64,000 bases of DNA. It comes from an uncultured Lysobacteraceae bacterium (lineage in GTDB: Bacteria; Pseudomonadota; Gammaproteobacteria; Xanthomonadales; Xanthomonadaceae). The position numbers were made by a program, and so were the translations under genes. The notes beneath the pieces are model-generated. The model ran no database searches and had not been told where the DNA came from. It saw only the letters and a list, made by a program, of their open reading frames with translations. The stretch covers positions 1 through 64,000 of the forward strand of contig CADECF010000002.1 of assembly GCA_902825775.1 (NCBI GenBank). The letters run 5' to 3'. Below are positions 1 to 64,000 of this stretch, one piece after another (positions within the stretch are counted from its first letter, which is position 1; the number at the start of each line of letters is the position of its first letter).

Positions 1-1047
1 GCCGGCGAAACTGTTCGAGCCGCTGGCCGTGTTGCCGTTGCCGACTGCGGTGGCGTTTTCGCCATCGACGACGTTATCGCCGCCGAACGCATTGCCATTC
101 GTGGAAGCGACGACGTTATTGCGACCGAAGGCATTGCTGCCTTCGCCGCTGGCGTCGTTGAAGTTGCCGACCGCGCTGCTGTCCGTGCCGCTGGCGGTGT
201 TGACGAAACCGACCGCAGTGGCGCCGTCGCCGCTGGCGACGCTTTGCGCACCGACTGCGGTGCTGCCTTCGCCGCTGGCGACCGCGCCCGGACCGGCGGC
301 GGTGCTATCCGCACCGCTCGCGACGGCGTCGTCGCTGCCGTCGTTCGCGCCGTTGGCCTGGAAATAGCGCGTGGCATCGACGAACTGCGCCGCGAGCGCA
401 TCGAGCTGCGACTTGTTCACCGCATCGGTGGCGCCTACGCCGGCGCCGACGTTGACGATGCGGCGCGTCGCCGGACCGCTGCTGCCGTCGCCGCTACCGA
501 CCGAAACCGTGTTCGCCTGCGTCGCCAGCGAGCCGGCGCCGAGCGCCACGCTGCTGCTGGCGCCGGCGCGCGCACCGGCGCCGACCGCGACGCCATTCGT
601 GGCGCTGGCGGAAGCCGAAGATCCATAGCCGATCGCGACGCTGCCTGCGCCCGCTGCGGCGGCGTCGCGGCCGAGCGCAGTGGTGTTGGCGCCGATCGCG
701 CGCGTGCCGGAACCGTAAGCCGTGGCGCCCGTGGCGGTCGCCTGGCTCTGGTTGCCGATCGCGGTAGCGAGTTGTCCCGAAGCGACCGCGCCGCGGCCGC
801 ACGCGTAAGCGTTGTTGCCCGAAGCGGTGGGCCAGGTGCCGCCGTCGAGTTGCAAGCAGATGTTGCCTGCGCTTGCGGGTAGCGCCCAAAGCGCGGCGCC
901 GACCGACAAGGCGAGGAAGGAGGCTGCGACGCCGGAGGACGATACGCGCGAAACGCCGACGGTGCCGTGCGATTGCTTGGCGAATTCGGATGCGACCACC
1001 AGCATGCCGAGCGACTTGTTCCAAACCTTGCTGTAAATCCTGTTCAT
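1..1047 (-). CDS. YadA-like trimeric autotransporter adhesin, N-terminal part (cut by window edge)
   Basis: The reverse strand is open for 349 codons from an ATG at 1047 to base 1, with no stop. The N-terminus reads MNRIYSKVWNKSLGMLVVAS, a typical extended signal peptide region (ESPR) of large autotransporters, followed by a hydrophobic stretch and a probable cleavage near LPASAG. The rest is YadA head repeats of the kind ATAVGNGNTASGSNS, each about 14 residues. A ribosome site (AAGGA) lies about 8 nt upstream. Trimeric autotransporters are exported by Sec and anchored in the outer membrane by a C-terminal barrel. The neck, stalk and anchor would lie left of the window. The substrate bound cannot be read from the sequence. 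Confidence 0.88.
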   Translation of the reverse strand, partial: MNRIYSKVWNKSLGMLVVASEFAKQSHGTVGVSRVSSSGVAASFLALSVGAALWALPASAGNICLQLDGGTWPTASGNNAYACGRGAVASGQLATAIGNQSQATATGATAYGSGTRAIGANTTALGRDAAAAGAGSVAIGYGSSASASATNGVAVGAGARAGASSSVALGAGSLATQANTVSVGSGDGSSGPATRRIVNVGAGVGATDAVNKSQLDALAAQFVDATRYFQANGANDGSDDAVASGADSTAAGPGAVASGEGSTAVGAQSVASGDGATAVGFVNTASGTDSSAVGNFNDASGEGSNAFGRNNVVASTNGNAFGGDNVVDGENATAVGNGNTASGSNSFAG

Positions 1048-1971
1048 GGGGGAGTCCTTGTTGAAACGCTAAGGGAAAGTTGCAGCCCGGCGCCGCGGGG
1101 ACAGGCCGGGAGGCTTTCGTTGAACGAGCAGACTACGAGGTGGTACAGAGGGCGAAACTGACAGGCGCGAACAGAAGAGCGAAAACGCATCGCAAGTCGT
1201 GCGACTTGCGAAGACGAACGGTGATGCGGGAGGAATGGGAGTCGGGGAGGTTGGCAGCGCGCGGCTGCACGGTGTTGACAGAATCGGAGCGGCATTCGCG
1301 AGGCGCGGGCAGCGAACGACGTACGCGGACGTCGTCAACGGCGTAGACGCGAAAGCGACTGCCCTGCATCCCCTTCCCCCGAAGCATATGCTGATCGAAA
1401 CATACCTGCGAATTCAGCGCTTGGCTACGTTTTTGTCATGCGATACCTGAGCGTACGCAGGGCAGGCTTGCATTGTTGCGTTGCGGGAATGCGGCCGTTT
1501 CGGGACTGTCGTCGATGCGGCGTATCGAGCATGCGTGTGAAGAATGGTTCGGCATGTTCGAACTGCGCGCGCAAAGTCCCTGATGTAACTGGAGTTGCGA
1601 GTTTCACGACGTACGGTAGCGCGCGCCGCGATTCACGATCGCGACGTGAAGATGTCGTTAATCGGAAGATCACGCGCACGCGATGGCTTATTCGTCGTGT
1701 CGCGATGCAACACACGCCGTTCGTCTGTTGTATCGGCGCCATGCGCTGCCGCGCGCGAACCGCGCATCGCGACGGTCGGGTCGCGATACCGATCGCGCGG
1801 TGCGCATCGTCACATCGACTATCGGCTGGCCGTCCCGTATCGGTCGCAAGGGATCCGACGACCGACGCAGCCTGTCGTCAGTCTGACCGGCCGCTTAGGG
1901 CCTTTGGCCCCGCCATGCGCGGCTCGCGGTATCCTGCGAAGCGCTCCGCACCGCCACCTCGCTGCCGAACC
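1048..1971. other. Long intergenic region between adhesin and gspF
   Basis: This 924-base stretch separates the leftward adhesin from the rightward secretion operon, so it should hold both promoters. I see no credible gene on either strand. Translations are arginine-rich and lack family motifs, and no remnant of gspE is recognisable where that gene normally sits. Several copies of CGATCGCG-like words occur around 1630-1850 without clear order. Confidence 0.6.
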
Positions 1972-3189
1972 ATGCCGCTCTACCGCTACAAAGCCCTCAA
2001 CGCCCGTGGCGAGATGCTCGACGGCCAGATGGAAGCCGCCAGCGACGCCGAGGTAGTGCTGCGCCTGCAGGAGCAGGGGCATCTGCCGGTGGAAGCCAAG
2101 CCGGCTTCGGCCGGCGAGGGCGAATCGGCCTGGCGGGCCTTGTTGAAGCCCAAGCCGTTCGCGGGGGAGCGGCTGGTGCAGTTCACCCAGCAACTGGCGA
2201 CCCTGCTGGGCGCTGGTCAGCCGTTGGACCGTTCGCTGACCATCCTTCTTGAACTGCCAGAGGACGAAGCCGCCAAGCGCACCATCACCGATATCCGCAA
2301 CGCGGTGCGCGGCGGCGCCTCTTTATCGACAGCGTTGGAACGACAGCACGGCACCTTCGGCAAGCTCTATATCAATATGGTGCGCGCCGGCGAGGCCGGC
2401 GGCAGCCTGCACGAGACCCTGCAACGCCTGGCCGACTACCTGGAGCGCAGCCGCGCGCTACGGGGCCGGGTGATCAATGCGCTGATCTATCCGATCATCC
2501 TGCTGGTCATGGTCGGCTTGAGCCTGCTGTTCCTGCTCGGCTACGTGGTGCCGCAGTTCGCGGCCATGTACGAAAGCCTCGATGCCCAACTGCCCTTGTT
2601 CTCGAGCATCGTGCTGGGTGTCGGCCTGTTCGTGCGCGACTGGTGGATGCTGCTGGTCGCGGTCCCCGCGCTGGCAGGCTGGTGGTTCGACCGCAAGCGC
2701 CGCGATCCCGCATTCAGGGCGCGCTTCGACGAATGGCTGCTGCGCCAGAAATTCGTCGGCCCGCTGATCGCTCGGCTGGAGACCGCGCGCCTGGCGCGCA
2801 CCCTGGGTACCCTGCTGAAGAACGGCGTGCCGCTGATGACCGCGCTGGGCATCGGCCGCAACGTGCTCGGGAACCGCCTGCTCGCCGCCGATGTCGAAGC
2901 AGCGGGCGACGACGTCAAGAACGGCGTCGGCTTGTCCACGGCATTGGCCAAGGGCAAGCGCTTTCCGCGTCTTGCCCTGCAGATGATCCAGGTCGGCGAG
3001 GAATCCGGCGCATTGGACACGATGCTGTTGAAAACAGCGGATACGTTCGAACTGGAAACCGGGCAGGCGCTGGATCGCATGCTCGCCGCACTGGTGCCGG
3101 TGATCACTTTGCTGCTGGCCGGCGTGGTCGGCATCGTGATCATGGCCGTACTGATGCCGCTGTACGACCTGACCAATGCCATTGGATAA
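1972..3189 (+). CDS. gspF: Type II secretion inner-membrane platform protein GspF
   Basis: GspF (405 residues) is the polytopic inner-membrane platform of the type II secretion system. It links the GspE ATPase to the pseudopilus. The sequence opens with MPLYRYKALNARGEMLDGQM, the standard start of this family, and has the two repeated T2SSF domains. The first (about 70-195) carries FTQQLATLLGAGQPL. The second (about 270-400) carries LARTLGTLLKNGVPLMTAL and ends in a hydrophobic helix before MPLYDLTNAIG. Three membrane segments are visible near 170-195, 220-240 and 375-395. The frame is open further upstream, but the conserved start and family length (about 405) favour ATG 1972. It heads the F-to-D operon; gspE, usually just upstream, is absent. 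Confidence 0.96.
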   Translation: MPLYRYKALNARGEMLDGQMEAASDAEVVLRLQEQGHLPVEAKPASAGEGESAWRALLKPKPFAGERLVQFTQQLATLLGAGQPLDRSLTILLELPEDEAAKRTITDIRNAVRGGASLSTALERQHGTFGKLYINMVRAGEAGGSLHETLQRLADYLERSRALRGRVINALIYPIILLVMVGLSLLFLLGYVVPQFAAMYESLDAQLPLFSSIVLGVGLFVRDWWMLLVAVPALAGWWFDRKRRDPAFRARFDEWLLRQKFVGPLIARLETARLARTLGTLLKNGVPLMTALGIGRNVLGNRLLAADVEAAGDDVKNGVGLSTALAKGKRFPRLALQMIQVGEESGALDTMLLKTADTFELETGQALDRMLAALVPVITLLLAGVVGIVIMAVLMPLYDLTNAIG

Positions 3190-3240
3190 CTGCGGTTGCA
3201 CCGGATGGAATCGCACCACCAACACTCTGACTGACTACGG

Positions 3241-3684
3241 ATGACCGCAATGCAAAATCGCCGCTCGCTGACCCGCTCCCCATCCGCCCGTTCGCAACGC
3301 GGCATGAGCCTGCTCGAGATCATCATCGTGATCGTACTGATCGGCACGGTGCTGACCTTCGTCGGTTCGCGCGTGCTCGGCGGCGCCGATCGCGCCAAGG
3401 CCAATCTCGCCAAATCGCAGGTCAGCACGCTGGCGGGCAAGATCGACCAGTACCAGATGGATACCGGCGCGCTGCCCGGCAAGCTCGACGATCTGGTCTC
3501 GCAACCGGGCAATGCCAGCGGCTGGCTCGGCCCGTATGCGAAAGCCAATGAACTGAAGGATCCCTGGGGCCATGCCATCGAATACCGCGTGCCGGGCGAT
3601 TCGGGCGCCTTCGATCTGGTGATACTGGGCAAAGACGGGCAGGTCGGCGGCACCAGTTACAACACCGACATCAAGTACGAATAA
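3241..3684 (+). CDS. gspG: Type II secretion major pseudopilin GspG
   Basis: GspG (147 residues) is the main subunit of the periplasmic pseudopilus that pushes folded substrates through the secretin. A type III prepilin signal is clear: a basic leader ending QRG, then MSLLEIIIVIVLIGTVLTF, with Glu at mature position 5 and a single hydrophobic helix. The C-terminal half has features of the calcium-binding GspG fold, including the LKDPWG segment and a closing IKYE. It lies 51 bases after gspF on the same strand. The prepilin peptidase GspO is not in this window. Confidence 0.96.
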   Translation: MTAMQNRRSLTRSPSARSQRGMSLLEIIIVIVLIGTVLTFVGSRVLGGADRAKANLAKSQVSTLAGKIDQYQMDTGALPGKLDDLVSQPGNASGWLGPYAKANELKDPWGHAIEYRVPGDSGAFDLVILGKDGQVGGTSYNTDIKYE

Positions 3685-3720
3685 GCGCGACCTGAGGACT
3701 ACCGTATCGGATCCGTCGCC

Positions 3721-4233
3721 ATGCGCGCGCAGTGCGTTTCCATCGTTCGGCAGCGCGGATGCGATCGGCGGCGTACGCGGCGGCGCGCGGCGCGTGGCGT
3801 CTCGTTGCTGGAGATGCTGCTGGTGGTGGCCATCATCGCGGCCGCCGGTCTGCTCGCCACGGCCGTGCTCAGCGGCGGTTTCGCAGGCATGCAGTTGCGT
3901 TCCAACGCCAAGGAGATCGCGGCGCAACTGCGCTATACGCGCGCGCAGGCGCTGAGCACCGGGCAGCCGCAGAAATTCGTGATCGATCCGGCCGCGCATA
4001 CTTGGCGCACGGTCAACGACCGCCGCGGCGAGATCCCGCGCAAACTCGGCATCGTCTTCACCGGCACGCGCGGCTTGCAGGCGCGCGCGGGCGAGGGTGC
4101 GATCCTGTTCTTTCCCGACGGCGCTTCCACCGGCGGGCGCGTGCAGCTCAATTCCGGCAAGGCGGCGTGGAACGTCGATGTCGCCTGGCTCACCGGCGAA
4201 GTGACGATCAAACGCGGCGAGGCCATGCCATGA
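3721..4233 (+). CDS. gspH: Type II secretion minor pseudopilin GspH
   Basis: GspH (170 residues) is a minor pseudopilin at the pseudopilus tip. The long, very basic leader (about 26 residues, many Arg) ends ARG, followed by VSLLEMLLVVAIIAAAG, the N-methylation and cleavage motif with Glu at mature position 5. The remainder matches the GspH/FimT layout: a segment of the type LRSNAKEIAAQLRYTRAQAL directly after the helix, then a beta-rich C-terminus. Its TGA overlaps the ATG of gspI as ATGA. The assignment rests on operon position and the FimT-like domain. Confidence 0.9.
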   Translation: MRAQCVSIVRQRGCDRRRTRRRAARGVSLLEMLLVVAIIAAAGLLATAVLSGGFAGMQLRSNAKEIAAQLRYTRAQALSTGQPQKFVIDPAAHTWRTVNDRRGEIPRKLGIVFTGTRGLQARAGEGAILFFPDGASTGGRVQLNSGKAAWNVDVAWLTGEVTIKRGEAMP

Positions 4234-4769
4234 GCGGTTTCGTAGAGTCGAGCTTGCTCGACTGCTTTTCTCCACGTCGCGGCGCCAAGAGCAGTCGAGC
4301 AAGCTCGACTCTACAAAAGAGCGTGCCCGCACGTTCGCGGCAGCGCGGCTACACGCTGATCGAAGTGATCGTAGCGTTCGCGGTGTTGGCTTTGGCATTG
4401 ACCTTGCTGCTGGGCACGCTCAGCGGCGCGGCGCGACAAGTGCGGCAGTCGGCGGATGCCGGACGCGCGGCGTTGCACGCGCAGTCGCTGCTCGACCAGA
4501 CCGGTATCGGCGAATATCTGCAGCCCGGCAGCAGCAACGGCGTATTCGAAGGCGGGCGTTATCGCTGGACGCTGCAGATCGCGCCGTACGTCGATCCCAC
4601 GCATCCGGATCAGGGTTTGCAGGCAGCTGCGACCGTCGAACCCGGCACCGCGCGCCTGCTGCGGCTGGTGTTGTCGGTGGAATGGGGCAACGGCGGTCCG
4701 CGGCAACGGCTGCAGCTGCAGTCGCTGCGGCTGAGCATGCCGGATCCCTCGCAATCGGCGCTGCCATGA
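4230..4769 (+). CDS. gspI: Type II secretion minor pseudopilin GspI, with a REP palindrome in its leader region
   Basis: GspI (179 residues from ATG 4230) is a minor pseudopilin that forms the tip complex with GspJ and GspK. The processing site is RQRG then [17 protein letters not shown], with Glu at mature +5. A C-terminal T2SSI domain follows. The unusual part is the leader. From ATG 4230, which overlaps the gspH stop, the leader is about 39 residues, and most of it (FVESSLLDC...SSRASSTLQ) is the translation of a GTAG-type REP inverted pair at 4242-4314. A GTG at 4323, just after the repeat, would give a normal 9-residue leader. The true start is therefore open: either the REP is translated, or it lies between gspH and gspI. 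Downstream overlap with gspJ is ATGA. Confidence 0.9.
4242..4314. repeat. GTAG-type REP inverted pair within the gspH-gspI junction
   Basis: Two inverted arms, each starting with GTAGAGTCGAGCTTGCTCGA, end-to-end with a spacer, form a REPIN or BIME-like structure. The outer tetranucleotide GTAG/CTAC is the mark of the REP families of Stenotrophomonas and other xanthomonads. Near-identical pairs lie at 46743-46806 and, with GCGG for GTCG, at 19296-19363. This copy lies inside the longest gspI reading frame. Confidence 0.93.
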
Positions 4770-5407
4770 AACGGCACGCGCGCGGTTTCACGTTGATCGA
4801 AGTGCTGCTGGCCACAGTATTGCTGGCGGCCGGCCTCGCTTTGGCCTTCGCCACGCTGCGCGCCGCCACCGCTACCGCGCAACGCGGCGAGACGATGGCG
4901 CAACGCAACGAACGCATGCGCGCGGTCGAAGGTTTCCTGCGCCGGCGCCTGGCTTCGGCATTGCCGATGAGTTTCGCGGTGGATCCTTCTACCGGTGTCG
5001 CGCAGCGTTTCGTAGGCGAACCGCAACGCATTCGCTTCGTCGCCGACGTACCGGACTATCTCGGCCGCGGCGGGCCTTATCTGCACGATGTGGCGGTGAG
5101 CGACGCGCAAGGCCTGGCGATCGCGTTCTCGATGATCCAAGCCGGCCGGGTCGTCGAGGAACGCGCGCCGCGCGCGCCGGAAACCCTGGTGCCGGACCTG
5201 CAATCGCTGCGGCTGCGCTATCGCGGCGTGAAAGACGACGGCTCGCTCGACGACTGGCAGGACGAGTGGCAGACCGTCGACCGCTTGCCGCTGCAGGTCT
5301 CGATCGAGATCCGCAGCGCGTCCATCGGGATCTGGCCGCCGCTGGTGGTGGCCTTGCCGCAGGCGGGCAGGGAAGCCACCAGTCAGGCGACCGAGGTGTT
5401 CCAATGA
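4766..5407 (+). CDS. gspJ: Type II secretion minor pseudopilin GspJ
   Basis: GspJ (213 residues) is a tip pseudopilin. It has a very short leader, MKRHARG, followed by [20 protein letters not shown], with Glu at mature +5. The rest fits the T2SSJ family: an early LASALPMSF segment, a central [14 protein letters not shown] stretch and a late [12 protein letters not shown] strand. The ATG overlaps the gspI stop and the stop overlaps the gspK ATG, both as ATGA, so translation is probably coupled. GspJ is expected to bind GspI and GspK in the tip complex. Confidence 0.93.
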
Positions 5408-6258
5408 AGCGCGTCCGCGGCGCAGCGCTGTTGCTCGTGTTGTGGCTGATCGTGTTGCTGACGGCATTGATCGGTGCGTTTGCGCTGACTGCGCGCATCG
5501 AAAGCCTGCAGGGACGCGTGCTGAGCCAGGGCGTGGTGGCCGACGAGGCCGCGCGCGCCGGCCTGGAATACGCACTAGTCCGCATCAACGACGACGACCC
5601 GCGCCGCCAGTGGCAACCGGACGGGCGCGATTACGCCTGGCGCTTCGGTGCAGCGCGCTTGCAGCTGAAGATCGTCGACGAGTCCGGCAAGATCGATCTG
5701 AATACCGCCGATGCGACCTTGCTCGCGGGGTTGTGGCAGGCGCAGGGCGTCGACCAGGACCAGGCGGCGCGGCTGGCCTCGGCGATCCTCGACTGGCGCG
5801 ATGGCGACGTATTCAGCCAGGCGCAGGGCGGCGCCGAGGATCCGCAATACGCCGAAGCCGACTTGCCGTACGGCGCCAAGGACGCGCCGTTCGAGAGCGT
5901 GGCCGAGCTGCAGCAGGTGTTGGGCATGACGCCGGCGCTGTATGCGATGGCGGAGCCTCATCTGACCGTATACGGGGGCATCGAGCGCCCGGATCCGCGC
6001 TTTGCCGACGGCGTGGTGCTGCAGGCGCTGGGGCTGGATGCCGATGCGTTGCTCGCACAACGCAATGCGCCGGCCGACCCCTCGTCGCCACAGACTTTCC
6101 TAGGCTTCGGCAGCGGCACGTATAGTATTGACAGCCGCGCGCGGCTGCCCGACGGTCGCGAGACGGTGCTGCGGGCGGTCGTGCGCACCGGCGCGAACCG
6201 GATACCGGGATCGGCCTACACAGCACTGCGATGGGAGGAGGGCGCTACGCCGCGATGA
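5404..6258 (+). CDS. gspK: Type II secretion minor pseudopilin GspK
   Basis: GspK (284 residues) caps the pseudopilus. The leader MKRVRG precedes [20 protein letters not shown]. As is usual for GspK, mature position 5 is not Glu, which fits its place at the extreme tip. The large periplasmic part has the SAM-like alpha domain insert with [19 protein letters not shown] and [12 protein letters not shown], both hallmark GspK segments. ATGA overlaps link it to gspJ before and gspL after. Confidence 0.94.
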
Positions 6259-7433
6259 GCGCGTTACGCGACAGCTTCGGACGCTTCGGCGCACGGTTGG
6301 CACCGGGCACGGGCGGCTTTTTCGCCTGGTGGGGCACGGCGCTGGCGTCGTGGCTCCCGGCGTCGTGGCGCGCCGTATTCGGCCTGGCGCGCGATCGCCT
6401 GCTGCTGGCGCGCGACGGCGATCACCTGCTGCTGCGCGTGCAGACGCTGGAAGGCGTGCGCGAAGTGGGCCGCGTGCCCTGGCCTGTAGAGGCTGGCCAG
6501 GCGGCGGACGACCCCTTGTCGCGACTGCTCGCGTCGAGCGTCGCCGAATTGCCGCGCTGGGGCCTGCTGCCGGCCTCCGCCGGACTGCGCCGCCGGGTGT
6601 TGTTGCCTGCCGCCGCCGCCGAACGTTTGCAGGATGTGCTCGCTTTCGAGATCGACCGGCAAACGCCGTTCCCCGCCGACGCCGTCTATTTCGATGCGCG
6701 CGTGATCGAACGGCGCAACGACGGCCAGATCCAAGCCGAACTGGTCGCCGTACCCAAGACCACGCTCGATACCGCGCTCGCCGCACTCGGCACGGCGGCA
6801 TCGACGCTGGCCGGGGTCGACATCGCCGCCGACGATGGCCAACCACTGCAGCTGAACCTGCTGCCGGCGCCGCGCCGCCAGCGCGCTGTGGATCCTTCGC
6901 GACGCTGGAACTGGATACTCGCGGCTGCCGCTTTGTTGGCGTTGGCGTTAGGCCTGTGGCAGATCCTCGAGAATCGTCTCGCGGCGGCCGATGCCTTCGA
7001 GGCGCAGGTGTCGGCGCGCGCCGACAGTGCGCGTCGCGTCTCGCAGCAGCGCCAGCAATTGCTGGACTTGGTCGAAGGCGCGGCCTTCCTCGAACGCACG
7101 CGCGAAGGCAGGCCCACGGCGATCGCGGTCGTGGACGAACTCAGTCGCCGCCTGCCCGACGACACCTATCTTGAGAAGCTGTCGCTGGAAGGCGGGCAGA
7201 TACAGTTGATCGGCTTCAGTTCGCAAGTGGGCGAACTGGTAAGGCGATTGGAAGGTTCCAAGCTATGGCGTTCGCCTGCGCTGAGCGGCGCCGTGCAACC
7301 GGATCCGCGCACCGGTCGAGACCGGTTCACGATGACCGCCGAACTGGCGATCGCCCCGGAGCCGGGCAAACCGGGCAATGCGCAAAAAACCGATGACGCC
7401 AGCGGAGATGCCGATGCGCAACGAACGCGCTGA
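6255..7433 (+). CDS. gspL: Type II secretion inner-membrane protein GspL (XpsL type)
   Basis: GspL (392 residues) is a bitopic inner-membrane protein that recruits the GspE ATPase and pairs with GspM. The cytoplasmic part has the actin-like segment common to xanthomonad GspL, with [20 protein letters not shown] and [13 protein letters not shown]. One membrane helix follows near residue 220-240 ([15 protein letters not shown]). After it come a coiled-coil region and a PilN-like ferredoxin-fold domain ([20 protein letters not shown]). ATG 6255 overlaps the gspK stop as ATGA, matching the rest of the operon, and was preferred over ATG 6231. Its partner GspE is not encoded here. Confidence 0.9.
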
Positions 7434-8031
7434 CCGCGACCGCTGGCTGGCCTTGGGCTTGTTGCTGGCCGCGCTGGCGCTGGCCTATCTGGTATTGGTG
7501 CATCCCTGGTGGACGGCGCCGATGATGGAAGCGCAGGACCGCATCGAAGCGCTTCAGCAACGCGAGCTGCGCATGCGCATGCAACTGCAGCAGCAGCCGC
7601 AGATCCAGCGCCGGCTTGCGCAGACGCAGGCGCAGAGCGCGCAGCGGCCGGGCTTTCTGCCGGAAGGCAGCGCCGAACTGGCGACTGCCGGCTTGGCGCA
7701 ACAACTCGAGCGCGTGGTGCTGGAAGCCAGCCCCGGCAATCGCAGTTGCCAGATCAGCAACCGTTCGCCGCTAACGGCGGCCAGCCAGGAACGTTTCCGC
7801 AAGATCGTGGTGCAAGTGCGCCTGCGCTGCGGAATGCCGGAATTGGCGACCGTGCTGTACCGGTTGGAGAACGGCAGCCCGCGCATGTTCGTCGACAATC
7901 TCAACATCCTGGCGCAGTCGAATTATTTCGCGGCAGAAGCCGGGCGTGCGCAGCAGGGCGGGTTGGATATCAGTTTCGACCTGTACGGCTATCTGCGGCC
8001 TTCCGCCGGCGGGGTGCCGCGTGCGCGCTGA
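7414..8031 (+). CDS. gspM: Type II secretion inner-membrane protein GspM
   Basis: GspM (205 residues) stabilises GspL in the inner-membrane platform. It has a short charged N-terminus ([18 protein letters not shown]), one membrane helix (about 10-30, rich in Leu and Ala), a coiled coil (about 35-70, EAQDRIEALQQRELRMRMQ) and a periplasmic ferredoxin-like domain. An earlier in-frame ATG exists at 7378, but GGAG sits 6 bases before ATG 7414, which also places the start just upstream of the gspL stop. Operon position between L and N supports the call. Confidence 0.86.
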   Translation: MRNERADRDRWLALGLLLAALALAYLVLVHPWWTAPMMEAQDRIEALQQRELRMRMQLQQQPQIQRRLAQTQAQSAQRPGFLPEGSAELATAGLAQQLERVVLEASPGNRSCQISNRSPLTAASQERFRKIVVQVRLRCGMPELATVLYRLENGSPRMFVDNLNILAQSNYFAAEAGRAQQGGLDISFDLYGYLRPSAGGVPRAR

Positions 8032-8812
8032 CGGCGTCGGCGTGCGCACCTGGTTGCTGGCGGCGATCGCCGGCTGGGCGCTTCTTGTCTGGGCGTTGGC
8101 GATATTCGGCATGGGCAGCGCCATCAGTCCTTTGCCTGCCGACGCTGCGCTGGCGCCGCGCCTGCCGCCTGTTCCGTCGGCATCGCGCCTGGCGGTCCAC
8201 AATATGAACGAATACAGTGAGGCGACTGCGCGGCCGCTCTTCTTCAGCGACCGTCGGCCCAAGCCATTCTCGCTGCAGTCCGGCGGCGAAGCGGCTGCGC
8301 AGGACACTTTCGATTACGTCCTCAGCAGCGTGCTGATCGCCCCAGGCCTGCAGATGGCTATCCTGCAATCGCCGGAGGGCGGCGATTCGATCCGCCTCAA
8401 GCTGGGCGAGGACTCGGACAAACTGCCGGGCTGGCGCCTGACCGAACTGACTCCGCGCAGCGCCACGGTGGCCTCGGCCAGCGAGACCCGGTCGCTGGAA
8501 CTGCGCGTTTTCGACGGTCGCAACGGCCAGCCGCCCACGGCGCAACCGAGCGTACAGCCCGCAGCCAGGGCCGCACAGGCTACGATGCCGGTCCCGCCGC
8601 CGCCCAGCCCGGAGCCGAGCCCGCAGATGACCGCCAAGCCGCAACCGGTTCCCGCCCGTGCCGCCTCCGCTGCGCCGCCGCCAGAAACGGAACAGAGCGC
8701 CGAGCAGCCTTCGAGCAACGAAGCGCAGTTGCAGGCCATCAGGCAACGTATCGAAGCCCGGCGCGCGAAGTTGCGGCAAGAAGCGCAAGACGCCGCCAAG
8801 CCCAAGAACTGA
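8021..8812 (+). CDS. gspN: Type II secretion protein GspN/XpsN-like (GspC role likely)
   Basis: This 263-residue protein occupies the place of Xanthomonas XpsN. There, XpsN joins the GspL-GspM complex to the secretin and is thought to stand in for GspC. One membrane helix lies near residues 5-30 (TWLLAAIAGWALLVWALAIF). A motif YSEATARPLFFSDRRP near residue 65 resembles the GspC/HR-domain entry segment. A compact periplasmic domain follows, then a Pro- and Ala-rich linker (about 170-230) and a charged C-terminal helix. The start is taken as GTG 8021, which overlaps gspM by 11 bases; no ATG fits. The name is by gene order and motif. Confidence 0.78.
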   Translation: MRADGVGVRTWLLAAIAGWALLVWALAIFGMGSAISPLPADAALAPRLPPVPSASRLAVHNMNEYSEATARPLFFSDRRPKPFSLQSGGEAAAQDTFDYVLSSVLIAPGLQMAILQSPEGGDSIRLKLGEDSDKLPGWRLTELTPRSATVASASETRSLELRVFDGRNGQPPTAQPSVQPAARAAQATMPVPPPPSPEPSPQMTAKPQPVPARAASAAPPPETEQSAEQPSSNEAQLQAIRQRIEARRAKLRQEAQDAAKPKN

Positions 8813-8822
8813 CAGGAACGAC

Positions 8823-11042
8823 ATGATCGGTTTCAACCGTCCCCAGCCGAAAATTTTCCTGTCCGCCCTGCTGTGCGGGGCGTTGGCGGCCTGCGCTACG
8901 GTGCCGCGTCCGGAGGTGCGTCGCGAAGGCGTCATGCCGGCCGAGCCCGCCGCGGCAACCGCCACGGCCGGCGCAGCCGTCCAAACCGAATCGATCGATG
9001 CAAGCAGCAGCGACGCCGGCCCGCAAGCGGTCGTGCGCCGCGGCAGCGGCCAGATGATCAACCGCAGTGCGGCCACGGCGGGCCCGGTCTCCGCGGGCGG
9101 CGCGTCCGCGCGCGGCGGCAATACCACGTTCAATTTCGAAGGCGAATCGCTCAACGCCGTGGTCAAGGCGATCCTGGGCGACATGCTCGGACAGAACTAC
9201 GTGATCGCGCCGGGTGTGCAGGGCACGGTCACGTTCGCCACGCCCAAGCCGATCGACTCGGCGCAGGCGCTCTCGCTGCTGGAGATGGTGCTGGGCTGGA
9301 ACAACGCGCGGATGATCTACAGCGACGGCCGCTACACCATCCTGCCTGCCGACCAGGCGCTGGCCGGCACGGTGGCGCCGCGCGCCGGCGCGCCCGGCAT
9401 GGCGCGCGGCGGCTATCAGGTACAGGTGGTGCCGCTGCGCTACATCTCGGCGACCGAGATGGAGAAATTGCTCAAGCCTTACGCGCGTCCGAACGCGATC
9501 GTCAACGTCGAGTCCTCGCGCAACCTCATCACCCTGGCCGGCACGCAGACGGAATTGGCCAACTATCTGCGCACGATCGAGATCTTCGACGTCGATTGGT
9601 TGGCCGGCATGTCGGTCGGCGTGTTCCCGCTGCAGTCCGGCAACGCCATGAAAGTGGTGGCGGACCTGGAGAAAGTGTTCGGCGAACAGAGCAAATCTCC
9701 GGTGGCCGGCATGTTCCGCTTCATGCCGTTGGAAGGCTCCAACGCAGTGCTGGCAATCACTTCGCAGCCCGAATACCTGGACGACATCCAGTCCTGGATC
9801 GACCGCATCGACGGCGTCGGCGACACCCCGCGCCTGTTCACCCACGAGCTGAAATACATCAAGGCCGACGAACTGGCCACGCGCCTGGCCGAAGTGTTCG
9901 GCAGCGGCCGCGGCGGTAATGGCAGCGGCGGACCGTCGCTGATGTATCCGCCCGATGCCCAAACCATCCGCGGCCTGGGCGACAACATGAGCCCCACCAG
10001 CGGAGTCGACGGCAGCAGCAAGGACAGCTTCGGCAGCGCCGGCGGCGGCGGAACGGGCGGCGGCGGCGACATCGGCAATCTCAGCCTGGATCCGGAGCAG
10101 ACCACCCGCAATACCACCGTCACCCTCGAAGTGAACGGCGACAAAGTCGGCGTATCGGCGGTGCCGGAAACCAATTCGCTGCTGGTTCGGGCCACGCCCG
10201 CGGCCTGGAGATCGATCCGCGAAGTGGTGGAGAAGCTCGATGTGATGCCGATGCAGGTGCATATCGAGGCGCAGGTGGTGCAGGTGCAGCTCGGCGGCGA
10301 ACTGGCTTACGGTGTCAGCTGGTTCTTCGAGCGCGCCGTCACCGACAACGGCTTGCCCAGCGCGGTGGGGCGCGATACCTGGAGCCAGCTCGCGGGCAGC
10401 ATCAAGCCCACCGGCGCCAACTGGATCTTCCTCGGCACCAACGCCGCGGCGGTGATCGACGCGCTGGACAAAGTCACCGACGTGCGGATGCTGCAGACGC
10501 CTTCGGTCTTCGTCCGCAACAACTACGAGGCCACGTTCAACGTCGGTAGCCGCATTCCGATCAACTCGGTTTCCGTGAATCCGAATACGGGCGGCGAGAA
10601 CACCATCAGCCAAGTGCAGTACATCGACACCGGCACCATCCTCAAAGTGCGGCCGCGCGCCACCAAGGACGGCACGATCTTCATGGATGTGGTGCAGGAA
10701 ATCAGCGCGCCGTCGGGTACGCCGGACGTCAACGGCAACGTACGCATCGACACGCGTCGCCTGAAGACCAATGCGATGGTGCAGAGCGGCGAGACCGTGA
10801 TCATGGCGGGCCTGATCCAGGACGAGCGCAGCCGCGGCTCTTCCGGCTTTCCTGGATTGAGCCGCATACCGGTGATCGGCGGCTTGTTCGGACGGCAGAC
10901 GACATCGGATACGCGCAACGAGACCATCATCCTGCTGACCCCGACTCTGGTGCGCAATCCGCAGGAAGCGCGCGACCTGACCGACGAGTACGGCCGCCGG
11001 TTCCGCGCGATGGAACCGTTGAAGCCGTCTAAGAAACGGTAA
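8823..11042 (+). CDS. gspD: Type II secretion outer-membrane secretin GspD (lipoprotein)
   Basis: GspD (739 residues) forms the outer-membrane channel of the system. The N-terminus has a lipoprotein signal, LLCGALAACATVP, with Cys after LAA, as known for Xanthomonas XpsD. The N0 domain begins near FNFEGESLNAVVKAILGDML. N1-N3 repeats follow, with YQVQVVPLRYISATEMEKLL and FTHELKYIKADELATRLAEV. A Gly/Ser-rich insert lies near residues 360-425. The secretin core has VPETNSLLVRATPAAW, IEAQVVQVQLGGELAYGV and the late VMAGLIQDERSR-type region. AGGAA precedes ATG 8823. It is last in the operon and is followed by a terminator hairpin. Exported enzymes such as the adjacent glucan hydrolases are possible, untested substrates. 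Confidence 0.96.
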   Translation: MIGFNRPQPKIFLSALLCGALAACATVPRPEVRREGVMPAEPAAATATAGAAVQTESIDASSSDAGPQAVVRRGSGQMINRSAATAGPVSAGGASARGGNTTFNFEGESLNAVVKAILGDMLGQNYVIAPGVQGTVTFATPKPIDSAQALSLLEMVLGWNNARMIYSDGRYTILPADQALAGTVAPRAGAPGMARGGYQVQVVPLRYISATEMEKLLKPYARPNAIVNVESSRNLITLAGTQTELANYLRTIEIFDVDWLAGMSVGVFPLQSGNAMKVVADLEKVFGEQSKSPVAGMFRFMPLEGSNAVLAITSQPEYLDDIQSWIDRIDGVGDTPRLFTHELKYIKADELATRLAEVFGSGRGGNGSGGPSLMYPPDAQTIRGLGDNMSPTSGVDGSSKDSFGSAGGGGTGGGGDIGNLSLDPEQTTRNTTVTLEVNGDKVGVSAVPETNSLLVRATPAAWRSIREVVEKLDVMPMQVHIEAQVVQVQLGGELAYGVSWFFERAVTDNGLPSAVGRDTWSQLAGSIKPTGANWIFLGTNAAAVIDALDKVTDVRMLQTPSVFVRNNYEATFNVGSRIPINSVSVNPNTGGENTISQVQYIDTGTILKVRPRATKDGTIFMDVVQEISAPSGTPDVNGNVRIDTRRLKTNAMVQSGETVIMAGLIQDERSRGSSGFPGLSRIPVIGGLFGRQTTSDTRNETIILLTPTLVRNPQEARDLTDEYGRRFRAMEPLKPSKKR

Positions 11043-11054
11043 CCACCGCAGCAA

Positions 11055-11087
11055 CGAAAACGGCCGGCATTGCGCCGGCCGTTTCGT
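11055..11087. terminator. Bidirectional terminator between gspD and the TonB receptor
   Basis: The hairpin ACGGCCGGC-attgc-GCCGGCCGT is flanked by A-rich sequence on the left and GTTTCGTTT on the right. It sits between two convergent genes and can serve both strands. Confidence 0.85.
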
Positions 11088-11106
11088 TTGCGCAACTAAG
11101 CGCGGC

Positions 11107-13893
11107 TCAGAACTTGTAGCTCACGCCCAGCAGATAGGTGCGGCCCCACTCGATGTTCTCGAGCGGACGGTCCTTGGTTTCCGCATAGGTGCGGTACGCT
11201 TCGTCGGTCAGGTTGCTGGCTTGGAACAGGAACGTCACGCCGTCGAACCTGCCGGTCTCGATCGTATAGCTGAGCTGCGCGTCGAGCTGGTTCTCGCCTT
11301 CGACGTAACGCAAGGTGCGGTTGCCGGCGAAGTTGCCGATCTCGCCGATGTAGTCCGACCGCATGCGCTGACTGAGGCGCGCGCCGAAGCCGTGGTTCTC
11401 GTAGTAAGCGGTGAGGCTATATACCTCGTCCGACAGACCGGGCAGGCTGATGTCGCCGCTGCCGACGCTGCTCGCGCTTTCCGGGTCGCGGATCTTGATG
11501 TTGCTGTCGAAGAAGCTCGCACTGGCGATGAAGCCGAAGCCCTCCGCCGACTTCCAGAACAGGTCCAGCGGCAGTGAAGCGGTCAGTTCCAGGCCCTTCA
11601 GCTTGCCGCCCTTGCCGTTGTACGGCGAGCTGAACTGGCCGAAGTTGGTGGTGACGAGCGCTTGCTGGTCGGGCGGCATCTGCGCGATGAACTGCGAGAA
11701 GTCGAGCGTGCGGGGCTGCGTGAAGATGTAGCTGCGCAGATCCTTGTAGAACGCCGCCGCGGAGACGTAGCCTTTGGTGCCGCTGAAGTACTTCTCGTAC
11801 GAGATGTCGAACGCGTTGGCGATCCACGGATCCAGCTCCGGGTTGCCACCCGAGCCGCCCGGGACGCCGTTCGAATTGTTAATGCCGAACTCGAACGAAG
11901 CGCGCAGCTGATCCAGGCGCGCGCGCGCGATCTGGCGGGCCGCTCCGAAGCGCAACGTTTGATCGTGCGGAAGCATGAAAGCCAGGTTCAGGCTCGGCAG
12001 CCAGTCGGTATAGGTCTTGCCGTTCTCGTACGGGCGCACATTCTCGCCGGCCGGCTGCGAGGCATCCCAATAGTTCGACGACGACGATTGGTCAGTGTGC
12101 TGAACCTGCACGCCGATATTGCCGCGCACCGGAATCGAACCCCACGTCGTGTCGATGTTCGCGCGGAGCCAACCCGTCGTGATGTCTTCGTTGACGGTCC
12201 AGGCCTTGGCGACGAGGAAGCTCGCTTCCTCGTTGGGCGCGAAGGTCATGTATCGCCCGACGGCGCCCGGGACGTTCCACGAGGGGATATAACCGACGCC
12301 GGCAAAGCCCAGGTCGACCAGGCCGTACTGCAGGTCGGGCGCGATGGTCGTTTCGCCCTGCGCGCCGAGGTTGATGTTGCCTTCCGGCTGGTGCTTGGTC
12401 TTCTCGCGGTCACCGTAGTGCGCGCCGATATCGAAGTCGGAGAAAAAGCCGTCGATCGCGCCCGGAGCGGGCAGGTTGACGTTGACCTTGAAGCCTTTCA
12501 GCTCGTCGACGACGTTCGGTGTCTTGCCGTACCCGGAACCGTAGATGGTGTTGGCCAGGAACAGCGCGCCGGGGTCGGAATAGTCGCGGCCCGGGATCAG
12601 TGTCGAGAAATCGTTTTTCCGGTAATTCAGGATCAACGTGTCCAGTTGGGGGTTCGGCAGCAACTGGGTGTTGTTTTCGAGGTTCAGTTCGTCGCGGTGG
12701 GACTTCGACCAGCTCAGGTCGGCGGTGAGGTTCGCTTCGCCGATCTTGATCTCGTTGTTCCAGCCGACCGCGTCGATACTGTCCTCGCGCTTGTTGTACA
12801 TGCCGCGCACCAAGGGATAGACGCCGTTGGCGCTACCACCGGTGAACGTTCCGTTGCCGTTGATCGTCGGGTTGGTGATGGTAAGCCCGGACGGATAGTT
12901 GCCGAGGTTCACTTCGAATTGGTTGGCGGTATCTTCCTGCACGGCCGAAGTGTGGAAGATGTCCAGCGTGCTGTTCCATTCGTTGATCGGGCGGAACTGC
13001 ACGGTCGCCATCGCGGCGTTGCGGCGGATGTAGCCGGTGCGACGCAGCGCCTTGATGCCGTCGGAGTAGTAGGTGAAATCAGGTATGCCGGGGCGATCCA
13101 GCGGCGTGCCGTCGTCGTTCTGGTTCTTCCAGGGCTCATAGAGGCCGACCTGGTTTTCCTGGATCGGAATATCCGAGTGCGAAAAGCCGATCGCCAGCCC
13201 GAGCGTGCCGCCGAAGTACTGGTCGATGTAGCTGGCATTGATGCGCTTGCCGTCGCCGTCGGCGTTGGCGGCCGAGCCCAGCGAGTTGCGCTGGCCGCGC
13301 ACGCTGAAAGCGAAGACGGGCTTGTCGAAATCGAGCGGGCGCACGGTGCGCATGTCCAGCGTGCCCGACAGGCCCTGACCCACCAGCGCGGCGTCCGGCG
13401 TCTTGTAGACGGTGACGCCGCTCATCAGTTCGGACGGGTACTGGTCGAACTCCACGCTGCGGTTGTCGCCCGTGCTGACCATCTCGCGGCCGTTGAGCAG
13501 CGTGGTCGAGAAGTCCGGCGACAGGCCGCGCACGCTGATCACCTGGGCGCGTCCGGCGACGCGTTGCGCGGCGAGGCCGGGCAGGCGCGCGATGGATTCG
13601 GCGATGCTGATGTCGGGAAGTTTGCCGATGTCTTCGGCGGAGATCGATTCGACGATCGAGGTCGCTTCCTTCTTGGTGTCGATCGAGGTCTCGATCGCCG
13701 CCCGGATGCCCGTGACCGTGACCGTCTCGAGTGTTTTCGCTTGGGTTTGCGCCGGCGTTTGCGTCGCATCCGCCGCCGCGTTCGGATCCTGTTGCGGCGC
13801 GGCATCGGTCGATTGCGCATGCGCCGCCGTCGCGCCCAGCGCCATCGCTGCGACCAGAGCCACGCTCAAAGTGTTTCGCTTGTAGTGCAACAT
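11107..13893 (-). CDS. TonB-dependent outer-membrane receptor, probably for malto-oligosaccharides
   Basis: This 928-residue protein has a signal peptide (MLHYKRNTLSVALVAAMALG, cleavage near AHAQ), a Gln/Pro-rich linker with LETVTVTGIRAAIETS (TonB box region), a plug domain (about 60-180) with NGREMVSTGDNRSVEFDQYP, and a long beta-barrel ending in an aromatic residue (SYKF). It belongs to the Xanthomonas-Caulobacter class of TonB receptors. GGGAGGGG stands just before ATG 13893. Starch-degrading enzymes flank it on both sides, and a shared operator-like site lies in the divergent promoter. Uptake of maltodextrins is inferred from this context, not from the protein itself. Confidence 0.92.
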   Translation of the reverse strand: MLHYKRNTLSVALVAAMALGATAAHAQSTDAAPQQDPNAAADATQTPAQTQAKTLETVTVTGIRAAIETSIDTKKEATSIVESISAEDIGKLPDISIAESIARLPGLAAQRVAGRAQVISVRGLSPDFSTTLLNGREMVSTGDNRSVEFDQYPSELMSGVTVYKTPDAALVGQGLSGTLDMRTVRPLDFDKPVFAFSVRGQRNSLGSAANADGDGKRINASYIDQYFGGTLGLAIGFSHSDIPIQENQVGLYEPWKNQNDDGTPLDRPGIPDFTYYSDGIKALRRTGYIRRNAAMATVQFRPINEWNSTLDIFHTSAVQEDTANQFEVNLGNYPSGLTITNPTINGNGTFTGGSANGVYPLVRGMYNKREDSIDAVGWNNEIKIGEANLTADLSWSKSHRDELNLENNTQLLPNPQLDTLILNYRKNDFSTLIPGRDYSDPGALFLANTIYGSGYGKTPNVVDELKGFKVNVNLPAPGAIDGFFSDFDIGAHYGDREKTKHQPEGNINLGAQGETTIAPDLQYGLVDLGFAGVGYIPSWNVPGAVGRYMTFAPNEEASFLVAKAWTVNEDITTGWLRANIDTTWGSIPVRGNIGVQVQHTDQSSSSNYWDASQPAGENVRPYENGKTYTDWLPSLNLAFMLPHDQTLRFGAARQIARARLDQLRASFEFGINNSNGVPGGSGGNPELDPWIANAFDISYEKYFSGTKGYVSAAAFYKDLRSYIFTQPRTLDFSQFIAQMPPDQQALVTTNFGQFSSPYNGKGGKLKGLELTASLPLDLFWKSAEGFGFIASASFFDSNIKIRDPESASSVGSGDISLPGLSDEVYSLTAYYENHGFGARLSQRMRSDYIGEIGNFAGNRTLRYVEGENQLDAQLSYTIETGRFDGVTFLFQASNLTDEAYRTYAETKDRPLENIEWGRTYLLGVSYKF

Positions 13894-14036
13894 TTTTCCC
13901 CTCCCAAGGCGTCGTTGCTTTTGTTTTCGCCCGCGTGCGCGGCCATTCGAACGCGTCCCGGGTCTCGTATGCCGGGGAACAGGTGTCACCCGTTGCGCGG
14001 CCATAGTAGTCGCGGCAACTCCCGCGCATCGCAGCC

Positions 14037-14102
14037 TGCATACGTATTCATGAGCCGGATGCGCTCGGCTTGTAACAGCGGCGCCGGACTCGTGGAATAG
14101 TG
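14037..14102 (+). promoter_or_regulatory. Operator-like site 1 and promoter element, TonB receptor / amylase divergent region
   Basis: TGCATACGTATTCATG (14037-14052) has the CG-centred near-palindrome (ATACGTAT core) typical of LacI-family operators. The same 16 bases occur once more, inverted, at 21109-21124. Thirty-nine bases to the right lies GTGGAATAGTG (14092-14102), a candidate -10 region for the amylase; the second site has the same word at the same distance. On the other side, toward the receptor, GCGACTACTATGGCC also recurs at site 2 with one mismatch. The LacI gene at 26846 is the likely binder (inference). Confidence 0.75.
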
Positions 14103-14127
14103 AACAGGCAGGTGCAGGAGTGCTCGG

Positions 14128-16767
14128 ATGACGGCAAGGCGCAGCGCATTACGGCCGGCGGCGGCGTGGCTGTCGGTGGGCATCGCCGGCGTCGTGCTCG
14201 GCTGCGCCGGCGCGGCCGCCGCGCAACCGCCCGCCACGGCCGGACGCCTGCACGTGCCGTCGCCGGATTGGCGCGACCAGGTCGTCTATTTCCTGATGAC
14301 CGACCGTTTCGACGACGGCGATCCGGGCAACAACGACCAGGGCGCCGGCGAATACGATCCCGCCGACAACGCCAAATACAACGGCGGAGATCTGCGCGGT
14401 GTGCGCCGCCGGCTCGACTACATCCGCGGCCTCGGCGCGACCGCAGTGTGGATCACTCCGCCGGTCGCCAATCAATGGTGGAACGAGCGCGTCCGCTACG
14501 GCGGGTACCACGGTTATTGGGCCGAGAATTTCAAGCAGGTAGATGCCCATCTCGGCACGCTGGAGGACTATCGCGAACTTTCGCGCAGCCTGCACGCCGC
14601 CGGCATGTACCTAGTGCAGGACGTAGTGGTCAATCACGCGGGAGATTTTTTTTCGTACGGAGGCGGATGGGACGCGCACGACCCGGCGAAACACTTCGTT
14701 CGCTACGACTGGGCTCGCGCCAAACCGGCGCCCACGCAAGCGCCGTTCGATGCCAACGATGCGCGCAAGGCCGAGGACCGCGTTGCAGCGATCTATCACT
14801 GGACGCCGGATATCGTCGACTTCAACGATGTGAGCCAGGAGCGCACTTTCCAGCTCGCCGGACTCGACGACCTGAACACCGAAAACCCGGTTGTGCGTCA
14901 AGCGTTGCGCGACAGTTACGGCTATTGGATCCGCGAAGCCGGCGTCGATGGGTTCCGCGTCGATACCGCCTTTCACGTACCGCCAGAATTCTTCGCCGAT
15001 TTCATGTATTCCGACGATCCGGCTCATCCCGGCATGCGGCGCGTCGCCGAACGAACCGGACGCAGCGATTTCCACGCGTTCGGCGAGGGTTTCGGTCCCG
15101 ACCGGCCGTATCAAGAGGAGAAGGCGCGCAAGATCGAAACCTACGCGCGTGCGGCCGACGGCACGCCGCTGCTGACGGGAATGATCAATTTCCCGCTGTA
15201 CGCCACCCTCGGGGACGTTTTCGCGCGCGGCCATCCCAGCGCCGAACTGGGCTATCGCATCGGCGGCATGATGAAAGTGCACCACGATCCGCACCGGATG
15301 CCGACCTTCGTAGACAACCACGACGTCGAGCGCTTCCTCGCCGGCGGCAACGAAGCGGGGCTGCGGCAGGCCCTGTTGTCGATCATGACGCTGCCGGGCA
15401 TTCCTACGATCTACTACGGCACCGAACAAGGTTTCACCATGCAGCGTGCGGCGATGTTCGCGCACGGCTACGGTTCCGGCGGCAGCGACCGTTTCGATGC
15501 TTCGGCGCCGCTGTACCGCTTCCTGCAGCGCGCGATCGCATTGCGCCGCGAACACCGCGTGTTCTCGCGGGGAACGCCGACCGTGTTGGCATCGAACGCC
15601 GCTTTGCCCGGTGCGATCGCCTGGCGCATGGCCGAGGCCGACGATACGGCGCTGGTAGTGCTGAATTCCGCCGATGGCGAAACGCTGCTCGACAACCTCG
15701 ATACCGGACTGGCGCCGGGAACGGTGCTGCAGGGCCTGTTCGGCATCGATGGCAAAGTCCCCGCCGACCTCGCCGTCGGCGCCGACCGGCGCATCAACCT
15801 GCGCCTGCCGCCGCGCAGCGGCCAGGTCTGGCAAGTGTCGGGTCGACGACCGACGCCGCCATCGTCGCCGGCCGCGATCGCGTTGGCGCCCGCGAACGGC
15901 GACGAGTACGACGACGATTTCATCGTGCGCGGGACGGCGCAGGACGTGCCGGCCTTCAAACTCGTGGTCGATGGCGATCTCGCCAAGGCGGCGACCGTGC
16001 GGCCGGATGCGGAGGGACGCTGGCAGGCGCAGATCGATACCGGCGACATGATCGATGCCGATATGCAGCACCGTCTGGTGGCCTGGTCCGAATCGCCGCG
16101 GGCGATCTCCGCTGCGCGAAATTTCCGGGTCGAACGCCGTTGGCGCGTGCTGGCCGAAACGAACGATGACGAGAACGACGACCATGGACCGAAAGGCCGC
16201 TATCGATATCCGACCGATCCGGGTTGGTCCGCCAACCATCAGGCGGACATACGCGGCGTGCGCGTTTCGGCCGCAGGCGGAGCGCTCCGGCTCGATCTGA
16301 CGATGCGCAAACTGACCACGCAATGGAATCCGGTCAACGGCTTCGACCATGTCGCCTTCACGATTTTCCTGCAGTTGCCGGGCAGGGATGGCGGCAGCAC
16401 TCTGATGCCGCTGCAGAACGCACACCTGCCCGAAGGCATGCGTTGGCACTATCGCCTGCGCGCCGGCGGCTGGAGCAATGCCTTGTTCTCGGCAACCGGC
16501 GCGGCAGCTGGCAACGAAGGCACGCCGGTCGCGCCCGCCGCCAAGATCGAAACCGATGCCGCAAGCAACACGATCAGTTTCGTCCTGCCGGCCAGCGCGC
16601 TGGGCGAGCCGTCGTCCTTGTCGGGCGCCAAACTTTACGTCACCACCTGGGATTACGACGCGGGCTATCGCAGCCTGACGCCGCAGCCGCAATCGGCGGG
16701 CTTCGGCGGCGGCGACGGCTCGCGCGATCCGCTGGTGATGGACGACGTCGTCGTCACGTTGCCATAG
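14128..16767 (+). CDS. Exported GH13 alpha-amylase with C-terminal glucodextranase-like module
   Basis: This 879-residue protein starts with a signal sequence containing VVLGCAGAAAAQP, which could be cut by signal peptidase I or at the Cys as a lipoprotein. The GH13 catalytic domain spans about 45-540. It carries QVVYFLMTDRFDDGD, DVVVNH, the nucleophile in DGFRVDTAF, the acid/base Glu in HAFGEGF and the transition-state Asp in FVDNHDVERF. After a linker at about 570-590 come an Ig-like segment (about 590-680) and a C-terminal module resembling the C-terminal domain of glucodextranase, which may bind glucan. It should hydrolyse alpha-1,4-glucans outside or at the cell surface. It is followed after 13 bases by the GH31 gene and lies downstream of operator-like site 1. 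Confidence 0.9.
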   Translation: MTARRSALRPAAAWLSVGIAGVVLGCAGAAAAQPPATAGRLHVPSPDWRDQVVYFLMTDRFDDGDPGNNDQGAGEYDPADNAKYNGGDLRGVRRRLDYIRGLGATAVWITPPVANQWWNERVRYGGYHGYWAENFKQVDAHLGTLEDYRELSRSLHAAGMYLVQDVVVNHAGDFFSYGGGWDAHDPAKHFVRYDWARAKPAPTQAPFDANDARKAEDRVAAIYHWTPDIVDFNDVSQERTFQLAGLDDLNTENPVVRQALRDSYGYWIREAGVDGFRVDTAFHVPPEFFADFMYSDDPAHPGMRRVAERTGRSDFHAFGEGFGPDRPYQEEKARKIETYARAADGTPLLTGMINFPLYATLGDVFARGHPSAELGYRIGGMMKVHHDPHRMPTFVDNHDVERFLAGGNEAGLRQALLSIMTLPGIPTIYYGTEQGFTMQRAAMFAHGYGSGGSDRFDASAPLYRFLQRAIALRREHRVFSRGTPTVLASNAALPGAIAWRMAEADDTALVVLNSADGETLLDNLDTGLAPGTVLQGLFGIDGKVPADLAVGADRRINLRLPPRSGQVWQVSGRRPTPPSSPAAIALAPANGDEYDDDFIVRGTAQDVPAFKLVVDGDLAKAATVRPDAEGRWQAQIDTGDMIDADMQHRLVAWSESPRAISAARNFRVERRWRVLAETNDDENDDHGPKGRYRYPTDPGWSANHQADIRGVRVSAAGGALRLDLTMRKLTTQWNPVNGFDHVAFTIFLQLPGRDGGSTLMPLQNAHLPEGMRWHYRLRAGGWSNALFSATGAAAGNEGTPVAPAAKIETDAASNTISFVLPASALGEPSSLSGAKLYVTTWDYDAGYRSLTPQPQSAGFGGGDGSRDPLVMDDVVVTLP

Positions 16768-16780
16768 GAGGCAAAGAAGC

Positions 16781-19249
16781 ATGAGGATCGGCAAGGCGAC
16801 GGCGTTGATGGCGGGATTGGTCGCGGGATTCTGCGTTTCCGCTACGGCATTCGCACGCAAGGATGTCGTGCATCGCGACGACGGCATCGAGGTGCGCGAC
16901 GGCCGGATGCTGTTGCGGGTAGACGCGCTGGCCGACGACCTGCTGCGGGTGCGCATCGCTGTCGACGGTAATCTGCCGGAAGACGCATCGTGGGCGGTAT
17001 CCCAGGAAATGCGCGCGCGGCATGTCGCGGTGCGGCCGTTGGACGGTGCGGACACGCCAGGATTCCGCACCGCCGCGCTCGCCGTGCGCATCGCGCGCGA
17101 CCCTCTGCGGTTGATCGTCGAGGATAACGAAGGCCGCATCGTATCCGCGGATGCCATCGGTCGCCCGATCGACATCGACGGGCGCGCCTTTACGCTGCGC
17201 AAAACGATGCCGGCCTCCGAACGCTACTTCGGGCTCGGCGACAAGACCGGCCCGCTGGATCGGCGCGGCGGCGCCTTCGTGAACTGGAACACCGACGTCG
17301 GCCGCTTCGGCGAGGCTACCGATCCGTTGTACAAGAGCATCCCGTTCTTCGTCGCCACGGGCGGCGAGGGCGGCAGCTACGGCATCTTCCTCGACAATAC
17401 CTGGCGCAGCGGGTTCGATTTCGGCAGGCGCGAACAGGACGTATTGGCTTTCGGCGCGGTCGACGGCCCGATCGACTATTACCTGATCTACGGACCTTCG
17501 CTGCCGCGCGTGGTGGAGCGCTACACCGATCTCACCGGCAAGCCGCCGCTGGCGCCGCTGTGGTCGCTGGGCTACCAGCAGTCGCGCTACAGCTACATGT
17601 CGTCGCGCGAGGTACGCGATGTCGCCGCACGCCTGCGCCGCGAACGCATACCGACCGACGTGATCTGGCTCGATATCGATTTCCAGGACCGCAACCGACC
17701 GTTCACTACGAACCCGGAAACCTTTCCGGACCTGCCGCAACTCGCATCGGATTTGCGCGAAGACGGGATCCGCTTGGTCGCGATCACCGATCTGCATATT
17801 CCTCATGCGCCTGGCGAGGGTTACGCGCCATTCGACAGCGGCACGGCCGGCGATCACTTCGTCAAGCGTCCGGACGGCGGCCTCTTCGTCGGCAAGGTTT
17901 GGCCGGGCGCTTCGGTATTCCCAGATTTCACCCGCGCCGGCACGCGCGCTTGGTGGGGCGGTCTGTATGCCGGTTTCGTCGAGGACGGCATCGCCGGGTT
18001 TTGGAACGATATGAACGAGCCGGCGCTGTTCGAGACGCCGAGCAAGACCATGCCGCTCGACACCGCGCATCGGATCGAAGGTTCGGGTTTCGCAGTGCGC
18101 AAAGCCAGCCACGCCGAGATCCACAACGTCTACGGCATGGAAAATTCGCGGGCGACTTTCGAAGGCCTACAGACGCTGACGCCGGACCAACGTCCGTTCG
18201 TGATGACGCGGGCCAGCTATGCCGGCGGGCAACGTTACGCGGCGACCTGGACCGGCGACAACAGCTCAACCTGGAGCCATTTGAAACTGTCGGTGGCGCA
18301 ACTGCTCAATTTGAGTCTGAGCGGTTTCGCTTACAGCGCGGTCGATATCGGCGGTTTCACCGGCGGCGCATCGCCGGAACTGCTGACGCGCTGGTATCAG
18401 ATCGGCGCCTTCATGCCGCTGATGCGCAACCACGCGGCGATCGACGCCCCGCGCGCCGAGCCCTGGGTAGACGGCCCGCAGCACACTGCGATCCGGCGTC
18501 GTTTCATCGAGCAGCGTTATCGCCTGATGCCTTATCTGTATGCGCTGGCCGACGAGAACGCGCATAGCGGCGCGCCTTTGATGCGTCCTGTCTTCTACGA
18601 TTATCCGCAGGCATTGACCGCACCCTGCGATCAGTCGATGGCCTTCATGCTCGGCGGAGGGCTGCTGATCGCGCCGTCGCCGACGCCGGAATCGCCGCAG
18701 CCGTACAAGATCTGCCTGCCGGGAGAGCGCTGGTACGACTACTGGAGCGGGCTGGAGGTAGCGGGGGAACGCGGCGAATCGGCAAAGCCCGGACTCGTCA
18801 TCGTGCATGAGACGCCGACGCTGGAGCGGCTGCCCGTATTCGTGCGCGGCGGCACCATTCTGCCGCAGCAGCCGTTGGTGCAAAGCACGACGCAGACGCC
18901 GCGCGGACCGTTGTCGCTGCATGTGTATCCCGGCGAGAACTGCGACGGCATGCTGTATGCCGACGACGGAATCAGCCTCGGGCATCAGCGCGGACGCTAT
19001 CTGCGTCAGGCGCTGCGCTGCGATGTCACGGCAGATGGACTGGCATTATCGTTCGCGCAGCGCGAGGGCGATTACGCGCCGTGGTGGAGCCGCATCGAGG
19101 TGGTAGTGCACGGCTGGCGCGGCGCTGCACAGGTGGAACTCGACGGCAAGTCGGTGGCCGTTGCGGCGGATGCCTCGAAACAGACGCTGTATTTCGAGAT
19201 CGGCGATCAGCCGGCTCCGGCGACGCTTGAATTGCGCAGCCAGAAATGA
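16781..19249 (+). CDS. Exported GH31 alpha-glucosidase
   Basis: This 822-residue enzyme belongs to glycoside hydrolase family 31, retaining alpha-glucosidases that release glucose from maltodextrin ends. The signal peptide is MRIGKATALMAGLVAGFCVS with cleavage near TAFA. The N-terminal galactose-mutarotase-like domain covers about 30-230. The (beta/alpha)8 barrel starts at PLAPLWSLGYQQSRYSYMSS and holds the catalytic nucleophile in GFWNDMNEPALF and the acid/base region in RYAATWTGDNSSTWSHL. Two beta domains close the protein. GGAGG lies 13 bases before the ATG. It forms an operon with the upstream amylase and is convergent with the GH13 gene beyond a REP pair. Confidence 0.94.
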   Translation: MRIGKATALMAGLVAGFCVSATAFARKDVVHRDDGIEVRDGRMLLRVDALADDLLRVRIAVDGNLPEDASWAVSQEMRARHVAVRPLDGADTPGFRTAALAVRIARDPLRLIVEDNEGRIVSADAIGRPIDIDGRAFTLRKTMPASERYFGLGDKTGPLDRRGGAFVNWNTDVGRFGEATDPLYKSIPFFVATGGEGGSYGIFLDNTWRSGFDFGRREQDVLAFGAVDGPIDYYLIYGPSLPRVVERYTDLTGKPPLAPLWSLGYQQSRYSYMSSREVRDVAARLRRERIPTDVIWLDIDFQDRNRPFTTNPETFPDLPQLASDLREDGIRLVAITDLHIPHAPGEGYAPFDSGTAGDHFVKRPDGGLFVGKVWPGASVFPDFTRAGTRAWWGGLYAGFVEDGIAGFWNDMNEPALFETPSKTMPLDTAHRIEGSGFAVRKASHAEIHNVYGMENSRATFEGLQTLTPDQRPFVMTRASYAGGQRYAATWTGDNSSTWSHLKLSVAQLLNLSLSGFAYSAVDIGGFTGGASPELLTRWYQIGAFMPLMRNHAAIDAPRAEPWVDGPQHTAIRRRFIEQRYRLMPYLYALADENAHSGAPLMRPVFYDYPQALTAPCDQSMAFMLGGGLLIAPSPTPESPQPYKICLPGERWYDYWSGLEVAGERGESAKPGLVIVHETPTLERLPVFVRGGTILPQQPLVQSTTQTPRGPLSLHVYPGENCDGMLYADDGISLGHQRGRYLRQALRCDVTADGLALSFAQREGDYAPWWSRIEVVVHGWRGAAQVELDGKSVAVAADASKQTLYFEIGDQPAPATLELRSQK

Positions 19250-19295
19250 GTCGGCCCATAAAAAAGGCCCCCAGCGCGACGCCTTGCTTTTCTTT

Positions 19296-19363
19296 GTAGA
19301 GCGGAGCTTGCTCCGCTGCTCTTCAAGCGGGACAAGAAAGCAGCGGAGCAAGCTCCGCTCTAC
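19296..19363. repeat. GTAG-type REP inverted pair between convergent glucosidase genes
   Basis: Arms GTAGAGCGGAGCTTGCTCCG and its inverse flank a short spacer. It is the same family as 4242-4314 and 46743-46806, with GCGG replacing GTCG and compensating changes in the stem. The right-hand CTAC (19360-19363) overlaps the stop codon of the leftward GH13 gene. The palindrome may also act as a terminator between the convergent genes. Confidence 0.93.
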
Positions 19364-20997
19364 AAAACAAGACTCTCGCGTGAACTGATAGATTCCGCGA
19401 ACAAAACGCCGCGCGCAGGGAGCGACAGTCGAGCGTGCTCGATGCGGCCACTGGTCAGCCCGTGGCTGTCGATCGGGCGCAGATGGGTACTGGCGGGCAG
19501 TGACCAGTGAGCCGCTGACGACGACAGGTTGAAGGCGATGAGCAAGCTCGTGCCATCGTGCTCGCGGGTGAACGCGAGAATCGGTTCCGGCGCATCGAGA
19601 AAACGTATGTCGCCATACAGCAGCGCCGGCAACGTCTTGCGCCAGCGCAGGAATTCGCGCGTGGCATTGAGCACGGAGCCGGCGTCCGCGTCCTGCGCCG
19701 CGACGTTGCGCGCGCGGTGCTCGGGCGGAATCGGCAGCCACGGCTCGCCCCGGCTGAATCCGGCATCGTCGTCGGCGGTCCACGGCATCGGCGTGCGGCA
19801 GCCGTCGCGGCCCTTGAAGTTCGGCCAGAACGCGACGCCGTAGGGGTCGCGCAGCGCCTCGTACGGGACTTCGGCCTCGCCCAAGCCCAATTCCTCGCCT
19901 TGATACAGGCAGACGGAGCCGCGCAGCGAGCACACCAGCGCGATCAGCTGCTTGGCGAAGGCGTCGTCGTCGGCGCCGCCCCAGCGGGTGACCGCGCGCT
20001 GCACGTCGTGATTGGAGATCGCCCAGCACGGCCACCCGTCGGCCATCTTGGCTTCCAGATCCTCGACCGTGCCGCGGATGTAGGCGGCGCTGAAATCTTC
20101 GGTCAGCAACTCGAAGCTGTAACCCATGTGCAGGCGTCGGTCGTTGACGTATTCGCCCATGGTGGCCAGCGAATCCTCCGACGAGATCTCGCCGAGCGTG
20201 GCCGCCTGCGGATAGCGGTCTATCAGCGCGCGCAGTTCCTCGAGGAACTGCAGGTTTTCGGGCTGAGTGTTGTTGTGGTGGTGATATTGGAACGCGTAGG
20301 GGTTGTCGGCGCTGAAGCCGCGGCCCTGGCGCAACTCCGGCGGTTTGGCGGGGTTGTCGCGCAATTGCCGGTCGTGGAAGCAGAAGTTGATCGCATCAAG
20401 GCGCAGCCCGTCGACGCCTTTGTCCAGCCAGAATTTGACGTTGTCCAGCGTCGCTTCGCGCACCGCCGGGTTGTGGAAGTTGAGATCCGGCTGCGAGGCG
20501 AGAAAATTGTGCAGGAAGTATTGCCCGCGGCGCGGTTCCCATTTCCAAGCCACGCCGCCGAAGATCGACAGCCAGTTGTTGGGCGGCGTACCGTCGGGTC
20601 GGGGATCGGCCCAGACGTACCAGTCGGCTTTGTCGTTGTTGCGGTTGGCGCGGCTCTGCCGGAACCAGTCGTGCTCGATCGAGGTGTGGCTGAGCACCTG
20701 GTCGATCATCACCCGGATGCCGAGCGCATGCGCCTTGACCAGCAGCCGGTCGAAATCGGCGAGCGTGCCGAATAGCGGATCGACGTCGCGGTAGTCGGCG
20801 ATGTCGTAACCGAAATCGGCCATCGGCGATTTGAAGAATGGCGAGATCCAGATCGCATCGACGCCCAGGCTGGCGATGTAGTCGAGCTTCGCGACGATGC
20901 CCGGCAGGTCGCCGACGCCGTTGCCGTCGGTATCCATGAAGCTACGCGGGTAGATCTGGTAGATCACCGCGCCACGCCACCAGGGCAACGTCGCCAT
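19360..20997 (-). CDS. Cytoplasmic GH13 alpha-glucosidase (XgtA-like)
   Basis: This 545-residue enzyme lacks a signal peptide and should act in the cytoplasm on imported maltose and maltodextrins. It begins MATLPWWRGAVIYQIYPRSF, the start seen in Xanthomonas alpha-glucosidases that also transglucosylate (XgtA type). GH13 motifs are DQVLSH, the nucleophile in DGLRLDAINF, the acid Glu in ATLGEISSED and the Asp in AISNHDVQRA. ATG 20997 was chosen over upstream starts because of the conserved N-terminus and a GGGGAG just before it. The TAG stop at 19360-19362 is part of the GTAG end of a REP element, so the C-terminus was probably reset by that insertion. It is transcribed from the operator-like site 2 region. 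Confidence 0.92.
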   Translation of the reverse strand: MATLPWWRGAVIYQIYPRSFMDTDGNGVGDLPGIVAKLDYIASLGVDAIWISPFFKSPMADFGYDIADYRDVDPLFGTLADFDRLLVKAHALGIRVMIDQVLSHTSIEHDWFRQSRANRNNDKADWYVWADPRPDGTPPNNWLSIFGGVAWKWEPRRGQYFLHNFLASQPDLNFHNPAVREATLDNVKFWLDKGVDGLRLDAINFCFHDRQLRDNPAKPPELRQGRGFSADNPYAFQYHHHNNTQPENLQFLEELRALIDRYPQAATLGEISSEDSLATMGEYVNDRRLHMGYSFELLTEDFSAAYIRGTVEDLEAKMADGWPCWAISNHDVQRAVTRWGGADDDAFAKQLIALVCSLRGSVCLYQGEELGLGEAEVPYEALRDPYGVAFWPNFKGRDGCRTPMPWTADDDAGFSRGEPWLPIPPEHRARNVAAQDADAGSVLNATREFLRWRKTLPALLYGDIRFLDAPEPILAFTREHDGTSLLIAFNLSSSAAHWSLPASTHLRPIDSHGLTSGRIEHARLSLPARGVLFAESISSRESLVL

Positions 20998-21058
20998 TCC
21001 ACTCCCCATCCTGCATCGAAAAAAACCGCGTGCCGTCATGGCGCGCTTCGCGGAGCGC

Positions 21059-21124
21059 CACTATTCCACAGCCGCGCCCGCGGGCGGCGGCCGGAGCAAG
21101 CATGACGGCATGAATACGTATGCA
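21059..21124 (-). promoter_or_regulatory. Operator-like site 2 and promoter element, GH13 / six-hairpin glycosidase divergent region
   Basis: CATGAATACGTATGCA (21109-21124) is the exact inverse of the 16-mer at 14037-14052. Reading leftward, the word GTGGAATAGTG (21059-21069) follows after 39 bases, the same arrangement and spacing as upstream of the amylase. Reading rightward, GCGACTACCATGGCC follows after 22 bases, matching the receptor side of site 1. Both divergent regions therefore share one promoter architecture. Confidence 0.75.
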
Positions 21125-21246
21125 GCAAGGCCGTGCCGCGAGGCTTGCGACTACCATGGCCCGCAGCGCCACTGCAGGGTTGCGGCAACGGCGGTGCGCA
21201 TGCAGCATCGCGATGCTGGAACCGCGATCCCTATCGGAGCCCCTCC

Positions 21247-23457
21247 TTGTCGATCCGCAACATCGTTTCGTCGTTGCAGACAGCGCTGCTGCTGGCCAGC
21301 GCGCCTGCCGTCGCCAGCGAATGGCGCGATTCGGTCACGTGGCAAGACCGCAGCGCTGCGATGGAAGCGATCGGCGACGGCCGTTATCGGTTGCAGGCGA
21401 GTGGGGAAAGCGAACCGGCAGTGCCGCGCTTGATTCAGGCGCAGCCGTTGCGCAGCGACACCGCCAGCCCCTTGTTCGATGGCCTGTTCGCGCTCGCGCA
21501 GCAGGAGCTGCAGCAGAACAGGGTCGACGCGATCCGCGACGGCGCCTTCGATCACGGCAAGCCCTTGCCCTGCGACTGTTTCCAGACTGGCGCCAAATGG
21601 CCCTACGTCTGGACTCGCGACCTCAGTTATTCGGCGGACCTCGCGCTGGCCCGCCTCGATCCGGAACGCACCAAGCGCTCATTGCGCTTCAAGCTCTCCG
21701 ATATCCGCGGCACGGGCGTCGGGCAAGGGCTGTATGTAGCGCAGGACACCGGCTCGGGCGGCAGCTGGCCGATCAGCACCGATCGCGTGGTCTGGTTCCT
21801 CGGCGCGCGTCACCTGCTCGACGATCCCGTCTTCGCCGACGAAACCTGGCGCGCGTTGCGCGACACGCTGGCGCAGGACCGCATCTACGCTTTCGATCGC
21901 GCGGTCGGCCTGTACCGCGGCGAGACTTCGTTCCTGGATTGGCGCGAGCAGACCTATCCGGCATGGACGGCGAACGATGTGGTGTTCATCGCCGAATCGT
22001 TCGCGTTGTCGACCAATGCGCTGCACTACCAGGCGTTGCAGTTCGCGGCGGAATTGGCGGCGCAGCGCGGCGATGCCGATGCCGCGACGTCGTACCGCGA
22101 GCAGGCGCGCGCGCTGGCGCAGGCGATCGACCAGCGTTTCTGGAACCAACGCCGCGGCATGTACATGAGCTATATCGGCGCCGCCACGCATCCGGTGCCG
22201 TTCGAGGCCTACGATCTGCTCGGTATTTCGCTGGCGACATTGTCAGGCGCAGTGCCTGAAGCGCGTGCGCGCGCGGCGCTGGCCAACTATCCAGCCACGC
22301 CGGCCGGCAGTCCGGTGATCTGGCCGCAGCAGCCAGGCATCGCCATCTACCATAATCGCGCCATCTGGCCGTTCGTCAGCGCTTATGCGCTCAAGGCGGC
22401 GCGGCGTACGAATTCGCCCGAACGCATCGCGCACGAACTTCGCTCGATCCTGCGCGGCGCGGCGCTGGCCGGTTCGCACATGGAGAATTACGAATTCCTG
22501 AGCCAGCGCGTGCATGTCGAAGACGGCAAGCTCAGCGGCCCGGTGGTGAATTCTCCGCGCCAGTTGTGGTCGGTGGCAGGGGCATTGGATGCGGTGATCG
22601 AAGGCGTATTCGGACTCGAAGCCGATGGCTCGGTAGCGCCGCGGCTGCCGACATCGCTGGTGCCGATGCTGTTCGGCGATCGCGACACGATCCGATTGCA
22701 GTTGCAGGACCGCAGCATCGCGCTGCGGCGCCCGCGCAGCATCGACGGCAATCTGCTCGTCGCCGGCGCGGTGCGCCGCAACGGCGGCGAGACCGTCGTC
22801 GAACTGGTGCCCAAGCATGTGCCCGCGTCGCCGCTTAGGATGGACGAACATTTCGCGCCGCCATCGCCACCGGCGCCTGTCGCACGCCTGAGCGGCGATG
22901 TCTGGCAGTTGGATACCGCAGACGCGGATACGCTATACGTCGATGGCGCTTCGCGCGGCGCGGTGGCCGGCAAGACGACCCTGCCGGCGAGCAGGCTGCA
23001 GCAATGCATCAGCACCACCCGCAGTGGTGGCGACGGCATCGAATCGCTGCACAGCCCCACGCTTTGCCTCGGCGAAGCCGCCACGGTCGCCGGCGCCTGG
23101 CCGCGACGTTGGACGGCGCCGCACGATGGCCGCTATCGCGCCAGGTTGCTTTACGACAATGCGCACGGGCCGATCAACACCGGCGTCACCGCGGCGGTGA
23201 AGCGTTTGTCGATCCGCTGCGAAGCTCAACCGGAGCAGGTCGTGCCCATCGTCATGCCGCACAGCGACGGATCGGAACGCTCGACCAATGCCGTGTTCTC
23301 CGCCAACGCCGGAAAAACCTGCGAGTTCGCATTGCTCGATGGCTTCAACATGAGCGATCTGCGGCATTTCGCGCGCTATACCGGCGGAGAGGGCGGCGCG
23401 AAGGGCGCGTTGAACGCGGCCGATATCGGCGCGATCGAGATCGCACGCGAACATTGA
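21247..23457 (+). CDS. Exported six-hairpin glycosidase-like protein (glycogen-debranching-like)
   Basis: This protein of about 736 residues looks like an (alpha/alpha)6 six-hairpin glycosidase, the fold of glucoamylase, trehalase and debranching glucosidase domains. Supporting segments are WPYVWTRDLSYSADLALARL (30-100 residues in), GSGGSWPISTDRVVW, TYPAWTANDVVFIAESFALS and HNRAIWPFVSAYALKAA. A beta-rich C-terminal domain of about 200 residues follows. The start is uncertain. TTG 21247 with GGAG upstream gives a clean signal peptide (SIRNIVSSLQTALLLASAPA then VASEW), whereas the first ATG at 21133 would add a non-hydrophobic 38-residue extension. It lies downstream of operator-like site 2 and upstream of the sugar transporter. 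The exact bond it cleaves is not known from sequence. Confidence 0.72.
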   Translation: MSIRNIVSSLQTALLLASAPAVASEWRDSVTWQDRSAAMEAIGDGRYRLQASGESEPAVPRLIQAQPLRSDTASPLFDGLFALAQQELQQNRVDAIRDGAFDHGKPLPCDCFQTGAKWPYVWTRDLSYSADLALARLDPERTKRSLRFKLSDIRGTGVGQGLYVAQDTGSGGSWPISTDRVVWFLGARHLLDDPVFADETWRALRDTLAQDRIYAFDRAVGLYRGETSFLDWREQTYPAWTANDVVFIAESFALSTNALHYQALQFAAELAAQRGDADAATSYREQARALAQAIDQRFWNQRRGMYMSYIGAATHPVPFEAYDLLGISLATLSGAVPEARARAALANYPATPAGSPVIWPQQPGIAIYHNRAIWPFVSAYALKAARRTNSPERIAHELRSILRGAALAGSHMENYEFLSQRVHVEDGKLSGPVVNSPRQLWSVAGALDAVIEGVFGLEADGSVAPRLPTSLVPMLFGDRDTIRLQLQDRSIALRRPRSIDGNLLVAGAVRRNGGETVVELVPKHVPASPLRMDEHFAPPSPPAPVARLSGDVWQLDTADADTLYVDGASRGAVAGKTTLPASRLQQCISTTRSGGDGIESLHSPTLCLGEAATVAGAWPRRWTAPHDGRYRARLLYDNAHGPINTGVTAAVKRLSIRCEAQPEQVVPIVMPHSDGSERSTNAVFSANAGKTCEFALLDGFNMSDLRHFARYTGGEGGAKGALNAADIGAIEIAREH

Positions 23458-23502
23458 AATGAACGCAGCCATGGAATCGCATCGAATCGCAGGATGAAGC
23501 GC

Positions 23503-24984
23503 ATGACCGAAAAACCGCAGTTGTCGTTTTGGCAGATCTGGAACATGTGTTTCGGCTTTCTCGGCATCCAGTTCGGCTTCGCGCTGCAGAACGCCAACGT
23601 CAGCCGCATCTTCCAGACGCTGGGTGCGAGCATGGACGAGATCCCGATCCTGTGGATCGCCGCGCCGCTGACGGGCCTGATCGTGCAGCCGATCGTCGGC
23701 TACCTGTCGGACCGCACCTGGACCGGGCTCGGCCGACGCCGGCCTTACTTCCTGATCGGTGCGGTGCTGGCGACGCTGGCGCTGTTCGCGATGCCGAACT
23801 CGCCGACGTTGTGGATCGCCGCCGGCCTGCTGTGGGTACTGGACGCCTCGATCAACATCTCGATGGAGCCGTTTCGCGCCTTCGTCGGCGATCAACTGCC
23901 GGCCAGGCAGCGGCCGACCGGCTATGCGATGCAGAGCTTCTTCATCGGCATCGGCTCGGTGGTCGCCAGCCTGCTGCCGTTCGTGCTCGCAAGGCTCGGC
24001 GTCGGCAATACCGCCGGTCCCGGCGAAGTGCCCGATACCGTGCGTTACGCGTTCTACTTCGGCGGCATGGTGTTGCTGCTATCCATCTTGTGGACCGTGT
24101 TGCGCACGCGCGAGTATCCGCCGCAAGCGCTCAAGGCCTGGGACGAGGCGCCGCCGCTGCAGCGGCGGCCGCTGGATGCGATGCGCGCGCGTCGCAACGG
24201 ATTGATTTGGCTTGCGGCCGGCGCGGCCGGCATCGCTGCGGTCGCCGCGTTTGCGCTCGACAAGCAGCTGTACATCCTCGCCGGTATCGTCGCCGGCTAC
24301 GGCGCAGCGCTACTGCTGTTTAGCTTGACCCGCGCGCACGGCGCCTTCGCCAGCATCATGGACGACCTGCACGACATGCCGCAGACGATGCGGCAGTTGG
24401 CGGTCGTGCAATTCTTCTCCTGGTTCGCGCTGTTCTCGATGTGGCTGTTCACCACCGCGGCGGTGACCAGCGTGCATTTCGGCAGCAGCGACACCACTTC
24501 GGCCGCCTACAACGAGGGCGCGAACTGGGTCGGCGTGCTGTTCGCCGCCTACAACGGCTTCGCCGCGGTGGCGGCGATGGTGATCCCGCTGATGGTGCGG
24601 CGCTGGGGCTTGCGCATCAGCCACCTGATCAACGCCACGCTCGGCGGACTGGGCCTGCTGTCGTTCCTGGCGATACGCGATCCGCAATGGCTGCTGCTGC
24701 CGATGGCCGGCGTCGGCTTCGCCTGGGCTTCTATCCTGTCGTTGCCGTACGCGTTGTTGTCCGACAGCGTGCCGGCCGAAAAAATGGGCGTGTTCATGGG
24801 TATCTTCAATTTCTTTATCGTGATCCCGCAACTGGTCGCGGCCAGTCTGCTCGGCTTCCTGCTCAAGACCTTCTTCGGCGGCGAGCCGATCCAGGCCTTG
24901 ATGATCGGCGGCATCAGCCTGATCGTCGCCGGCCTGTGCGTGCTGCGCGTACGCCACCCGGTGCTGCAGGCGGCGACGCCATGA
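23503..24984 (+). CDS. MFS maltose/malto-oligosaccharide transporter
   Basis: This 493-residue inner-membrane protein has about 12 hydrophobic segments. It begins MTEKPQLSFWQIWNMCFGFL, the signature start of the glycoside-pentoside-hexuronide/SLC45-like maltose transporters of xanthomonads and Caulobacter. The loop motif GYLSDRTWTGLGRRRPYFLI between helices 2 and 3 is the MFS A-type motif. ATG 23503 has AGGA 8 bases upstream; ATG 23494 is an alternative. It would bring maltodextrins released by the periplasmic enzymes into the cytoplasm by proton symport. The stop overlaps the ATG of the next GH13 gene. Confidence 0.9.
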   Translation: MTEKPQLSFWQIWNMCFGFLGIQFGFALQNANVSRIFQTLGASMDEIPILWIAAPLTGLIVQPIVGYLSDRTWTGLGRRRPYFLIGAVLATLALFAMPNSPTLWIAAGLLWVLDASINISMEPFRAFVGDQLPARQRPTGYAMQSFFIGIGSVVASLLPFVLARLGVGNTAGPGEVPDTVRYAFYFGGMVLLLSILWTVLRTREYPPQALKAWDEAPPLQRRPLDAMRARRNGLIWLAAGAAGIAAVAAFALDKQLYILAGIVAGYGAALLLFSLTRAHGAFASIMDDLHDMPQTMRQLAVVQFFSWFALFSMWLFTTAAVTSVHFGSSDTTSAAYNEGANWVGVLFAAYNGFAAVAAMVIPLMVRRWGLRISHLINATLGGLGLLSFLAIRDPQWLLLPMAGVGFAWASILSLPYALLSDSVPAEKMGVFMGIFNFFIVIPQLVAASLLGFLLKTFFGGEPIQALMIGGISLIVAGLCVLRVRHPVLQAATP

Positions 24985-26678
24985 CGATGCGCGATATCGC
25001 CCTGATCGCAGGCGTGGCGCTGCTGGCCGGATGCGGACGCAGCGATGCGCCGACGCCCGCCGCGACCGCGAAGTCCGACAGCACCGAAGCCTATTACGGC
25101 ACGCTCGAACCGTTCGCCAGCCAAGCGGTGTACTTCGTCGTGACCGACCGTTTCGTCAATGGCGATCCGGCCAACGATCAGCGCGAGCAAGGCGGTACGC
25201 AGCGCACCTTCGATGTGCCGACCCCCGACGCGCCTGCAGGCGAGAGCGACAACATCGGCTACCTCGGCGGCGACTTCAAAGGCGTCGCCGACAACGCCGG
25301 CTACATCCGCGATATGGGCTTCGGTGCGGTGTGGATCACGCCGATCGTCGACAATCCGAACGAGGCTTTCACCGGCGGCAAGCCGATCACTTGGGGCAGC
25401 TCGCTGACCGACCGCGGCAAGACCGGCTATCACGGTTACTGGGGCGTCAATTTCTACCGGCTCGACGAGCACCTGCCGAGCGCCGGACTCGACTTCGCCG
25501 GCTTCACCCGCGCCATGCACGCGCAGAAGTTGGAAGTGGTGCTGGACATCGTCGGCAACCACGGTTCGCCGTCGTACACGATGCCCAAGCCGCAGCCGAT
25601 GTTCGGCCAGATATTCGACAAGAACAGCAAGTTGATCGCCGATCACCAGAATCTGCCGCCCGCCAAGCTCGATCCCAAGCACAATCCGCTGCACGCGTTC
25701 TACAACACCGGCGGCGGCCTGGCCGAGTTGTCCGACTTCAACGAAAACAATCCGGCGGTGCTGGAGTATCTGATCGGTGCTTACGAACAGTGGATCGGAC
25801 AGGGCGCGGATGCGTTCCGCATCGACACCATTGGCTGGATGCCGGATGCGTTCTGGCACCGCTTCACTACCCGCATCCGAGAAAAGCATCCGGGCTTCTT
25901 CATGTTCGGCGAGGCCTTCGACTACAACGCCGATAAGATCGCCAATCACACCTGGCCGCAGAACGCAGGTGTCAGCGTGCTCGATTTCCCGTTGAAACAG
26001 GGGCTGGACGAAGTGTTCGGCCGCAAGCGGGCCGGTTTCGAGCGTTTGCGCGAGCCGCTCCATCTTCAAGGCGGCCCGTATGCGAATCCCTATGAGCTGA
26101 TGACCTTCTACGACAACCACGACATGGCGCGGATGGACGCGTCCGACGAAGGTTTCATCGACGCGCACAACTGGCTGTTCACCGCGCGCGGCATCCCGGT
26201 GATCTATTACGGCTCGGAAACAGGTTTCATGCGCGGCCGCGCGGAGCATGCGGGCAACCGCAATTATTTCGGGCAGGAGCGGATCGATGCGGCGCGTACG
26301 AACCCGATCCGCGAACGGCTCAAGCGGATCGCTTTGCTGCGCGCTTCTTCAGCGGCGCTGCAGCGCGGTTTGCAGGTGAATCTGGAACTGCAGGGCGACC
26401 GCGCCGCGTTCTACCGCGTCTATCAACGCGAAGGCGAGCATCAAATCGCACTGGTGCTGCTCAACAAGGGCGATGCGCCGGCCCGATTCGAATTGCCGGA
26501 CGTGCAGCCGGGCGCGTGGCGCGGCGCGTTCGACCGCCGCGAAACTACGGTCGTCGAAGGCACGCCGCTCGCGATCGACGTGCCGGCGCACGACGTGGAA
26601 GTCCTCTTGCTCGATGAGCCGGTGTCGCTGCCTGCCTTGCGGGCGGAATTGTCGAAGACGATGACCGCTCGCCGCTGA
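24981..26678 (+). CDS. GH13 alpha-amylase/CGTase-like lipoprotein
   Basis: This 565-residue enzyme begins MTMRDIALIAGVALLAGCGR, a lipoprotein signal with Cys after LAG, so it should be membrane-anchored facing the periplasm or the surface. The catalytic domain starts at QAVYFVVTDRFVNGDPANDQ. It has GYHGYWGVNFYRLDEHLPS, VLDIVGNHGSP, the nucleophile in DAFRIDTIGW, the acid Glu in FMFGEAFDYN and the Asp in TFYDNHDMAR. The long N-terminal loops resemble cyclomaltodextrin glucanotransferases and related amylases, but the C-terminal starch-binding domain of CGTases is absent. It is translationally coupled (ATGA) to the MFS gene. Substrate class is certain; hydrolysis versus transfer is not. Confidence 0.9.
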   Translation: MTMRDIALIAGVALLAGCGRSDAPTPAATAKSDSTEAYYGTLEPFASQAVYFVVTDRFVNGDPANDQREQGGTQRTFDVPTPDAPAGESDNIGYLGGDFKGVADNAGYIRDMGFGAVWITPIVDNPNEAFTGGKPITWGSSLTDRGKTGYHGYWGVNFYRLDEHLPSAGLDFAGFTRAMHAQKLEVVLDIVGNHGSPSYTMPKPQPMFGQIFDKNSKLIADHQNLPPAKLDPKHNPLHAFYNTGGGLAELSDFNENNPAVLEYLIGAYEQWIGQGADAFRIDTIGWMPDAFWHRFTTRIREKHPGFFMFGEAFDYNADKIANHTWPQNAGVSVLDFPLKQGLDEVFGRKRAGFERLREPLHLQGGPYANPYELMTFYDNHDMARMDASDEGFIDAHNWLFTARGIPVIYYGSETGFMRGRAEHAGNRNYFGQERIDAARTNPIRERLKRIALLRASSAALQRGLQVNLELQGDRAAFYRVYQREGEHQIALVLLNKGDAPARFELPDVQPGAWRGAFDRRETTVVEGTPLAIDVPAHDVEVLLLDEPVSLPALRAELSKTMTARR

Positions 26679-26693
26679 ACGGTCTTGCCGTTC

Positions 26694-26799
26694 CTCCCCC
26701 TTTGAAAAAGGGGGATTGAGGGGGATTTGCTTTTTGCTGTGGTCTTCAAGAAGCAAGATCAAGAGCAAATCCCCCGTGGCCCCCTTTTTCAAAGGGGGC
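26694..26799. repeat. Inverted repeat rich in C- and G-runs between GH13 and lacI
   Basis: The left arm runs CCCCCTTTGAAAAAGGGGGA then GGGGGATTTGC. The right arm is GCAAATCCCCC then CCCCTTTTTCAAAGGGGG. Each arm is itself a hairpin. It lies between convergent genes and may terminate both transcripts. It is a different family from the GTAG elements. Confidence 0.85.
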
Positions 26800-26845
26800 G
26801 ACAGCAAAGGCAGGAAAGCAAAAAAGCTCGCGCCTGAAGCCGCTC

Positions 26846-27883
26846 TTACGAAGAGCTAGGCAATGTCGACCTGCGCACTACCAGCGAAGTCGGCAGGCGC
26901 AAGCTCTCGGCGCTTTCGCCGCGCACCTGCTTCATCAGCGTGTCCACCAGCAGTTCGCCGGCCAGCGTCGTGTCCTGGAATACCGTGGTCAGCGTCGGTG
27001 TGGCGATGCGCGCAGCCGGAATGTCGTCGAAGCCGATGACCGCCACGTCTTCGGGAATGCGCAGGCCATGCTCGCTGAGCGCGCGCATCGCCCCGATCGC
27101 GATCAGGTCGCTGGCGGCGAACAGCGCGTCGAAGGCGGCGCCGCGGCCCAGCAGTTCCTGTGCGGCGGCGTAACCGGAATCCTCCGAACTTTCCGCATCG
27201 ATCTGCAGTGCCGGATCCAGCGCATGCCCGGTTTCGCGCATGGCCTCATCGCAGCCCCGGTAACGATCGTGGAATTCCGGATAGTGGCTTGAGGCATCGC
27301 CGAGAAACGCCACCCGCATCCGCCCCAACCCGGCCAGATGCGCGCCGGCCAGACGCCCGCCGCCGATGTTGTCGCAGCCGATCGAGATGCCCGGCTGCTC
27401 CGGCAGTACCGCGCCCCAGCGTACGAACAGCGTGCCCTGTTCGACCAGCTTCCTCAGCTTGCCCTGGTAGGCCAGGTAATCGCCGTAACCGAGCAGGATC
27501 AGGCCGTCGGCCTTGTTGCTGTCGCCGTAATCGGCATGCCAGTCGTCGGATAGCTGTTGGAACGAGATCAGCAGGTCCTGCCCGTGGCGCGCGCAGGCGC
27601 GGGTGATCGAGCCGAGCATCGGCAGGAAGAAGGGATTGATGTGCGACTCGTCCGAAGTCGGATCCTCGAACAGCAGCAGCGCCAGCGTGCCCGAATGCTG
27701 GCGGCGCAGGCTGGAGGCGTTCTTGTCGACTTTGTAGTTGAGCTGTTCGGCGATCGCCAGCACCCGTCGCCGCGTTTCTTCGTTGACCATCGGGCTGCCG
27801 CGCAGCGCCCGCGAGACCGTCGGCTGCGAGACGCCGGCCAGGTGCGCGATGTCCAGAGATGTGGCCTTGCCCTTGATCGTCAT
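26846..27883 (-). CDS. LacI-family transcriptional regulator of the alpha-glucan locus
   Basis: This 345-residue protein starts MTIKGKATSLDIAHLAGVSQ and continues with PTVSRALRGSPMVNEETRRR, a full LacI helix-turn-helix and hinge helix region (NASSLRRQHSG follows). The effector domain is a periplasmic-binding-protein fold with AASDLIAIGAMRALSEHGL and DVAVIGFDDIPAARIATPTL. ATG 27883 is the first codon that gives a normal LacI N-terminus; the upstream open frame is not conserved-looking. It is convergent with the amylase operon. The CG-centred 16-mers at 14037 and 21109 are plausible targets, with a maltodextrin-derived inducer, by analogy to MalR-type regulators. Confidence 0.92.
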   Translation of the reverse strand: MTIKGKATSLDIAHLAGVSQPTVSRALRGSPMVNEETRRRVLAIAEQLNYKVDKNASSLRRQHSGTLALLLFEDPTSDESHINPFFLPMLGSITRACARHGQDLLISFQQLSDDWHADYGDSNKADGLILLGYGDYLAYQGKLRKLVEQGTLFVRWGAVLPEQPGISIGCDNIGGGRLAGAHLAGLGRMRVAFLGDASSHYPEFHDRYRGCDEAMRETGHALDPALQIDAESSEDSGYAAAQELLGRGAAFDALFAASDLIAIGAMRALSEHGLRIPEDVAVIGFDDIPAARIATPTLTTVFQDTTLAGELLVDTLMKQVRGESAESLRLPTSLVVRRSTLPSSS

Positions 27884-27979
27884 CGAAAGTCGGCAGAGTG
27901 CGAGTCCAGAAGCTGGCCGCATGATGCCACGGCCCCGCCGGAGCGCTCGGTGCACTGCGGCATAACGCTTTTTTTCGGC

Positions 27980-28113
27980 TAGAATCGACCCCATATAGCC
28001 AAAACCGGGTGGCCCGCGGAAACGCCGGCCGAGCGTGCGACATGAGCACTACCACCGACCACCGCTGATTCCTTCCCGAGGTCCGGAAACCGGCGCCCTC
28101 GTGGCGCTTTTTT
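27980..28113 (+). promoter_or_regulatory. Putative thrS attenuator: Thr-codon leader peptide and terminator
   Basis: A -10-like TAGAAT lies at 27980-27985. At 28042-28068 a nine-codon frame encodes MSTTTDHR and a stop, with three Thr codons in a row. It is followed by a GC hairpin GCGCC-ctcgt-GGCGC (28093-28107) and six T (28108-28113), a textbook rho-independent terminator. No rightward gene lies upstream (lacI is divergent), so this terminator can only act on the thrS transcript. A competing hairpin can form from CGAG (28077-28080) and CCGG (28083-28086) with CCGG (28090-28093) and CTCG (28098-28101), overlapping the terminator stem. The leader peptide has only a weak ribosome site. Confidence 0.65.
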
Positions 28114-28138
28114 ATTGCCCTTAGCCTTTTGGCTTTTT

Positions 28139-28207
28139 GTAGGAGCGGCTTTAGCCGTGAGCTTTTCCCAGAAAGCGACAAGAGCTGGCGGCTAAAGCCG
28201 CTCCTAC
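28139..28207. repeat. REP inverted pair between the thrS attenuator and thrS
   Basis: Arms GTAGGAGCGGCTTTAGCCG and its inverse surround a short spacer. It is the GTAGGAGCGG variant of the GTGGGAGCGG family found at 32887, 40884, 50355, 52308 and 52962. It lies in the 5' leader of thrS, so the mRNA will carry the hairpin. Confidence 0.92.
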
Positions 28208-28235
28208 AAAAAGCCAGATACAAAAAACGAAGCCC

Positions 28236-30140
28236 ATGATCACGATCACTCTTCCAGACGGCAGCCGCCGCGAATTCGACAATCCCGTATCCGTCATGGA
28301 CGTCGCCCAGTCCATCGGCCCCGGCCTGGCCAAGGCCACCGTCGCCGGCAAAGTCGACGGCAAGCTGGTCGATGCCAGCGACCGCATCGACCACGACGCC
28401 AAGCTGCAGATCATCACGCCCAAGGACGACGAGGGCGTGGAGATCATCCGCCACAGCACCGCCCATCTGGTCGGCCACGCGGTCAAGCAGTTGTACCCGA
28501 CCGCCAAGATGGTGATCGGGCCGGTGATCGACGAAGGCTTCTATTACGACATCTGGTACGAGCGCCCGTTCACGCCCGAGGACATGGCCGCGATCGAGCA
28601 GCGCATGCGCGAACTGATCGCCAAAGACTACGACGTGATCAAGAAGGTCACGCCGCGCGCGGAAGTCATCGACGTGTTCAAGTCGCGCGGCGAAGACTAC
28701 AAGCTGCGCCTGATCGACGACATGCCCGACGAGAAAGCGATGGGCCTGTACTACCACGAAGAATACGTCGACATGTGCCGCGGCCCGCACGTGCCGAACA
28801 CGCGTTTCCTGAAGGTATTCAAGCTGACCCGCATTTCCGGCGCGTATTGGCGCGGCGACGCGAAGAACGAGCAGTTGCAACGCATCTACGGCACCGCCTG
28901 GGCGGACAAGAAGCAACTCGACGCCTACATCCAGCGCATCGAGGAAGCCGAGAAGCGCGACCACCGCAAGATCGGAAAACAGCAGGATCTGTTCCACCTG
29001 CAGGAAGAAGCGCCCGGCCTGATCTTCTGGCATCCGAAGGGCTGGTCGGTGTGGCAGGTGGTCGAGCAGTACATGCGCAAGGTATACCGCGACACCGGCT
29101 ACGGCGAAGTGCGCTGCCCGCAGATTCTCGACGTGTCGTTGTGGAAGCAGTCCGGCCACTGGGACAACTACAAGGACAACATGTTCTTCACCGAGTCCGA
29201 GAAACGGACCTATGCGGTGAAGCCGATGAATTGCCCCGGCCACGTGCAAGTCTTCAAACAGGGTTTGCACAGCTACCGCGACCTGCCGATCCGTTACGGC
29301 GAATTCGGCGCCTGCCATCGCAACGAGCCCTCCGGCGCGTTGCACGGCATCCTGCGCGTGCGCGGCTTCACCCAGGACGACGGCCACATCTTCTGCACCG
29401 AAGACCAGATCGAAGCCGAGGTCACCGCGTTCCATGCCCAGGCGATGAAGGTCTACGAAGATTTCGGTTTCACCGACGTGCAGCTGAAGATCGCCCTGCG
29501 CCCGGAACCGCGGCTGGGCGACGACGCCACCTGGGACAAGGCCGAGCACGCCCTGCGCGCCGCGCTGTCCGCGGCCGGGGTCGAATGGCAGGAGCTGCCG
29601 GGCGAAGGCGCCTTCTACGGCCCCAAGATCGAATACCACCTGCGCGACGCCATCGGCCGGACCTGGCAGTTGGGCACGATGCAGGTCGATTTCATGATGC
29701 CCGGCCGGCTGGGAGCCGAATACGTCGACGAACACAGCCAGAAACAAACCCCGGTGATGCTGCACCGGGCGATCGTGGGTTCGATGGAGCGTTTCATCGG
29801 CATCCTGATCGAGCACCACGCCGGCAGCTTCCCGGCTTGGCTGGCCCCGGTGCAGGCGGTGGTGGCCAATATCACCGACGCCCAGGCCGATTATGTGGAG
29901 GAGGTCCGGAAAACCCTTGCAAATCAAGGCTTCCGGGTCGAATCCGATTTGCGGAACGAGAAAATCGGCTATAAGATTCGCGAGCACACGCTGCAGCGGG
30001 TGCCATATCTGCTGGTGGTCGGGGACCGCGAGGTGGAGAATGGCGCAGTCGCGGTGCGCACGCGAGGAGGGGAGGATCTGGGGACGATGACCGTCGCCGC
30101 ATTCGCCGAGAAACTCCGCAACGAGCACGTCGCAGCATGA
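28236..30140 (+). CDS. thrS: Threonine-tRNA ligase
   Basis: ThrRS (634 residues) charges tRNA-Thr in the cytoplasm. Domains in order: TGS (1-62), the editing domain with [16 protein letters not shown] and the metal-site segment [10 protein letters not shown] (about 65-240), the class II catalytic core (about 245-540) with [10 protein letters not shown], whose Cys is a zinc ligand, motif 2 near [20 protein letters not shown] and motif 3 near [18 protein letters not shown], then the anticodon-binding domain (540-634). Length is usual for the family. It is first in a thrS-infC-rpmI-rplT-pheS-pheT series. Upstream lie a candidate attenuator and a REP pair. Confidence 0.98.
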
Positions 30141-30193
30141 GCAGGCCCGGCTATCGCTAGATAGCCGGCACGATTCGCCCTGGAGACCGCCAC

Positions 30194-30715
30194 ATCAGTA
30201 CCCCCGAAAAGCAGAACCGTAAGAATCAAGAAATCCGCGTGCCGCGCGTGCGCGTGCTCGACGTCGAAGGCGAGATGGTCGGCGTGCTGTCGCGCGACGA
30301 AGCTTTGGCCATGGCCGAAGAACAGGGCCTGGACTTGGTGGAAATCCAGCCCAATGCCGATCCGCCCGTATGCCGGATCATGGATTTCGGCAAATACAAG
30401 TTCGAGCTGCAAAAGAAGGCCAATGCGGCCAAGAAGAAGCAGAAGCAGGTCGAAATCAAGGAACTCAAGTTCCGGCCCGTGACCGACGAGGGCGACTACC
30501 AGATCAAGCTGCGCAACATGCGCCGTTTCCTGGAAGAAGGCGATAAGGTCAAGGTCAACATCCGCTTCCGCGGCCGCGAGATGAGCCATCAGGAATTGGG
30601 CCGCGAGATGGCCGCGCGGATCGAAGCCGATCTGGGCGACGACATCGTGATCGAGTCGCGTCCGCGTCTGGAAGGGCGGCAGATGGTGATGATGATCGCG
30701 CCGAAGAAGAAGTAA
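30194..30715 (+). CDS. infC: Translation initiation factor IF-3 with ATC start
   Basis: IF-3 (173 residues) binds the 30S subunit and checks start codon pairing. The N-domain has VRVLDVEGEMVGVLSRDEAL and the linker region PPVCRIMDFGKYKFELQKKA. The C-domain has KELKFRPVTDEGDYQIKL and ends IAPKKK. No ATG or GTG fits the N-terminus. An ATC at 30194 with GGAG 8 bases upstream gives STPEKQNRKNQEIRVPRVRV, the expected IF-3 beginning. Rare start codons of this kind are a known feature of infC and allow autoregulation, because IF-3 rejects non-standard starts. The internal GTG that gives a 158-residue product would lose the usual N-terminal extension. Confidence 0.95.
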   Translation: MSTPEKQNRKNQEIRVPRVRVLDVEGEMVGVLSRDEALAMAEEQGLDLVEIQPNADPPVCRIMDFGKYKFELQKKANAAKKKQKQVEIKELKFRPVTDEGDYQIKLRNMRRFLEEGDKVKVNIRFRGREMSHQELGREMAARIEADLGDDIVIESRPRLEGRQMVMMIAPKKK

Positions 30716-30723
30716 CCGGCGCG

Positions 30724-30891
30724 CTCTCCCTTCTCCCTTCGGGAGAAGGTGCCCGTAGGGCGGATGAGGGTGCGGGGAAACGGGGTGGCGACACGATCGC
30801 CTCGCCTGTTCGGAAAACTGCGACGAGATTGTGGCGTGCATCACTCCGCCGAACCCTCACCCCAACCCCTCTCCCGACGGGAGAGGGGCTT
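30724..30891. repeat. CTCTCCC-type intergenic repeats
   Basis: Two inverted segments, CTCCCTTCTCCCTTCGGGAG (from about 30724) followed by GGTGCCCGTAGGGCGGATGA, and CCCTCACCCCAACCCCTCTC followed by CCGACGGGAGAGGGG (to 30891), bracket about 75 bases. This type of dispersed repeat is common between genes in xanthomonads. It lies between infC and the rpmI promoter. Confidence 0.8.
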
Positions 30892-30904
30892 AGAACCCCC
30901 TGAT

Positions 30905-30933
30905 TTGCAAGGGAAACCCGTCCCCTGCATAAT
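30905..30933 (+). promoter_or_regulatory. Predicted sigma-70 promoter for rpmI-rplT
   Basis: TTGCAA (30905-30910) and CATAAT (30928-30933) are separated by 17 bases. Initiation would be expected near 30940, giving the ribosomal protein genes a promoter separate from thrS-infC. Confidence 0.6.
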
Positions 30934-30938
30934 GTGCG

Positions 30939-30960
30939 GCCCGGTTCGCCGGGCGTTTTT
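30939..30960 (+). terminator. Rho-independent terminator immediately after the rpmI promoter
   Basis: GCCCGG-ttcg-CCGGGC followed by GTTTTT. It would end transcripts coming from infC. It starts almost at the predicted start site of the rpmI promoter. A role in the leader control of rpmI-rplT is possible, as L20 controls this operon in other gammaproteobacteria, but its closeness to the start argues for a simple boundary. Confidence 0.75.
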
Positions 30961-31093
30961 GCTGTACCAGGAACCCGTCGCGAATTCCTATTGGGAATCA
31001 ACGACTTACAAGCCGGCAAGGGCAGGACGGAAAGCGCAGCCACCAAAAGCTGCCGCCCAGGCCAGTAAAAGAAAACCCGAAAGGACCCTAGCG

Positions 31094-31291
31094 ATGCCCA
31101 AGATCAAGACCCACCGAGGAGCGGCGAAGCGTTTTCGCAAGACCGCCTCGGGCAAGTACAAAGCCGGCCACGCCAACCGTAGCCACATCCTCACCAAGAA
31201 GGCGACCAAGCGGAAGCGCAATCTCCGGCAGACGAACCACGTTCGTGCCGAAGACGCGGGCCGTCTGGACCGCATGCTTCCGTATCTCTGA
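31094..31291 (+). CDS. rpmI: 50S ribosomal protein bL35
   Basis: bL35 (65 residues) starts [20 protein letters not shown] and is strongly basic, as expected. AAGGACC lies about 8 bases before ATG 31094. The frame is open upstream, but the family always begins at this MPK. It is followed after 13 bases by rplT, the usual pair. Confidence 0.98.
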
Positions 31292-31304
31292 GGAGGATTA
31301 AGAC

Positions 31305-31664
31305 ATGGCACGAGTCAAACGTGGCGTCCAGGCACGCCGCCGTCACAAGAAAGTTCTGAAGCAGGCCCGGGGCTACTACCACGCCCGCCGCAAGGTCTTC
31401 CGCGTCGCCAAGCAGGCGGTGACCAAGGCCCTGCAGTATGCCTACATCGGCCGCAAGCAGAAGAAGCGCAATTTCCGCACGCTGTGGATCGCCCGTATCA
31501 ACGCGGCGGCCCGCATCAACGGCATCAGCTACAGCCGATTTATGAACGGCCTGCTCAAGGCCGGCATCGCCCTCGACCGCAAAGTGCTGGCGGACATCGC
31601 CGTGCACGACGCGAAGGGTTTTGCGGCTTTGGCAGAAAAAGCCAAGGGCGCGCTCGCGGCGTAA
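31305..31664 (+). CDS. rplT: 50S ribosomal protein bL20
   Basis: bL20 (119 residues) is an early assembly protein of the large subunit. It begins [20 protein letters not shown], with [20 protein letters not shown] and [17 protein letters not shown] later. Length is standard. GAGGA lies upstream of the ATG. In related bacteria L20 represses its own operon through the mRNA leader; a promoter and hairpin are visible upstream at 30905-30960. Confidence 0.98.
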
Positions 31665-31717
31665 GTTCGCGATCTCCACAGATAAGCGGTACCGGCGGTG
31701 CGAACCGCCGAATACGT

Positions 31718-31751
31718 GGGGGAGGGCGCAAGTCCTTCCCCATTTGTTTTT
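31718..31751 (+). terminator. Terminator after rplT
   Basis: GGGGAGG-gcgcaagt-CCTTCCCC followed by ATTTGTTTTTT. It lies 55 bases after the rplT stop and separates it from pheS. Confidence 0.75.
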
Positions 31752-31773
31752 TACCGTCATTGTTTTTCAGCTG

Positions 31774-32875
<1,102 letters not shown>

Positions 32876-32886
32876 GCGATCGCCTT

Positions 32887-32960
32887 GTGGGAGCGGCTTC
32901 AGCCGCGAGCTCTGGGGCGAAAGGGAAGCGATAAAAGCTCGCGGCTGAAGCCGCTCCCAC
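32887..32960. repeat. GTGGGAGCGG-type REP pair between pheS and pheT
   Basis: Arms GTGGGAGCGGCTTCAGCCGC and its inverse surround a short spacer. It separates two genes whose products are needed in equal amounts, so it is unlikely to be a strong terminator here. Confidence 0.92.
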
Positions 32961-33012
32961 GAACAGCGCATCGCTGCGCTCGGGATGACAAAGATAAGAA
33001 GGTCGGCAGGCA

Positions 33013-35418
33013 ATGAAATTCTCCGAAAACTGGCTCCGCCAACACGTCAAGACCGACGCCACGCGCGACGAACTCGCCGCGACGCTGACCGCGATCGGCC
33101 TGGAAGTGGAAGGCATCACGCCGCTCGGCGCCTCGCTCGACGGCGTCGTGGTCGCGCGCATCGTCGGCGCCGAGAAGCACCCGGAAGCCGATCGCCTGCA
33201 GATCTGCCAGGTCGACATCGGCCAGGGCGCGATGCTGCAGATCGTCTGCGGCGCCCCGAATGCGCGCCCGGGCCTGATCGCGCCGCTCGCCATCGTCGGC
33301 GCGAAAGTCGGCGACATCCAAATCAAGGCCGCGAAGCTGCGCGGCGTGGAATCCAACGGCATGTTGTGCTCGGCCAAAGAACTCGGTCTGGACGCCGACG
33401 CGTCCGGACTGCTGGAACTGCCGGACGATGCGCCGATCGGCGCGCCGCTGGCCGATTACCTTTGCCTGCCGGACGCCAGCTTCGAACTCAAACTCACGCC
33501 CAATCGCGCCGACTGCTTCAGCGTGCGCGGCATCGCCTTCGATGTCGCGGCGGCCTGCGGCAGCGAAGTGGCGGCATTCGACGTCACGCCGATGCCGGCC
33601 TTGAACGGCGAGGAAGTGGCGGTGGAATTGGACGCCGGCGCCAAAGTGCCGCGTTTCGTCGGCCGCGTGATCGAAGGCGTGAACGCCGCCGCGCCGACGC
33701 CGGTGTGGATGAGCGAACGCTTGCGCCGCAGCGGCATCCGTCCGATCAGCTTCCTGGTCGACGTGACCCAATACGTGATGCTGGAACTGGGCCAGCCCAT
33801 GCACGCCTTCGACCGCGACACGCTGACCTCGCCGATCGTGGTGCGCCCGGCCCGCGCCGGCGAGCAGACCAAGCTGCTCGACGGCCGCACGGTAGCGCTG
33901 GACGACGATTTCCTGGTGGTGTCCGACAGCGTGGGCGGCCGCGCCGCGCGCGCCATCGCGCTGGGCGGCATCATGGGCGGCTACGACACGCGCGTCACCG
34001 ATGCCACGCGCAACGTGTTCCTGGAAGCCGCGCACTGGATTCCCTCGGCCATCATCGGCCGCGGCCGCAAGCTGGGCCTGCATACCGACGCCGGCCATCG
34101 TTTCGAGCGCGGCGTGGATCCCGAATTGCCGCGCCAGGCGGTCGAAGTCGCGACGCGGTTGATCGTCGAAGTCGCCGGCGGTTCGCCCGGCCCGGTGACC
34201 GAAGCGGTGCTGCCCGAACATCTGTCGCGGCCTGCGCCGATCCTGCTGCGTCGCGACCGGCTCGCGCGCGTGCTCGGCACGACGGTGGCCGGCGCGGAAG
34301 TGGGGCGCATCCTGCGTGCGCTCGGCTTGCAGGTCGAAGACATCGAGCAAGGCTGGCGAGCGACGCCGTCCAGCCGCCGCTTCGATCTGGCCATCGAAGA
34401 GGACCTGATCGAAGAAATCGCCCGCATCCACGGCTACGACGCGATCCCGGTCACTTTGCCCGGCGGCGCCACGCGTCTGGCCGTGCCCAGCGAAACCCGC
34501 GTCGACGACGCCGCGGTGCGCCGCCAGATCGCGGCGCGGGATTATTTGGAAGCGGTGAACTACGCCTTCGTCGATGCCGATTTGCTGTCGAAATGGCATG
34601 CGCAGCACGGCGGCGTGGCGCTGGCCAATCCGCTCAGCGCCGAACTCGGCGTGATGCGTACGCGGCTGTTGCCGGGGCTGGTCGCATCGCTCGCGCGCAA
34701 TACCGCGCGCCAGCAATCGCGCGTGCGCCTGTTCGAGATCGGCAAGACCTTCGCCGCCGACGCGCACGATGAAAAGCGGGACGGCACCGCGCCGCGCGAG
34801 ACTTTGCGCATCGCTGCGGCGGCCTGCGGCGATGCGCACGGCGAGCGTTGGGACAGCAAGAGCCGTGCCGTCGATTTCCACGACCTCAAGGGCGACCTGG
34901 ATAGCGTGGCGGCTTTGTCCGGAGCGACGCTCGAGTACGGCCCGTCGGCCGAGGCTTGGGGGCATCCCGGACGGTCTGCCGACATCTACCGCGATGGCGT
35001 CCGGATCGGCTGGATCGGCCAGCTGCATCCGCGCCTGCAACAACAGCTCGACCTGGACGCGAATGTGATCGCGTGGGAGTTGGACCTGGAACCCTTGCTG
35101 CAGCGCACGGTGCCGCGCGCGGCGGCCTTGTCCAAATATCCGTCCGTCCGTCGGGACCTCGCGTTCGTCGTCGCGGACACCGTTCCCTGGGCGGCGCTGG
35201 CCGAGACTGTCCGTACGGCCGCCGGACCCGCTTTGAAGGACCTGCGGCTGTTCGACCGATATGTGGGGGAGGGGGTCGAAACGGGATTCAAGAGTCTGGC
35301 TATGGGCTTGATTCTGCAGGACGAATCCCGCACTCTGACCGACCGCGATGTGGACGCGGTGGTGGCCGAGGTACTGGCCGCCCTGCAGCGGGACCATGCT
35401 GCGCGGATTCGCAGCTGA
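33013..35418 (+). CDS. pheT: Phenylalanine-tRNA ligase beta subunit
   Basis: PheT (801 residues) binds tRNA-Phe and edits Tyr-tRNA-Phe. Domains in order: N-terminal segment ([20 protein letters not shown]), tRNA-binding OB fold (about 40-150; [17 protein letters not shown]), B3/B4 editing domain (about 210-385), B5 domain (about 400-480; [20 protein letters not shown]), the class II-like core, and a C-terminal ferredoxin-like anticodon-binding domain (about 708-801; [20 protein letters not shown]). It is followed closely by ihfA, the usual gammaproteobacterial order. Confidence 0.97.
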
Positions 35419-35437
35419 ATCGTTTCCGGGGAACGAG

Positions 35438-35737
35438 ATGGCGTTGACCAAAGCGGAAATGGCCGAACGACTCTTCGACGAAGTCGGCCTGAACAAGCGC
35501 GAGGCGAAGGAATTCGTCGATGCGTTCTTCGATGTGCTCCGCGAGGCGCTGGAGCAGGGTCGCCAGGTCAAGCTGTCCGGTTTCGGCAATTTCGACCTGC
35601 GCCGGAAGAACCAGCGCCCTGGTCGCAATCCCAAAACCGGCGAGGAGATCCCGATCTCCGCCCGCACGGTGGTTACTTTCCGTCCTGGTCAAAAACTCAA
35701 GGAGCGAGTGGAAGCCTATGCTGGATCCGGGCAGTAA
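35438..35737 (+). CDS. ihfA: Integration host factor subunit alpha
   Basis: IHF-alpha (99 residues) bends DNA as a heterodimer with IHF-beta in recombination, replication and transcription. It begins [20 protein letters not shown] and has the DNA-binding arm region [20 protein letters not shown], then [23 protein letters not shown] 35438 gives the standard length; the open frame before it is pheT antiframe. Its end overlaps the MerR gene by 20 bases, so the two are probably co-translated. Confidence 0.97.
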
Positions 35738-36074
35738 CCGAGAACTTCCGCCGATCCCGGCCAAACGCTACTTCACCATCGGTGAGGTCAGCGAGCTGTG
35801 CGACGTCAAGCCGCACGTGCTGCGCTATTGGGAATCGGAATTCCCCAGCCTCAAGCCGGTCAAGCGCCGCGGCAACCGCCGCTATTACCAGCGCCACGAC
35901 GTGCTGATGGTGCGCCAGATCCGCGGCCTGCTGTACGAGCAGGGCTACACCATCGGCGGCGCCCGCCAGCGCCTGGACGGCGAGGGCGCCAAGCAGGAAT
36001 CGGCGATGAGCTCGCAGATCGTCAAGCAGGTGCGGATGGAGCTGGAAGAGGTCCTGCAGCTGCTGCGCCGCTGA
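35718..36074 (+). CDS. MerR-family transcriptional regulator
   Basis: This 118-residue protein has a MerR helix-turn-helix: [61 protein letters not shown] short dimerisation helix rich in Glu and Leu follows. No metal-binding cysteines are seen at the C-terminus. A small MerR gene directly after ihfA is a conserved arrangement in pseudomonads and xanthomonads, but its target is not known to me. It overlaps ihfA by 20 bases. Confidence 0.93.
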
Positions 36075-36088
36075 GCTTTTTAAAAGCC

Positions 36089-36113
36089 GTCATCCCCGCG
36101 AAGGCGGGGATCC
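36089..36113. repeat. GTCATCCCCGCGAAGGCGGGGATCC palindrome
   Basis: A single short palindrome (ATCCCCGC-gaa-GCGGGGAT) just after the merR stop. A relative, GTCATCCCGGCGAAAGCCGG, is found at 43761. It may serve as a terminator for the ihfA-merR transcript. Confidence 0.8.
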
Positions 36114-36194
36114 AGTGACTTTAGCTTTGGGTTTCAGGTCGGTCGGCCCAAAAGCCCACGTCTCATCATCACCCCTTATAATGTCCGCCTTAGT

Positions 36195-36271
36195 CGGGGC
36201 GTAGCGCAGCCTGGTAGCGCATCTGCCTGGGGGGCAGAGGGTCGTCGGTTCAAATCCGGCCGTCCCGACCA
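36195..36271 (+). tRNA. tRNA-Pro (anticodon GGG)
   Basis: A complete 77-nt cloverleaf: acceptor CGGGGCG/CGTCCCG with one G-U pair, D arm GTAGCGCAGCCTGGTAGCGC, anticodon stem TCTGC/GCAGA with loop CTGGGGG (anticodon GGG), T arm with GGTTCAAATCC, discriminator A and encoded CCA. Confidence 0.97.
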
Positions 36272-36276
36272 TTTCT

Positions 36277-36322
36277 CAAGCGCTAAACGCTTGATCCGCT
36301 TGAAAACCCCCAGTTTTCAAGC
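36277..36322 (+). terminator. Two hairpins after tRNA-Pro
   Basis: CAAGCG-ctaaa-CGCTTG (36277-36293) and the perfect 10-bp stem GCTTGAAAAC-cccca-GTTTTCAAGC (36298-36322) follow the tRNA. No T-run follows, so they may act in 3' processing or rho-independent termination of weak type. Confidence 0.55.
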
Positions 36323-36720
36323 CCATGCCGGGACCCTCGATTCGACTCTGCTACGCCTGCGCTGCGAGGCGTTGCTACAGCGCATACCGAACCCTGATGG
36401 CAGAAGACGAACTCCGAGGCATCGGAGTTCGACCGTTTGCTCGTGCCCCATGAGCACGATCTCCAAGCCGCAGTGCTCGCATTCTTCCGCGCCGAACTAC
36501 AACCGGATGTCCGCGGCTACAGCGGGTAGCCCAACGAATCCGGCCTGCAGCCACATACGAAAACACCCGCTCTAGGCGGGTGTTTGTCCAGTCCTTGATC
36601 GGTACATGATTCGGACAATGGCCGGTAGCTGGATTCTGCAGGGGCGGGTGCGATCGACGCGGTGCAAATCGGGCGCTCGCCTTGGCGGCGCCCTCGCGAT
36701 TGAACCGGCCGCAAGCCTGT
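36323..36720. other. Intergenic region with adhesin-side terminator
   Basis: No gene is recognisable. The hairpin AACACCCGC-tctag-GCGGGTGTT at 36562-36584 lies downstream of the leftward adhesin gene and is its likely terminator. Short frames here have no family features. Confidence 0.6.
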
Positions 36721-39159
36721 TTACCAGCTGAAGCCTGCGCCTGCGCCGCTCATAGTCTCGGAATCCGAAATGGCTGTGCCGATCGATACGCTGGCGCGAT
36801 TGTTGCTGAAGGCGCGTTGGTAGCCGAACGAGATCGCGGTGGAGCCGCCGAAGTTGCCCACGCCCACGCCTACGCGGTTGGCGCCGCTGAGTCCCGACGT
36901 GTTCGAAGCCATTTGCGCCATGGCCGCGCCCATCGCGCCGAGCTGATCGATGCGGGCATCCTGATGGCCGATACGCCCGTCGATCTCCTTGCGGTAAGCG
37001 TCGAAATCGTCGTTCAAGCTCGCGATCTCGGCGAAGCGCGCATCCGTATAAGCCTTCGCGCTCGAAAGCGTCTGCGCATTGCCAGTCTGCATTTGGCCCA
37101 CATTCGCGGCATCGCTGGCTTGCACGCCGGCCGCGACATTGCTCACCCGCGTACCGTTCGCGCCTTGCAGCGTGAACTGGTCCATGGATGCGCTGTCGTA
37201 CATGGCGACCCTCGCATCGTTGCCGGCGTTGCCGCCAGGGCTTGGCGAACCTGGCGAACCCGTTTGAGGGCCGGCAGGGCCTTGAGGGCCGGCCGGTCCT
37301 TGGGGGCCGGCGGGGCCTTGCGGGCCGGCGGGACCGGGTACGCTCGGTCCTGCGCCGACGCCGGCACTGACGCGGTCTTCGAGATTGTCCAATTTCAGGT
37401 CCACCGCTCGGAAGGCCGCACCTACATCGTGGTAGTCGTGGCGTTGGATTTCATAAGTCGGCGCGACGAAAACGCCATTGCTGTAACTGGCGCCGCCACC
37501 GAAAACTTGGACTGTCTTGTCGAGCTGGAACAGGTTCACCGCGTCGGTGGCGTAAGTCGCTTCGGCCACGTTGATGATTTGGCGTTCGTTTCCGCCCGCC
37601 CCCACCGACACCGAGCGTTCGCGGTCCGCGATCGAATAGCTTCCCAGCGCCACGCTGTCCGAGGTCGTCGTCGATGCGGCGGTGCCGATGGCGATGCTGT
37701 TTCCCGCGGTTACCGAACTGCTCAGGCCTATGGCAATGGCTTGGGCAGAGAGCGCATGGCTGTCGCGGCCCAGGGCGATGGCGCCGAACGAGGGGGCCGA
37801 AGCCTCTGCTCCCAATGCAATAGCGCCGGTGCCGCCGCTGAACGCGTTCATTCCGAAAGCCATGCCAAGTCGATCGGTGGCTTGGGCTTTGTAGCCCACT
37901 GCCGTGGCGCCAACATCGTTGGCGAGCGCTTCAGTGCCCAGCGCCACGGTGAAATTGCCATTGGCGTTAGCCAAATGGCCGTTCGCCAGGGCGTCTTCTC
38001 CTGTGGCTTTGGCGAACATGCCGAATGCTTCGGTTCGATCTCCCGCGGCTTTGGCTTCATATCCGAAGGCTATGGCCACACCGCCTTCGGCACGTGCACG
38101 GGGACCGAAGGCTATCGATCCCAAGCCATCGCTATAGGCGGCATTGCCTACGGCCATCGCATCGGCGCTGGTGGCGATAGCCGTGTATCCGATTGCGACT
38201 CCGCCTGCACCACGCACTACGCTGAACGCGCCTAGTGCGGTCGAATTGGTGGCATTGGCCTTGGCGCTTCTGCCTACCGCGAGGCCGTAGTCGCCTAGGG
38301 ATTCGCTCGAGCCGCCCAACGCCATGCTGGAATAGCCGCTTGCTGCACTGTTGGTGCCCAAAGCGATTGCGAGGTAATCGCTTGCTACGGCATGTTGGCC
38401 TACGGCGACGCTGGAATTGGCGGTCGCTTGACTCCCGGCGCCGAAAGCGACGCTATATGCCCCGCTGGCCACGCTATCGGTGCCGAAAGCCGAGCTCATT
38501 TCTTCACTGGCAGCGCTTCGGACGCCGACGGCAGTGCTTTGATAGCCTGACGCCTCGCTCTCCACACCGAGCGCGGTGCTCGCCTCCGCGTTGGCCAAGC
38601 TACCGGCGCCAATGGCCGTACTGATCAGCGCTGTAGCTTCGCTACCTTGACCCAGCGCAGTAGCGGAACTTCCGCTGGCGACGCTGTTGGAACCGATGGC
38701 AGTGCTGAGAAACCCGCTTGCCACGCTGTCCACGCCCAATGCGTTCGCGTAAAAGCCGCTGGCTTGGCTCCTGATGCCTAGCGCAGTGGAGGAATTCCCG
38801 CTGGCATTGCTCTGAACGCCGAGTGCAGTGGCGGACCCCGCGGATTGGGCCAGCGTACCTATGGCGATGCTGTAGTCACCGTAGCTTTGGGAGTGGTCTC
38901 CCATTGCCGTGGACCAAATGCCTCCAGAAGTCGCGAAATTGCCGATGGCGGTGGAGGAATCTCCCCATGCGTTGGCGCTGGAGCCACAGCCAAAGGCGCC
39001 AAAGCCCATGGCGCCTGCTCCGCTGTCCGGTTCCATTTCGCATACCACGCCTTCGTCGGCGGCGGCATTCCCTGCTAACCCGAACAACAGCAATGACGCC
39101 CACAGTGGATGAATGCGCGGCGTCCGTCTAGGAATTTTTTTGATCGATTCAATTCGCAT
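36721..39159 (-). CDS. YadA-like trimeric autotransporter adhesin with collagen-like segment
   Basis: This 812-residue protein starts MRIESIKKIPRRTPRIHPLW with a simple signal peptide (no ESPR) cut near GNAAADEG. A long head of about 35 repeats of 14 residues follows (for example SSTALGIRSQASGFYANALG). A neck with VAEATYATDAVNLFQLDK lies near residue 545. Next come a short stalk and a collagen-like tract of GPAGPQ repeats (near 625-655). A second neck (VSNVAAGVQASDAANVGQMQ) and a coiled-coil stalk precede the C-terminal barrel anchor, which ends AGAGFSW. ATG 39159 has GGGGGA upstream. It is expected to form surface trimers. The ligand is unknown. Confidence 0.93.
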   Translation of the reverse strand: MRIESIKKIPRRTPRIHPLWASLLLFGLAGNAAADEGVVCEMEPDSGAGAMGFGAFGCGSSANAWGDSSTAIGNFATSGGIWSTAMGDHSQSYGDYSIAIGTLAQSAGSATALGVQSNASGNSSTALGIRSQASGFYANALGVDSVASGFLSTAIGSNSVASGSSATALGQGSEATALISTAIGAGSLANAEASTALGVESEASGYQSTAVGVRSAASEEMSSAFGTDSVASGAYSVAFGAGSQATANSSVAVGQHAVASDYLAIALGTNSAASGYSSMALGGSSESLGDYGLAVGRSAKANATNSTALGAFSVVRGAGGVAIGYTAIATSADAMAVGNAAYSDGLGSIAFGPRARAEGGVAIAFGYEAKAAGDRTEAFGMFAKATGEDALANGHLANANGNFTVALGTEALANDVGATAVGYKAQATDRLGMAFGMNAFSGGTGAIALGAEASAPSFGAIALGRDSHALSAQAIAIGLSSSVTAGNSIAIGTAASTTTSDSVALGSYSIADRERSVSVGAGGNERQIINVAEATYATDAVNLFQLDKTVQVFGGGASYSNGVFVAPTYEIQRHDYHDVGAAFRAVDLKLDNLEDRVSAGVGAGPSVPGPAGPQGPAGPQGPAGPQGPAGPQTGSPGSPSPGGNAGNDARVAMYDSASMDQFTLQGANGTRVSNVAAGVQASDAANVGQMQTGNAQTLSSAKAYTDARFAEIASLNDDFDAYRKEIDGRIGHQDARIDQLGAMGAAMAQMASNTSGLSGANRVGVGVGNFGGSTAISFGYQRAFSNNRASVSIGTAISDSETMSGAGAGFSW

Positions 39160-39465
39160 TGGATGTCCCCCAGGAAGCGCGGATGCGCTGTCGCGCATTA
39201 TTCGCTGCGAGGTTTTGATGGGGCATGGCTAAAGGTGGGTGCGCCACCGCCCGCATTGGCGAGTCCGCCGGTGTGCCTATCGCCGACGGTCGTGTCCGTG
39301 TCTTCGTTGCTGATCGCATCGCCTCACGGATAAACAAACGCCCGGCACTGCCAGGCGTTTTCCGTTGTGCGGCCCAGTTGCGCCTAATCGGACCGGTTGC
39401 ACAGCGCGTTCGCCGCCGATCGGGTAGGGTGCGTCTCCAAGCCCCCTGCAAGGACGAGCCTGCGC
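39160..39465. other. Intergenic region upstream of the adhesin
   Basis: It should hold the promoters of the leftward adhesin and the rightward small exported protein. A hairpin AAACGCC-cggcactgcc-GGCGTTT-like (39337-39363) is present, but no gene upstream needs it as a terminator. No coding region is convincing. Confidence 0.5.
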
Positions 39466-39777
39466 ATGAAACGCTTATTGGCACTGACGCTGCTGCTGGC
39501 ATCGACGGCGCAGGCCCAGGAAACCCAGCCGGTGCCGTCGCACCAAGAATTCGTCGACCGCCAATGCCTGCCCGCGATGCTGCGCGAAGTGGGCGACGCG
39601 GCGCCGCAGCGCACGGTCGCGCGCGCCGCATGCGAGTGCAGCTACCGGCAGCTGTCCGGCATGCAGACGATGACCCAGGCGCAGTTCGATGCGGCCGCGA
39701 CGGTGTGCCAGTACGAATTCCAGCAGGACGGCGAAGGCTTCCTGCAGAAATATTCGTCCTCGGGCGACGGCCAGTAG
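39466..39777 (+). CDS. Small exported protein of unknown function
   Basis: A 103-residue protein with a clear signal peptide (MKRLLALTLLLASTAQAQ, cleavage after AQA). The mature part has four Cys (RQCLPAM, ACECSYRQL, TVCQYEF), which could form disulfides in the periplasm, and ends in a polar Ser/Gly tail. AAGGA lies 11 bases upstream. No family is recognised. It is followed by the TraB/GumN-like gene on the same strand, 57 bases away. Confidence 0.7.
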   Translation: MKRLLALTLLLASTAQAQETQPVPSHQEFVDRQCLPAMLREVGDAAPQRTVARAACECSYRQLSGMQTMTQAQFDAAATVCQYEFQQDGEGFLQKYSSSGDGQ

Positions 39778-39834
39778 CGCCGCGTTCACCGCCGCCCGCG
39801 AGAATAGGGCAGACGGATCTTTCGGAGACGATGC

Positions 39835-40872
39835 ATGCGGGGGATGCTTTTGTGCCTGGCGTTGGCGGTATTGCCGTGGACCGCGAACGCGCAGGCGGCG
39901 GCTGCCGATGAGCCGCTTGCTGCATCGACCGCGCCATCGGCGAAGCCGCAGGACGGCGCCATCGTCGATCTGCAGACCGTCGTCGTCTCCGGCAGCCAGC
40001 CCGGTCCGGGTTTGTGGCGCGTCAGCAAGGGCGATCACGTGCTGTGGATCCTCGGCACGCAGTCGCCGCTGCCGCGTCGCATGGAATGGGAGAGCGGCCC
40101 GGTCGAGCAGGTGGTGTCGCAATCGCAGGAAGTGATCCAGCCGCCGTCGGTCGGCATGAAGGCGGAAGTGGGCTTCTTCGGCATGCTCGGCCTGATTCCC
40201 AGCGCTTTCAAAGCGCGGCGCAATCCCGACGACAAGACCTTGCAAGAGGTCGTGCCCGCTGCGCAGTACGCGCGCTGGCAAGTGTTGAAGGCGCGTTATG
40301 TCGGCAAGGATCGTGGCATCGAGCGCTGGCGGCCGGTCTTCGCCGCGTTGGAGTTGTACGACAAGGCGATCGAGAGATCGGGCATGACCACGTCCGGCAT
40401 CGTCGGTCCGGCTGTGGCGAAAATGGCTAAGCGCCATAAGGTGAAAGTCACGCCTGCGAAAGTCGAAATCGCGATCGCCGAACCCAAGCGCGCGCTCAAG
40501 GAATTCTCGACGGCGTCGTTGAACGACCTGCAGTGCTTCGAGAAAACCCTGGACCGCATCCAGGGCGATCTCGACAACATGGCCGCGCGCGCGAACGCCT
40601 GGGCGGTCGGCGACATCAACCTGCTGCGCGACCTGCCGAGCAACAGCCAGTTCGCCGCCTGCAGCGCTGCGTTCACCGAAGCGGCGTTGGCGCGCAAATA
40701 CGGCATCAACGATCTCTCGCAGCAAGTGGAACGGAAGTGGATGTCGGTCGCCGAGTCCGCATTGGCCCGCAACACGTCCACTTTTGCGATGCTGCCGATC
40801 AGCGAGTTGCTGAAGAGCGACGGCTACATGGCCAAACTGCAGGCCAAGGGCTACGAAGTGCAGACGCCGTAG
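39835..40872 (+). CDS. TraB/GumN-family exported protein
   Basis: This 345-residue protein has a signal peptide (MRGMLLCLALAVLPWTANAQ). Its first conserved segment is GLWRVSKGDHVLWILGTQSP, matching the GumN/TraB family opening (LW.V.KGD..L.ILGT). The usual His of the family's GTxH motif is replaced here by Gln-Ser (GTQSP). A second conserved part is ANAWAVGDINLLRDLPSNSQ near residue 255, and a final NTSTFAMLPISELLKSDGYM resembles the terminal region of the fold. The fold is thought to be peptidase- or hydrolase-like; its role is not established. GGAG lies 7 bases before the ATG. Confidence 0.75.
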   Translation: MRGMLLCLALAVLPWTANAQAAAADEPLAASTAPSAKPQDGAIVDLQTVVVSGSQPGPGLWRVSKGDHVLWILGTQSPLPRRMEWESGPVEQVVSQSQEVIQPPSVGMKAEVGFFGMLGLIPSAFKARRNPDDKTLQEVVPAAQYARWQVLKARYVGKDRGIERWRPVFAALELYDKAIERSGMTTSGIVGPAVAKMAKRHKVKVTPAKVEIAIAEPKRALKEFSTASLNDLQCFEKTLDRIQGDLDNMAARANAWAVGDINLLRDLPSNSQFAACSAAFTEAALARKYGINDLSQQVERKWMSVAESALARNTSTFAMLPISELLKSDGYMAKLQAKGYEVQTP

Positions 40873-40988
40873 CGGGTGCTTCTTGTGGGAGCGGCTTCAG
40901 CAGCGGGTGCTTCTTGTGGGAGCGGCTTCAGCCGCGAGCTTTTCAAGACCTTCGGATCCGAAGAGCTCGCGGCTGAAGCCGCTCCCAC
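40871..40988. repeat. GTGGGAGCGG-type REP pair with a 31-bp tandem duplication
   Basis: The inverted pair runs from 40915 to 40988. Its left arm and flank (AGCGGGTGCTTCTTGTGGGA, continuing GCGGCTTCAGC) are duplicated exactly in tandem at 40871-40901 and 40902-40932. The first unit starts inside the stop codon area of the preceding gene. Confidence 0.93.
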
Positions 40989-41000
40989 GAAAAGCCCGAA

Positions 41001-41687
41001 TCACCCGCGATCGGAAGGATGCGGCTTGCCGAGCACGAACGCGGACAATCCCTCATCGCCGCCGCGTTGGATACGGTGCGGGCCGTAGCACAGCATCCGC
41101 AGGATCGGCCGCGGGCGCGCGTGCCAGCTGCCCCAGCTCAACGGCGAATCGCCGTTCGCATCCTTGGCGTCCAGAGCGGCGCCGGCATCGAGCAGCAGCC
41201 GGATGGTGCGTTCGCCGCCGAATGCGGCGGCACGATGCAGCGGCGTCTCGCCATAGGTTCTGCAGTCGCGCATGAACGAGTCCGTTTCCACGCCGGGATG
41301 CGTGGCGCGATTGGGATCGGCGCCGTGCGCAAGCAGGACGTCCAGCACCAAGTCGTAGCGGGTACGGTCGGTATTGCACAAAGCCGAATGCAGCGGCGTC
41401 TCGCCGGTATCGGGCAGCGGATGGTTGGGATTGGCCCCGTTTTCGATCAGGAACTCGCACAGCCGCCAATGCCCGTGGAAAGCGGCGCCGTTCAAGCCGA
41501 TGTTGTCGCCGAGCGAGGCCAGCGATTCGCCGTTGGCCAGCAGAAAGCGGATCGCGGAAACGTCGCCGTAGTACGCGCACCAGCGGATCAGCGCTAGCCC
41601 GTTCGCGTCGGCTGACGTGGCGGAATGCCCCTGCGCCACATACTCGAAAACCAGGTCGGTGCGTCCTTCGACGATACGCTCGAGCAT
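41001..41687 (-). CDS. Ankyrin-repeat protein
   Basis: This 228-residue protein lacks a signal peptide and consists of ankyrin repeats. Diagnostic units are GETPLHSALCNTDRTRYDLV, DVLLAHGADPNRATHPG, GETPLHRAAAFGGERTIRLL and LDAGAALDAKDANGDSPLSW. AGGAGG lies before ATG 41687, and the gene begins 31 bases after the dxs stop, so co-transcription is likely. It is a protein-interaction module; the partner is unknown. Confidence 0.9.
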   Translation of the reverse strand: MLERIVEGRTDLVFEYVAQGHSATSADANGLALIRWCAYYGDVSAIRFLLANGESLASLGDNIGLNGAAFHGHWRLCEFLIENGANPNHPLPDTGETPLHSALCNTDRTRYDLVLDVLLAHGADPNRATHPGVETDSFMRDCRTYGETPLHRAAAFGGERTIRLLLDAGAALDAKDANGDSPLSWGSWHARPRPILRMLCYGPHRIQRGGDEGLSAFVLGKPHPSDRG

Positions 41688-41718
41688 GCGCTGCCTCCTG
41701 GACACGCTATGCGGGCGA

Positions 41719-43629
41719 CTATCCCGATGCGGCCGTAAGCGGCGCCGGCGCGGTGCGCAGCTCGGGCCAGCGCGACAGCATTGCATTGCGAATGCCGGGG
41801 ACATCCAACCCGGCTTCGGCCAGCAGGTCTTCGCGGCTGGCGTGATGCTGGAATTCGTCGGGCAGGCCGAGATGGAGGATCGGCAATTGCACATCGGCAT
41901 CGCTGAGCAGTTCGGCGACGGCGGAACCCGCGCCGCCCATCACCACGTTGTCTTCCAGCGTGACGAAACCTTCGTGCGTCTTGGCCAGCTCGAGGATCAG
42001 TGCGCGGTCCAGCGGTTTGACGAAGCGCATATTGACCACGGTGAGGCCCAGCTCCGCAGCGACTTTCTCGGCCGCCGGCACCAGCGCTCCGAAAGCGAGC
42101 ATCGCGACGCGCGCGCCGCGCGTACGGACCTCGGCTTTGCCGATCGGCAGCGCGTCGAGCGTGTTCTGCACGGCGACGCCGGGACCGGTTCCGCGCGGGT
42201 AACGCACCGCCGCCGGACCTTCATGACGGAAGCCGGTGGACAGCATCTGCCGGCATTCGTTTTCGTCGGCCGGGGCCATCACCACCATGTTCGGCACGCA
42301 GCGCAGATAACTCAGATCGAGATTGCCTGCATGCGTGGCGCCGTCCGGACCGACCACGCCGCCGCGGTCGATGGCGAACAGCACGTCCAACTTCTGGATG
42401 GCCACGTCGTGCACCAACTGGTCGTAAGCGCGCTGCAAGAACGTGGAATAGATCGCGACCACCGGCTTGGCGCCTTCGCAGGCCATGCCTGCGGCCAGCG
42501 TCACCGCATGCTGTTCGGCGATGGCGACGTCGAAATAACGCTCGGGATATTCCTTGCTGAAACGCACCAGGCCCGAGCCTTCGCGCATCGCCGGGGTGAT
42601 GCCGAGCAACTTCGGATCGGCGGCGGCCATGTCGCAGAGCCAGTCGCCGAACACGTCGGTGTAGGTGGGTTTTTTGGCGCCGGACTTGCTGACCACGCCG
42701 AGATTGGGATCGAACGGCGAGACGGCGTGGTAGCCGATCTGATCGCCTTCGGCCAGTTCGTAGCCTTTGCCCTTGGTGGTGATGATATGCAGCAGTTGCG
42801 GGCCTTTGAGTTTCTTCAGCGTCTTCAGCGCCGCGGCCAGCGCTTTGACGTCGTGGCCGTCGATCGGCCCGGTGTAGTGGAAACCCATTTCCTCGAACAG
42901 CGTGGACGGCACGAACATGCCTTTCCAATGCTCTTCCCAGCGGCGCACGAAGCGCGCGGTCGGATTCTTCTTGTCGCCGAGCAGTTTCTTGCCGCCTTCG
43001 CGTATCGCATTCAGCGTGCGACTGCCGGTCATGCGGCCGAGCATCTTGGTGATGCCGCCCACGTTTTCCGAAATCGACATGCGGTTGTCGTTGAGGATCA
43101 CCAGCAAGTTGGGTTCGGGCTCCATGCCGCCGGCGTGGTTCAGCGCTTCGTAGGCCATGCCCGCGGTCATCGCGCCGTCGCCGATCACCGCGACCACTTT
43201 GCGTTCGTTGCCGGCGCGCGCATTGGCAATCGCCATGCCGAGCGCGGCGGAGATCGAAGTCGACGAATGGCCGACGCCGAACGTGTCGTACTCGCTCTCT
43301 TCGCGTTTCGGGAACGGCGCCACGCCGTCCTTTTGCTTGACGGTGTGGATGCTGTCGCGGCGGCCGGTCAGGATCTTGTGCGGATAGGTCTGGTGGCCGA
43401 CATCCCAGACGATGCGATCCTCGGGCGTGTCGTACAGGTAGTGCAGCGCCGTCGTCAGCTCGATCACGCCGAGCCCGGCGCCGAAATGGCCGCCGCTCTT
43501 GCCCACCGATTCGATCAGGTAGGCGCGCAGCTCGTCGGCGATGGCGGGCAGTTCGGTTTCTTCGAACCCGCGCAGGTCGGCGGGGCTCTGGATGCGGGAA
43601 AGTCGCGGATAGCGCTGCGGGTCGATCAT
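41719..43629 (-). CDS. dxs: 1-deoxy-D-xylulose-5-phosphate synthase
   Basis: Dxs (636 residues) condenses pyruvate and glyceraldehyde 3-phosphate with thiamine diphosphate, the first step of the MEP isoprenoid pathway. The TPP site is visible as [20 protein letters not shown] with NDNRMSIS further on. [19 protein letters not shown] and [20 protein letters not shown] are hallmark N-terminal segments. The central domain carries [20 protein letters not shown], with the conserved Glu, and [22 protein letters not shown]-terminal transketolase domain ends the protein. Length is typical. Confidence 0.98.
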
Positions 43630-43700
43630 TACGGCGGGGGTTTACGGCAAGTTCGCCATTGTCCCGCCGCGGGAGGGGTGGGGCAAGCAACGGCTTTCTT

Positions 43701-43888
43701 GACACGGATCAGAGCGGATAAGGGCGGATGGGTCGGATTCGCGCGACTACCCATGAGGTCGTCATCCCGGCGAAAGCCGGGATCCAAGGCTCTGCTGCGA
43801 TCTTTTCGACTCTTCGCCTTGCGCCGAGGAAACGCTCCATCTTCCAAAAAAGCGCTTTGATCTGCCCTTATCCGCTCCGATCCGTGTC
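43701..43888. repeat. 27-bp inverted repeat enclosing a nested ATCCCGGC palindrome
   Basis: The left arm GACACGGATCAGAGCGGATA continues AGGGCGG. The right arm, inverted, reads GACACGGATCGGAGCGGATA then AGGGCAG. The arms enclose 134 bases that contain the palindrome GTCATCCCGGCGAAAGCCGG. No gene is inside. The layout resembles a small non-autonomous element or a fold-back intergenic repeat. Confidence 0.75.
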
Positions 43889-43906
43889 TAAACCGCCTTA
43901 CCTGGC

Positions 43907-45010
43907 TTAACGCCCGCGCAAGCGCCCGAACAGGCCGCTGGGCTTGGCCGGCTCGGCCGGCTCCGGCGGCAGTTCCGGCACCAATTCGGCGAAGCCGGTG
44001 GAGAGGCTGGCATTGACGAAGTCGGTGACGTCCGCCAGCGGTACGCCGCTGGCCGCCGCAATCTCGTCCAGCGTGGCCGGGCCTTTCATCATCGCGGTGG
44101 CGATGCGGAAGTGCTTGGGGAATTCGCGTTCGGTCTGCGGCCATTTGTTGAGGCGATAGCGGCCGGCCGGATCGTATCCGGGCAGCAACTGGCCTTTGCC
44201 CGCAAGCAGGCCGCCGTACCATTGCAGGCGCGATAGCGGCTGCGGCTCGCCCGCGGTGGCGGCTTCCCGGGTCCAACTGGCCGCATCGATGGCATCGAAA
44301 TCGGCCAAACGTACTGTGCCCTCGAAGTAGCCGGCCAACGGCTTGAGCGTCGCCGGGCCGAAGTATTGGCGGGCCTGAGGATCGATCAGCAGGTTGGGAC
44401 CTGCCGCGCGCCGGTAACGCAGGCGTTGCTGCAGCGCGTTCGGCGCCAGCCAATCGGCGAAGACCGGATCGCGGTCGAGAACGGCCGGCGCGGCGGGCGG
44501 CGCTGGAGTCGCTGTGGGTTCGGGCAGCGTCGGTGACTCGAGGACGATATGTTCGAAGGCTTCTTCAGGCGGCGGCTCCTGCGGTGCCGGGACCTGGCTT
44601 AAGCCGGACGGCGCCGCAGGCGTCTCGGCCGGCTTCGCTGGCTGCGGCGGAGCGACGGTAGCGGGAGCGGGCGCCACCGGCGCGACGGCGGGCGGCTCCA
44701 CTCCGGCTTTGCCGGCGATCTCGTGCAGCAACCGGTCCACGCTGATCGCGTCGAAGGGGCGGCCGAGGCGGAAATCGGCCTGCGTACGCGGCGCCGAGGT
44801 CAGCCCGATCACGGTCTTGCCGGCGCCGTGCAGGCGCAGCCAGCTCATCGGGCCGTACATGCTGTCCATGTCGACGACCACGTAATCGGCGTCGGCTTCG
44901 GGCGTCAGGCTGAAACGACTGCCGATCGCGGCATTGGCCTGCTTGAAGGCCGCTTGCAGCGCGGCTTCGGTGGCCGGATCCATACCGGTGAGGCCTAGAG
45001 TCAGTGGCAT
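43907..45010 (-). CDS. Conserved-looking protein with receiver-like N-terminus, function unknown
   Basis: This 367-residue protein is not recognised with confidence. Residues 1-105 resemble a degenerate response-regulator fold (DADYVVVDMDSMYGPMSWLR, then KTVIGLTSAPRTQADFRLGR). Residues 105-195 are a Pro/Ala-rich linker. Residues 195-350 form a second domain with LPGYDPAGRYRLNKWPQTER and a probable winged-helix-like stretch, FPKHFRIATAMMKGPATLDE. It ends in a basic tail. There is no membrane helix. It lies upstream of dxs on the same strand, separated by the 43701-43888 repeat. A regulatory or adaptor role is a guess. Confidence 0.7.
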   Translation of the reverse strand: MPLTLGLTGMDPATEAALQAAFKQANAAIGSRFSLTPEADADYVVVDMDSMYGPMSWLRLHGAGKTVIGLTSAPRTQADFRLGRPFDAISVDRLLHEIAGKAGVEPPAVAPVAPAPATVAPPQPAKPAETPAAPSGLSQVPAPQEPPPEEAFEHIVLESPTLPEPTATPAPPAAPAVLDRDPVFADWLAPNALQQRLRYRRAAGPNLLIDPQARQYFGPATLKPLAGYFEGTVRLADFDAIDAASWTREAATAGEPQPLSRLQWYGGLLAGKGQLLPGYDPAGRYRLNKWPQTEREFPKHFRIATAMMKGPATLDEIAAASGVPLADVTDFVNASLSTGFAELVPELPPEPAEPAKPSGLFGRLRGR

Positions 45011-45180
45011 CGTCGCGAATCGGGTCGGAAAGACGCAGTGTTGCTAACGCGCACCGGCCAGTCAACGGAAATGCTGCATTTACGCGACGATTTTTGGATT
45101 TTTGTCGCTGCACAGGCCGGATTTGGATTTAGTGACGCGCAACGTCCTTTATAGACGTTGCGCGCAAGATCACGCGATTT

Positions 45181-45288
45181 TCAGGATGTCGGCGGAGGCG
45201 GCTTGCTGATCACTTGGCAGCATTTCCAGAACGGATTCGGTTGGCCAGCGCAGAAGGGACAATGTTTCCCGCCGCCTGGGCACTTCAT
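45181..45288 (-). pseudogene. Small cysteine-rich ORF, possibly the remnant of a relative of the 45527 gene
   Basis: ATG 45288 opens a 35-residue frame, MKCPGGGKHCPFCAGQPNPF followed by WKCCQVISKPPPPTS. It ends like the 90-residue protein encoded at 45527-45799, with a CC-K pattern and a Pro-rich PPxS tail, and both have a CPG-x-K/H-C unit. In-frame sequence upstream of the ATG (GKKACDSSKPNRSCVT) also fits, but a TGA ends it and no signal peptide remains. It may be a decayed duplicate, or a true micropeptide. Confidence 0.4.
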
Positions 45289-45526
45289 CGTGACGCACGA
45301 TCTGTTCGGTTTCGAGGAGTCGCAGGCTTTCTTGCCGAATCATTCGAGATCTAGCGAATCCGCTTCGGATGCGGGGTGTTCCGCAATCCTAGATATATCG
45401 GCTTGTGACGCCGTCGCAGCCGTCGATATTCGCCAAAAGTTACGCAAACCAGCACTGAACATATCGAGAGCTGGTGTTTCATGCGTCCGTCTCCATTGGC
45501 TGGAATTAGCCTGAAATTACGGACTG

Positions 45527-45799
45527 TTACGAAATCGGGGGCTTGGGCTTGGGCGCGATCTTCTTTTTGCAGCAATGGGTCTTGCCTGGGCACTGTATGC
45601 ATCCGGAGCCTGATGTGTACGGTGGGCAGAATCTGTAGAAGCAGCCGGCGGCAGCCGACGCGCTCTGGCACTCGACCCCGGCGGATGCCGGCAAGGCGAT
45701 CTCAACAACAGTCGGCATGCCGGAAAAAGAAGGTTGTGGCGATGGATCGTGAGATTGCGTTCCCCACAGCAGCAGGAATAGCAGGGTGTTTTTGACCAT
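45527..45799 (-). CDS. Small exported cysteine-rich protein
   Basis: This 90-residue protein starts MVKNTLLFLLLWGTQSHDPS, a signal-peptide-like beginning, and has a strong ribosome site (GGAGGAAATCAAT before ATG). The second half holds eight Cys (ECQSA, AGCFYRFC, SGCIQCPG, HCCKK), then a Lys/Pro tail KIAPKPKPPIS. Such a composition suggests a disulfide-rich or metal-binding secreted peptide. No family is recognised. A shorter relative lies at 45181-45288 on the same strand, an indication of local duplication. Confidence 0.6.
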   Translation of the reverse strand: MVKNTLLFLLLWGTQSHDPSPQPSFSGMPTVVEIALPASAGVECQSASAAAGCFYRFCPPYTSGSGCIQCPGKTHCCKKKIAPKPKPPIS

Positions 45800-45965
45800 A
45801 TTGATTTCCTCCGTTTTGGACGATGCTCATCCGAGCGAGCGCGGCGCGGGGTGAGCTTTCAAAAGACGGAGAACGAGATTGCATTCGGACACGGGCGCGC
45901 ACGGCCTCACGCACGGGCGGTGGCTTTTGGCCTGCTCGGTGCGGAAGGCGGTTATGCCGTGCTTG

Positions 45966-46670
45966 TCACTGCCGCATCCGCGAACGCGGCCGTTTCGGCA
46001 AATGGCTTTTCAGGAACGCCATCTGATCGGCCAGGATGTTGCGGTTGCTCAGGATCAGATGTTCGATCCAGCTCGGCCGGTACGGCACCGCGAGCAGCGG
46101 CATGCTGGCCTGTTGCGGCGTGCGGCCGCCTTTGCGCGAATTGCAGTGGAAACAGGCGGCGACCACGTTCTCCCACACGTCGCGGCCGCCTTTGGACAGC
46201 GGCATCACATGGTCGCGGGTGAGTTGCTGGCGATGGTAGTCGCGGCCGCAGTACAGGCACAGGTGCTCGTCGCGCGCGAACAGCGCCGCATTGGTGAGCG
46301 CGGGTGTGGGATCGAGCGCGTGGGCGCGGGCATGGCCGCGCGCAGCGACGATCGGGTGCAAGTCCACCGTGCTGCGTTCGCCGGTCAGCCGGCAGATGCC
46401 GCCGTGCACGGTCAGGCAGGGGTCGCCCAGCGTCCAGGCCACGGCGCCGCGCGCATACAGGCAGGTCGCGTCCTGCCAGCTCATCCAGTCGAGCACGCGG
46501 CCATGCGCATCCAACGACAGCAGGCGCACGGCATCCAAGCGCACGGGCATGGCGCTATCGGCGTGGTCGGGGAAATACGGAGGCGCGGCAGGCGGGCCCG
46601 AGGCGCGTTGCTGGTGTTCAGCGAAGGCCCCGGTCCGGACTAGGCGAAGCTTCGCTCTGTCGGACTCCAT
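45966..46670 (-). CDS. HNH endonuclease family protein
   Basis: This 234-residue protein carries a complete HNH motif with two zinc-binding CxxC pairs: CLYCGRDYHRQQLTRDHVMP, then LSKGGRDVWENVVAACFHCN and SRKGGRTP. The His-Asn-His core is in DHVMP, ENVV and FHCN. The N-terminal half (MPVRLDAVRLLSLDAHGRVL, WMSWQDATCLYARGAVAWTL) matches the usual prefix of the housekeeping HNH proteins common in xanthomonads. The start is uncertain: ATG 46670 is the first, ATG 46550 gives the conserved beginning, and neither has a good ribosome site. The biological role of this family is not settled. Confidence 0.9.
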   Translation of the reverse strand: MESDRAKLRLVRTGAFAEHQQRASGPPAAPPYFPDHADSAMPVRLDAVRLLSLDAHGRVLDWMSWQDATCLYARGAVAWTLGDPCLTVHGGICRLTGERSTVDLHPIVAARGHARAHALDPTPALTNAALFARDEHLCLYCGRDYHRQQLTRDHVMPLSKGGRDVWENVVAACFHCNSRKGGRTPQQASMPLLAVPYRPSWIEHLILSNRNILADQMAFLKSHLPKRPRSRMRQ

Positions 46671-46742
46671 GGGAGTAAGAGCTTATACGCCTTTGTTTAC
46701 TTTTTGTGTAGACGGGTCGGCCCCGGGGTCCGGCCCGGGTCT

Positions 46743-46806
46743 GTAGAGTCGAGCTTGCTCGACTGCTCTTCGGGCGGGAAAAGCAGTCGAGCAAGCTCGA
46801 CTCTAC
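46743..46806. repeat. GTAG-type REP inverted pair
   Basis: Arms GTAGAGTCGAGCTTGCTCGA and its inverse, as in gspI (4242-4314) but with a different spacer. It lies 11 bases from the stop of the decarboxylase gene. Confidence 0.93.
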
Positions 46807-46817
46807 AGAGGCGACGG

Positions 46818-48167
46818 TTAGGGTTGGGCGGCTATCCGGCGCATCGCATCCAGGCTGCGTTCGACATCCTCATCGGTGGTCGCCCAGCACGACACGCTGA
46901 TGCGCATCGCCGTATGGCCTTGCCAGACCGTGCCTCCGCACCAGCAGGTGCCTTCGGCCTGCAGCGCGGCGATCACCCGCCGCGTGGTATCGGCATCGCC
47001 GAAATCCACCAGCACCTGGTTGAGCGCGACGTCGTTGAGGATCTCGAAACCGCTCTCGCGCAAGCCTTCGGCGAAACGCCGCGCCTGCCGGCAGTTGCGT
47101 TCGATCATCTCGGCCACGCCGCGTCTGCCCAGGCCGCGCAACGCGGCCCAGATTTCGACGCCGCGCGCGCGCCGCGACAGTTCCGGCGTGTAGTCGGACG
47201 GATTGCGGAACTCGGACGCGGTCGGCAGATATTCCGCCGTGATCGCCATCGCCGCGCGCAACGGTTCGGGATCGCGCACGAAAGCCAGACCGCTGTCGTA
47301 AGGCACGTTGAGCCACTTGTGCGCATCGGTCGCCCACGAATCGGCGACATCGATACCCTTCACCAAATGCGCGACACCGGGCGCCGCCGCGGCCCATAGG
47401 CCGAACGCGCCATCGACATGCAACCATGCGCCCGTGCCGCGCAGCCGCGCGCCGATTTCGGCGACCGGATCGCAGGCGCCGGTATTCACATTGCCTACCT
47501 GCGCGCAAACGATCGTCGGTCCGGAAATCGCCGGCAGTTCGTCCGCACGCATGCGCCCTTGCGCATCGACAGGCACGCGCACCACGCGATTGCGGCCGAA
47601 ACCCAGCATGCCCAGCGATTTGAGCAGGGTGGGATGCGCTTCCTCGCCGACGATCACCGTGACCGGCGGCGCGCCGAACAAGCCGTCCGCTTCCACATTC
47701 CAGCCTGCGCGCTTGAGCACCACATGCCGCGCCGCGGCCAAGGCGGTGAAGTTGGCGACGGTGGCGCCGGTGACGAAGGCGCCGCCGGTGCCGGGCGGCA
47801 GGCCGAGCAATTCGACCAGCCAGCGCAGCGTCACATCCTCGATCCTCGCCGTAGCCGGCGTGGTGGCGTATAGGCCCGTGTTCTGGTCCCAGGCGCCCGC
47901 CAGCCAGTTCGCCGCCAGCGTCACCGGCAGCGAGCCGCCGATCACGAAGCCGAAGAAGCGCGGGCCGGCCATCGCCATCGTCGCCGGCGAGCCGTAGCGA
48001 TCGAGTTGTTCGATCACTTCATGGGCGTCGCTGCCGTTCTCGGGCAGCGGCGTGTCGAACGCCGTCAACGCGGCCACGGCGGCGGGATCGGGCGCGACTG
48101 CACGCGTGTCGAGGCCTTGCAGGTATTGGATCGATCGTCCTGCGGCTTCGCCGAGCAGGTCGCGCAT
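46818..48167 (-). CDS. PLP-dependent amino-acid decarboxylase (aromatic L-amino-acid type)
   Basis: This 449-residue enzyme belongs to the group II PLP decarboxylases. Visible features are GSPATMAMAGPRFFGFVIGG near the start, FVTGATVANFTALAAARHVV (phosphate site), GAWLHVDGAFGLWAAAAP with the Asp that contacts the pyridine nitrogen, and the PLP lysine in ADSWATDAHKWLNVPYDSG. ATG 48167 has GGAG upstream and gives the usual length; the open frame beyond it is not conserved-looking. It could decarboxylate an aromatic or related amino acid, but substrate is not readable. It is downstream of the MddA-like gene on the same strand. Confidence 0.9.
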   Translation of the reverse strand: MRDLLGEAAGRSIQYLQGLDTRAVAPDPAAVAALTAFDTPLPENGSDAHEVIEQLDRYGSPATMAMAGPRFFGFVIGGSLPVTLAANWLAGAWDQNTGLYATTPATARIEDVTLRWLVELLGLPPGTGGAFVTGATVANFTALAAARHVVLKRAGWNVEADGLFGAPPVTVIVGEEAHPTLLKSLGMLGFGRNRVVRVPVDAQGRMRADELPAISGPTIVCAQVGNVNTGACDPVAEIGARLRGTGAWLHVDGAFGLWAAAAPGVAHLVKGIDVADSWATDAHKWLNVPYDSGLAFVRDPEPLRAAMAITAEYLPTASEFRNPSDYTPELSRRARGVEIWAALRGLGRRGVAEMIERNCRQARRFAEGLRESGFEILNDVALNQVLVDFGDADTTRRVIAALQAEGTCWCGGTVWQGHTAMRISVSCWATTDEDVERSLDAMRRIAAQP

Positions 48168-48294
48168 GTGGTATCTCCAGATTCGGGCGGATGTCGTGCA
48201 CGTTACCGCGGCGGGCGGTGCGCGTCCCGCGACGTTCAAGGTGTCGGCGAGGATGTTCGGGTGGTCCAGCGGCGTCATCGAAGGTTCCTCGCGA

Positions 48295-49029
48295 TCACGA
48301 CGGGCGCTTGGGCAGCGGCAACAGCATGCGCACGCGGCTGCGGTAATCGCGATAGCTGTCGCCGTAGACGGCTATCAGGTCGCGCTCTTCCAACTGGATC
48401 GCCACCAGGATGTAGCCGGTGGTCATGATCGCGAACAGCAGATGGCCCAGGCTCATCGTCGGCGTCGCCCAGAACGCGATCACGAAACCCAGGTACAGCG
48501 GATGGCGCACGATGCGGTAGAACGCCCGGATCACGAACGGCGTCTCAGGATAAGTGCGGTTGCGCGCATGCAGCCAGACCTGGCGCAGGCCGAACAGGTC
48601 GAAATGGCTGATGATGAACGTGCTGCTGAGCACCAGCAGCCAGCCCAGCGCGGCGAGCGCCTGCAGCGCGATGCGTAGGGACGGGTTCTGCACGTCCCAC
48701 AGCATCGGCGGCAGCGGCCGCCACTGCCAGAACAGCAGCGCCAATACTAGGCTGGATAGCAGCACATAAGTGCTTCGTTCGATCGGCGCGGGCACGATCT
48801 TGGTCCACCAGCGCTTGAAGCCCTGCCGCGCCATGCCGCTGTGCTGCACGGCGAACAGGCCGAGCAGGGCGAGGTCGATGATCAGCGCGGTGGCGAAATC
48901 GCCGGTGACGCCGCTGTCGATGTGCTTGGGCACGCCGATGCCCATCACGAAGCCGATGGCGTAGAGGAAAACGACGAGGAACAGGGCGTAGCAGACCGTT
49001 CCATAGAGCAAAGCGAGTAGGCGCGACAT
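48295..49029 (-). CDS. Isoprenylcysteine methyltransferase-like membrane protein, MddA type
   Basis: This 244-residue protein has about five membrane helices and the ICMT/NnrU-like C-terminal signature YRIVRHPLYLGFVIAFWATP, then TMSLGHLLFAIMTTGYILVA and LEERDLIAVYGDSYRDYR. The combination IRHPLYLGF...PTM...GHLLFA and QLEERDL is characteristic of methanethiol S-methyltransferase (MddA), which uses S-adenosylmethionine to make dimethyl sulfide from methanethiol. That function is inferred from family resemblance. It is divergently transcribed from an AraC-type regulator starting within about 60-115 bases, which may control it. Confidence 0.72.
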   Translation of the reverse strand: MSRLLALLYGTVCYALFLVVFLYAIGFVMGIGVPKHIDSGVTGDFATALIIDLALLGLFAVQHSGMARQGFKRWWTKIVPAPIERSTYVLLSSLVLALLFWQWRPLPPMLWDVQNPSLRIALQALAALGWLLVLSSTFIISHFDLFGLRQVWLHARNRTYPETPFVIRAFYRIVRHPLYLGFVIAFWATPTMSLGHLLFAIMTTGYILVAIQLEERDLIAVYGDSYRDYRSRVRMLLPLPKRPS

Positions 49030-49089
49030 GGGGGATGCCTCCGGTTGTCAGGATGGGTGGAACTTTCGGCCGGACCGCGGCGGCCGGCA

Positions 49090-50142
49090 ATGCCTCAAAC
49101 TCCCGTTTGTATGCTCGAGACGCTGCGGCACGGGATGCCTGCGATGGATGTGCTTTCCGATGTGTTGAAAGCGGTGCGGCTGAACGGTGCGGTGTTGTTC
49201 CGCGGCGAGTTCGGTACGCCGTGGTGCATCGCCGCGCGGCCGGAAACCGCGATCGCCGCGCAGCTGTCGTCGCCGGGCATGCATCTGATTTCCTTCCACG
49301 TGGTGCTGCACGGCCATTTCTGGGCGCGCTTGCCTCCGGGCGATGCGATCCGCGTCGAAGCCGGCGATGTGCTGGTCGTGCCGCACGGCGACGCCTACGT
49401 CATCGGCGATGATATCGACGGCAGGCCGGTGCCGGCGGCGGAGCTGTTCGCGGGCACGTCGTTGCAGGATATGCGCTGCTTCCGATGGGGCGGCGTCGAG
49501 AGCGACGGCGATATCCGCACGCGCGTGCTGTGCGGTTATCTGAGTTGCGAACGCAATGCCTTCGCACCGCTGTTCGCCGCGTTGCCGCGCCTGTTCAAAG
49601 TGCGGTTGGGCCAGACGGCCGCTGCGCAGACGCTCGATCCCTTGCTGATGTATGCCGAGCAGGAAGTCATGTCCCCGCGCCCCGGCGCCGCGGGTTTGAA
49701 ACTGCGCATGGCCGAATTGATGTTCGTGGAAGCGCTGCGACGGCATATGGAAACGTTGCCGGAAGCCGAATCCGGCTGGCTGGCGGGGCTGCGCGATCCA
49801 TTGGTCGGCCGCGCATTGGCGTTGCTGCATGAGAACCCGCAGCGGCGCTGGACCGTGGACGAGTTGGCGCAAGCCGCGGCGACGTCGCGCTCGCGCTTGG
49901 CAGAGCGCTTCAAAGACGTGCTCGGCGAGCCGCCGATGCAGTACCTCACTCGCTGGCGCATGCTGCTGGCTGCGCGTCGGCTGCGCGAATGCCGCGACAG
50001 CGTGGCCACGGTGGCCGAAACGGTCGGCTACGATTCGCCGGCCGCGTTTCAGCGCGGTTTCGCACGTTATATGGGTACGACGCCCGCGCAATGGCGCCGC
50101 AGCGTCGATGAAGTCGAAGAAACCGAACAAGGCTTCGGTTGA
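49090..50142 (+). CDS. AraC-family transcriptional regulator with cupin domain
   Basis: This protein of about 330-350 residues has an N-terminal AraC-type cupin (HLISFHVVLHGHFWARLPPG, VEAGDVLVVPHGDAYVI) and a C-terminal double helix-turn-helix (WTVDELAQAAATSRSRLAER, VATVAETVGYDSPAAFQRGF, ending ARYMGTTPAQWRR). Several starts are possible. ATG 49090 is used here, but MDVLSDVLKAVRLNGAVLFR at 49144 matches the usual beginning of this subfamily. It is divergent from the MddA-like gene, so control of that gene and of itself is likely. Confidence 0.9.
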   Translation: MPQTPVCMLETLRHGMPAMDVLSDVLKAVRLNGAVLFRGEFGTPWCIAARPETAIAAQLSSPGMHLISFHVVLHGHFWARLPPGDAIRVEAGDVLVVPHGDAYVIGDDIDGRPVPAAELFAGTSLQDMRCFRWGGVESDGDIRTRVLCGYLSCERNAFAPLFAALPRLFKVRLGQTAAAQTLDPLLMYAEQEVMSPRPGAAGLKLRMAELMFVEALRRHMETLPEAESGWLAGLRDPLVGRALALLHENPQRRWTVDELAQAAATSRSRLAERFKDVLGEPPMQYLTRWRMLLAARRLRECRDSVATVAETVGYDSPAAFQRGFARYMGTTPAQWRRSVDEVEETEQGFG

Positions 50143-50354
50143 CGATGGCCGATCGATGAGCCGCAGCCCGGTCTCGATCGCTTGTTGGACATGCACGGCG
50201 CGCCCTCCTTATTGAAGCCAACGCCGGAGGGCGTGCGTGCCGGACCTGCCTTTCGATAGGATTCGTCACTTACTTTCGATGGGTGATGGCGTATTTGCCC
50301 CAGTCAGGCTTTTTTTGTGGGGGCAGCTTCGTAGGCTTTATGGGAGCGGCTTTT
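50143..50354. other. Intergenic region after the AraC gene
   Basis: No gene is visible. A T-rich stretch (TTTTTTTGTGG near 50310) and a solitary GGGAGCGGC arm fragment (50342-50350) precede the REP pair. Confidence 0.5.
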
Positions 50355-50429
50355 GTGGGAGCGGCTTCAGCCGCGAGCTCTTGACCCGACTGCGCGACCT
50401 AAAAAGCTCGCGGCTGAAGCCGCTACCAC
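50355..50429. repeat. GTGGGAGCGG-type REP pair with flanking fragments
   Basis: Arms GTGGGAGCGGCTTCAGCCGC and the inverse, the latter with one change (CTACCAC for CTCCCAC). Extra AAAGCCCCACAAAAGCCCCA units follow up to 50459, and a lone left-arm fragment precedes, which suggests repeated insertion or slippage at this place. Confidence 0.9.
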
Positions 50430-50477
50430 AAAAGCCCCACAAAAGCCCCACAAAAACCCGCTCGCACGAAGGCTAAA

Positions 50478-52268
50478 TCAGTCGCCGAAACGCTCCGCGG
50501 GCATGGCCATCAGCGGCGCCGCGCCGCTTTCGATCGCCGCTTTGTGCGTCAGCGTACGCGGCAGCACGCGTGCGAAATAGAAACGCGCGGTCTCGCGCTT
50601 GGCGGCCTTGAACGCTTCGCCTTGCGACGATTTTTCCGCAGCGACCACGCTGCGCGCCCACCAGTAGGCGAGGGCGACGTAACCCGAATAGAACAGATAG
50701 TCGTAAGCCGCCGCGCCGACTTCATCCGCATCGCCGACAGCGCGCTGACCGACCGACAGGGTCAGCTGCTGCCATTCGCCGGCCTTCTCGCGCAGCGGCG
50801 CGACGAATTCCTCGAGCGCTTCGTCGTTTTCGTTTTCCTTGCAGAACGACTCGATCATGCCCAGCAGCACGCGCAAGCCCGCGCCCTGCAGCTGCATCAC
50901 CTTGCGTCCCATCAGATCAAGCGCCTGGATGCCGGTGGTGCCTTCGTACAGTGTGGTGATGCGCGCATCGCGCGCCAGCTGTTCCATGCCGTGTTCGGCG
51001 ATATAGCCATGGCCGCCGAAACATTGCAGCGCGTGGTAGGTGCATTCCACGCCCCATTCGGTGAGGCAGGCCTTGACGATCGGCGTGACGAAGCCGAGCA
51101 GGGCGTCGGCTTGTTTGCGTTCTTCCTCGTCGTGGGTGTGGCCGACCACGTCGACCAGCGTCGCGGCGTGATAGCCGAGCAGGCGGCCGCCTTCGGTAAG
51201 CGCCTTGCAGGTCAGCAGCATGCGGCGCACGTCGGGGTGGACGATGATCGGATCGGCCGGCTTGTCCGGCTGCTTGGCGCCGGTCAGCGAACGGCCTTGC
51301 AAACGTTCGCGCGAATAGCGCAACGCGTTCTGGTAGGCACGATCGGCCAGCCCGAGACCCTGCAGGCCCACCGCGAGCCGCGCGGTGTTCATCATCGTAA
51401 ACATCGCCATCAGGCCTTTGTTCGGCCCGCCGATCAACCAGCCCTGCGCGTCGTCGAAATTGATCACGCACGTCGCCGAGCCGTGGATGCCCATCTTGTG
51501 TTCGATCGCGCCGCAGCGCACGCCATTGCGCGCGCCGGCCGCGCCGTCCTTGCCGACTTTGAACTTCGGCACGATGAACATCGAGATGCCCTTGCTGCCC
51601 GCAGGCGCATCCGGCAATCGCGCCAGCACCAGGTGCACGATGTTGTCGGTGAAATCGTGCTCGCCGGCGGTGATGAATATCTTGGTGCCGGAAATCGAAT
51701 GGCTGCCGTCGTCGTTCGGCATCGCTTTGGTCTTGAGCAGGCCCAGGTCGGTGCCGCAATGCGGTTCGGTCAGGCACATGGTGCCGGTCCAGCTTCCGTC
51801 GACCAGCTTCTTCAGGAATATTTGCTGCTGCCAGTCTTCGCCGTGGTGCAGCAGCGCTTCGGTCGCGCCATGCGACAGCAGCGGGAAATTGCCCCAAGCC
51901 AGGTTGGCCGCGTCGATCATTTCCTTGAGCGGTATGCCCGCTGCATGCGGCAAGCCCTGGCCGCCGAATTCGACCGGCGACGCCAAGCCGGCCCAGCCGC
52001 CGTCGACGTATTGCGCGTAGGCCTGCTTGAAACCCGGCGGCGTGGTCACGTCGCCGCTGGCTTTGTCGTACTTGCAGCCGACCTCGTCGCCGACGCGGTT
52101 GAGCGGCGCCAGCACGGTTTCGTTGAAGCGCGCGCCTTCCTCGAGCACCGCATCGACGATGTCGCGGCTGGCATCGGCGAAACCGAGCCGCGAGAACAGC
52201 GCCTCGGCGCCGAGCACGTCGTACAAGGCGAAGCGGATGTCGGCGAGCGGGGCTTTGTAAGAAGTCAT
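50478..52268 (-). CDS. Acyl-CoA dehydrogenase (long form, DmdC-like family)
   Basis: This 596-residue flavoenzyme oxidises an acyl-CoA to the 2-enoyl-CoA. Conserved parts include GTMCLTEPHCGTDLGLLKTK (FAD-binding loop of the middle domain), NGVRCGAIEHKMGIHGSATC, RYSRERLQGRSLTGAKQPDK, and the active-site region QCFGGHGYIAEHGMEQLARD with RITTLYEGTTGIQALDLMGR. An extra C-terminal domain of about 130 residues is present, as in the long acyl-CoA dehydrogenases often annotated as 3-methylmercaptopropionyl-CoA dehydrogenase (DmdC). The true substrate may equally be a fatty acyl-CoA. REP pairs lie on both sides. Confidence 0.92.
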   Translation of the reverse strand: MTSYKAPLADIRFALYDVLGAEALFSRLGFADASRDIVDAVLEEGARFNETVLAPLNRVGDEVGCKYDKASGDVTTPPGFKQAYAQYVDGGWAGLASPVEFGGQGLPHAAGIPLKEMIDAANLAWGNFPLLSHGATEALLHHGEDWQQQIFLKKLVDGSWTGTMCLTEPHCGTDLGLLKTKAMPNDDGSHSISGTKIFITAGEHDFTDNIVHLVLARLPDAPAGSKGISMFIVPKFKVGKDGAAGARNGVRCGAIEHKMGIHGSATCVINFDDAQGWLIGGPNKGLMAMFTMMNTARLAVGLQGLGLADRAYQNALRYSRERLQGRSLTGAKQPDKPADPIIVHPDVRRMLLTCKALTEGGRLLGYHAATLVDVVGHTHDEEERKQADALLGFVTPIVKACLTEWGVECTYHALQCFGGHGYIAEHGMEQLARDARITTLYEGTTGIQALDLMGRKVMQLQGAGLRVLLGMIESFCKENENDEALEEFVAPLREKAGEWQQLTLSVGQRAVGDADEVGAAAYDYLFYSGYVALAYWWARSVVAAEKSSQGEAFKAAKRETARFYFARVLPRTLTHKAAIESGAAPLMAMPAERFGD

Positions 52269-52307
52269 GGCGTTCCGTTGAAAATGAGGTTGCCCGTCGA
52301 AGGCTTT

Positions 52308-52387
52308 GTGGGAGCGGCTTCAGCCGCGAGTTCTTGATGTTGCCCTTGCGCTTTGGAGCAAAAGCTCGCGGCTGAAGCCGCTCCCAC
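52308..52387. repeat. GTGGGAGCGG-type REP pair
   Basis: Arms GTGGGAGCGGCTTCAGCCGC and inverse around a 30-base spacer. It is located between the acyl-CoA dehydrogenase start and the lipoprotein stop. Confidence 0.92.
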
Positions 52388-52432
52388 AAAAGCAGCGCCC
52401 ACGAAAGCCGCTCAACATGAGCCCGTCGGAAA

Positions 52433-52912
52433 TCAGCGCATCACGCCGGGCAATCCCGGCACAGGGCTCAGGCTGCTGGTGCGCTCGATCGGGTATTCGC
52501 GCGGATTCGCATCCTCCGGCGTGGCGTTGACCGTGCCTTTCAGCACGTAGCCGATGCTGCGCTGTGCGGCCAGCGCATCGGCCATCGCAATCCGCGCGCC
52601 GGGAGTAGGCGAGTGCGTCAGCGTCACCACGTCGGCCGATTCCGGCCCGATCGAGATGCCGGCATTGCCTTGCAACGTGCCGGCCTGTTCGCTGCCCAGG
52701 CTCATGCTCAGCGAGATCGCATCGAAACGCATCGGGATGCTGCTGAAATTGTTGATGCGCACATCCACCGACCAGCTTCCGTCCGCGCGCACCGTCAGTT
52801 GTTGGATGCCGGCCGCCGGTTCGGACACGCGCCGCACCATGCCGCCGCCGCCGCAGGACGCCAGCAGCAACACGGTGACGGCCATCAGGATCAGTTGCTT
52901 GAAACGGCCCAT
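52433..52912 (-). CDS. Lipoprotein with possible LEA14/WHy-like domain
   Basis: This 159-residue protein has a lipoprotein signal (LILMAVTVLLLASCGGGG, Cys after LAS). The mature part reads like a single beta-sandwich: GIQQLTVRADGSWSVDVRIN, NFSSIPMRFDAISLSMSL, GQ-type turn, then QRSIGYVLKGTVNATPEDAN. That pattern recalls the LEA14/water-stress-and-hypersensitivity domain. The resemblance is by eye only. It is the next gene downstream of the acyl-CoA dehydrogenase gene's promoter region but separated from it by a REP pair. Confidence 0.7.
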   Translation of the reverse strand: MGRFKQLILMAVTVLLLASCGGGGMVRRVSEPAAGIQQLTVRADGSWSVDVRINNFSSIPMRFDAISLSMSLGSEQAGTLQGNAGISIGPESADVVTLTHSPTPGARIAMADALAAQRSIGYVLKGTVNATPEDANPREYPIERTSSLSPVPGLPGVMR

Positions 52913-52961
52913 CGCATCGCTCCGGTGGCAGGAAAGATGAGGATACTACGGCGCCGCTTTC

Positions 52962-53057
52962 GTGGGAGCGGCTTTAGCCGCGAGTTCTTGATGTAGCCTA
53001 TGCGCCGTCTAGCGAAAAAGCTCGCGGCTGAAGCCGCTCCCACAAAGCCGCTCCCAC
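52962..53057. repeat. GTGGGAGCGG-type REP pair with an extra right arm
   Basis: Arms GTGGGAGCGGCTTTAGCCGC and inverse, followed by a second partial right arm (AAGCCGCTCCCAC, to 53057). The spacer TTCTTGATGTAGCCTATGCG shares its first bases with the spacer at 52330, indicating a common source copy. Confidence 0.92.
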
Positions 53058-53193
53058 GAAAGCGGGCGTATCATTCAGCGCCAGGATGGCTTCGATTCGA
53101 ACCGAAAACCTAAGCAGTCTCGGACCCGATGCAGGCCCGCACCGGCCGTCTCTTAGAGGCTGCCTGAACGCTCTCTTCAGGACGCTGCCTTAG

Positions 53194-53463
53194 ATGGAAT
53201 GCCCGTTCAAGAAAGGCAACGCCTACCGCGTGCGCCGCGATTTCGACGCGTTGCGCGATTCCTTCGTGACCGGCGAAATCCTGGTGTTCGATTCGTGCGC
53301 ATGGTCGCGCTACGACGGCATGTCGGGTTTCTTTTTCCGCCAGCCTGGCCGGGAGGGGATCCGGCTTTGGGACATCGCCGATGACGTCGATCTGCAGGTC
53401 TGGAAAGAACTGTTCGAAGACCTCGGCGCGCATCCGCTGGATGGATCCGACGCCGCGGATTAG
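53194..53463 (+). CDS. Small conserved protein, DUF3601-like
   Basis: This 89-residue protein has no signal peptide. It starts MECPFKKGNAYRVRRDFDAL, continues RDSFVTGEILVFDSCAWSRY and DGMSGFFFRQPGREGIRLWD, and ends with an acidic stretch DDVDLQVWKELFEDLG. This order matches my memory of the DUF3601 family of small cytoplasmic proteins. The role is unknown. There is no clear ribosome site. It ends 9 bases from the stop of the convergent lipocalin gene. Confidence 0.65.
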   Translation: MECPFKKGNAYRVRRDFDALRDSFVTGEILVFDSCAWSRYDGMSGFFFRQPGREGIRLWDIADDVDLQVWKELFEDLGAHPLDGSDAAD

Positions 53464-53472
53464 CGGCGCCAT

Positions 53473-54000
53473 TCAGATCAGCGGTGCGGCCATCACCAGC
53501 GGCTTCAAGTCGAAACCCATCTTCTCCGCACGCGCCTTGATCTGTTCGAACAGCGCCTTCTCCATCGTCGGCGTGCGCGACAGCACCCACAGATATTTTC
53601 GGTTGGGCGATCCGACTACGGCCCACTGGTAACCCGGATCCAGATCGATCACCCAGTAGTCGGCCCACATCATCGGCAGCCACGACAGCCAATCCGGCGC
53701 GAAGCGCACCTGCAACCGACCGGGATGGCCTTCGACGCCGCGCGCGACGCCTTCGGCCGAATCGCGGTCCCCGTCTTCCGTACGGCAGGCATTGACCACG
53801 CCGATCAGTTCGTCGTCGCGCAACGTATAAGCCGCGGTGATGTCGCCCACGCACTTGCGCTGGAAGAACACCGGCAGATGCGCGATCTCGTGCCAGTGCC
53901 CGGCGTAGCGCGAGATGTCGAGTTCGGGCACGGAGCGCACCGGCTCCGCGGCGAAGGCAGGCAGGGCGAGGGCCAGGAGCAGGAGAAGGATCGAACGCAT
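53473..54000 (-). CDS. Blc-type bacterial lipocalin
   Basis: This 175-residue protein has a signal peptide (MRSILLLLLALALPAFA). It carries the lipocalin first motif ISRYAGHWHEIAHLPVFFQR with the invariant Gly-x-Trp, followed by a Cys. YWVIDLDPGYQWAVVGSPNR and KYLWVLSRTPTMEKALFEQI are the other two structurally conserved regions. Blc of enterobacteria is an outer-membrane lipoprotein binding fatty acids or lysophospholipids. Here no lipobox is seen, so the protein is probably free in the periplasm. Confidence 0.9.
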   Translation of the reverse strand: MRSILLLLLALALPAFAAEPVRSVPELDISRYAGHWHEIAHLPVFFQRKCVGDITAAYTLRDDELIGVVNACRTEDGDRDSAEGVARGVEGHPGRLQVRFAPDWLSWLPMMWADYWVIDLDPGYQWAVVGSPNRKYLWVLSRTPTMEKALFEQIKARAEKMGFDLKPLVMAAPLI

Positions 54001-54299
54001 CGGCGGCTCCGTGTCAGGGCTGGCGCAGGGTCGCGGCGGGGGTGTTCAGTCTGCGTGAGGATAGTGGGTTGGGGTACGAATCCCAACGTCGGGACCTTAT
54101 GCCGTTGATGGGTCGCCCAAAGAGTCGCTGTCGCTCACGCTAGAATCCCGGAACGGTCAAAATCCCACCCAGTCGTACGAGCTTTACGCCTATGGAACGT
54201 TGGGCGGTAGTGATCTATGGATCAGAAGGTCGCGAATGAATCGTCAAGCCGTCAAATCGTTGACCTAATGTAGTTATAGGGATAGTTGCAGTCGTCGCC
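54001..54299. other. Intergenic region with lower GC on its right side
   Basis: No convincing gene. A TAGAAT word near 54141 could be a -10 element. From about 54190 the base composition drops and a decayed membrane-protein frame begins. Confidence 0.45.
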
Positions 54300-54449
54300 T
54301 TGAAGTTGTTCTCGGACGGGCGAGGGTGGGGCGCATTCTTTGCAATAGTTCTCATTATTTGCGGATTCGTCTTCAATCCATTCTTCAAGAATTTGAAATA
54401 TCTAAAGAGAAAGTACTTAGACGGAAAGGATGGCGATTCAGAAGGTTGA
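54300..54449 (+). pseudogene. Remnant of a small two-helix membrane protein
   Basis: A 49-residue frame from TTG 54300 reads LKLFSDGRGWGAFFAIVLII, then CGFVFNPFFKNLKYLKRKYL. In-frame sequence before it (VVIGIVAVVA) adds a first hydrophobic helix but has no start codon and runs into a TGA. The FNPF motif after the second helix recalls small DUF6804-like membrane proteins. The region is AT-richer than its neighbours. I take it as a decayed or acquired fragment; a start elsewhere cannot be excluded. Confidence 0.35.
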
Positions 54450-54472
54450 CGGGCCCATACGAGCTCCGCGCC

Positions 54473-55264
54473 TCACGTAGCGATGGCCGCCTCGCATAGC
54501 CTCGCAATCACCTGGCTACCTTCGCGGGCTTCATTGTCGTCGGCCGGGGCGAATTCGGTCACGGTAAGGCCGACTACATCGGCTTCTCGCGCGATGCGGC
54601 CGACCAGCGCGATCGCGTCTTCGATGCGCAAGCCGCCTTCGGGATAGGCGACATAAGGAAATTCGCGTGGATCCAGCACGTCCAGATCGAAATGGATATG
54701 CACCGGCCCGCTTATGGGCGTCTGCGGATCCAACACCTTCAAATCCATCTCGCGCTGCAGCGCCCAGTCGCCGTCATCGCCGATGTGGATGCCGAAATAG
54801 CGGAAGCGGGCCGGATCGATCGGCTTACCCAAGAAGGGACGCATCGGTTCGGGCGCACGCCCCAAGATCGCGCTTACCGGCATGCCATGGAAATTGCCGC
54901 TGGGCGAAGTCTCGGGCGTGTTGGCGTCGAGATGGGCGTCGATCCAGATCACGCTGAGATCCGGATGCATGCCGTTTAGATAATCGATCACCGCGACATC
55001 CACCGCGCAATCGCCACCGGCGGTCAGCACGCGTCTGGCACCGGAGCGCGCGAGAATATCCTGGGCGTTGCGGAACTGCGCAAAGATCGCTTCCCAGCGA
55101 CGGACGCCGTGAGCATCTTCCGCATGGTTGTCGCCCAGCGGCACCCGGATCAGCGGCGCGTACCGCCCGCAGACCTCAGCCGCCGCTGCGGCGCCCCGCG
55201 GGAGGTTCTCGTGCCGTCCCGATCCTTGCCATTGCGGGTAGGAGAGGGTGAGGTCGAAGGGCAT
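54473..55264 (-). CDS. Arginase/agmatinase-family hydrolase
   Basis: This 263-residue protein has the three metal-binding segments of ureohydrolases: GARRVLTAGGDCAVDVAVID (first motif, with Cys where GGDH has the metal His), VIWIDAHLDANTPETSPSGN with FHGMPV, and HIHFDLDVLDPREFPYVAYP. The late VVGLTVTEFAPADDNE contains the conserved Glu. The Cys variant of the first motif occurs in a side branch of the family. It should use two manganese ions and cleave a guanidino or related C-N bond, but the substrate is not clear. Confidence 0.85.
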   Translation of the reverse strand: MPFDLTLSYPQWQGSGRHENLPRGAAAAAEVCGRYAPLIRVPLGDNHAEDAHGVRRWEAIFAQFRNAQDILARSGARRVLTAGGDCAVDVAVIDYLNGMHPDLSVIWIDAHLDANTPETSPSGNFHGMPVSAILGRAPEPMRPFLGKPIDPARFRYFGIHIGDDGDWALQREMDLKVLDPQTPISGPVHIHFDLDVLDPREFPYVAYPEGGLRIEDAIALVGRIAREADVVGLTVTEFAPADDNEAREGSQVIARLCEAAIAT

Positions 55265-55439
55265 GGTCTTGCGCTCTTTTCCGGTCGCCAGCTATCGATG
55301 ATGCCACGGCCTGTTCGGGCCCGTGATCTGGCACGAATCATTGCTAGATCCGAGCAGCGCATGGCGGCATCGGTGTGTCTGGCGGCGACAAGCCGAAAAT
55401 CCATGAGGTTAGGCGAGCGTTGCGCATCTGCGAAATCGC

Positions 55440-56279
55440 TTAAAAAGAAGTGCAATTAATAATGGCGCCCTTAATAAAATTGCTGTCACAGCGCGCGGAA
55501 ACGTAGGCTCCTGCAGCATCCAGGCCGATATCGTTGAACACATTGTTGTTGCGTATGACTGCGCTTGTAGGGATGGACACTCCTTTGTTGTTGGTGCCCG
55601 CCCTCAGACGAATGCCAGTCGCCTTGCCATGAATAATATTACCTTCGACGACAATGTCTTCACCGGCTTGGATCGAGAGACCGTAGTAAGTTGTTCCCCC
55701 CAGGATCCTGTTGCGAACGATGCTCGCCATTGGAAACCAGTGCGGGTCGTCGCTATTCTGGCCATCGAAGGAGGTGGGTTGCACGAGCGCAATTCCAATA
55801 GTCGCAAACATGGTGTGCGGGTAGAGATTCGTGATTACGTTGTCGGAAACGTTAATTCCCGTACCATTTCCGCCAACCAATATTCCCGCTGATGATGCGT
55901 TGGTAATCCAGTTGTTCGAGATCTCGACGGATTCGCTGTTGACAAGCGCTATGCCTGTCGGAAACAAGTGCACCCTGCAATTCCTGACTTTGGTGATCGA
56001 TTGACCAGAGGCCAAGATGCCGTAACTCGCCGTGCTGGGCGAGTATCGGGTGATACTGCGGTCGTTGCAGTCCAGCGTCACCTGCGAGGCCGTAATGTAG
56101 ATGGCCGCGGATGCATTTCCAGTCAGATAGAGATTTTTATCTAGGCAGTACACTCCAGGCGAATTGATCACATACGGGACGTTGCCGATTGGTACACAGC
56201 CCAAGGTCTCAGCATTTGCGGTTCTGGCGAAAACGTATAAACCCGCCGCCAAGATTAGAAGGCACATGAGTCGAAGCAT
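55440..56279 (-). CDS. Exported right-handed beta-helix repeat protein
   Basis: This 279-residue protein has a signal peptide (MLRLMCLLILAAGLYVFARTANA) and AGGAGAACG upstream. The mature part shows parallel beta-helix coils, for example ITKVRNCRVHLFPTGIALVN, SESVEISNNWITNASSAGIL and VGGNGTGINVSDNVITNLYP, typical of pectate-lyase-like or NosD-like folds. No catalytic residues are identifiable. Base composition is clearly lower in GC than the core genes, so it may be acquired. It lies close to the island boundary, but outside the tRNA scar. Confidence 0.8.
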   Translation of the reverse strand: MLRLMCLLILAAGLYVFARTANAETLGCVPIGNVPYVINSPGVYCLDKNLYLTGNASAAIYITASQVTLDCNDRSITRYSPSTASYGILASGQSITKVRNCRVHLFPTGIALVNSESVEISNNWITNASSAGILVGGNGTGINVSDNVITNLYPHTMFATIGIALVQPTSFDGQNSDDPHWFPMASIVRNRILGGTTYYGLSIQAGEDIVVEGNIIHGKATGIRLRAGTNNKGVSIPTSAVIRNNNVFNDIGLDAAGAYVSARCDSNFIKGAIINCTSF

Positions 56280-56418
56280 TTTTCGTTCTCCTGCCGGCGT
56301 GTATGGGACGACGGGTTACGTTCGATGAGAGCGGATCTTTGCTAGAACACCCCGACTCACGACTTCACGAGTGCAATTCGCGAAGATCTTACGCCGACTT
56401 CTCGGCGGTGAAGCATTT

Positions 56419-56631
56419 TCATGAATTAATGTGTTGCTGGACGCCGAACACGTCACCCATATTAGTCGGCACCATGCGCTGCGCCCCCGGGTGTGGCGAC
56501 TGGGCGGCGAGAGGGCGCCAACCATTCATCGATTCATTCTTGATACGGCAAATCCACGTCGTATCTTGGGCGGCCCCCTGCGCCGTCCATGCCAGCCCTA
56601 CCAGTAACCCCAGCCACGTCGATAGGCGCAT
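56419..56631 (-). CDS. Possible small exported protein next to the island boundary
   Basis: ATG 56631 gives 70 residues with a good signal peptide, MRLSTWLGLLVGLAWTAQGA, then AQDTTWICRIKNESMNGWRP and a short polar tail. One Cys. A weak GGGGAAA lies upstream. The tail looks like a frameshifted or truncated end, since nothing recognisable follows. It may be a fragment of a larger exported protein. Confidence 0.4.
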   Translation of the reverse strand: MRLSTWLGLLVGLAWTAQGAAQDTTWICRIKNESMNGWRPLAAQSPHPGAQRMVPTNMGDVFGVQQHINS

Positions 56632-56834
56632 CGCCGTTTCCCCTACGAAGCAGTGTCGAGAACAACGCCGACACCGGCGCGAGACGGCCATTGGGCAGGC
56701 CAGGTTTCATGGGGCGTAAGGACGATACCCCCGTAAAAGTCCAGGTGCTGAGTGAGCATTGTGTCGGCAAGCAAGAAAAAAGGCCGCGATCGCTCGCGGC
56801 CCTTGCTCTGTCTCGCTTTCGCGTGTTTGGCGAA

Positions 56835-56884
56835 TGGTGGCCGGGGAGGGAATCGAACCCCCGACACGGGGATTTTCAATCCCC
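56835..56884 (-). tRNA. 3' fragment of tRNA-Phe (island attachment scar, attL)
   Basis: Reading leftward, the 50 bases comprise the anticodon stem-loop GGGGATTGAAAATCCCC (anticodon GAA), variable loop GTGTC, T arm with GGTTCGATTCC, the acceptor 3' strand CCCGGCC, discriminator A and CCA. The D arm and the 5' acceptor strand (GGCCGGG expected) are missing. The break lies beside an integrase gene. This is the pattern left when an element integrates into the 3' part of a tRNA gene and restores an intact gene at its far end. Confidence 0.88.
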
Positions 56885-57019
56885 TAGAAACTGGTCTCAC
56901 GGACACCCACGACGTTTCTCGAATTGAAGTAAATGATTGAAAATAATGAATTAAAAGTTCCATAGTGTTTCATTGTGTTTCGTGGCATCCTGAGCTAAAT
57001 AGGGACCAAGCAGGGACCA

Positions 57020-58381
57020 ATGGGCATTACAGTGAAAGGTCTAGCCGCGCTGAAACAAGGCGCGTGGCTGACCGAACCTGGTGATCGAGGCGCAGGTGCT
57101 TTGCGGGCTAAGGGTAGTGCTGGTGGCGCTCGGTTCTATTTCCGTTATCGAGACTCGGCGGGCAGGTATGACGATTTGCCGGTTGGGGTCTATGACGCAA
57201 CCGGACGCGGCGGACTGACCCTGGCACAGGCTAAGGAGACGGCCGGCAGGCTGAGCCTGCGCTATCTGGGAGGTGATAGAGATCTCAGGTTAGCCCTCGA
57301 GACGGAGAGAAGGGAGGTTGCGTCTACGCGGGCAGCAAGAGCTCGTCAGGCGCTGGCGGCCGCGGAACGTCAAGCCGCTACCTTCGCAGGCCTTCTGACG
57401 GCCTATGTCGATCATCTGCGGTTGGGAAGCAAGGCCAGCTGGCGGCAAGTTCGGGGTGCAATCGATCGTCATATCACGCCGAGAAAGACGCTGGCATGCA
57501 AACCAGCCGACGAAATCGTTGTGGACGATGTCATGCCCGTATTCCACGAACTGGTACGGTCTGGCAAGCTGCGCGAAGCCGAGAAGTTGCGGGCATACCT
57601 ACGAGCTGCATACGGAGCCGCTAGAAAGGCAAGGACAGACGCGACCATGCATGCCTTCGCCGGGTTTCGAATCTATACCAACCCTTTGGCCGATCTCGAA
57701 GTGAGCCGCCCCAAACAGGCTGCCGATAAGGCGGCTACGGCCGCCCGGGAACGGAAGTGGGCTCTCAGTGAAAGACAGCTGGCGCTGTACTGGAAGCGTC
57801 TGGCAGGGGACAGAACTTCACGGGGCGCTCTCCTTAGATTCCATTTGCTGACCGGTGGTCAGCGCGCCGAGCAACTGGCTCGACTAACTGCCGCCGACTA
57901 CGACAGCGACCAGAAGGCCATAACCATTCACGATACGAAGGGACGGCGGAAGCAGGCTCATGAACATGTGGTTCCCCTATTGCCGGAGGCCGTAAGGGAT
58001 TTGGAATTGATGCGCGGCGAGGCCGGTCCTTACCTGTTCACCCTGAACAACGGAGCCGCACCTGCCAGTTACGACAAGCTCTGGAAGTCCATGATGGGGA
58101 TCGCGCGGTCGATGCTTGAGGCTGGTGAGGTCGACCGGCTTTTCACCCCGGGAACTATCCGAAAGACGGTTGAAACCCGACTTGCCGCCAAAGGTGTACC
58201 AGACGAAGTGTTGGCCAGGCTGCTGTCGCATGGCTTAGGTGGCATACAGGCGCGCAGCTACAACGCTCATCGATACGATGAGGAAAAGCGTATTGCGCTA
58301 CGCAAGCTACGGGCGCTTTGTGAGCCAGCCGGGAAGGCGGGAAATGTCGCCGCCATGCGTCGACGCAATGACCGAATCTAG
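57020..58381 (+). CDS. Tyrosine recombinase/integrase of the genomic island
   Basis: This 453-residue integrase has the N-terminal DUF4102-like arm-binding part (FYFRYRDSAGRYDDLPVGVY), a SAM-like core-binding domain (about 120-215) and the C-terminal catalytic domain. Catalytic residues are visible as Arg in LLTGGQRAEQLARLTAADYD, the His-x-x-Arg-type block with TPGTIRKTVETRLAAKGV, LLSHG and the Tyr in YNAHRYDEEKR. It starts 135 bases from the tRNA-Phe fragment, as expected for P4-like islands. Its stop overlaps the stop of the convergent J-domain gene by 4 bases. Confidence 0.94.
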   Translation: MGITVKGLAALKQGAWLTEPGDRGAGALRAKGSAGGARFYFRYRDSAGRYDDLPVGVYDATGRGGLTLAQAKETAGRLSLRYLGGDRDLRLALETERREVASTRAARARQALAAAERQAATFAGLLTAYVDHLRLGSKASWRQVRGAIDRHITPRKTLACKPADEIVVDDVMPVFHELVRSGKLREAEKLRAYLRAAYGAARKARTDATMHAFAGFRIYTNPLADLEVSRPKQAADKAATAARERKWALSERQLALYWKRLAGDRTSRGALLRFHLLTGGQRAEQLARLTAADYDSDQKAITIHDTKGRRKQAHEHVVPLLPEAVRDLELMRGEAGPYLFTLNNGAAPASYDKLWKSMMGIARSMLEAGEVDRLFTPGTIRKTVETRLAAKGVPDEVLARLLSHGLGGIQARSYNAHRYDEEKRIALRKLRALCEPAGKAGNVAAMRRRNDRI

Positions 58382-59220
58382 GGCTCTTTGTGGCCGCTGG
58401 CAGGTCGACGAAGTAACAAGTAGAGCAGGATCACGGCGCCGAGGACGAAGCCGACCAGGGCTCCAACTATCGAATAATTGGCCAGCCACGTCGACCCAGC
58501 GATCAATCCTATCGGCAGCGCCAAGATGGCGGAACCTGCAAGATAGTCAGACAGGTCGTTCTGCTTGGGCAGCTTAACCCTAGGCCAATAGATCAAGCCC
58601 AGGCAAGCTAGAGCGCACAGGTAAAGTGAGGACGTGGTAGTCCGATTATCGCCAAACAGCATCAGATAGCAGGATACGAAGGACGCTATTAGCAGATCAC
58701 GCTTCGGTGTTTCATACGATCTGCGCTGCAAACGATTTACCAGCGATATGATGGCTACAACTACTGCGCCCATCATAATGACGCCTAACGTTCTGCCAGC
58801 GTAGTTGGTCAGAAGCAACGTGGTTCCAATATGGCCAGCCCTTTCTGTGGGAACGCCGTATACCTCCAGAATCACAAAGTAAATGGCGGCTACGCAGCCT
58901 GAGAAGAGAAGCCAGGAGATTTCTCTCGTACGTCGAGCATGTGCGTTCTGGGCTTCACCGTACCATCCTGGTTTGTTGCTCGCCTGGGCTATTTGTTCGG
59001 CCCCATTTTTAAGTTCACTATCGTATTGCGCCCGCCTACGAGAATCCGAGAGCACCGCGTAAGCGGTATTGATCCTACTCATGATCCGTTCTGCTTCAGA
59101 TCGATTGGCCTGATTTCGATCAGGATGCCATCGCTGAGACAAGGCCCTATAGGCGGCTCTGATCACTTCGTCGCTTGCGTCTCGGGAAACCTGCAAACTG
59201 TCATAGTGCGACCCTTCCAT
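58378..59220 (-). CDS. J-domain membrane protein
   Basis: This 280-residue protein starts MEGSHYDSLQVSRDASDEVI and holds a J domain (1-70) with the His-Pro-Asp signature in SQRWHPDRNQANRSEAERIM and the end helix RINTAYAVLSDSRRRAQYD. J domains stimulate Hsp70. From residue 100 on there are about five membrane helices, so the J domain should face the cytoplasm. The start ATG 59220 has GGGGAAG upstream. It is divergent from the controller gene; the C-box lies 25 bases upstream, so both genes may respond to the C protein. Its role in the island is unknown; regulation or sensing for the nuclease is a guess. Confidence 0.82.
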   Translation of the reverse strand: MEGSHYDSLQVSRDASDEVIRAAYRALSQRWHPDRNQANRSEAERIMSRINTAYAVLSDSRRRAQYDSELKNGAEQIAQASNKPGWYGEAQNAHARRTREISWLLFSGCVAAIYFVILEVYGVPTERAGHIGTTLLLTNYAGRTLGVIMMGAVVVAIISLVNRLQRRSYETPKRDLLIASFVSCYLMLFGDNRTTTSSLYLCALACLGLIYWPRVKLPKQNDLSDYLAGSAILALPIGLIAGSTWLANYSIVGALVGFVLGAVILLYLLLRRPASGHKEP

Positions 59221-59244
59221 ACGCTTCCCCGGCAAATCGTATGT

Positions 59245-59273
59245 GACTTATAGTCCGTGGTCTAAAATACCAC
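59245..59273 (+). promoter_or_regulatory. C-box for the controller protein
   Basis: GACTTATAGTC (59245-59255) is a perfect GACTnnnAGTC palindrome, the core of C-protein operators in restriction-modification systems. After the typical CGTG linker comes a weaker, second half-site (GTCTAAAATAC, 59260-59270, inside GTGGT...ACCAC). The strong-left, weak-right order matches the autoregulatory arrangement of known C operators. The controller gene starts 20 bases to the right. Confidence 0.8.
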
Positions 59274-59292
59274 ATCGCGACACCGTCGCCAT

Positions 59293-59535
59293 GTGGATAT
59301 CGCTAGCTACGTAGGGGCGGCAGTACGCTCGATTAGGAACGAGGTCGGCATCTCCCAGGAGGAGTTGGCGGATCTTGCAGACCTCGATCGCACGTACGTC
59401 AGCGGTATTGAGCGCGGACGTAGAAATCCCTCTGTTCGATCCTTGCAGCGAGTTTCAGACGCCTTGGGCGTCAGTCTGGACGTGGTCTTTGTAAGGGCGA
59501 AGGAGCTTGCTAAGCGTTCCCGCGGGGTGGCGTGA
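59293..59535 (+). CDS. XRE-family controller protein of restriction-modification type (C protein)
   Basis: An 80-residue helix-turn-helix protein with GTG start: IRNEVGISQEELADLADLDR, TYVSGIERGRRNPSVRSLQR, VSDALGVSLDVVF. The block DRTYVSGIERGRRNPS is the recognition helix region typical of C proteins of restriction-modification systems. These first activate their own gene and then limit the linked nuclease, so that a new host is not killed. The C-box lies just upstream. No methyltransferase is present; the gene under control is probably the nuclease-STAND gene 247 bases downstream, or the divergent J-domain gene. Confidence 0.88.
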   Translation: MDIASYVGAAVRSIRNEVGISQEELADLADLDRTYVSGIERGRRNPSVRSLQRVSDALGVSLDVVFVRAKELAKRSRGVA

Positions 59536-59782
59536 TCTAGGCTCCGAAGAGCTGTTCTGCTTGGAACTGAGCTGGATGGCTGGTATTGCGCCGCCGGCCT
59601 TTTAGAAATGCCTGGCAACGTCGGGACTAACGGGGCCGTCCGCTGCGCCTTTAGGCCGCGCACATCTGCGCTGATAATTCCATACGATTTTACGGGTCGC
59701 AGTCAGCTGTGCTTTCTGCGCGTGGGCAATATCGCCGGCAAGTCAATACTGTTATTTGCCGGAGATCATTTAGGAGGCCAGC

Positions 59783-62047
59783 ATGTTCGAATTCCAATAC
59801 ATGGGATGGCATGGGTTTCAACGGCTTTGTATTACGATCTGCCGAGAGGTGTTTGGGCAGACAGTAGAGTCATTTCTCGACAGCAACGACGCTGGAATGG
59901 ATGGAGCATTCACAGGTAACTGGTCGCAAGCGGTGGATGCGACATACAGCGGCCGGTTCGTCTTTCAGTGCAAGTTTTCTGCCCGACCGGGGCATCGGAT
60001 CACAATATCTGAGCTCGAGCCAGACGTCATCAAGGTTCAGGCATTGGCTCAGGCAGGTTTGTGCGATGTTTATATATTGATGACCAACGCGGGAATGTCT
60101 GGTCGCACCAGAATCGCTCTTGAGAAGCGCCTCAGAGCAGTCGACGTCAGTAATTCGCTAGTCCTGCAAAGATCCTGGATAGAGGAGCAGATCAGGACGC
60201 GTAGACGCTTGAGGATGCTAGTTCCTCAGATGTATGGCCTTGGCGACTTAACTCAGATACTTGATGCTCGTGCATATGATCAGGCTCGAGCCGTACTGGA
60301 TTCGATGCGCGAAGAATTACGTAAGGTCGTGGTGACGAACTCATACCATCTGGCTGCAGATGCCCTTGACAAGCATCGGTTTGTTCTTCTTATAGGTGAG
60401 CCTGCGTCCGGAAAAACCACCATTGCTTCGATGCTGGCAATGGCGTCAGCCGATCAGTGGGGTGCTTCGGTTATCAAGCTTCACGACCCCGCTCACATTG
60501 TTGATCACTGGAACCCTCAAGAGCCATCACAATTTTTCTGGATTGATGATTCATTCGGTGTAACCCAGTATGAGAGTGAATTAGCGAAAGGTTGGAATCG
60601 GGTGCTTCCGCAAGTTCTAGCGGCGCTGAAAGGCGGCGCTAGAATCGTCATGACGTCTCGGGACTACATATATAACCGTGCAAGAAGTGACCTAAAGCAA
60701 GACGCATTCCCATTGTTGGATGAGTCGAAGGTGGTAATCGACGTTCGCGATATTTCTGAAGACGAAAAACGTCAGATTCTATACAACCATATGAAGCTTG
60801 GCAGGCAGCCAGCTGAATTTAAAACTAAAATAAAGGGGCTGCTGGAGGGTGTCGCTAACCATCCGCGCTTCATACCAGAAGTCGCAAGAAGACTGGCTGA
60901 TCCTATGTTCACTAAGGAGCTTGATCTCTATCAATACGCGCTTGCGGAATTTGTTGAGCGTAGGGAGCAGCTCCTTGTGGATATCTGCAGCCGTCTAGAT
61001 GATGCTTGTAAGGCAGTGTTATCCCTAATCTATATGAGAAATGGTCGGCTTGAGAGTCCTATCCAATTGACCGATATTGAGGAAACGGCTCTGAAGCGAA
61101 TGAATAGTGACCTAGGACGTGTCACGCAAGCACTTCAATCGCTCAAGGACAGTTTTGTGGTTTATGTCGTTGTGGAGCAGATTGCCTGTTGGACATACAA
61201 ACACCCGACTATTCGGGACGCGTTTTCGGAGATATTGCGACGCAATCCAGAGCTCCTAAATGTATTCGTAGCCGGAACTGAGGTTGAACGCCTAGCTCAA
61301 CAAGTCACCTGTGGTGATGTTGGTATAGAGCGCGCGGTCGTGCTGCCAGCCAATCTTTTTCCGCAGATGCTCGATCGGTTGAGTACCTACCAGGCTAGCC
61401 CTTCTTACAAGACAACATGGCTTTCTCGTTGGGGTGCGAAACGGACGTTGTATTCTTTCTTGGCAACGAGGTGTAGTAAGCCATTTCTCGAGTTATATCT
61501 TGCAAAGTTTCCTGACATCATCTCATCCGTTCAAGATCCCGGGTTATATCTGGCATGGTCGCCAGAAGTAGATCTGGGCTGCCGGCTGTTTGAGCTAGGT
61601 CTTCTCCCAGAAGGAGCTAGGAGCAAGTTTTCCGCGAAGGTCTGCGGATACGCGCTGCAGGGCGCGGATGCGCTAGTGCTGCAGGACGGTCGCTTGCGGG
61701 CTTTGGTTACGGCTTCGGAAATGGAGGCGTTACGTAGCGCCCTGCTCAGTGAATTGCTTCCAAATTTAAGTACCGCACGGTTGCGTAGGGAGAATGAGTA
61801 CGACGAAACTGACGACTCGCATCAACACATGGCGCCGTTTCGAGACGCCGCAGAAGCACTTAGGGCTGAGTTCCCTGATGATGGTAATGTTCACGAGATA
61901 ACAGCCAGAGAACTGGCTCTATGTGAACAATGGGAATTGGATCACGCGCAGGGCGATGATTCGCTTAGTCCGCGGGCGCTCACCATCGGTGGGCAGGATC
62001 CGCGGTACATCGGTCGACGCGATGTATTCGAAGACGTTGACGTATGA
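59783..62047 (+). CDS. PD-(D/E)XK nuclease fused to STAND-like NTPase (putative antiphage defence protein)
   Basis: This 754-residue protein has an N-terminal restriction-endonuclease-like domain (1-150). Asp40 lies in the stretch DAGMDGAFTG and Gln62-x-Lys64 in FVFQCKFS, a D...QxK active site as in Mrr-type nucleases. A P-loop NTPase follows: Walker A GEPASGKTT (205-213), Walker B FFWIDD (to 256), a sensor-like VMTSRDYIYNRARS (289-302) and VRDISEDEKRQILYNH. That arrangement fits the nSTAND3 type of signal-transducing NTPases. Residues 400-754 are helical with no recognised repeats and may sense a phage product. AGGAGG precedes the ATG. Codon use is more AT-rich than the core. In other STAND defence proteins, sensing leads to oligomerisation and activation of the nuclease; that is inferred here. 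Confidence 0.85.
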   Translation: MFEFQYMGWHGFQRLCITICREVFGQTVESFLDSNDAGMDGAFTGNWSQAVDATYSGRFVFQCKFSARPGHRITISELEPDVIKVQALAQAGLCDVYILMTNAGMSGRTRIALEKRLRAVDVSNSLVLQRSWIEEQIRTRRRLRMLVPQMYGLGDLTQILDARAYDQARAVLDSMREELRKVVVTNSYHLAADALDKHRFVLLIGEPASGKTTIASMLAMASADQWGASVIKLHDPAHIVDHWNPQEPSQFFWIDDSFGVTQYESELAKGWNRVLPQVLAALKGGARIVMTSRDYIYNRARSDLKQDAFPLLDESKVVIDVRDISEDEKRQILYNHMKLGRQPAEFKTKIKGLLEGVANHPRFIPEVARRLADPMFTKELDLYQYALAEFVERREQLLVDICSRLDDACKAVLSLIYMRNGRLESPIQLTDIEETALKRMNSDLGRVTQALQSLKDSFVVYVVVEQIACWTYKHPTIRDAFSEILRRNPELLNVFVAGTEVERLAQQVTCGDVGIERAVVLPANLFPQMLDRLSTYQASPSYKTTWLSRWGAKRTLYSFLATRCSKPFLELYLAKFPDIISSVQDPGLYLAWSPEVDLGCRLFELGLLPEGARSKFSAKVCGYALQGADALVLQDGRLRALVTASEMEALRSALLSELLPNLSTARLRRENEYDETDDSHQHMAPFRDAAEALRAEFPDDGNVHEITARELALCEQWELDHAQGDDSLSPRALTIGGQDPRYIGRRDVFEDVDV

Positions 62048-62139
62048 TGCCCCTGCGGCTTCGCAAAGAGGTTTTAATAAAAAGTCTGGTCGGTTTCTCT
62101 GCAGTACGATACACAGCCTATGGTAAATCTATAAAGGTG

Positions 62140-62196
62140 TTCGGAATCCGAAGCTGCGAAGTTGATAAAAATGCGGGCAAAGCTTCGGATTCCGAA
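62140..62196. repeat. Perfect 16-bp inverted repeat made of two TTCGG(A/T)nTCCGAA palindromes
   Basis: Arms TTCGGAATCCGAAGCT (62140-62155) and AGCTTCGGATTCCGAA (62181-62196) enclose 25 bases. Each arm contains a palindrome, so the site can form a long hairpin or bind a dimeric protein twice. It lies between two convergent genes and could be a terminator. Two further TTCGATTTTCGAA palindromes follow at 62227 and 62249. Confidence 0.8.
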
Positions 62197-62208
62197 TCGG
62201 TCAGAATG

Positions 62209-62679
62209 CTAGTGGTGCCTATAGGTTCGATTTTCGAAGCGGGTGACTTCGATTTTCGAACTGGCGCGTTGTTTTTTAGGCCGTTCGTATCGGGACTTCG
62301 GCACCGCCCAGTCGCCGGGTGCGAGGGTGGTCGCGCCGCAATCAAGCTTTCCGCTGCAGTGGTCTATGGGGTGCCACGTCAAGGCATACAGGCTTGGGGA
62401 GCCCAACCCACCTTGCCGCGTCAAACGCAGCAAACCGTAATGGCAAAGCTCTCGTAGCGCGCTGGTCAACGCTTCCGAAGCCGGTTTCGACTTTAATGTC
62501 GCCGGGGCTAGGTCGCCGTTATTATCGCCCCGATACAGCCTGGCCAGATCCAGTAACAGCTTGATCGCTGTGCCGCTGCATTGTTGCCAATTCGCGGAGT
62601 CCTGTATCGCATGAGGCAGCGCCGTGAAGGTGCCTGAGATTTTCCGCCCTTTTTGTCGCTGTCGGTTAAGAGGCTTCAT
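62209..62679 (-). CDS. Island protein of unknown function, possible winged-helix replication or regulatory protein
   Basis: This 156-residue protein starts MKPLNRQRQKGRKISGTFTA with GGAGG-type ribosome site upstream. It continues LPHAIQDSANWQQCSGTAIK, LLLDLARLYRGDNNGDLAPA and LRELCHYGLLRLTRQGGLGS, a pattern resembling winged-helix parts of small phage or ICE replication proteins. The C-terminus is basic. Such a gene next to an AlpA-type regulator is a frequent pair in integrated elements of gammaproteobacteria. Function is not established. Confidence 0.65.
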   Translation of the reverse strand: MKPLNRQRQKGRKISGTFTALPHAIQDSANWQQCSGTAIKLLLDLARLYRGDNNGDLAPATLKSKPASEALTSALRELCHYGLLRLTRQGGLGSPSLYALTWHPIDHCSGKLDCGATTLAPGDWAVPKSRYERPKKQRASSKIEVTRFENRTYRHH

Positions 62680-62862
62680 GAGGGAGCCTCCGGTAACGCC
62701 GACCAAGGAGCTTGCTCGCTTTGCAAGGCGAGGGCATATGTGCTCGGTACCCTGTTGCGAATCCACGTTTCCTGACGGTAGGATCGCATTGCTTGGCAAC
62801 GAGCAGAAAAATTGTGTTTTCGAAAGCCGGCCCGCCAGCCGGCTTTCGTTTTCTGTTGGTTT

Positions 62863-63204
62863 TCATTTTTTGCCCCCGATACTGATATTTCTCCTATTCC
62901 GACGACGTTTCAGTGTCCGAACTCTTTGAGTATTTGGGGGCGGTCGCGGCACGATCGAATGCTTTGTTTCGATTGCGGCATCCGAGGTGGCGTCACGCGC
63001 ATTAATTCGCGCTTGAATCCACGCGTCTATCTCACGCGAATCCCATGCGATAGCGCGCTCGCTCAGCTTGGCAGGTCGAGGAAATTTGCCGGTCGCTATC
63101 AGCCGATAGATGCTTGAGCGGGATAGCCCAACACGGCGCCTGACGCGCTTCAGCGTTTCCAAGGTCAACTCACCCAGCAAGAGGGCGGGGGCTTCTTCTT
63201 TCAT
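62863..63204 (-). CDS. AlpA-family phage/ICE transcriptional regulator
   Basis: This 113-residue protein holds an AlpA/MerR-like helix-turn-helix: VRRRVGLSRSSIYRLIATGK, FPRPAKLSERAIAWDSREID, AWIQARIN. AlpA proteins often activate excision of P4-like islands. A long basic tail (RTLKRRRNRRNISIGGKK) follows. GGAG lies 7 bases before ATG 63204. Its place in the same island as the tyrosine integrase supports a role in excision control. Confidence 0.9.
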   Translation of the reverse strand: MKEEAPALLLGELTLETLKRVRRRVGLSRSSIYRLIATGKFPRPAKLSERAIAWDSREIDAWIQARINARDATSDAAIETKHSIVPRPPPNTQRVRTLKRRRNRRNISIGGKK

Positions 63205-63292
63205 ACCGTTGCTCCAATGCGACCTTGCGGAATTGCTTGGTCGGCTGCAGGTAGCAGCGGTTACGTATTGGATAGACTGAAACGCCCCGTGT

Positions 63293-63337
63293 ATTGGGGG
63301 AAAATTCCCTCTACTAAGTAGAGAATTTCACCCCAAT
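63293..63337. terminator. Long hairpin after the leftward gene at 63342
   Basis: ATTGGGGGAAAATTCCCTCT-AC and GTAGAGAATTTCACCCCAAT form an imperfect stem of about 20 base pairs around a TAA loop. It lies directly after the stop of the leftward gene and before the AlpA gene, so it is a likely terminator or processing site between them. Confidence 0.6.
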
Positions 63338-63341
63338 CGGC

Positions 63342-63953
63342 TTATGCCTTTTTCCCTGCTTTCATGAGGTCCCTCATGTCGCTGGGAGGCTTGGCCCCAG
63401 CGTAAATAAGCGCGCATCGAAGTAGGCGTGCATAGTTCGCCCCCCTGCCTTGGGGGGCGATGCGTTCATCGTCCGCGCTCATCGATAGCTTGAGTGCCAG
63501 GGTATCGGTGAGTACTGCTCGTATTCGCGCGGATAACGCAGGTGCATACATATCGCCCTGGTGGCTTTTCTCATTAGGTAAACGATCGAGGGCCTTCTGC
63601 AGGGCAAGATCCGCACTATCTAGCGCGATTTCTAATGGGCGTCGTATATGCCCGATCTTCATCACGGCTCCCTTTGAGAGGGTCGCGAAAAGCGTATGCA
63701 GTTCGGTAAATTTATTGTGCAGCACGTGCAATTCTCGGCGTATTGGGGAGCCGCTCGGAGCCACCTTGCGGCCGTCTATTTGCTCTGTAAATGCATCGCG
63801 ATAGTCGCCTGCCGCATCCATTACCTGTTCGCAAGCAAGGTTAAGAGCTTTCGCGCTGGCATTCGGTGCCAGAATCGCGAGTAGCTCTCGTATCTGTTTT
63901 TCGTTTCGGCCTGCCTGTAGTGCTAGGCCTTTCTTCTTCAGGTATCTCGCCAT
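63342..63953 (-). CDS. Island protein of unknown function
   Basis: This 203-residue protein is largely helical and has no signal peptide or membrane segment. It starts MARYLKKKGLALQAGRNEKQ and carries basic stretches at both ends; a central part LHNKFTELHTLFATLSKGAV may be a coiled coil. No family is recognised. Composition agrees with the rest of the island. It is upstream of the AlpA gene on the same strand, separated by a hairpin. Confidence 0.6.
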   Translation of the reverse strand: MARYLKKKGLALQAGRNEKQIRELLAILAPNASAKALNLACEQVMDAAGDYRDAFTEQIDGRKVAPSGSPIRRELHVLHNKFTELHTLFATLSKGAVMKIGHIRRPLEIALDSADLALQKALDRLPNEKSHQGDMYAPALSARIRAVLTDTLALKLSMSADDERIAPQGRGANYARLLRCALIYAGAKPPSDMRDLMKAGKKA

Positions 63954-64000
63954 CTTGTTACCCAGAAGGTGGCTGTTTGAGAGGCTAAGACTATTAGTTG

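Follow-up and report, generated by a model that had tools for sequence, protein, structure and literature searches.

A probable solo C-protein cassette next to a nuclease-nSTAND3 gene within a tRNA-Phe integrative element

Introduction

C proteins act as timers within restriction-modification (R-M) systems. Mrr-like nucleases carry the motif D...QxK, and Avs4 (AVAST type 4) bears an Mrr-type nuclease at its N terminus. R-M systems with the 18-19 bp operator considered here occur on plasmids, and in the R-M systems compared the C and R genes overlap or nearly so. Mutual exclusion between C-controlled R-M systems is already published: according to two reviews, C protein that is present beforehand blocks incoming C-controlled R-M systems (PMC12707154, PMC3874152). 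Among the open-access papers listed for solo C genes, nSTAND3 or PDC-S73, none names a natural solo C gene.

The window, which is the whole stretch of 64,000 nucleotides analysed, holds a C-type regulator gene next to a nuclease-nSTAND3 gene, with the following features.

56834-56885, minus strand: 52-bp att copy, the 3' part of tRNA-Phe
57020-58381, plus strand: tyrosine integrase of the element (Pfam Phage_integrase, 1.7e-9)
58378-59220, minus strand: divergent DnaJ-domain gene (Pfam DnaJ, 1.8e-20) with four hydrophobic stretches by hydropathy count
59245-59255, plus strand: C-box, left operator (OL), GACTTATAGTC
about 59260-59270, plus strand: right operator (OR), degraded
59281-59286, plus strand: inferred -10 element, xAxxxT
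59293-59535, plus strand: solo C-type regulator, 80 aa, GTG start (Pfam and PADLOC profile matches)
59783-62047, plus strand: 754-aa protein with a nuclease-like part (Mrr type, weak Pfam match), an nSTAND3 NTPase and a helical C-terminal part
62209-62799, minus strand: small element protein (no Pfam match)
62863-63204, minus strand: AlpA-type regulator/excisionase of the element (Pfam Phage_AlpA, 3.8e-16; PHROG excisionase)

An identical 52-bp att copy lies outside the window at contig positions 116333-116384, where it overlaps an intact tRNA-Phe gene (116334-116409, minus strand). A TTG at 59235 is a possible alternative start of the DnaJ-domain gene, and no Rfam element was found within 56-64 kb. 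It is proposed that the regulator and the nuclease gene are two independent cargo units side by side in this tRNA-Phe element, and that the solo C cassette likely serves C incompatibility (rough probability 0.55).

The C-type regulator and its operator

The preliminary description placed a C-protein-like regulator at 59293-59535. These coordinates are correct, and the product is a small, single-domain HTH_3 protein (Pfam HTH_3, 3e-18) that is matched by control-protein models (PADLOC Control_protein, 5e-19). Its residues R33, T34, Y35, R44 and S50 correspond to R35, T36, Y37, R46 and S52 of C.Esp1396I, such that all five DNA-contacting residues studied in that protein are present. As in R-M C proteins, a C-box directly precedes the regulator's own gene. 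The box, also reported previously, is a perfect match positioned 48 bp upstream of the C start codon and the sole window match at no more than one mismatch, against 0.15 expected by chance. Within the 3.76 Mb genome the 18-mer GTGACTTATAGTCCGTGG occurs once; the sole further site at up to three mismatches has three, and no trans operator was found elsewhere in the genome at up to two.

The right half-site of OR reads TAC in the window, and GTC in 12 of 15 C loci. The inferred -10 element is kept in 13 of these loci, and because of its position the C transcript would start at about the start codon, i.e. be leaderless. No adjacent cognate R and M genes, such as accompany R-M C proteins, were found. 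The earlier observation that no methyltransferase is visible also holds: no ORF of at least 150 aa with methyltransferase motifs was found in the 10.7 kb of the window that surround the C gene, and a genome-wide search for PF00145 and PF01555 found the former absent and the latter on contig C1 only, at 348-350 kb.

Relatives of the C gene

Of 219 relatives on genome contigs, 80 were among the matches listed. Fifteen C loci were compared, the window's locus among them: 14 in the window's taxonomic order and one viral contig (L143), in which an N6_N4 methyltransferase lies 4.9 kb away. Fetched loci outside this set (L133, L134, L171, L172, L173, L177, L178 and ten of eleven viral loci) were too distant, truncated, at a contig end or true R-M systems. 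L132, which has a premature stop, was included in operator counts and left out of the dN/dS and tree analyses.

The DNA common to most pairs of loci extends from between -49 and -69 through to between +137 and +320, which comprises the operator and C gene alone, about 300 bp. In all 15 loci the box begins at -48 relative to the start codon, and OL averages 1.87 bits of information per base compared with 0.37 upstream. Surroundings of the solo C relatives differ between loci; homologs of the small element protein (62209-62799) lie near solo C in L128, L131, L170 and L176. Together, these sequence comparisons suggest that the C gene and its operator travel as their own short unit. Within the clade the C protein is under purifying selection: dS was < 2 in 23 of 91 pairs, none of which involves the window's own C gene, and these pairs gave dN/dS values of 0.06-0.37. 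The 14 intact solo C sequences all lie to the same side of a moderately supported branch (74/78; 72% of 200 bootstrap trees).

These data bear on the possibility that the orphan C gene is a remnant of a decayed R-M system and is merely awaiting loss. C proteins are normally components of R-M systems, and broken copies do exist (the premature stop in L132 and truncations in L134 and L173). Such decay is nevertheless improbable given the low dN/dS in the clade, the fixed operator spacing, the confinement of the solo loci to the same side of a branch and the finding of no methyltransferase beside most solo C loci.

The operator also lies between divergent genes, and C could instead regulate the DnaJ-type membrane gene at 58378-59220, with or without autoregulation. 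The C-box is 24 bp from the ATG of this gene, divergent ORFs with hydrophobic stretches also begin near the box in L127, L128, L170 and L175, and in Ruegeria pomeroyi a divergent gene for a GIY-YIG nuclease lies opposite a second C-box. However, the divergent ORFs of other loci differ or none is convincing, and DNA homology ends at the operator in most pairs, which makes this arrangement very unlikely.

A transposon-like unit around the C cassette, with inverted arms at 59228-59243 and 59681-59696, was rejected as chance. The window's arms beat 40 of 40 shuffles, but shuffles do equally well in 14 other loci, where 4 to 40 of 40 equal the arms.

The nuclease-nSTAND3 protein

The preliminary description had also joined a nuclease to a STAND-like NTPase in one protein. 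The NTPase half is well founded, with a Pfam nSTAND3 match of 2e-42 and intact Walker A and B motifs, as in REase-nSTAND3 (PDC-S73) proteins; for the nuclease half, Mrr_cat gives 0.015, a weak match that does not reach the curated cut-off. Residues D36, D40, Q62, K64, K211, D255 and D256 are invariant in 46 aligned sequences, the window's included; the Mrr-like part is a candidate D...QxK nuclease. The protein matches the PADLOC entry PDC-S73 over residues 2-495 (E 5.6e-30). In PDB fold comparison Avs4 was the best match (E 3.8e-9), with SAMD9 next and NLRC4 fourth. From these domains and folds, the 754-aa protein would be an autonomous Avs-like effector.

Is the regulator paired with the nuclease gene?

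The preliminary description had treated regulator and nuclease gene as one system, and had named random association of the two across homologous loci as grounds for refuting this. Homologous loci do not bear out the association. No C-like gene was found within 1.3 kb at any of 98 other nuclease-family loci (6 of the 98 have shorter upstream flanks), and the C relatives sit in differing surroundings, which leaves a joint system unsupported. Scanning of the gene just upstream of 69 nuclease relatives gave AAA_21, an ATPase family, in 24 and HTH_3 in 3. Since the regulator and its site appear to travel as a unit of their own, their pairing with the nuclease gene is probably chance.

The two genes are nonetheless co-directional and 247 bp apart, with one weak terminator-like site between them (59540-59553), from a scan whose hits came at close to chance frequency. 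A 103-aa ORF in the gap (59608-59919) was discounted for its overlap with the nuclease gene; the GC-position filter is no guide to it, as the nuclease gene is missed by the same filter. By read-through from its promoter, C could delay and then limit the nuclease-STAND gene, shielding the recipient cell while the element becomes established. Control of cargo by C is possible because, in 4 of 15 C loci (the window, L127, L129 and L131), an ORF in the same direction follows C at a distance of about 204-264 bp. Three of the four are Pfam-supported, namely the window's gene, a HATPase (GHKL) protein gene in L129 and a DUF6387 protein gene in L131; the L127 ORF (135 aa) has no convincing family. Furthermore, a C-box-bearing regulator without a listed methyltransferase adjoins other nuclease-type genes in Ruegeria pomeroyi. 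Against read-through, the pairing was not seen in the 98 other nuclease loci, C and R genes stand closer together than these two, the repression site OR is degraded, and 11 of 15 C loci showed no family-supported co-directional gene within 300 bp. In 10 of these 11, co-directional ORFs of 60-384 aa without known family support do lie within 300 bp (four were scanned, in L124, L125 and L130, with no Pfam match), which weakens the reading that solo C has no target. Overall, such timing of the nuclease gene by C is rather unlikely.

Proposed roles of the two units

In the favoured reading of two independent units, the first, a solo C cassette, consists of the C gene and its Esp1396I-type operator and spans about 300 bp. 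By analogy with C.Esp1396I, the C protein would bind the left box and activate its own weak promoter; the box, its spacing and the contact residues are the part of this autoregulation seen directly. If an R-M system with the same operator then entered the cell, resident C protein would activate its R gene ahead of DNA protection by M, and the incoming system would fail to establish. C incompatibility is the most likely role, by analogy, because no R or M gene was found for C to time and no second operator was found in the genome. Alternatively, the solo C unit may act on changing neighbours. In the second unit, the nSTAND3 NTPase would assemble on sensing an invader and let the Mrr-like nuclease cut DNA; transcription of its gene may come from a promoter of its own or from leakage, and need not be under C.

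More generally, a stand-alone 300-bp C cassette carried by mobile elements might tentatively be viewed as a booby trap, through which the resident element excludes incoming R-M systems belonging to its own C group by premature nuclease firing, and which occasionally runs unrelated cargo. Nuclease-STAND and GIY-YIG genes would be examples of such cargo. A C lineage that keeps its operator, spacing and DNA-reading residues without R and M would suggest selection for exclusion or cargo control. It would also caution that a C gene beside a defence gene need not form one system with it.

Comparison with known systems

Avs4 is a long protein whose C-terminal sensor recognises the phage portal. It is the best fold match of the 754-aa protein with a TM-score of only 0.20, and its solved chain has 1534 residues compared with 754; no Avs-named model was among the PADLOC matches at E <= 0.1. 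PDC-S73, itself a candidate defence entry, and other nSTAND3 proteins are alike by the profile matches above. No C gene was seen near these relatives, and many of them follow an ATPase gene that the window lacks.

The closest described regulator is C.Esp1396I with its OL/OM operators (pEsp1396). There, C overlaps a BstXI-family R gene and the M gene is convergent, whereas neither R nor M was found in the window; its box lies 75 bp before the start codon rather than 48, and its OR is intact where that of the window is degraded. The window regulator is 45.3% identical to C.Esp1396I over residues 3-75, and the left operators are identical at 19 of 19 bp.

The C gene and its operator

The preliminary description had placed a C gene and a gene for a 754-residue protein in the window, and both positions were confirmed:

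59245-59255, C-box and left operator (OL); the right operator (OR) follows at about 59260-59270
59293-59535, C gene, 80 aa; matches HTH_3 and PADLOC control-protein models
59783-62047, nuclease-STAND gene, 754 aa; matches nSTAND3 (2e-42), Mrr_cat weakly (0.015) and the PADLOC candidate PDC-S73 (5.6e-30)

A profile of nine C relatives returned C.Esp1396I, C.BclI and C.AhdI among its top solved structures. On pEsp1396, C.Esp1396I lies upstream of a BstXI-family restriction (R) gene, with the methyltransferase (M) gene convergent, and the plasmid is identical to window positions 59241-59259 at 19/19 bp. PMC4041747 assigns base binding by C.Esp1396I to R35, T36 and R46, and backbone binding to Y37 and S52. 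Residues R33, T34, Y35, R44 and S50 of the window's protein match R35, T36, Y37, R46 and S52, and all five are invariant in nine aligned proteins from solo C loci, which carry C and its operator without evident R and M. According to PMC3758141, OL and OR cooperate and OR is weak on its own; the GTC half-site of OR is kept in 12 of the 15 solo loci and gone from the window's OR. The window has a solo C gene with an intact left box. We infer that C binds the predicted operator, activates its own expression and serves the role proposed below.

Solo C genes share an operator at a fixed spacing

The C protein, or an alignment of it, was used as query against overlapping genome sets that count the window's own genome where present; at the cut-offs applied, matches came from 11/398 genomes of the order, 3/369 of the class, 7/395 of the family and 10/233 of a sister family. 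Eleven viral C loci were found, and the remaining genome C loci were all fetched, as 20 stretches. The solo set comprises the window, L124-L132, L170, L174-L176 and viral L143. With start codons set by alignment to the window, the box begins 48 bp 5′ of the start in 15/15 loci. The exact sequence GACT(T/C)ATAGTC is present in 13/15, as is xAxxxT at -12 to -7, and mean information is 1.87 bits per base in OL versus 0.37 immediately upstream.

In a 43-row tree, one branch sets apart all 14 intact solo rows (74/78; 72% of 200 bootstrap trees). dN/dS is 0.06-0.37 in the 23 of 91 solo pairs with dS below 2, none of which includes the window. Most solo pairs share DNA from the operator to inside or just past the C gene; L126 and L130 (dN 0.03, dS 0.40) share -69 to +319 only. 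Exceptions are L128/L175, an additional stretch in L129/L130, and more distant element genes in several pairs.

A real-looking co-directional ORF lies about 204-264 bp past C in four of the 15 loci, and encodes the nuclease-STAND protein in the window, a HATPase protein in L129, DUF6387 in L131 and, less surely, a 135-aa product in L127. A recognisable target gene is missing at most solo C genes; this absence is not proven, because 10 of the remaining 11 loci hold unassigned ORFs (60-384 aa, within 300 bp; L176 has none), of which four (one in L124, two in L125, one in L130) were scanned against Pfam, with zero matches. A methyltransferase motif scan of ORFs of at least 150 aa, up to 6 kb per side and less at contig ends, gave three candidates: in L127 an RsmD-like ORF (Cons_hypoth95), in L131 one with no Pfam match, and in viral L143 an N6_N4 methyltransferase 4.9 kb from C.

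AlpA or a homolog of 62209-62799 lies close to C in 6/14 other solo loci (L127, L128, L131, L170, L175 and L176), and L128 has an integrase. At 56834-56885, next to the integrase gene, the window has 52 bp that duplicate the 3′ part of tRNA-Phe. Since the same 52 bp recur at 116333-116384 of the contig, overlapping an intact tRNA-Phe, the element may span 59.5 kb or consist of two nested elements. L127 holds a 52-bp stretch with 96% identity to this att. By eye, genes inside the possible 59.5-kb element resemble a cytochrome oxidase cluster.

The nuclease-STAND gene is not a conserved partner of C

The large gene is of nuclease-STAND type with conserved motifs. A structure model built on a 46-sequence alignment (mean pLDDT 84.4, pTM 0.75) matched Avs4 first in the PDB (E 3.8e-9), SAMD9 second (2.4e-6) and NLRC4 fourth (2.8e-4). 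These matches support a STAND-type core and not membership, because TM-scores are low (0.20-0.28). A sequence search of PDB chains found none at E up to 1. The extreme C-terminus of the family, in the window's protein and its relatives, carries a conserved motif near R-S-x-F-D-D-V-D. At L009/L015 (G327), a relative is broken into two open pieces.

A nuclease relative occurs in 8/398 genomes of the order, own genome counted. ORFs of at least 40 aa from 99 nuclease loci, the window included, were compared with the C protein (C-like, E < 0.01). Among the 98 others, C-like ORFs appeared at 1.3 kb in L055 and at 2.9 kb in viral L102-L104; upstream DNA was shorter than 1.3 kb in six, and L013, checked separately, had zero. 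Across these loci, the pairing of C with a nuclease-STAND gene noted in the preliminary description is not conserved.

Upstream DNA of 700 bp or more was present in 86 of the 89 nuclease loci looked at again; in 69 of the 86, a co-directional ORF of at least 100 aa ends within 450 bp of the nuclease gene. Their Pfam matches were AAA_21 (24), SMC_N (23), AAA_15 (15), HTH_3 (3) and IrrE-type peptidase (3). The frequent ATPase gene ahead of the nuclease-nSTAND3 gene in L008-L101 (AAA_21, 24/69) hints at a two-gene defence module. Judged by sequence starts, the three HTH_3/IrrE-type genes look like those of Streptomyces L087, L089 and L098, where a 381-aa gene, apparently an XRE and IrrE-peptidase regulator, lies 47 bp upstream of the nuclease gene. 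This looks like a regulator pairing within the family, of a different kind from C.

Comparison with restriction-modification and other C-like loci

The exact 18-mer operator has a C homolog directly behind it in 6/6 viral contigs; with looser 14-mers or the 18-mer, this holds for 7/111 loci. As a caution, of 13 plasmid C-like loci inspected, three list restriction-modification (R-M) genes and ten list none within 3 kb, but among these ten the Ruegeria locus alone carries a complete C-box, and the remaining nine may encode common XRE regulators.

Outside the solo clade, in Ruegeria pomeroyi NC_006569 (L308 11378-18924), a regulator has a C-box and a second box faces a GIY-YIG nuclease gene, alongside AlpA, an integrase, and DUF4365 and AAA genes; the plasmid's incomplete gene table lists zero methyltransferases across 26 kb. 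In two Photobacterium plasmids (L304 3501-3994, L307 3001-3494), a C-like gene is convergent with a 66-aa ORF bearing its own C-box, possibly a C-controlled non-R-M gene. A dcm-type methyltransferase and a restriction endonuclease are annotated a few kb from this pair in one of the plasmids; the other's table, also incomplete, lists no methyltransferase.

Where R and M are annotated on plasmids, R overlaps or abuts C. In viral L145, an HNH_2 ORF overlaps C and a C5 methyltransferase is convergent; in viral L149, an ORF lacking a Pfam match abuts C and an N6_N4 methyltransferase is convergent; at genome locus L171, C is accompanied by a Bse634I-type R ORF and a C5 methyltransferase in divergent orientation. 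Because real R-M plasmids carry identical operators, and no second close operator was found in the genome, exclusion would be the simplest role to propose for a C gene that lacks an obvious target. Such exclusion would correspond to the C incompatibility described in two reviews (PMC12707154, PMC3874152), in which a C protein already present keeps R-M systems belonging to its group from establishing.
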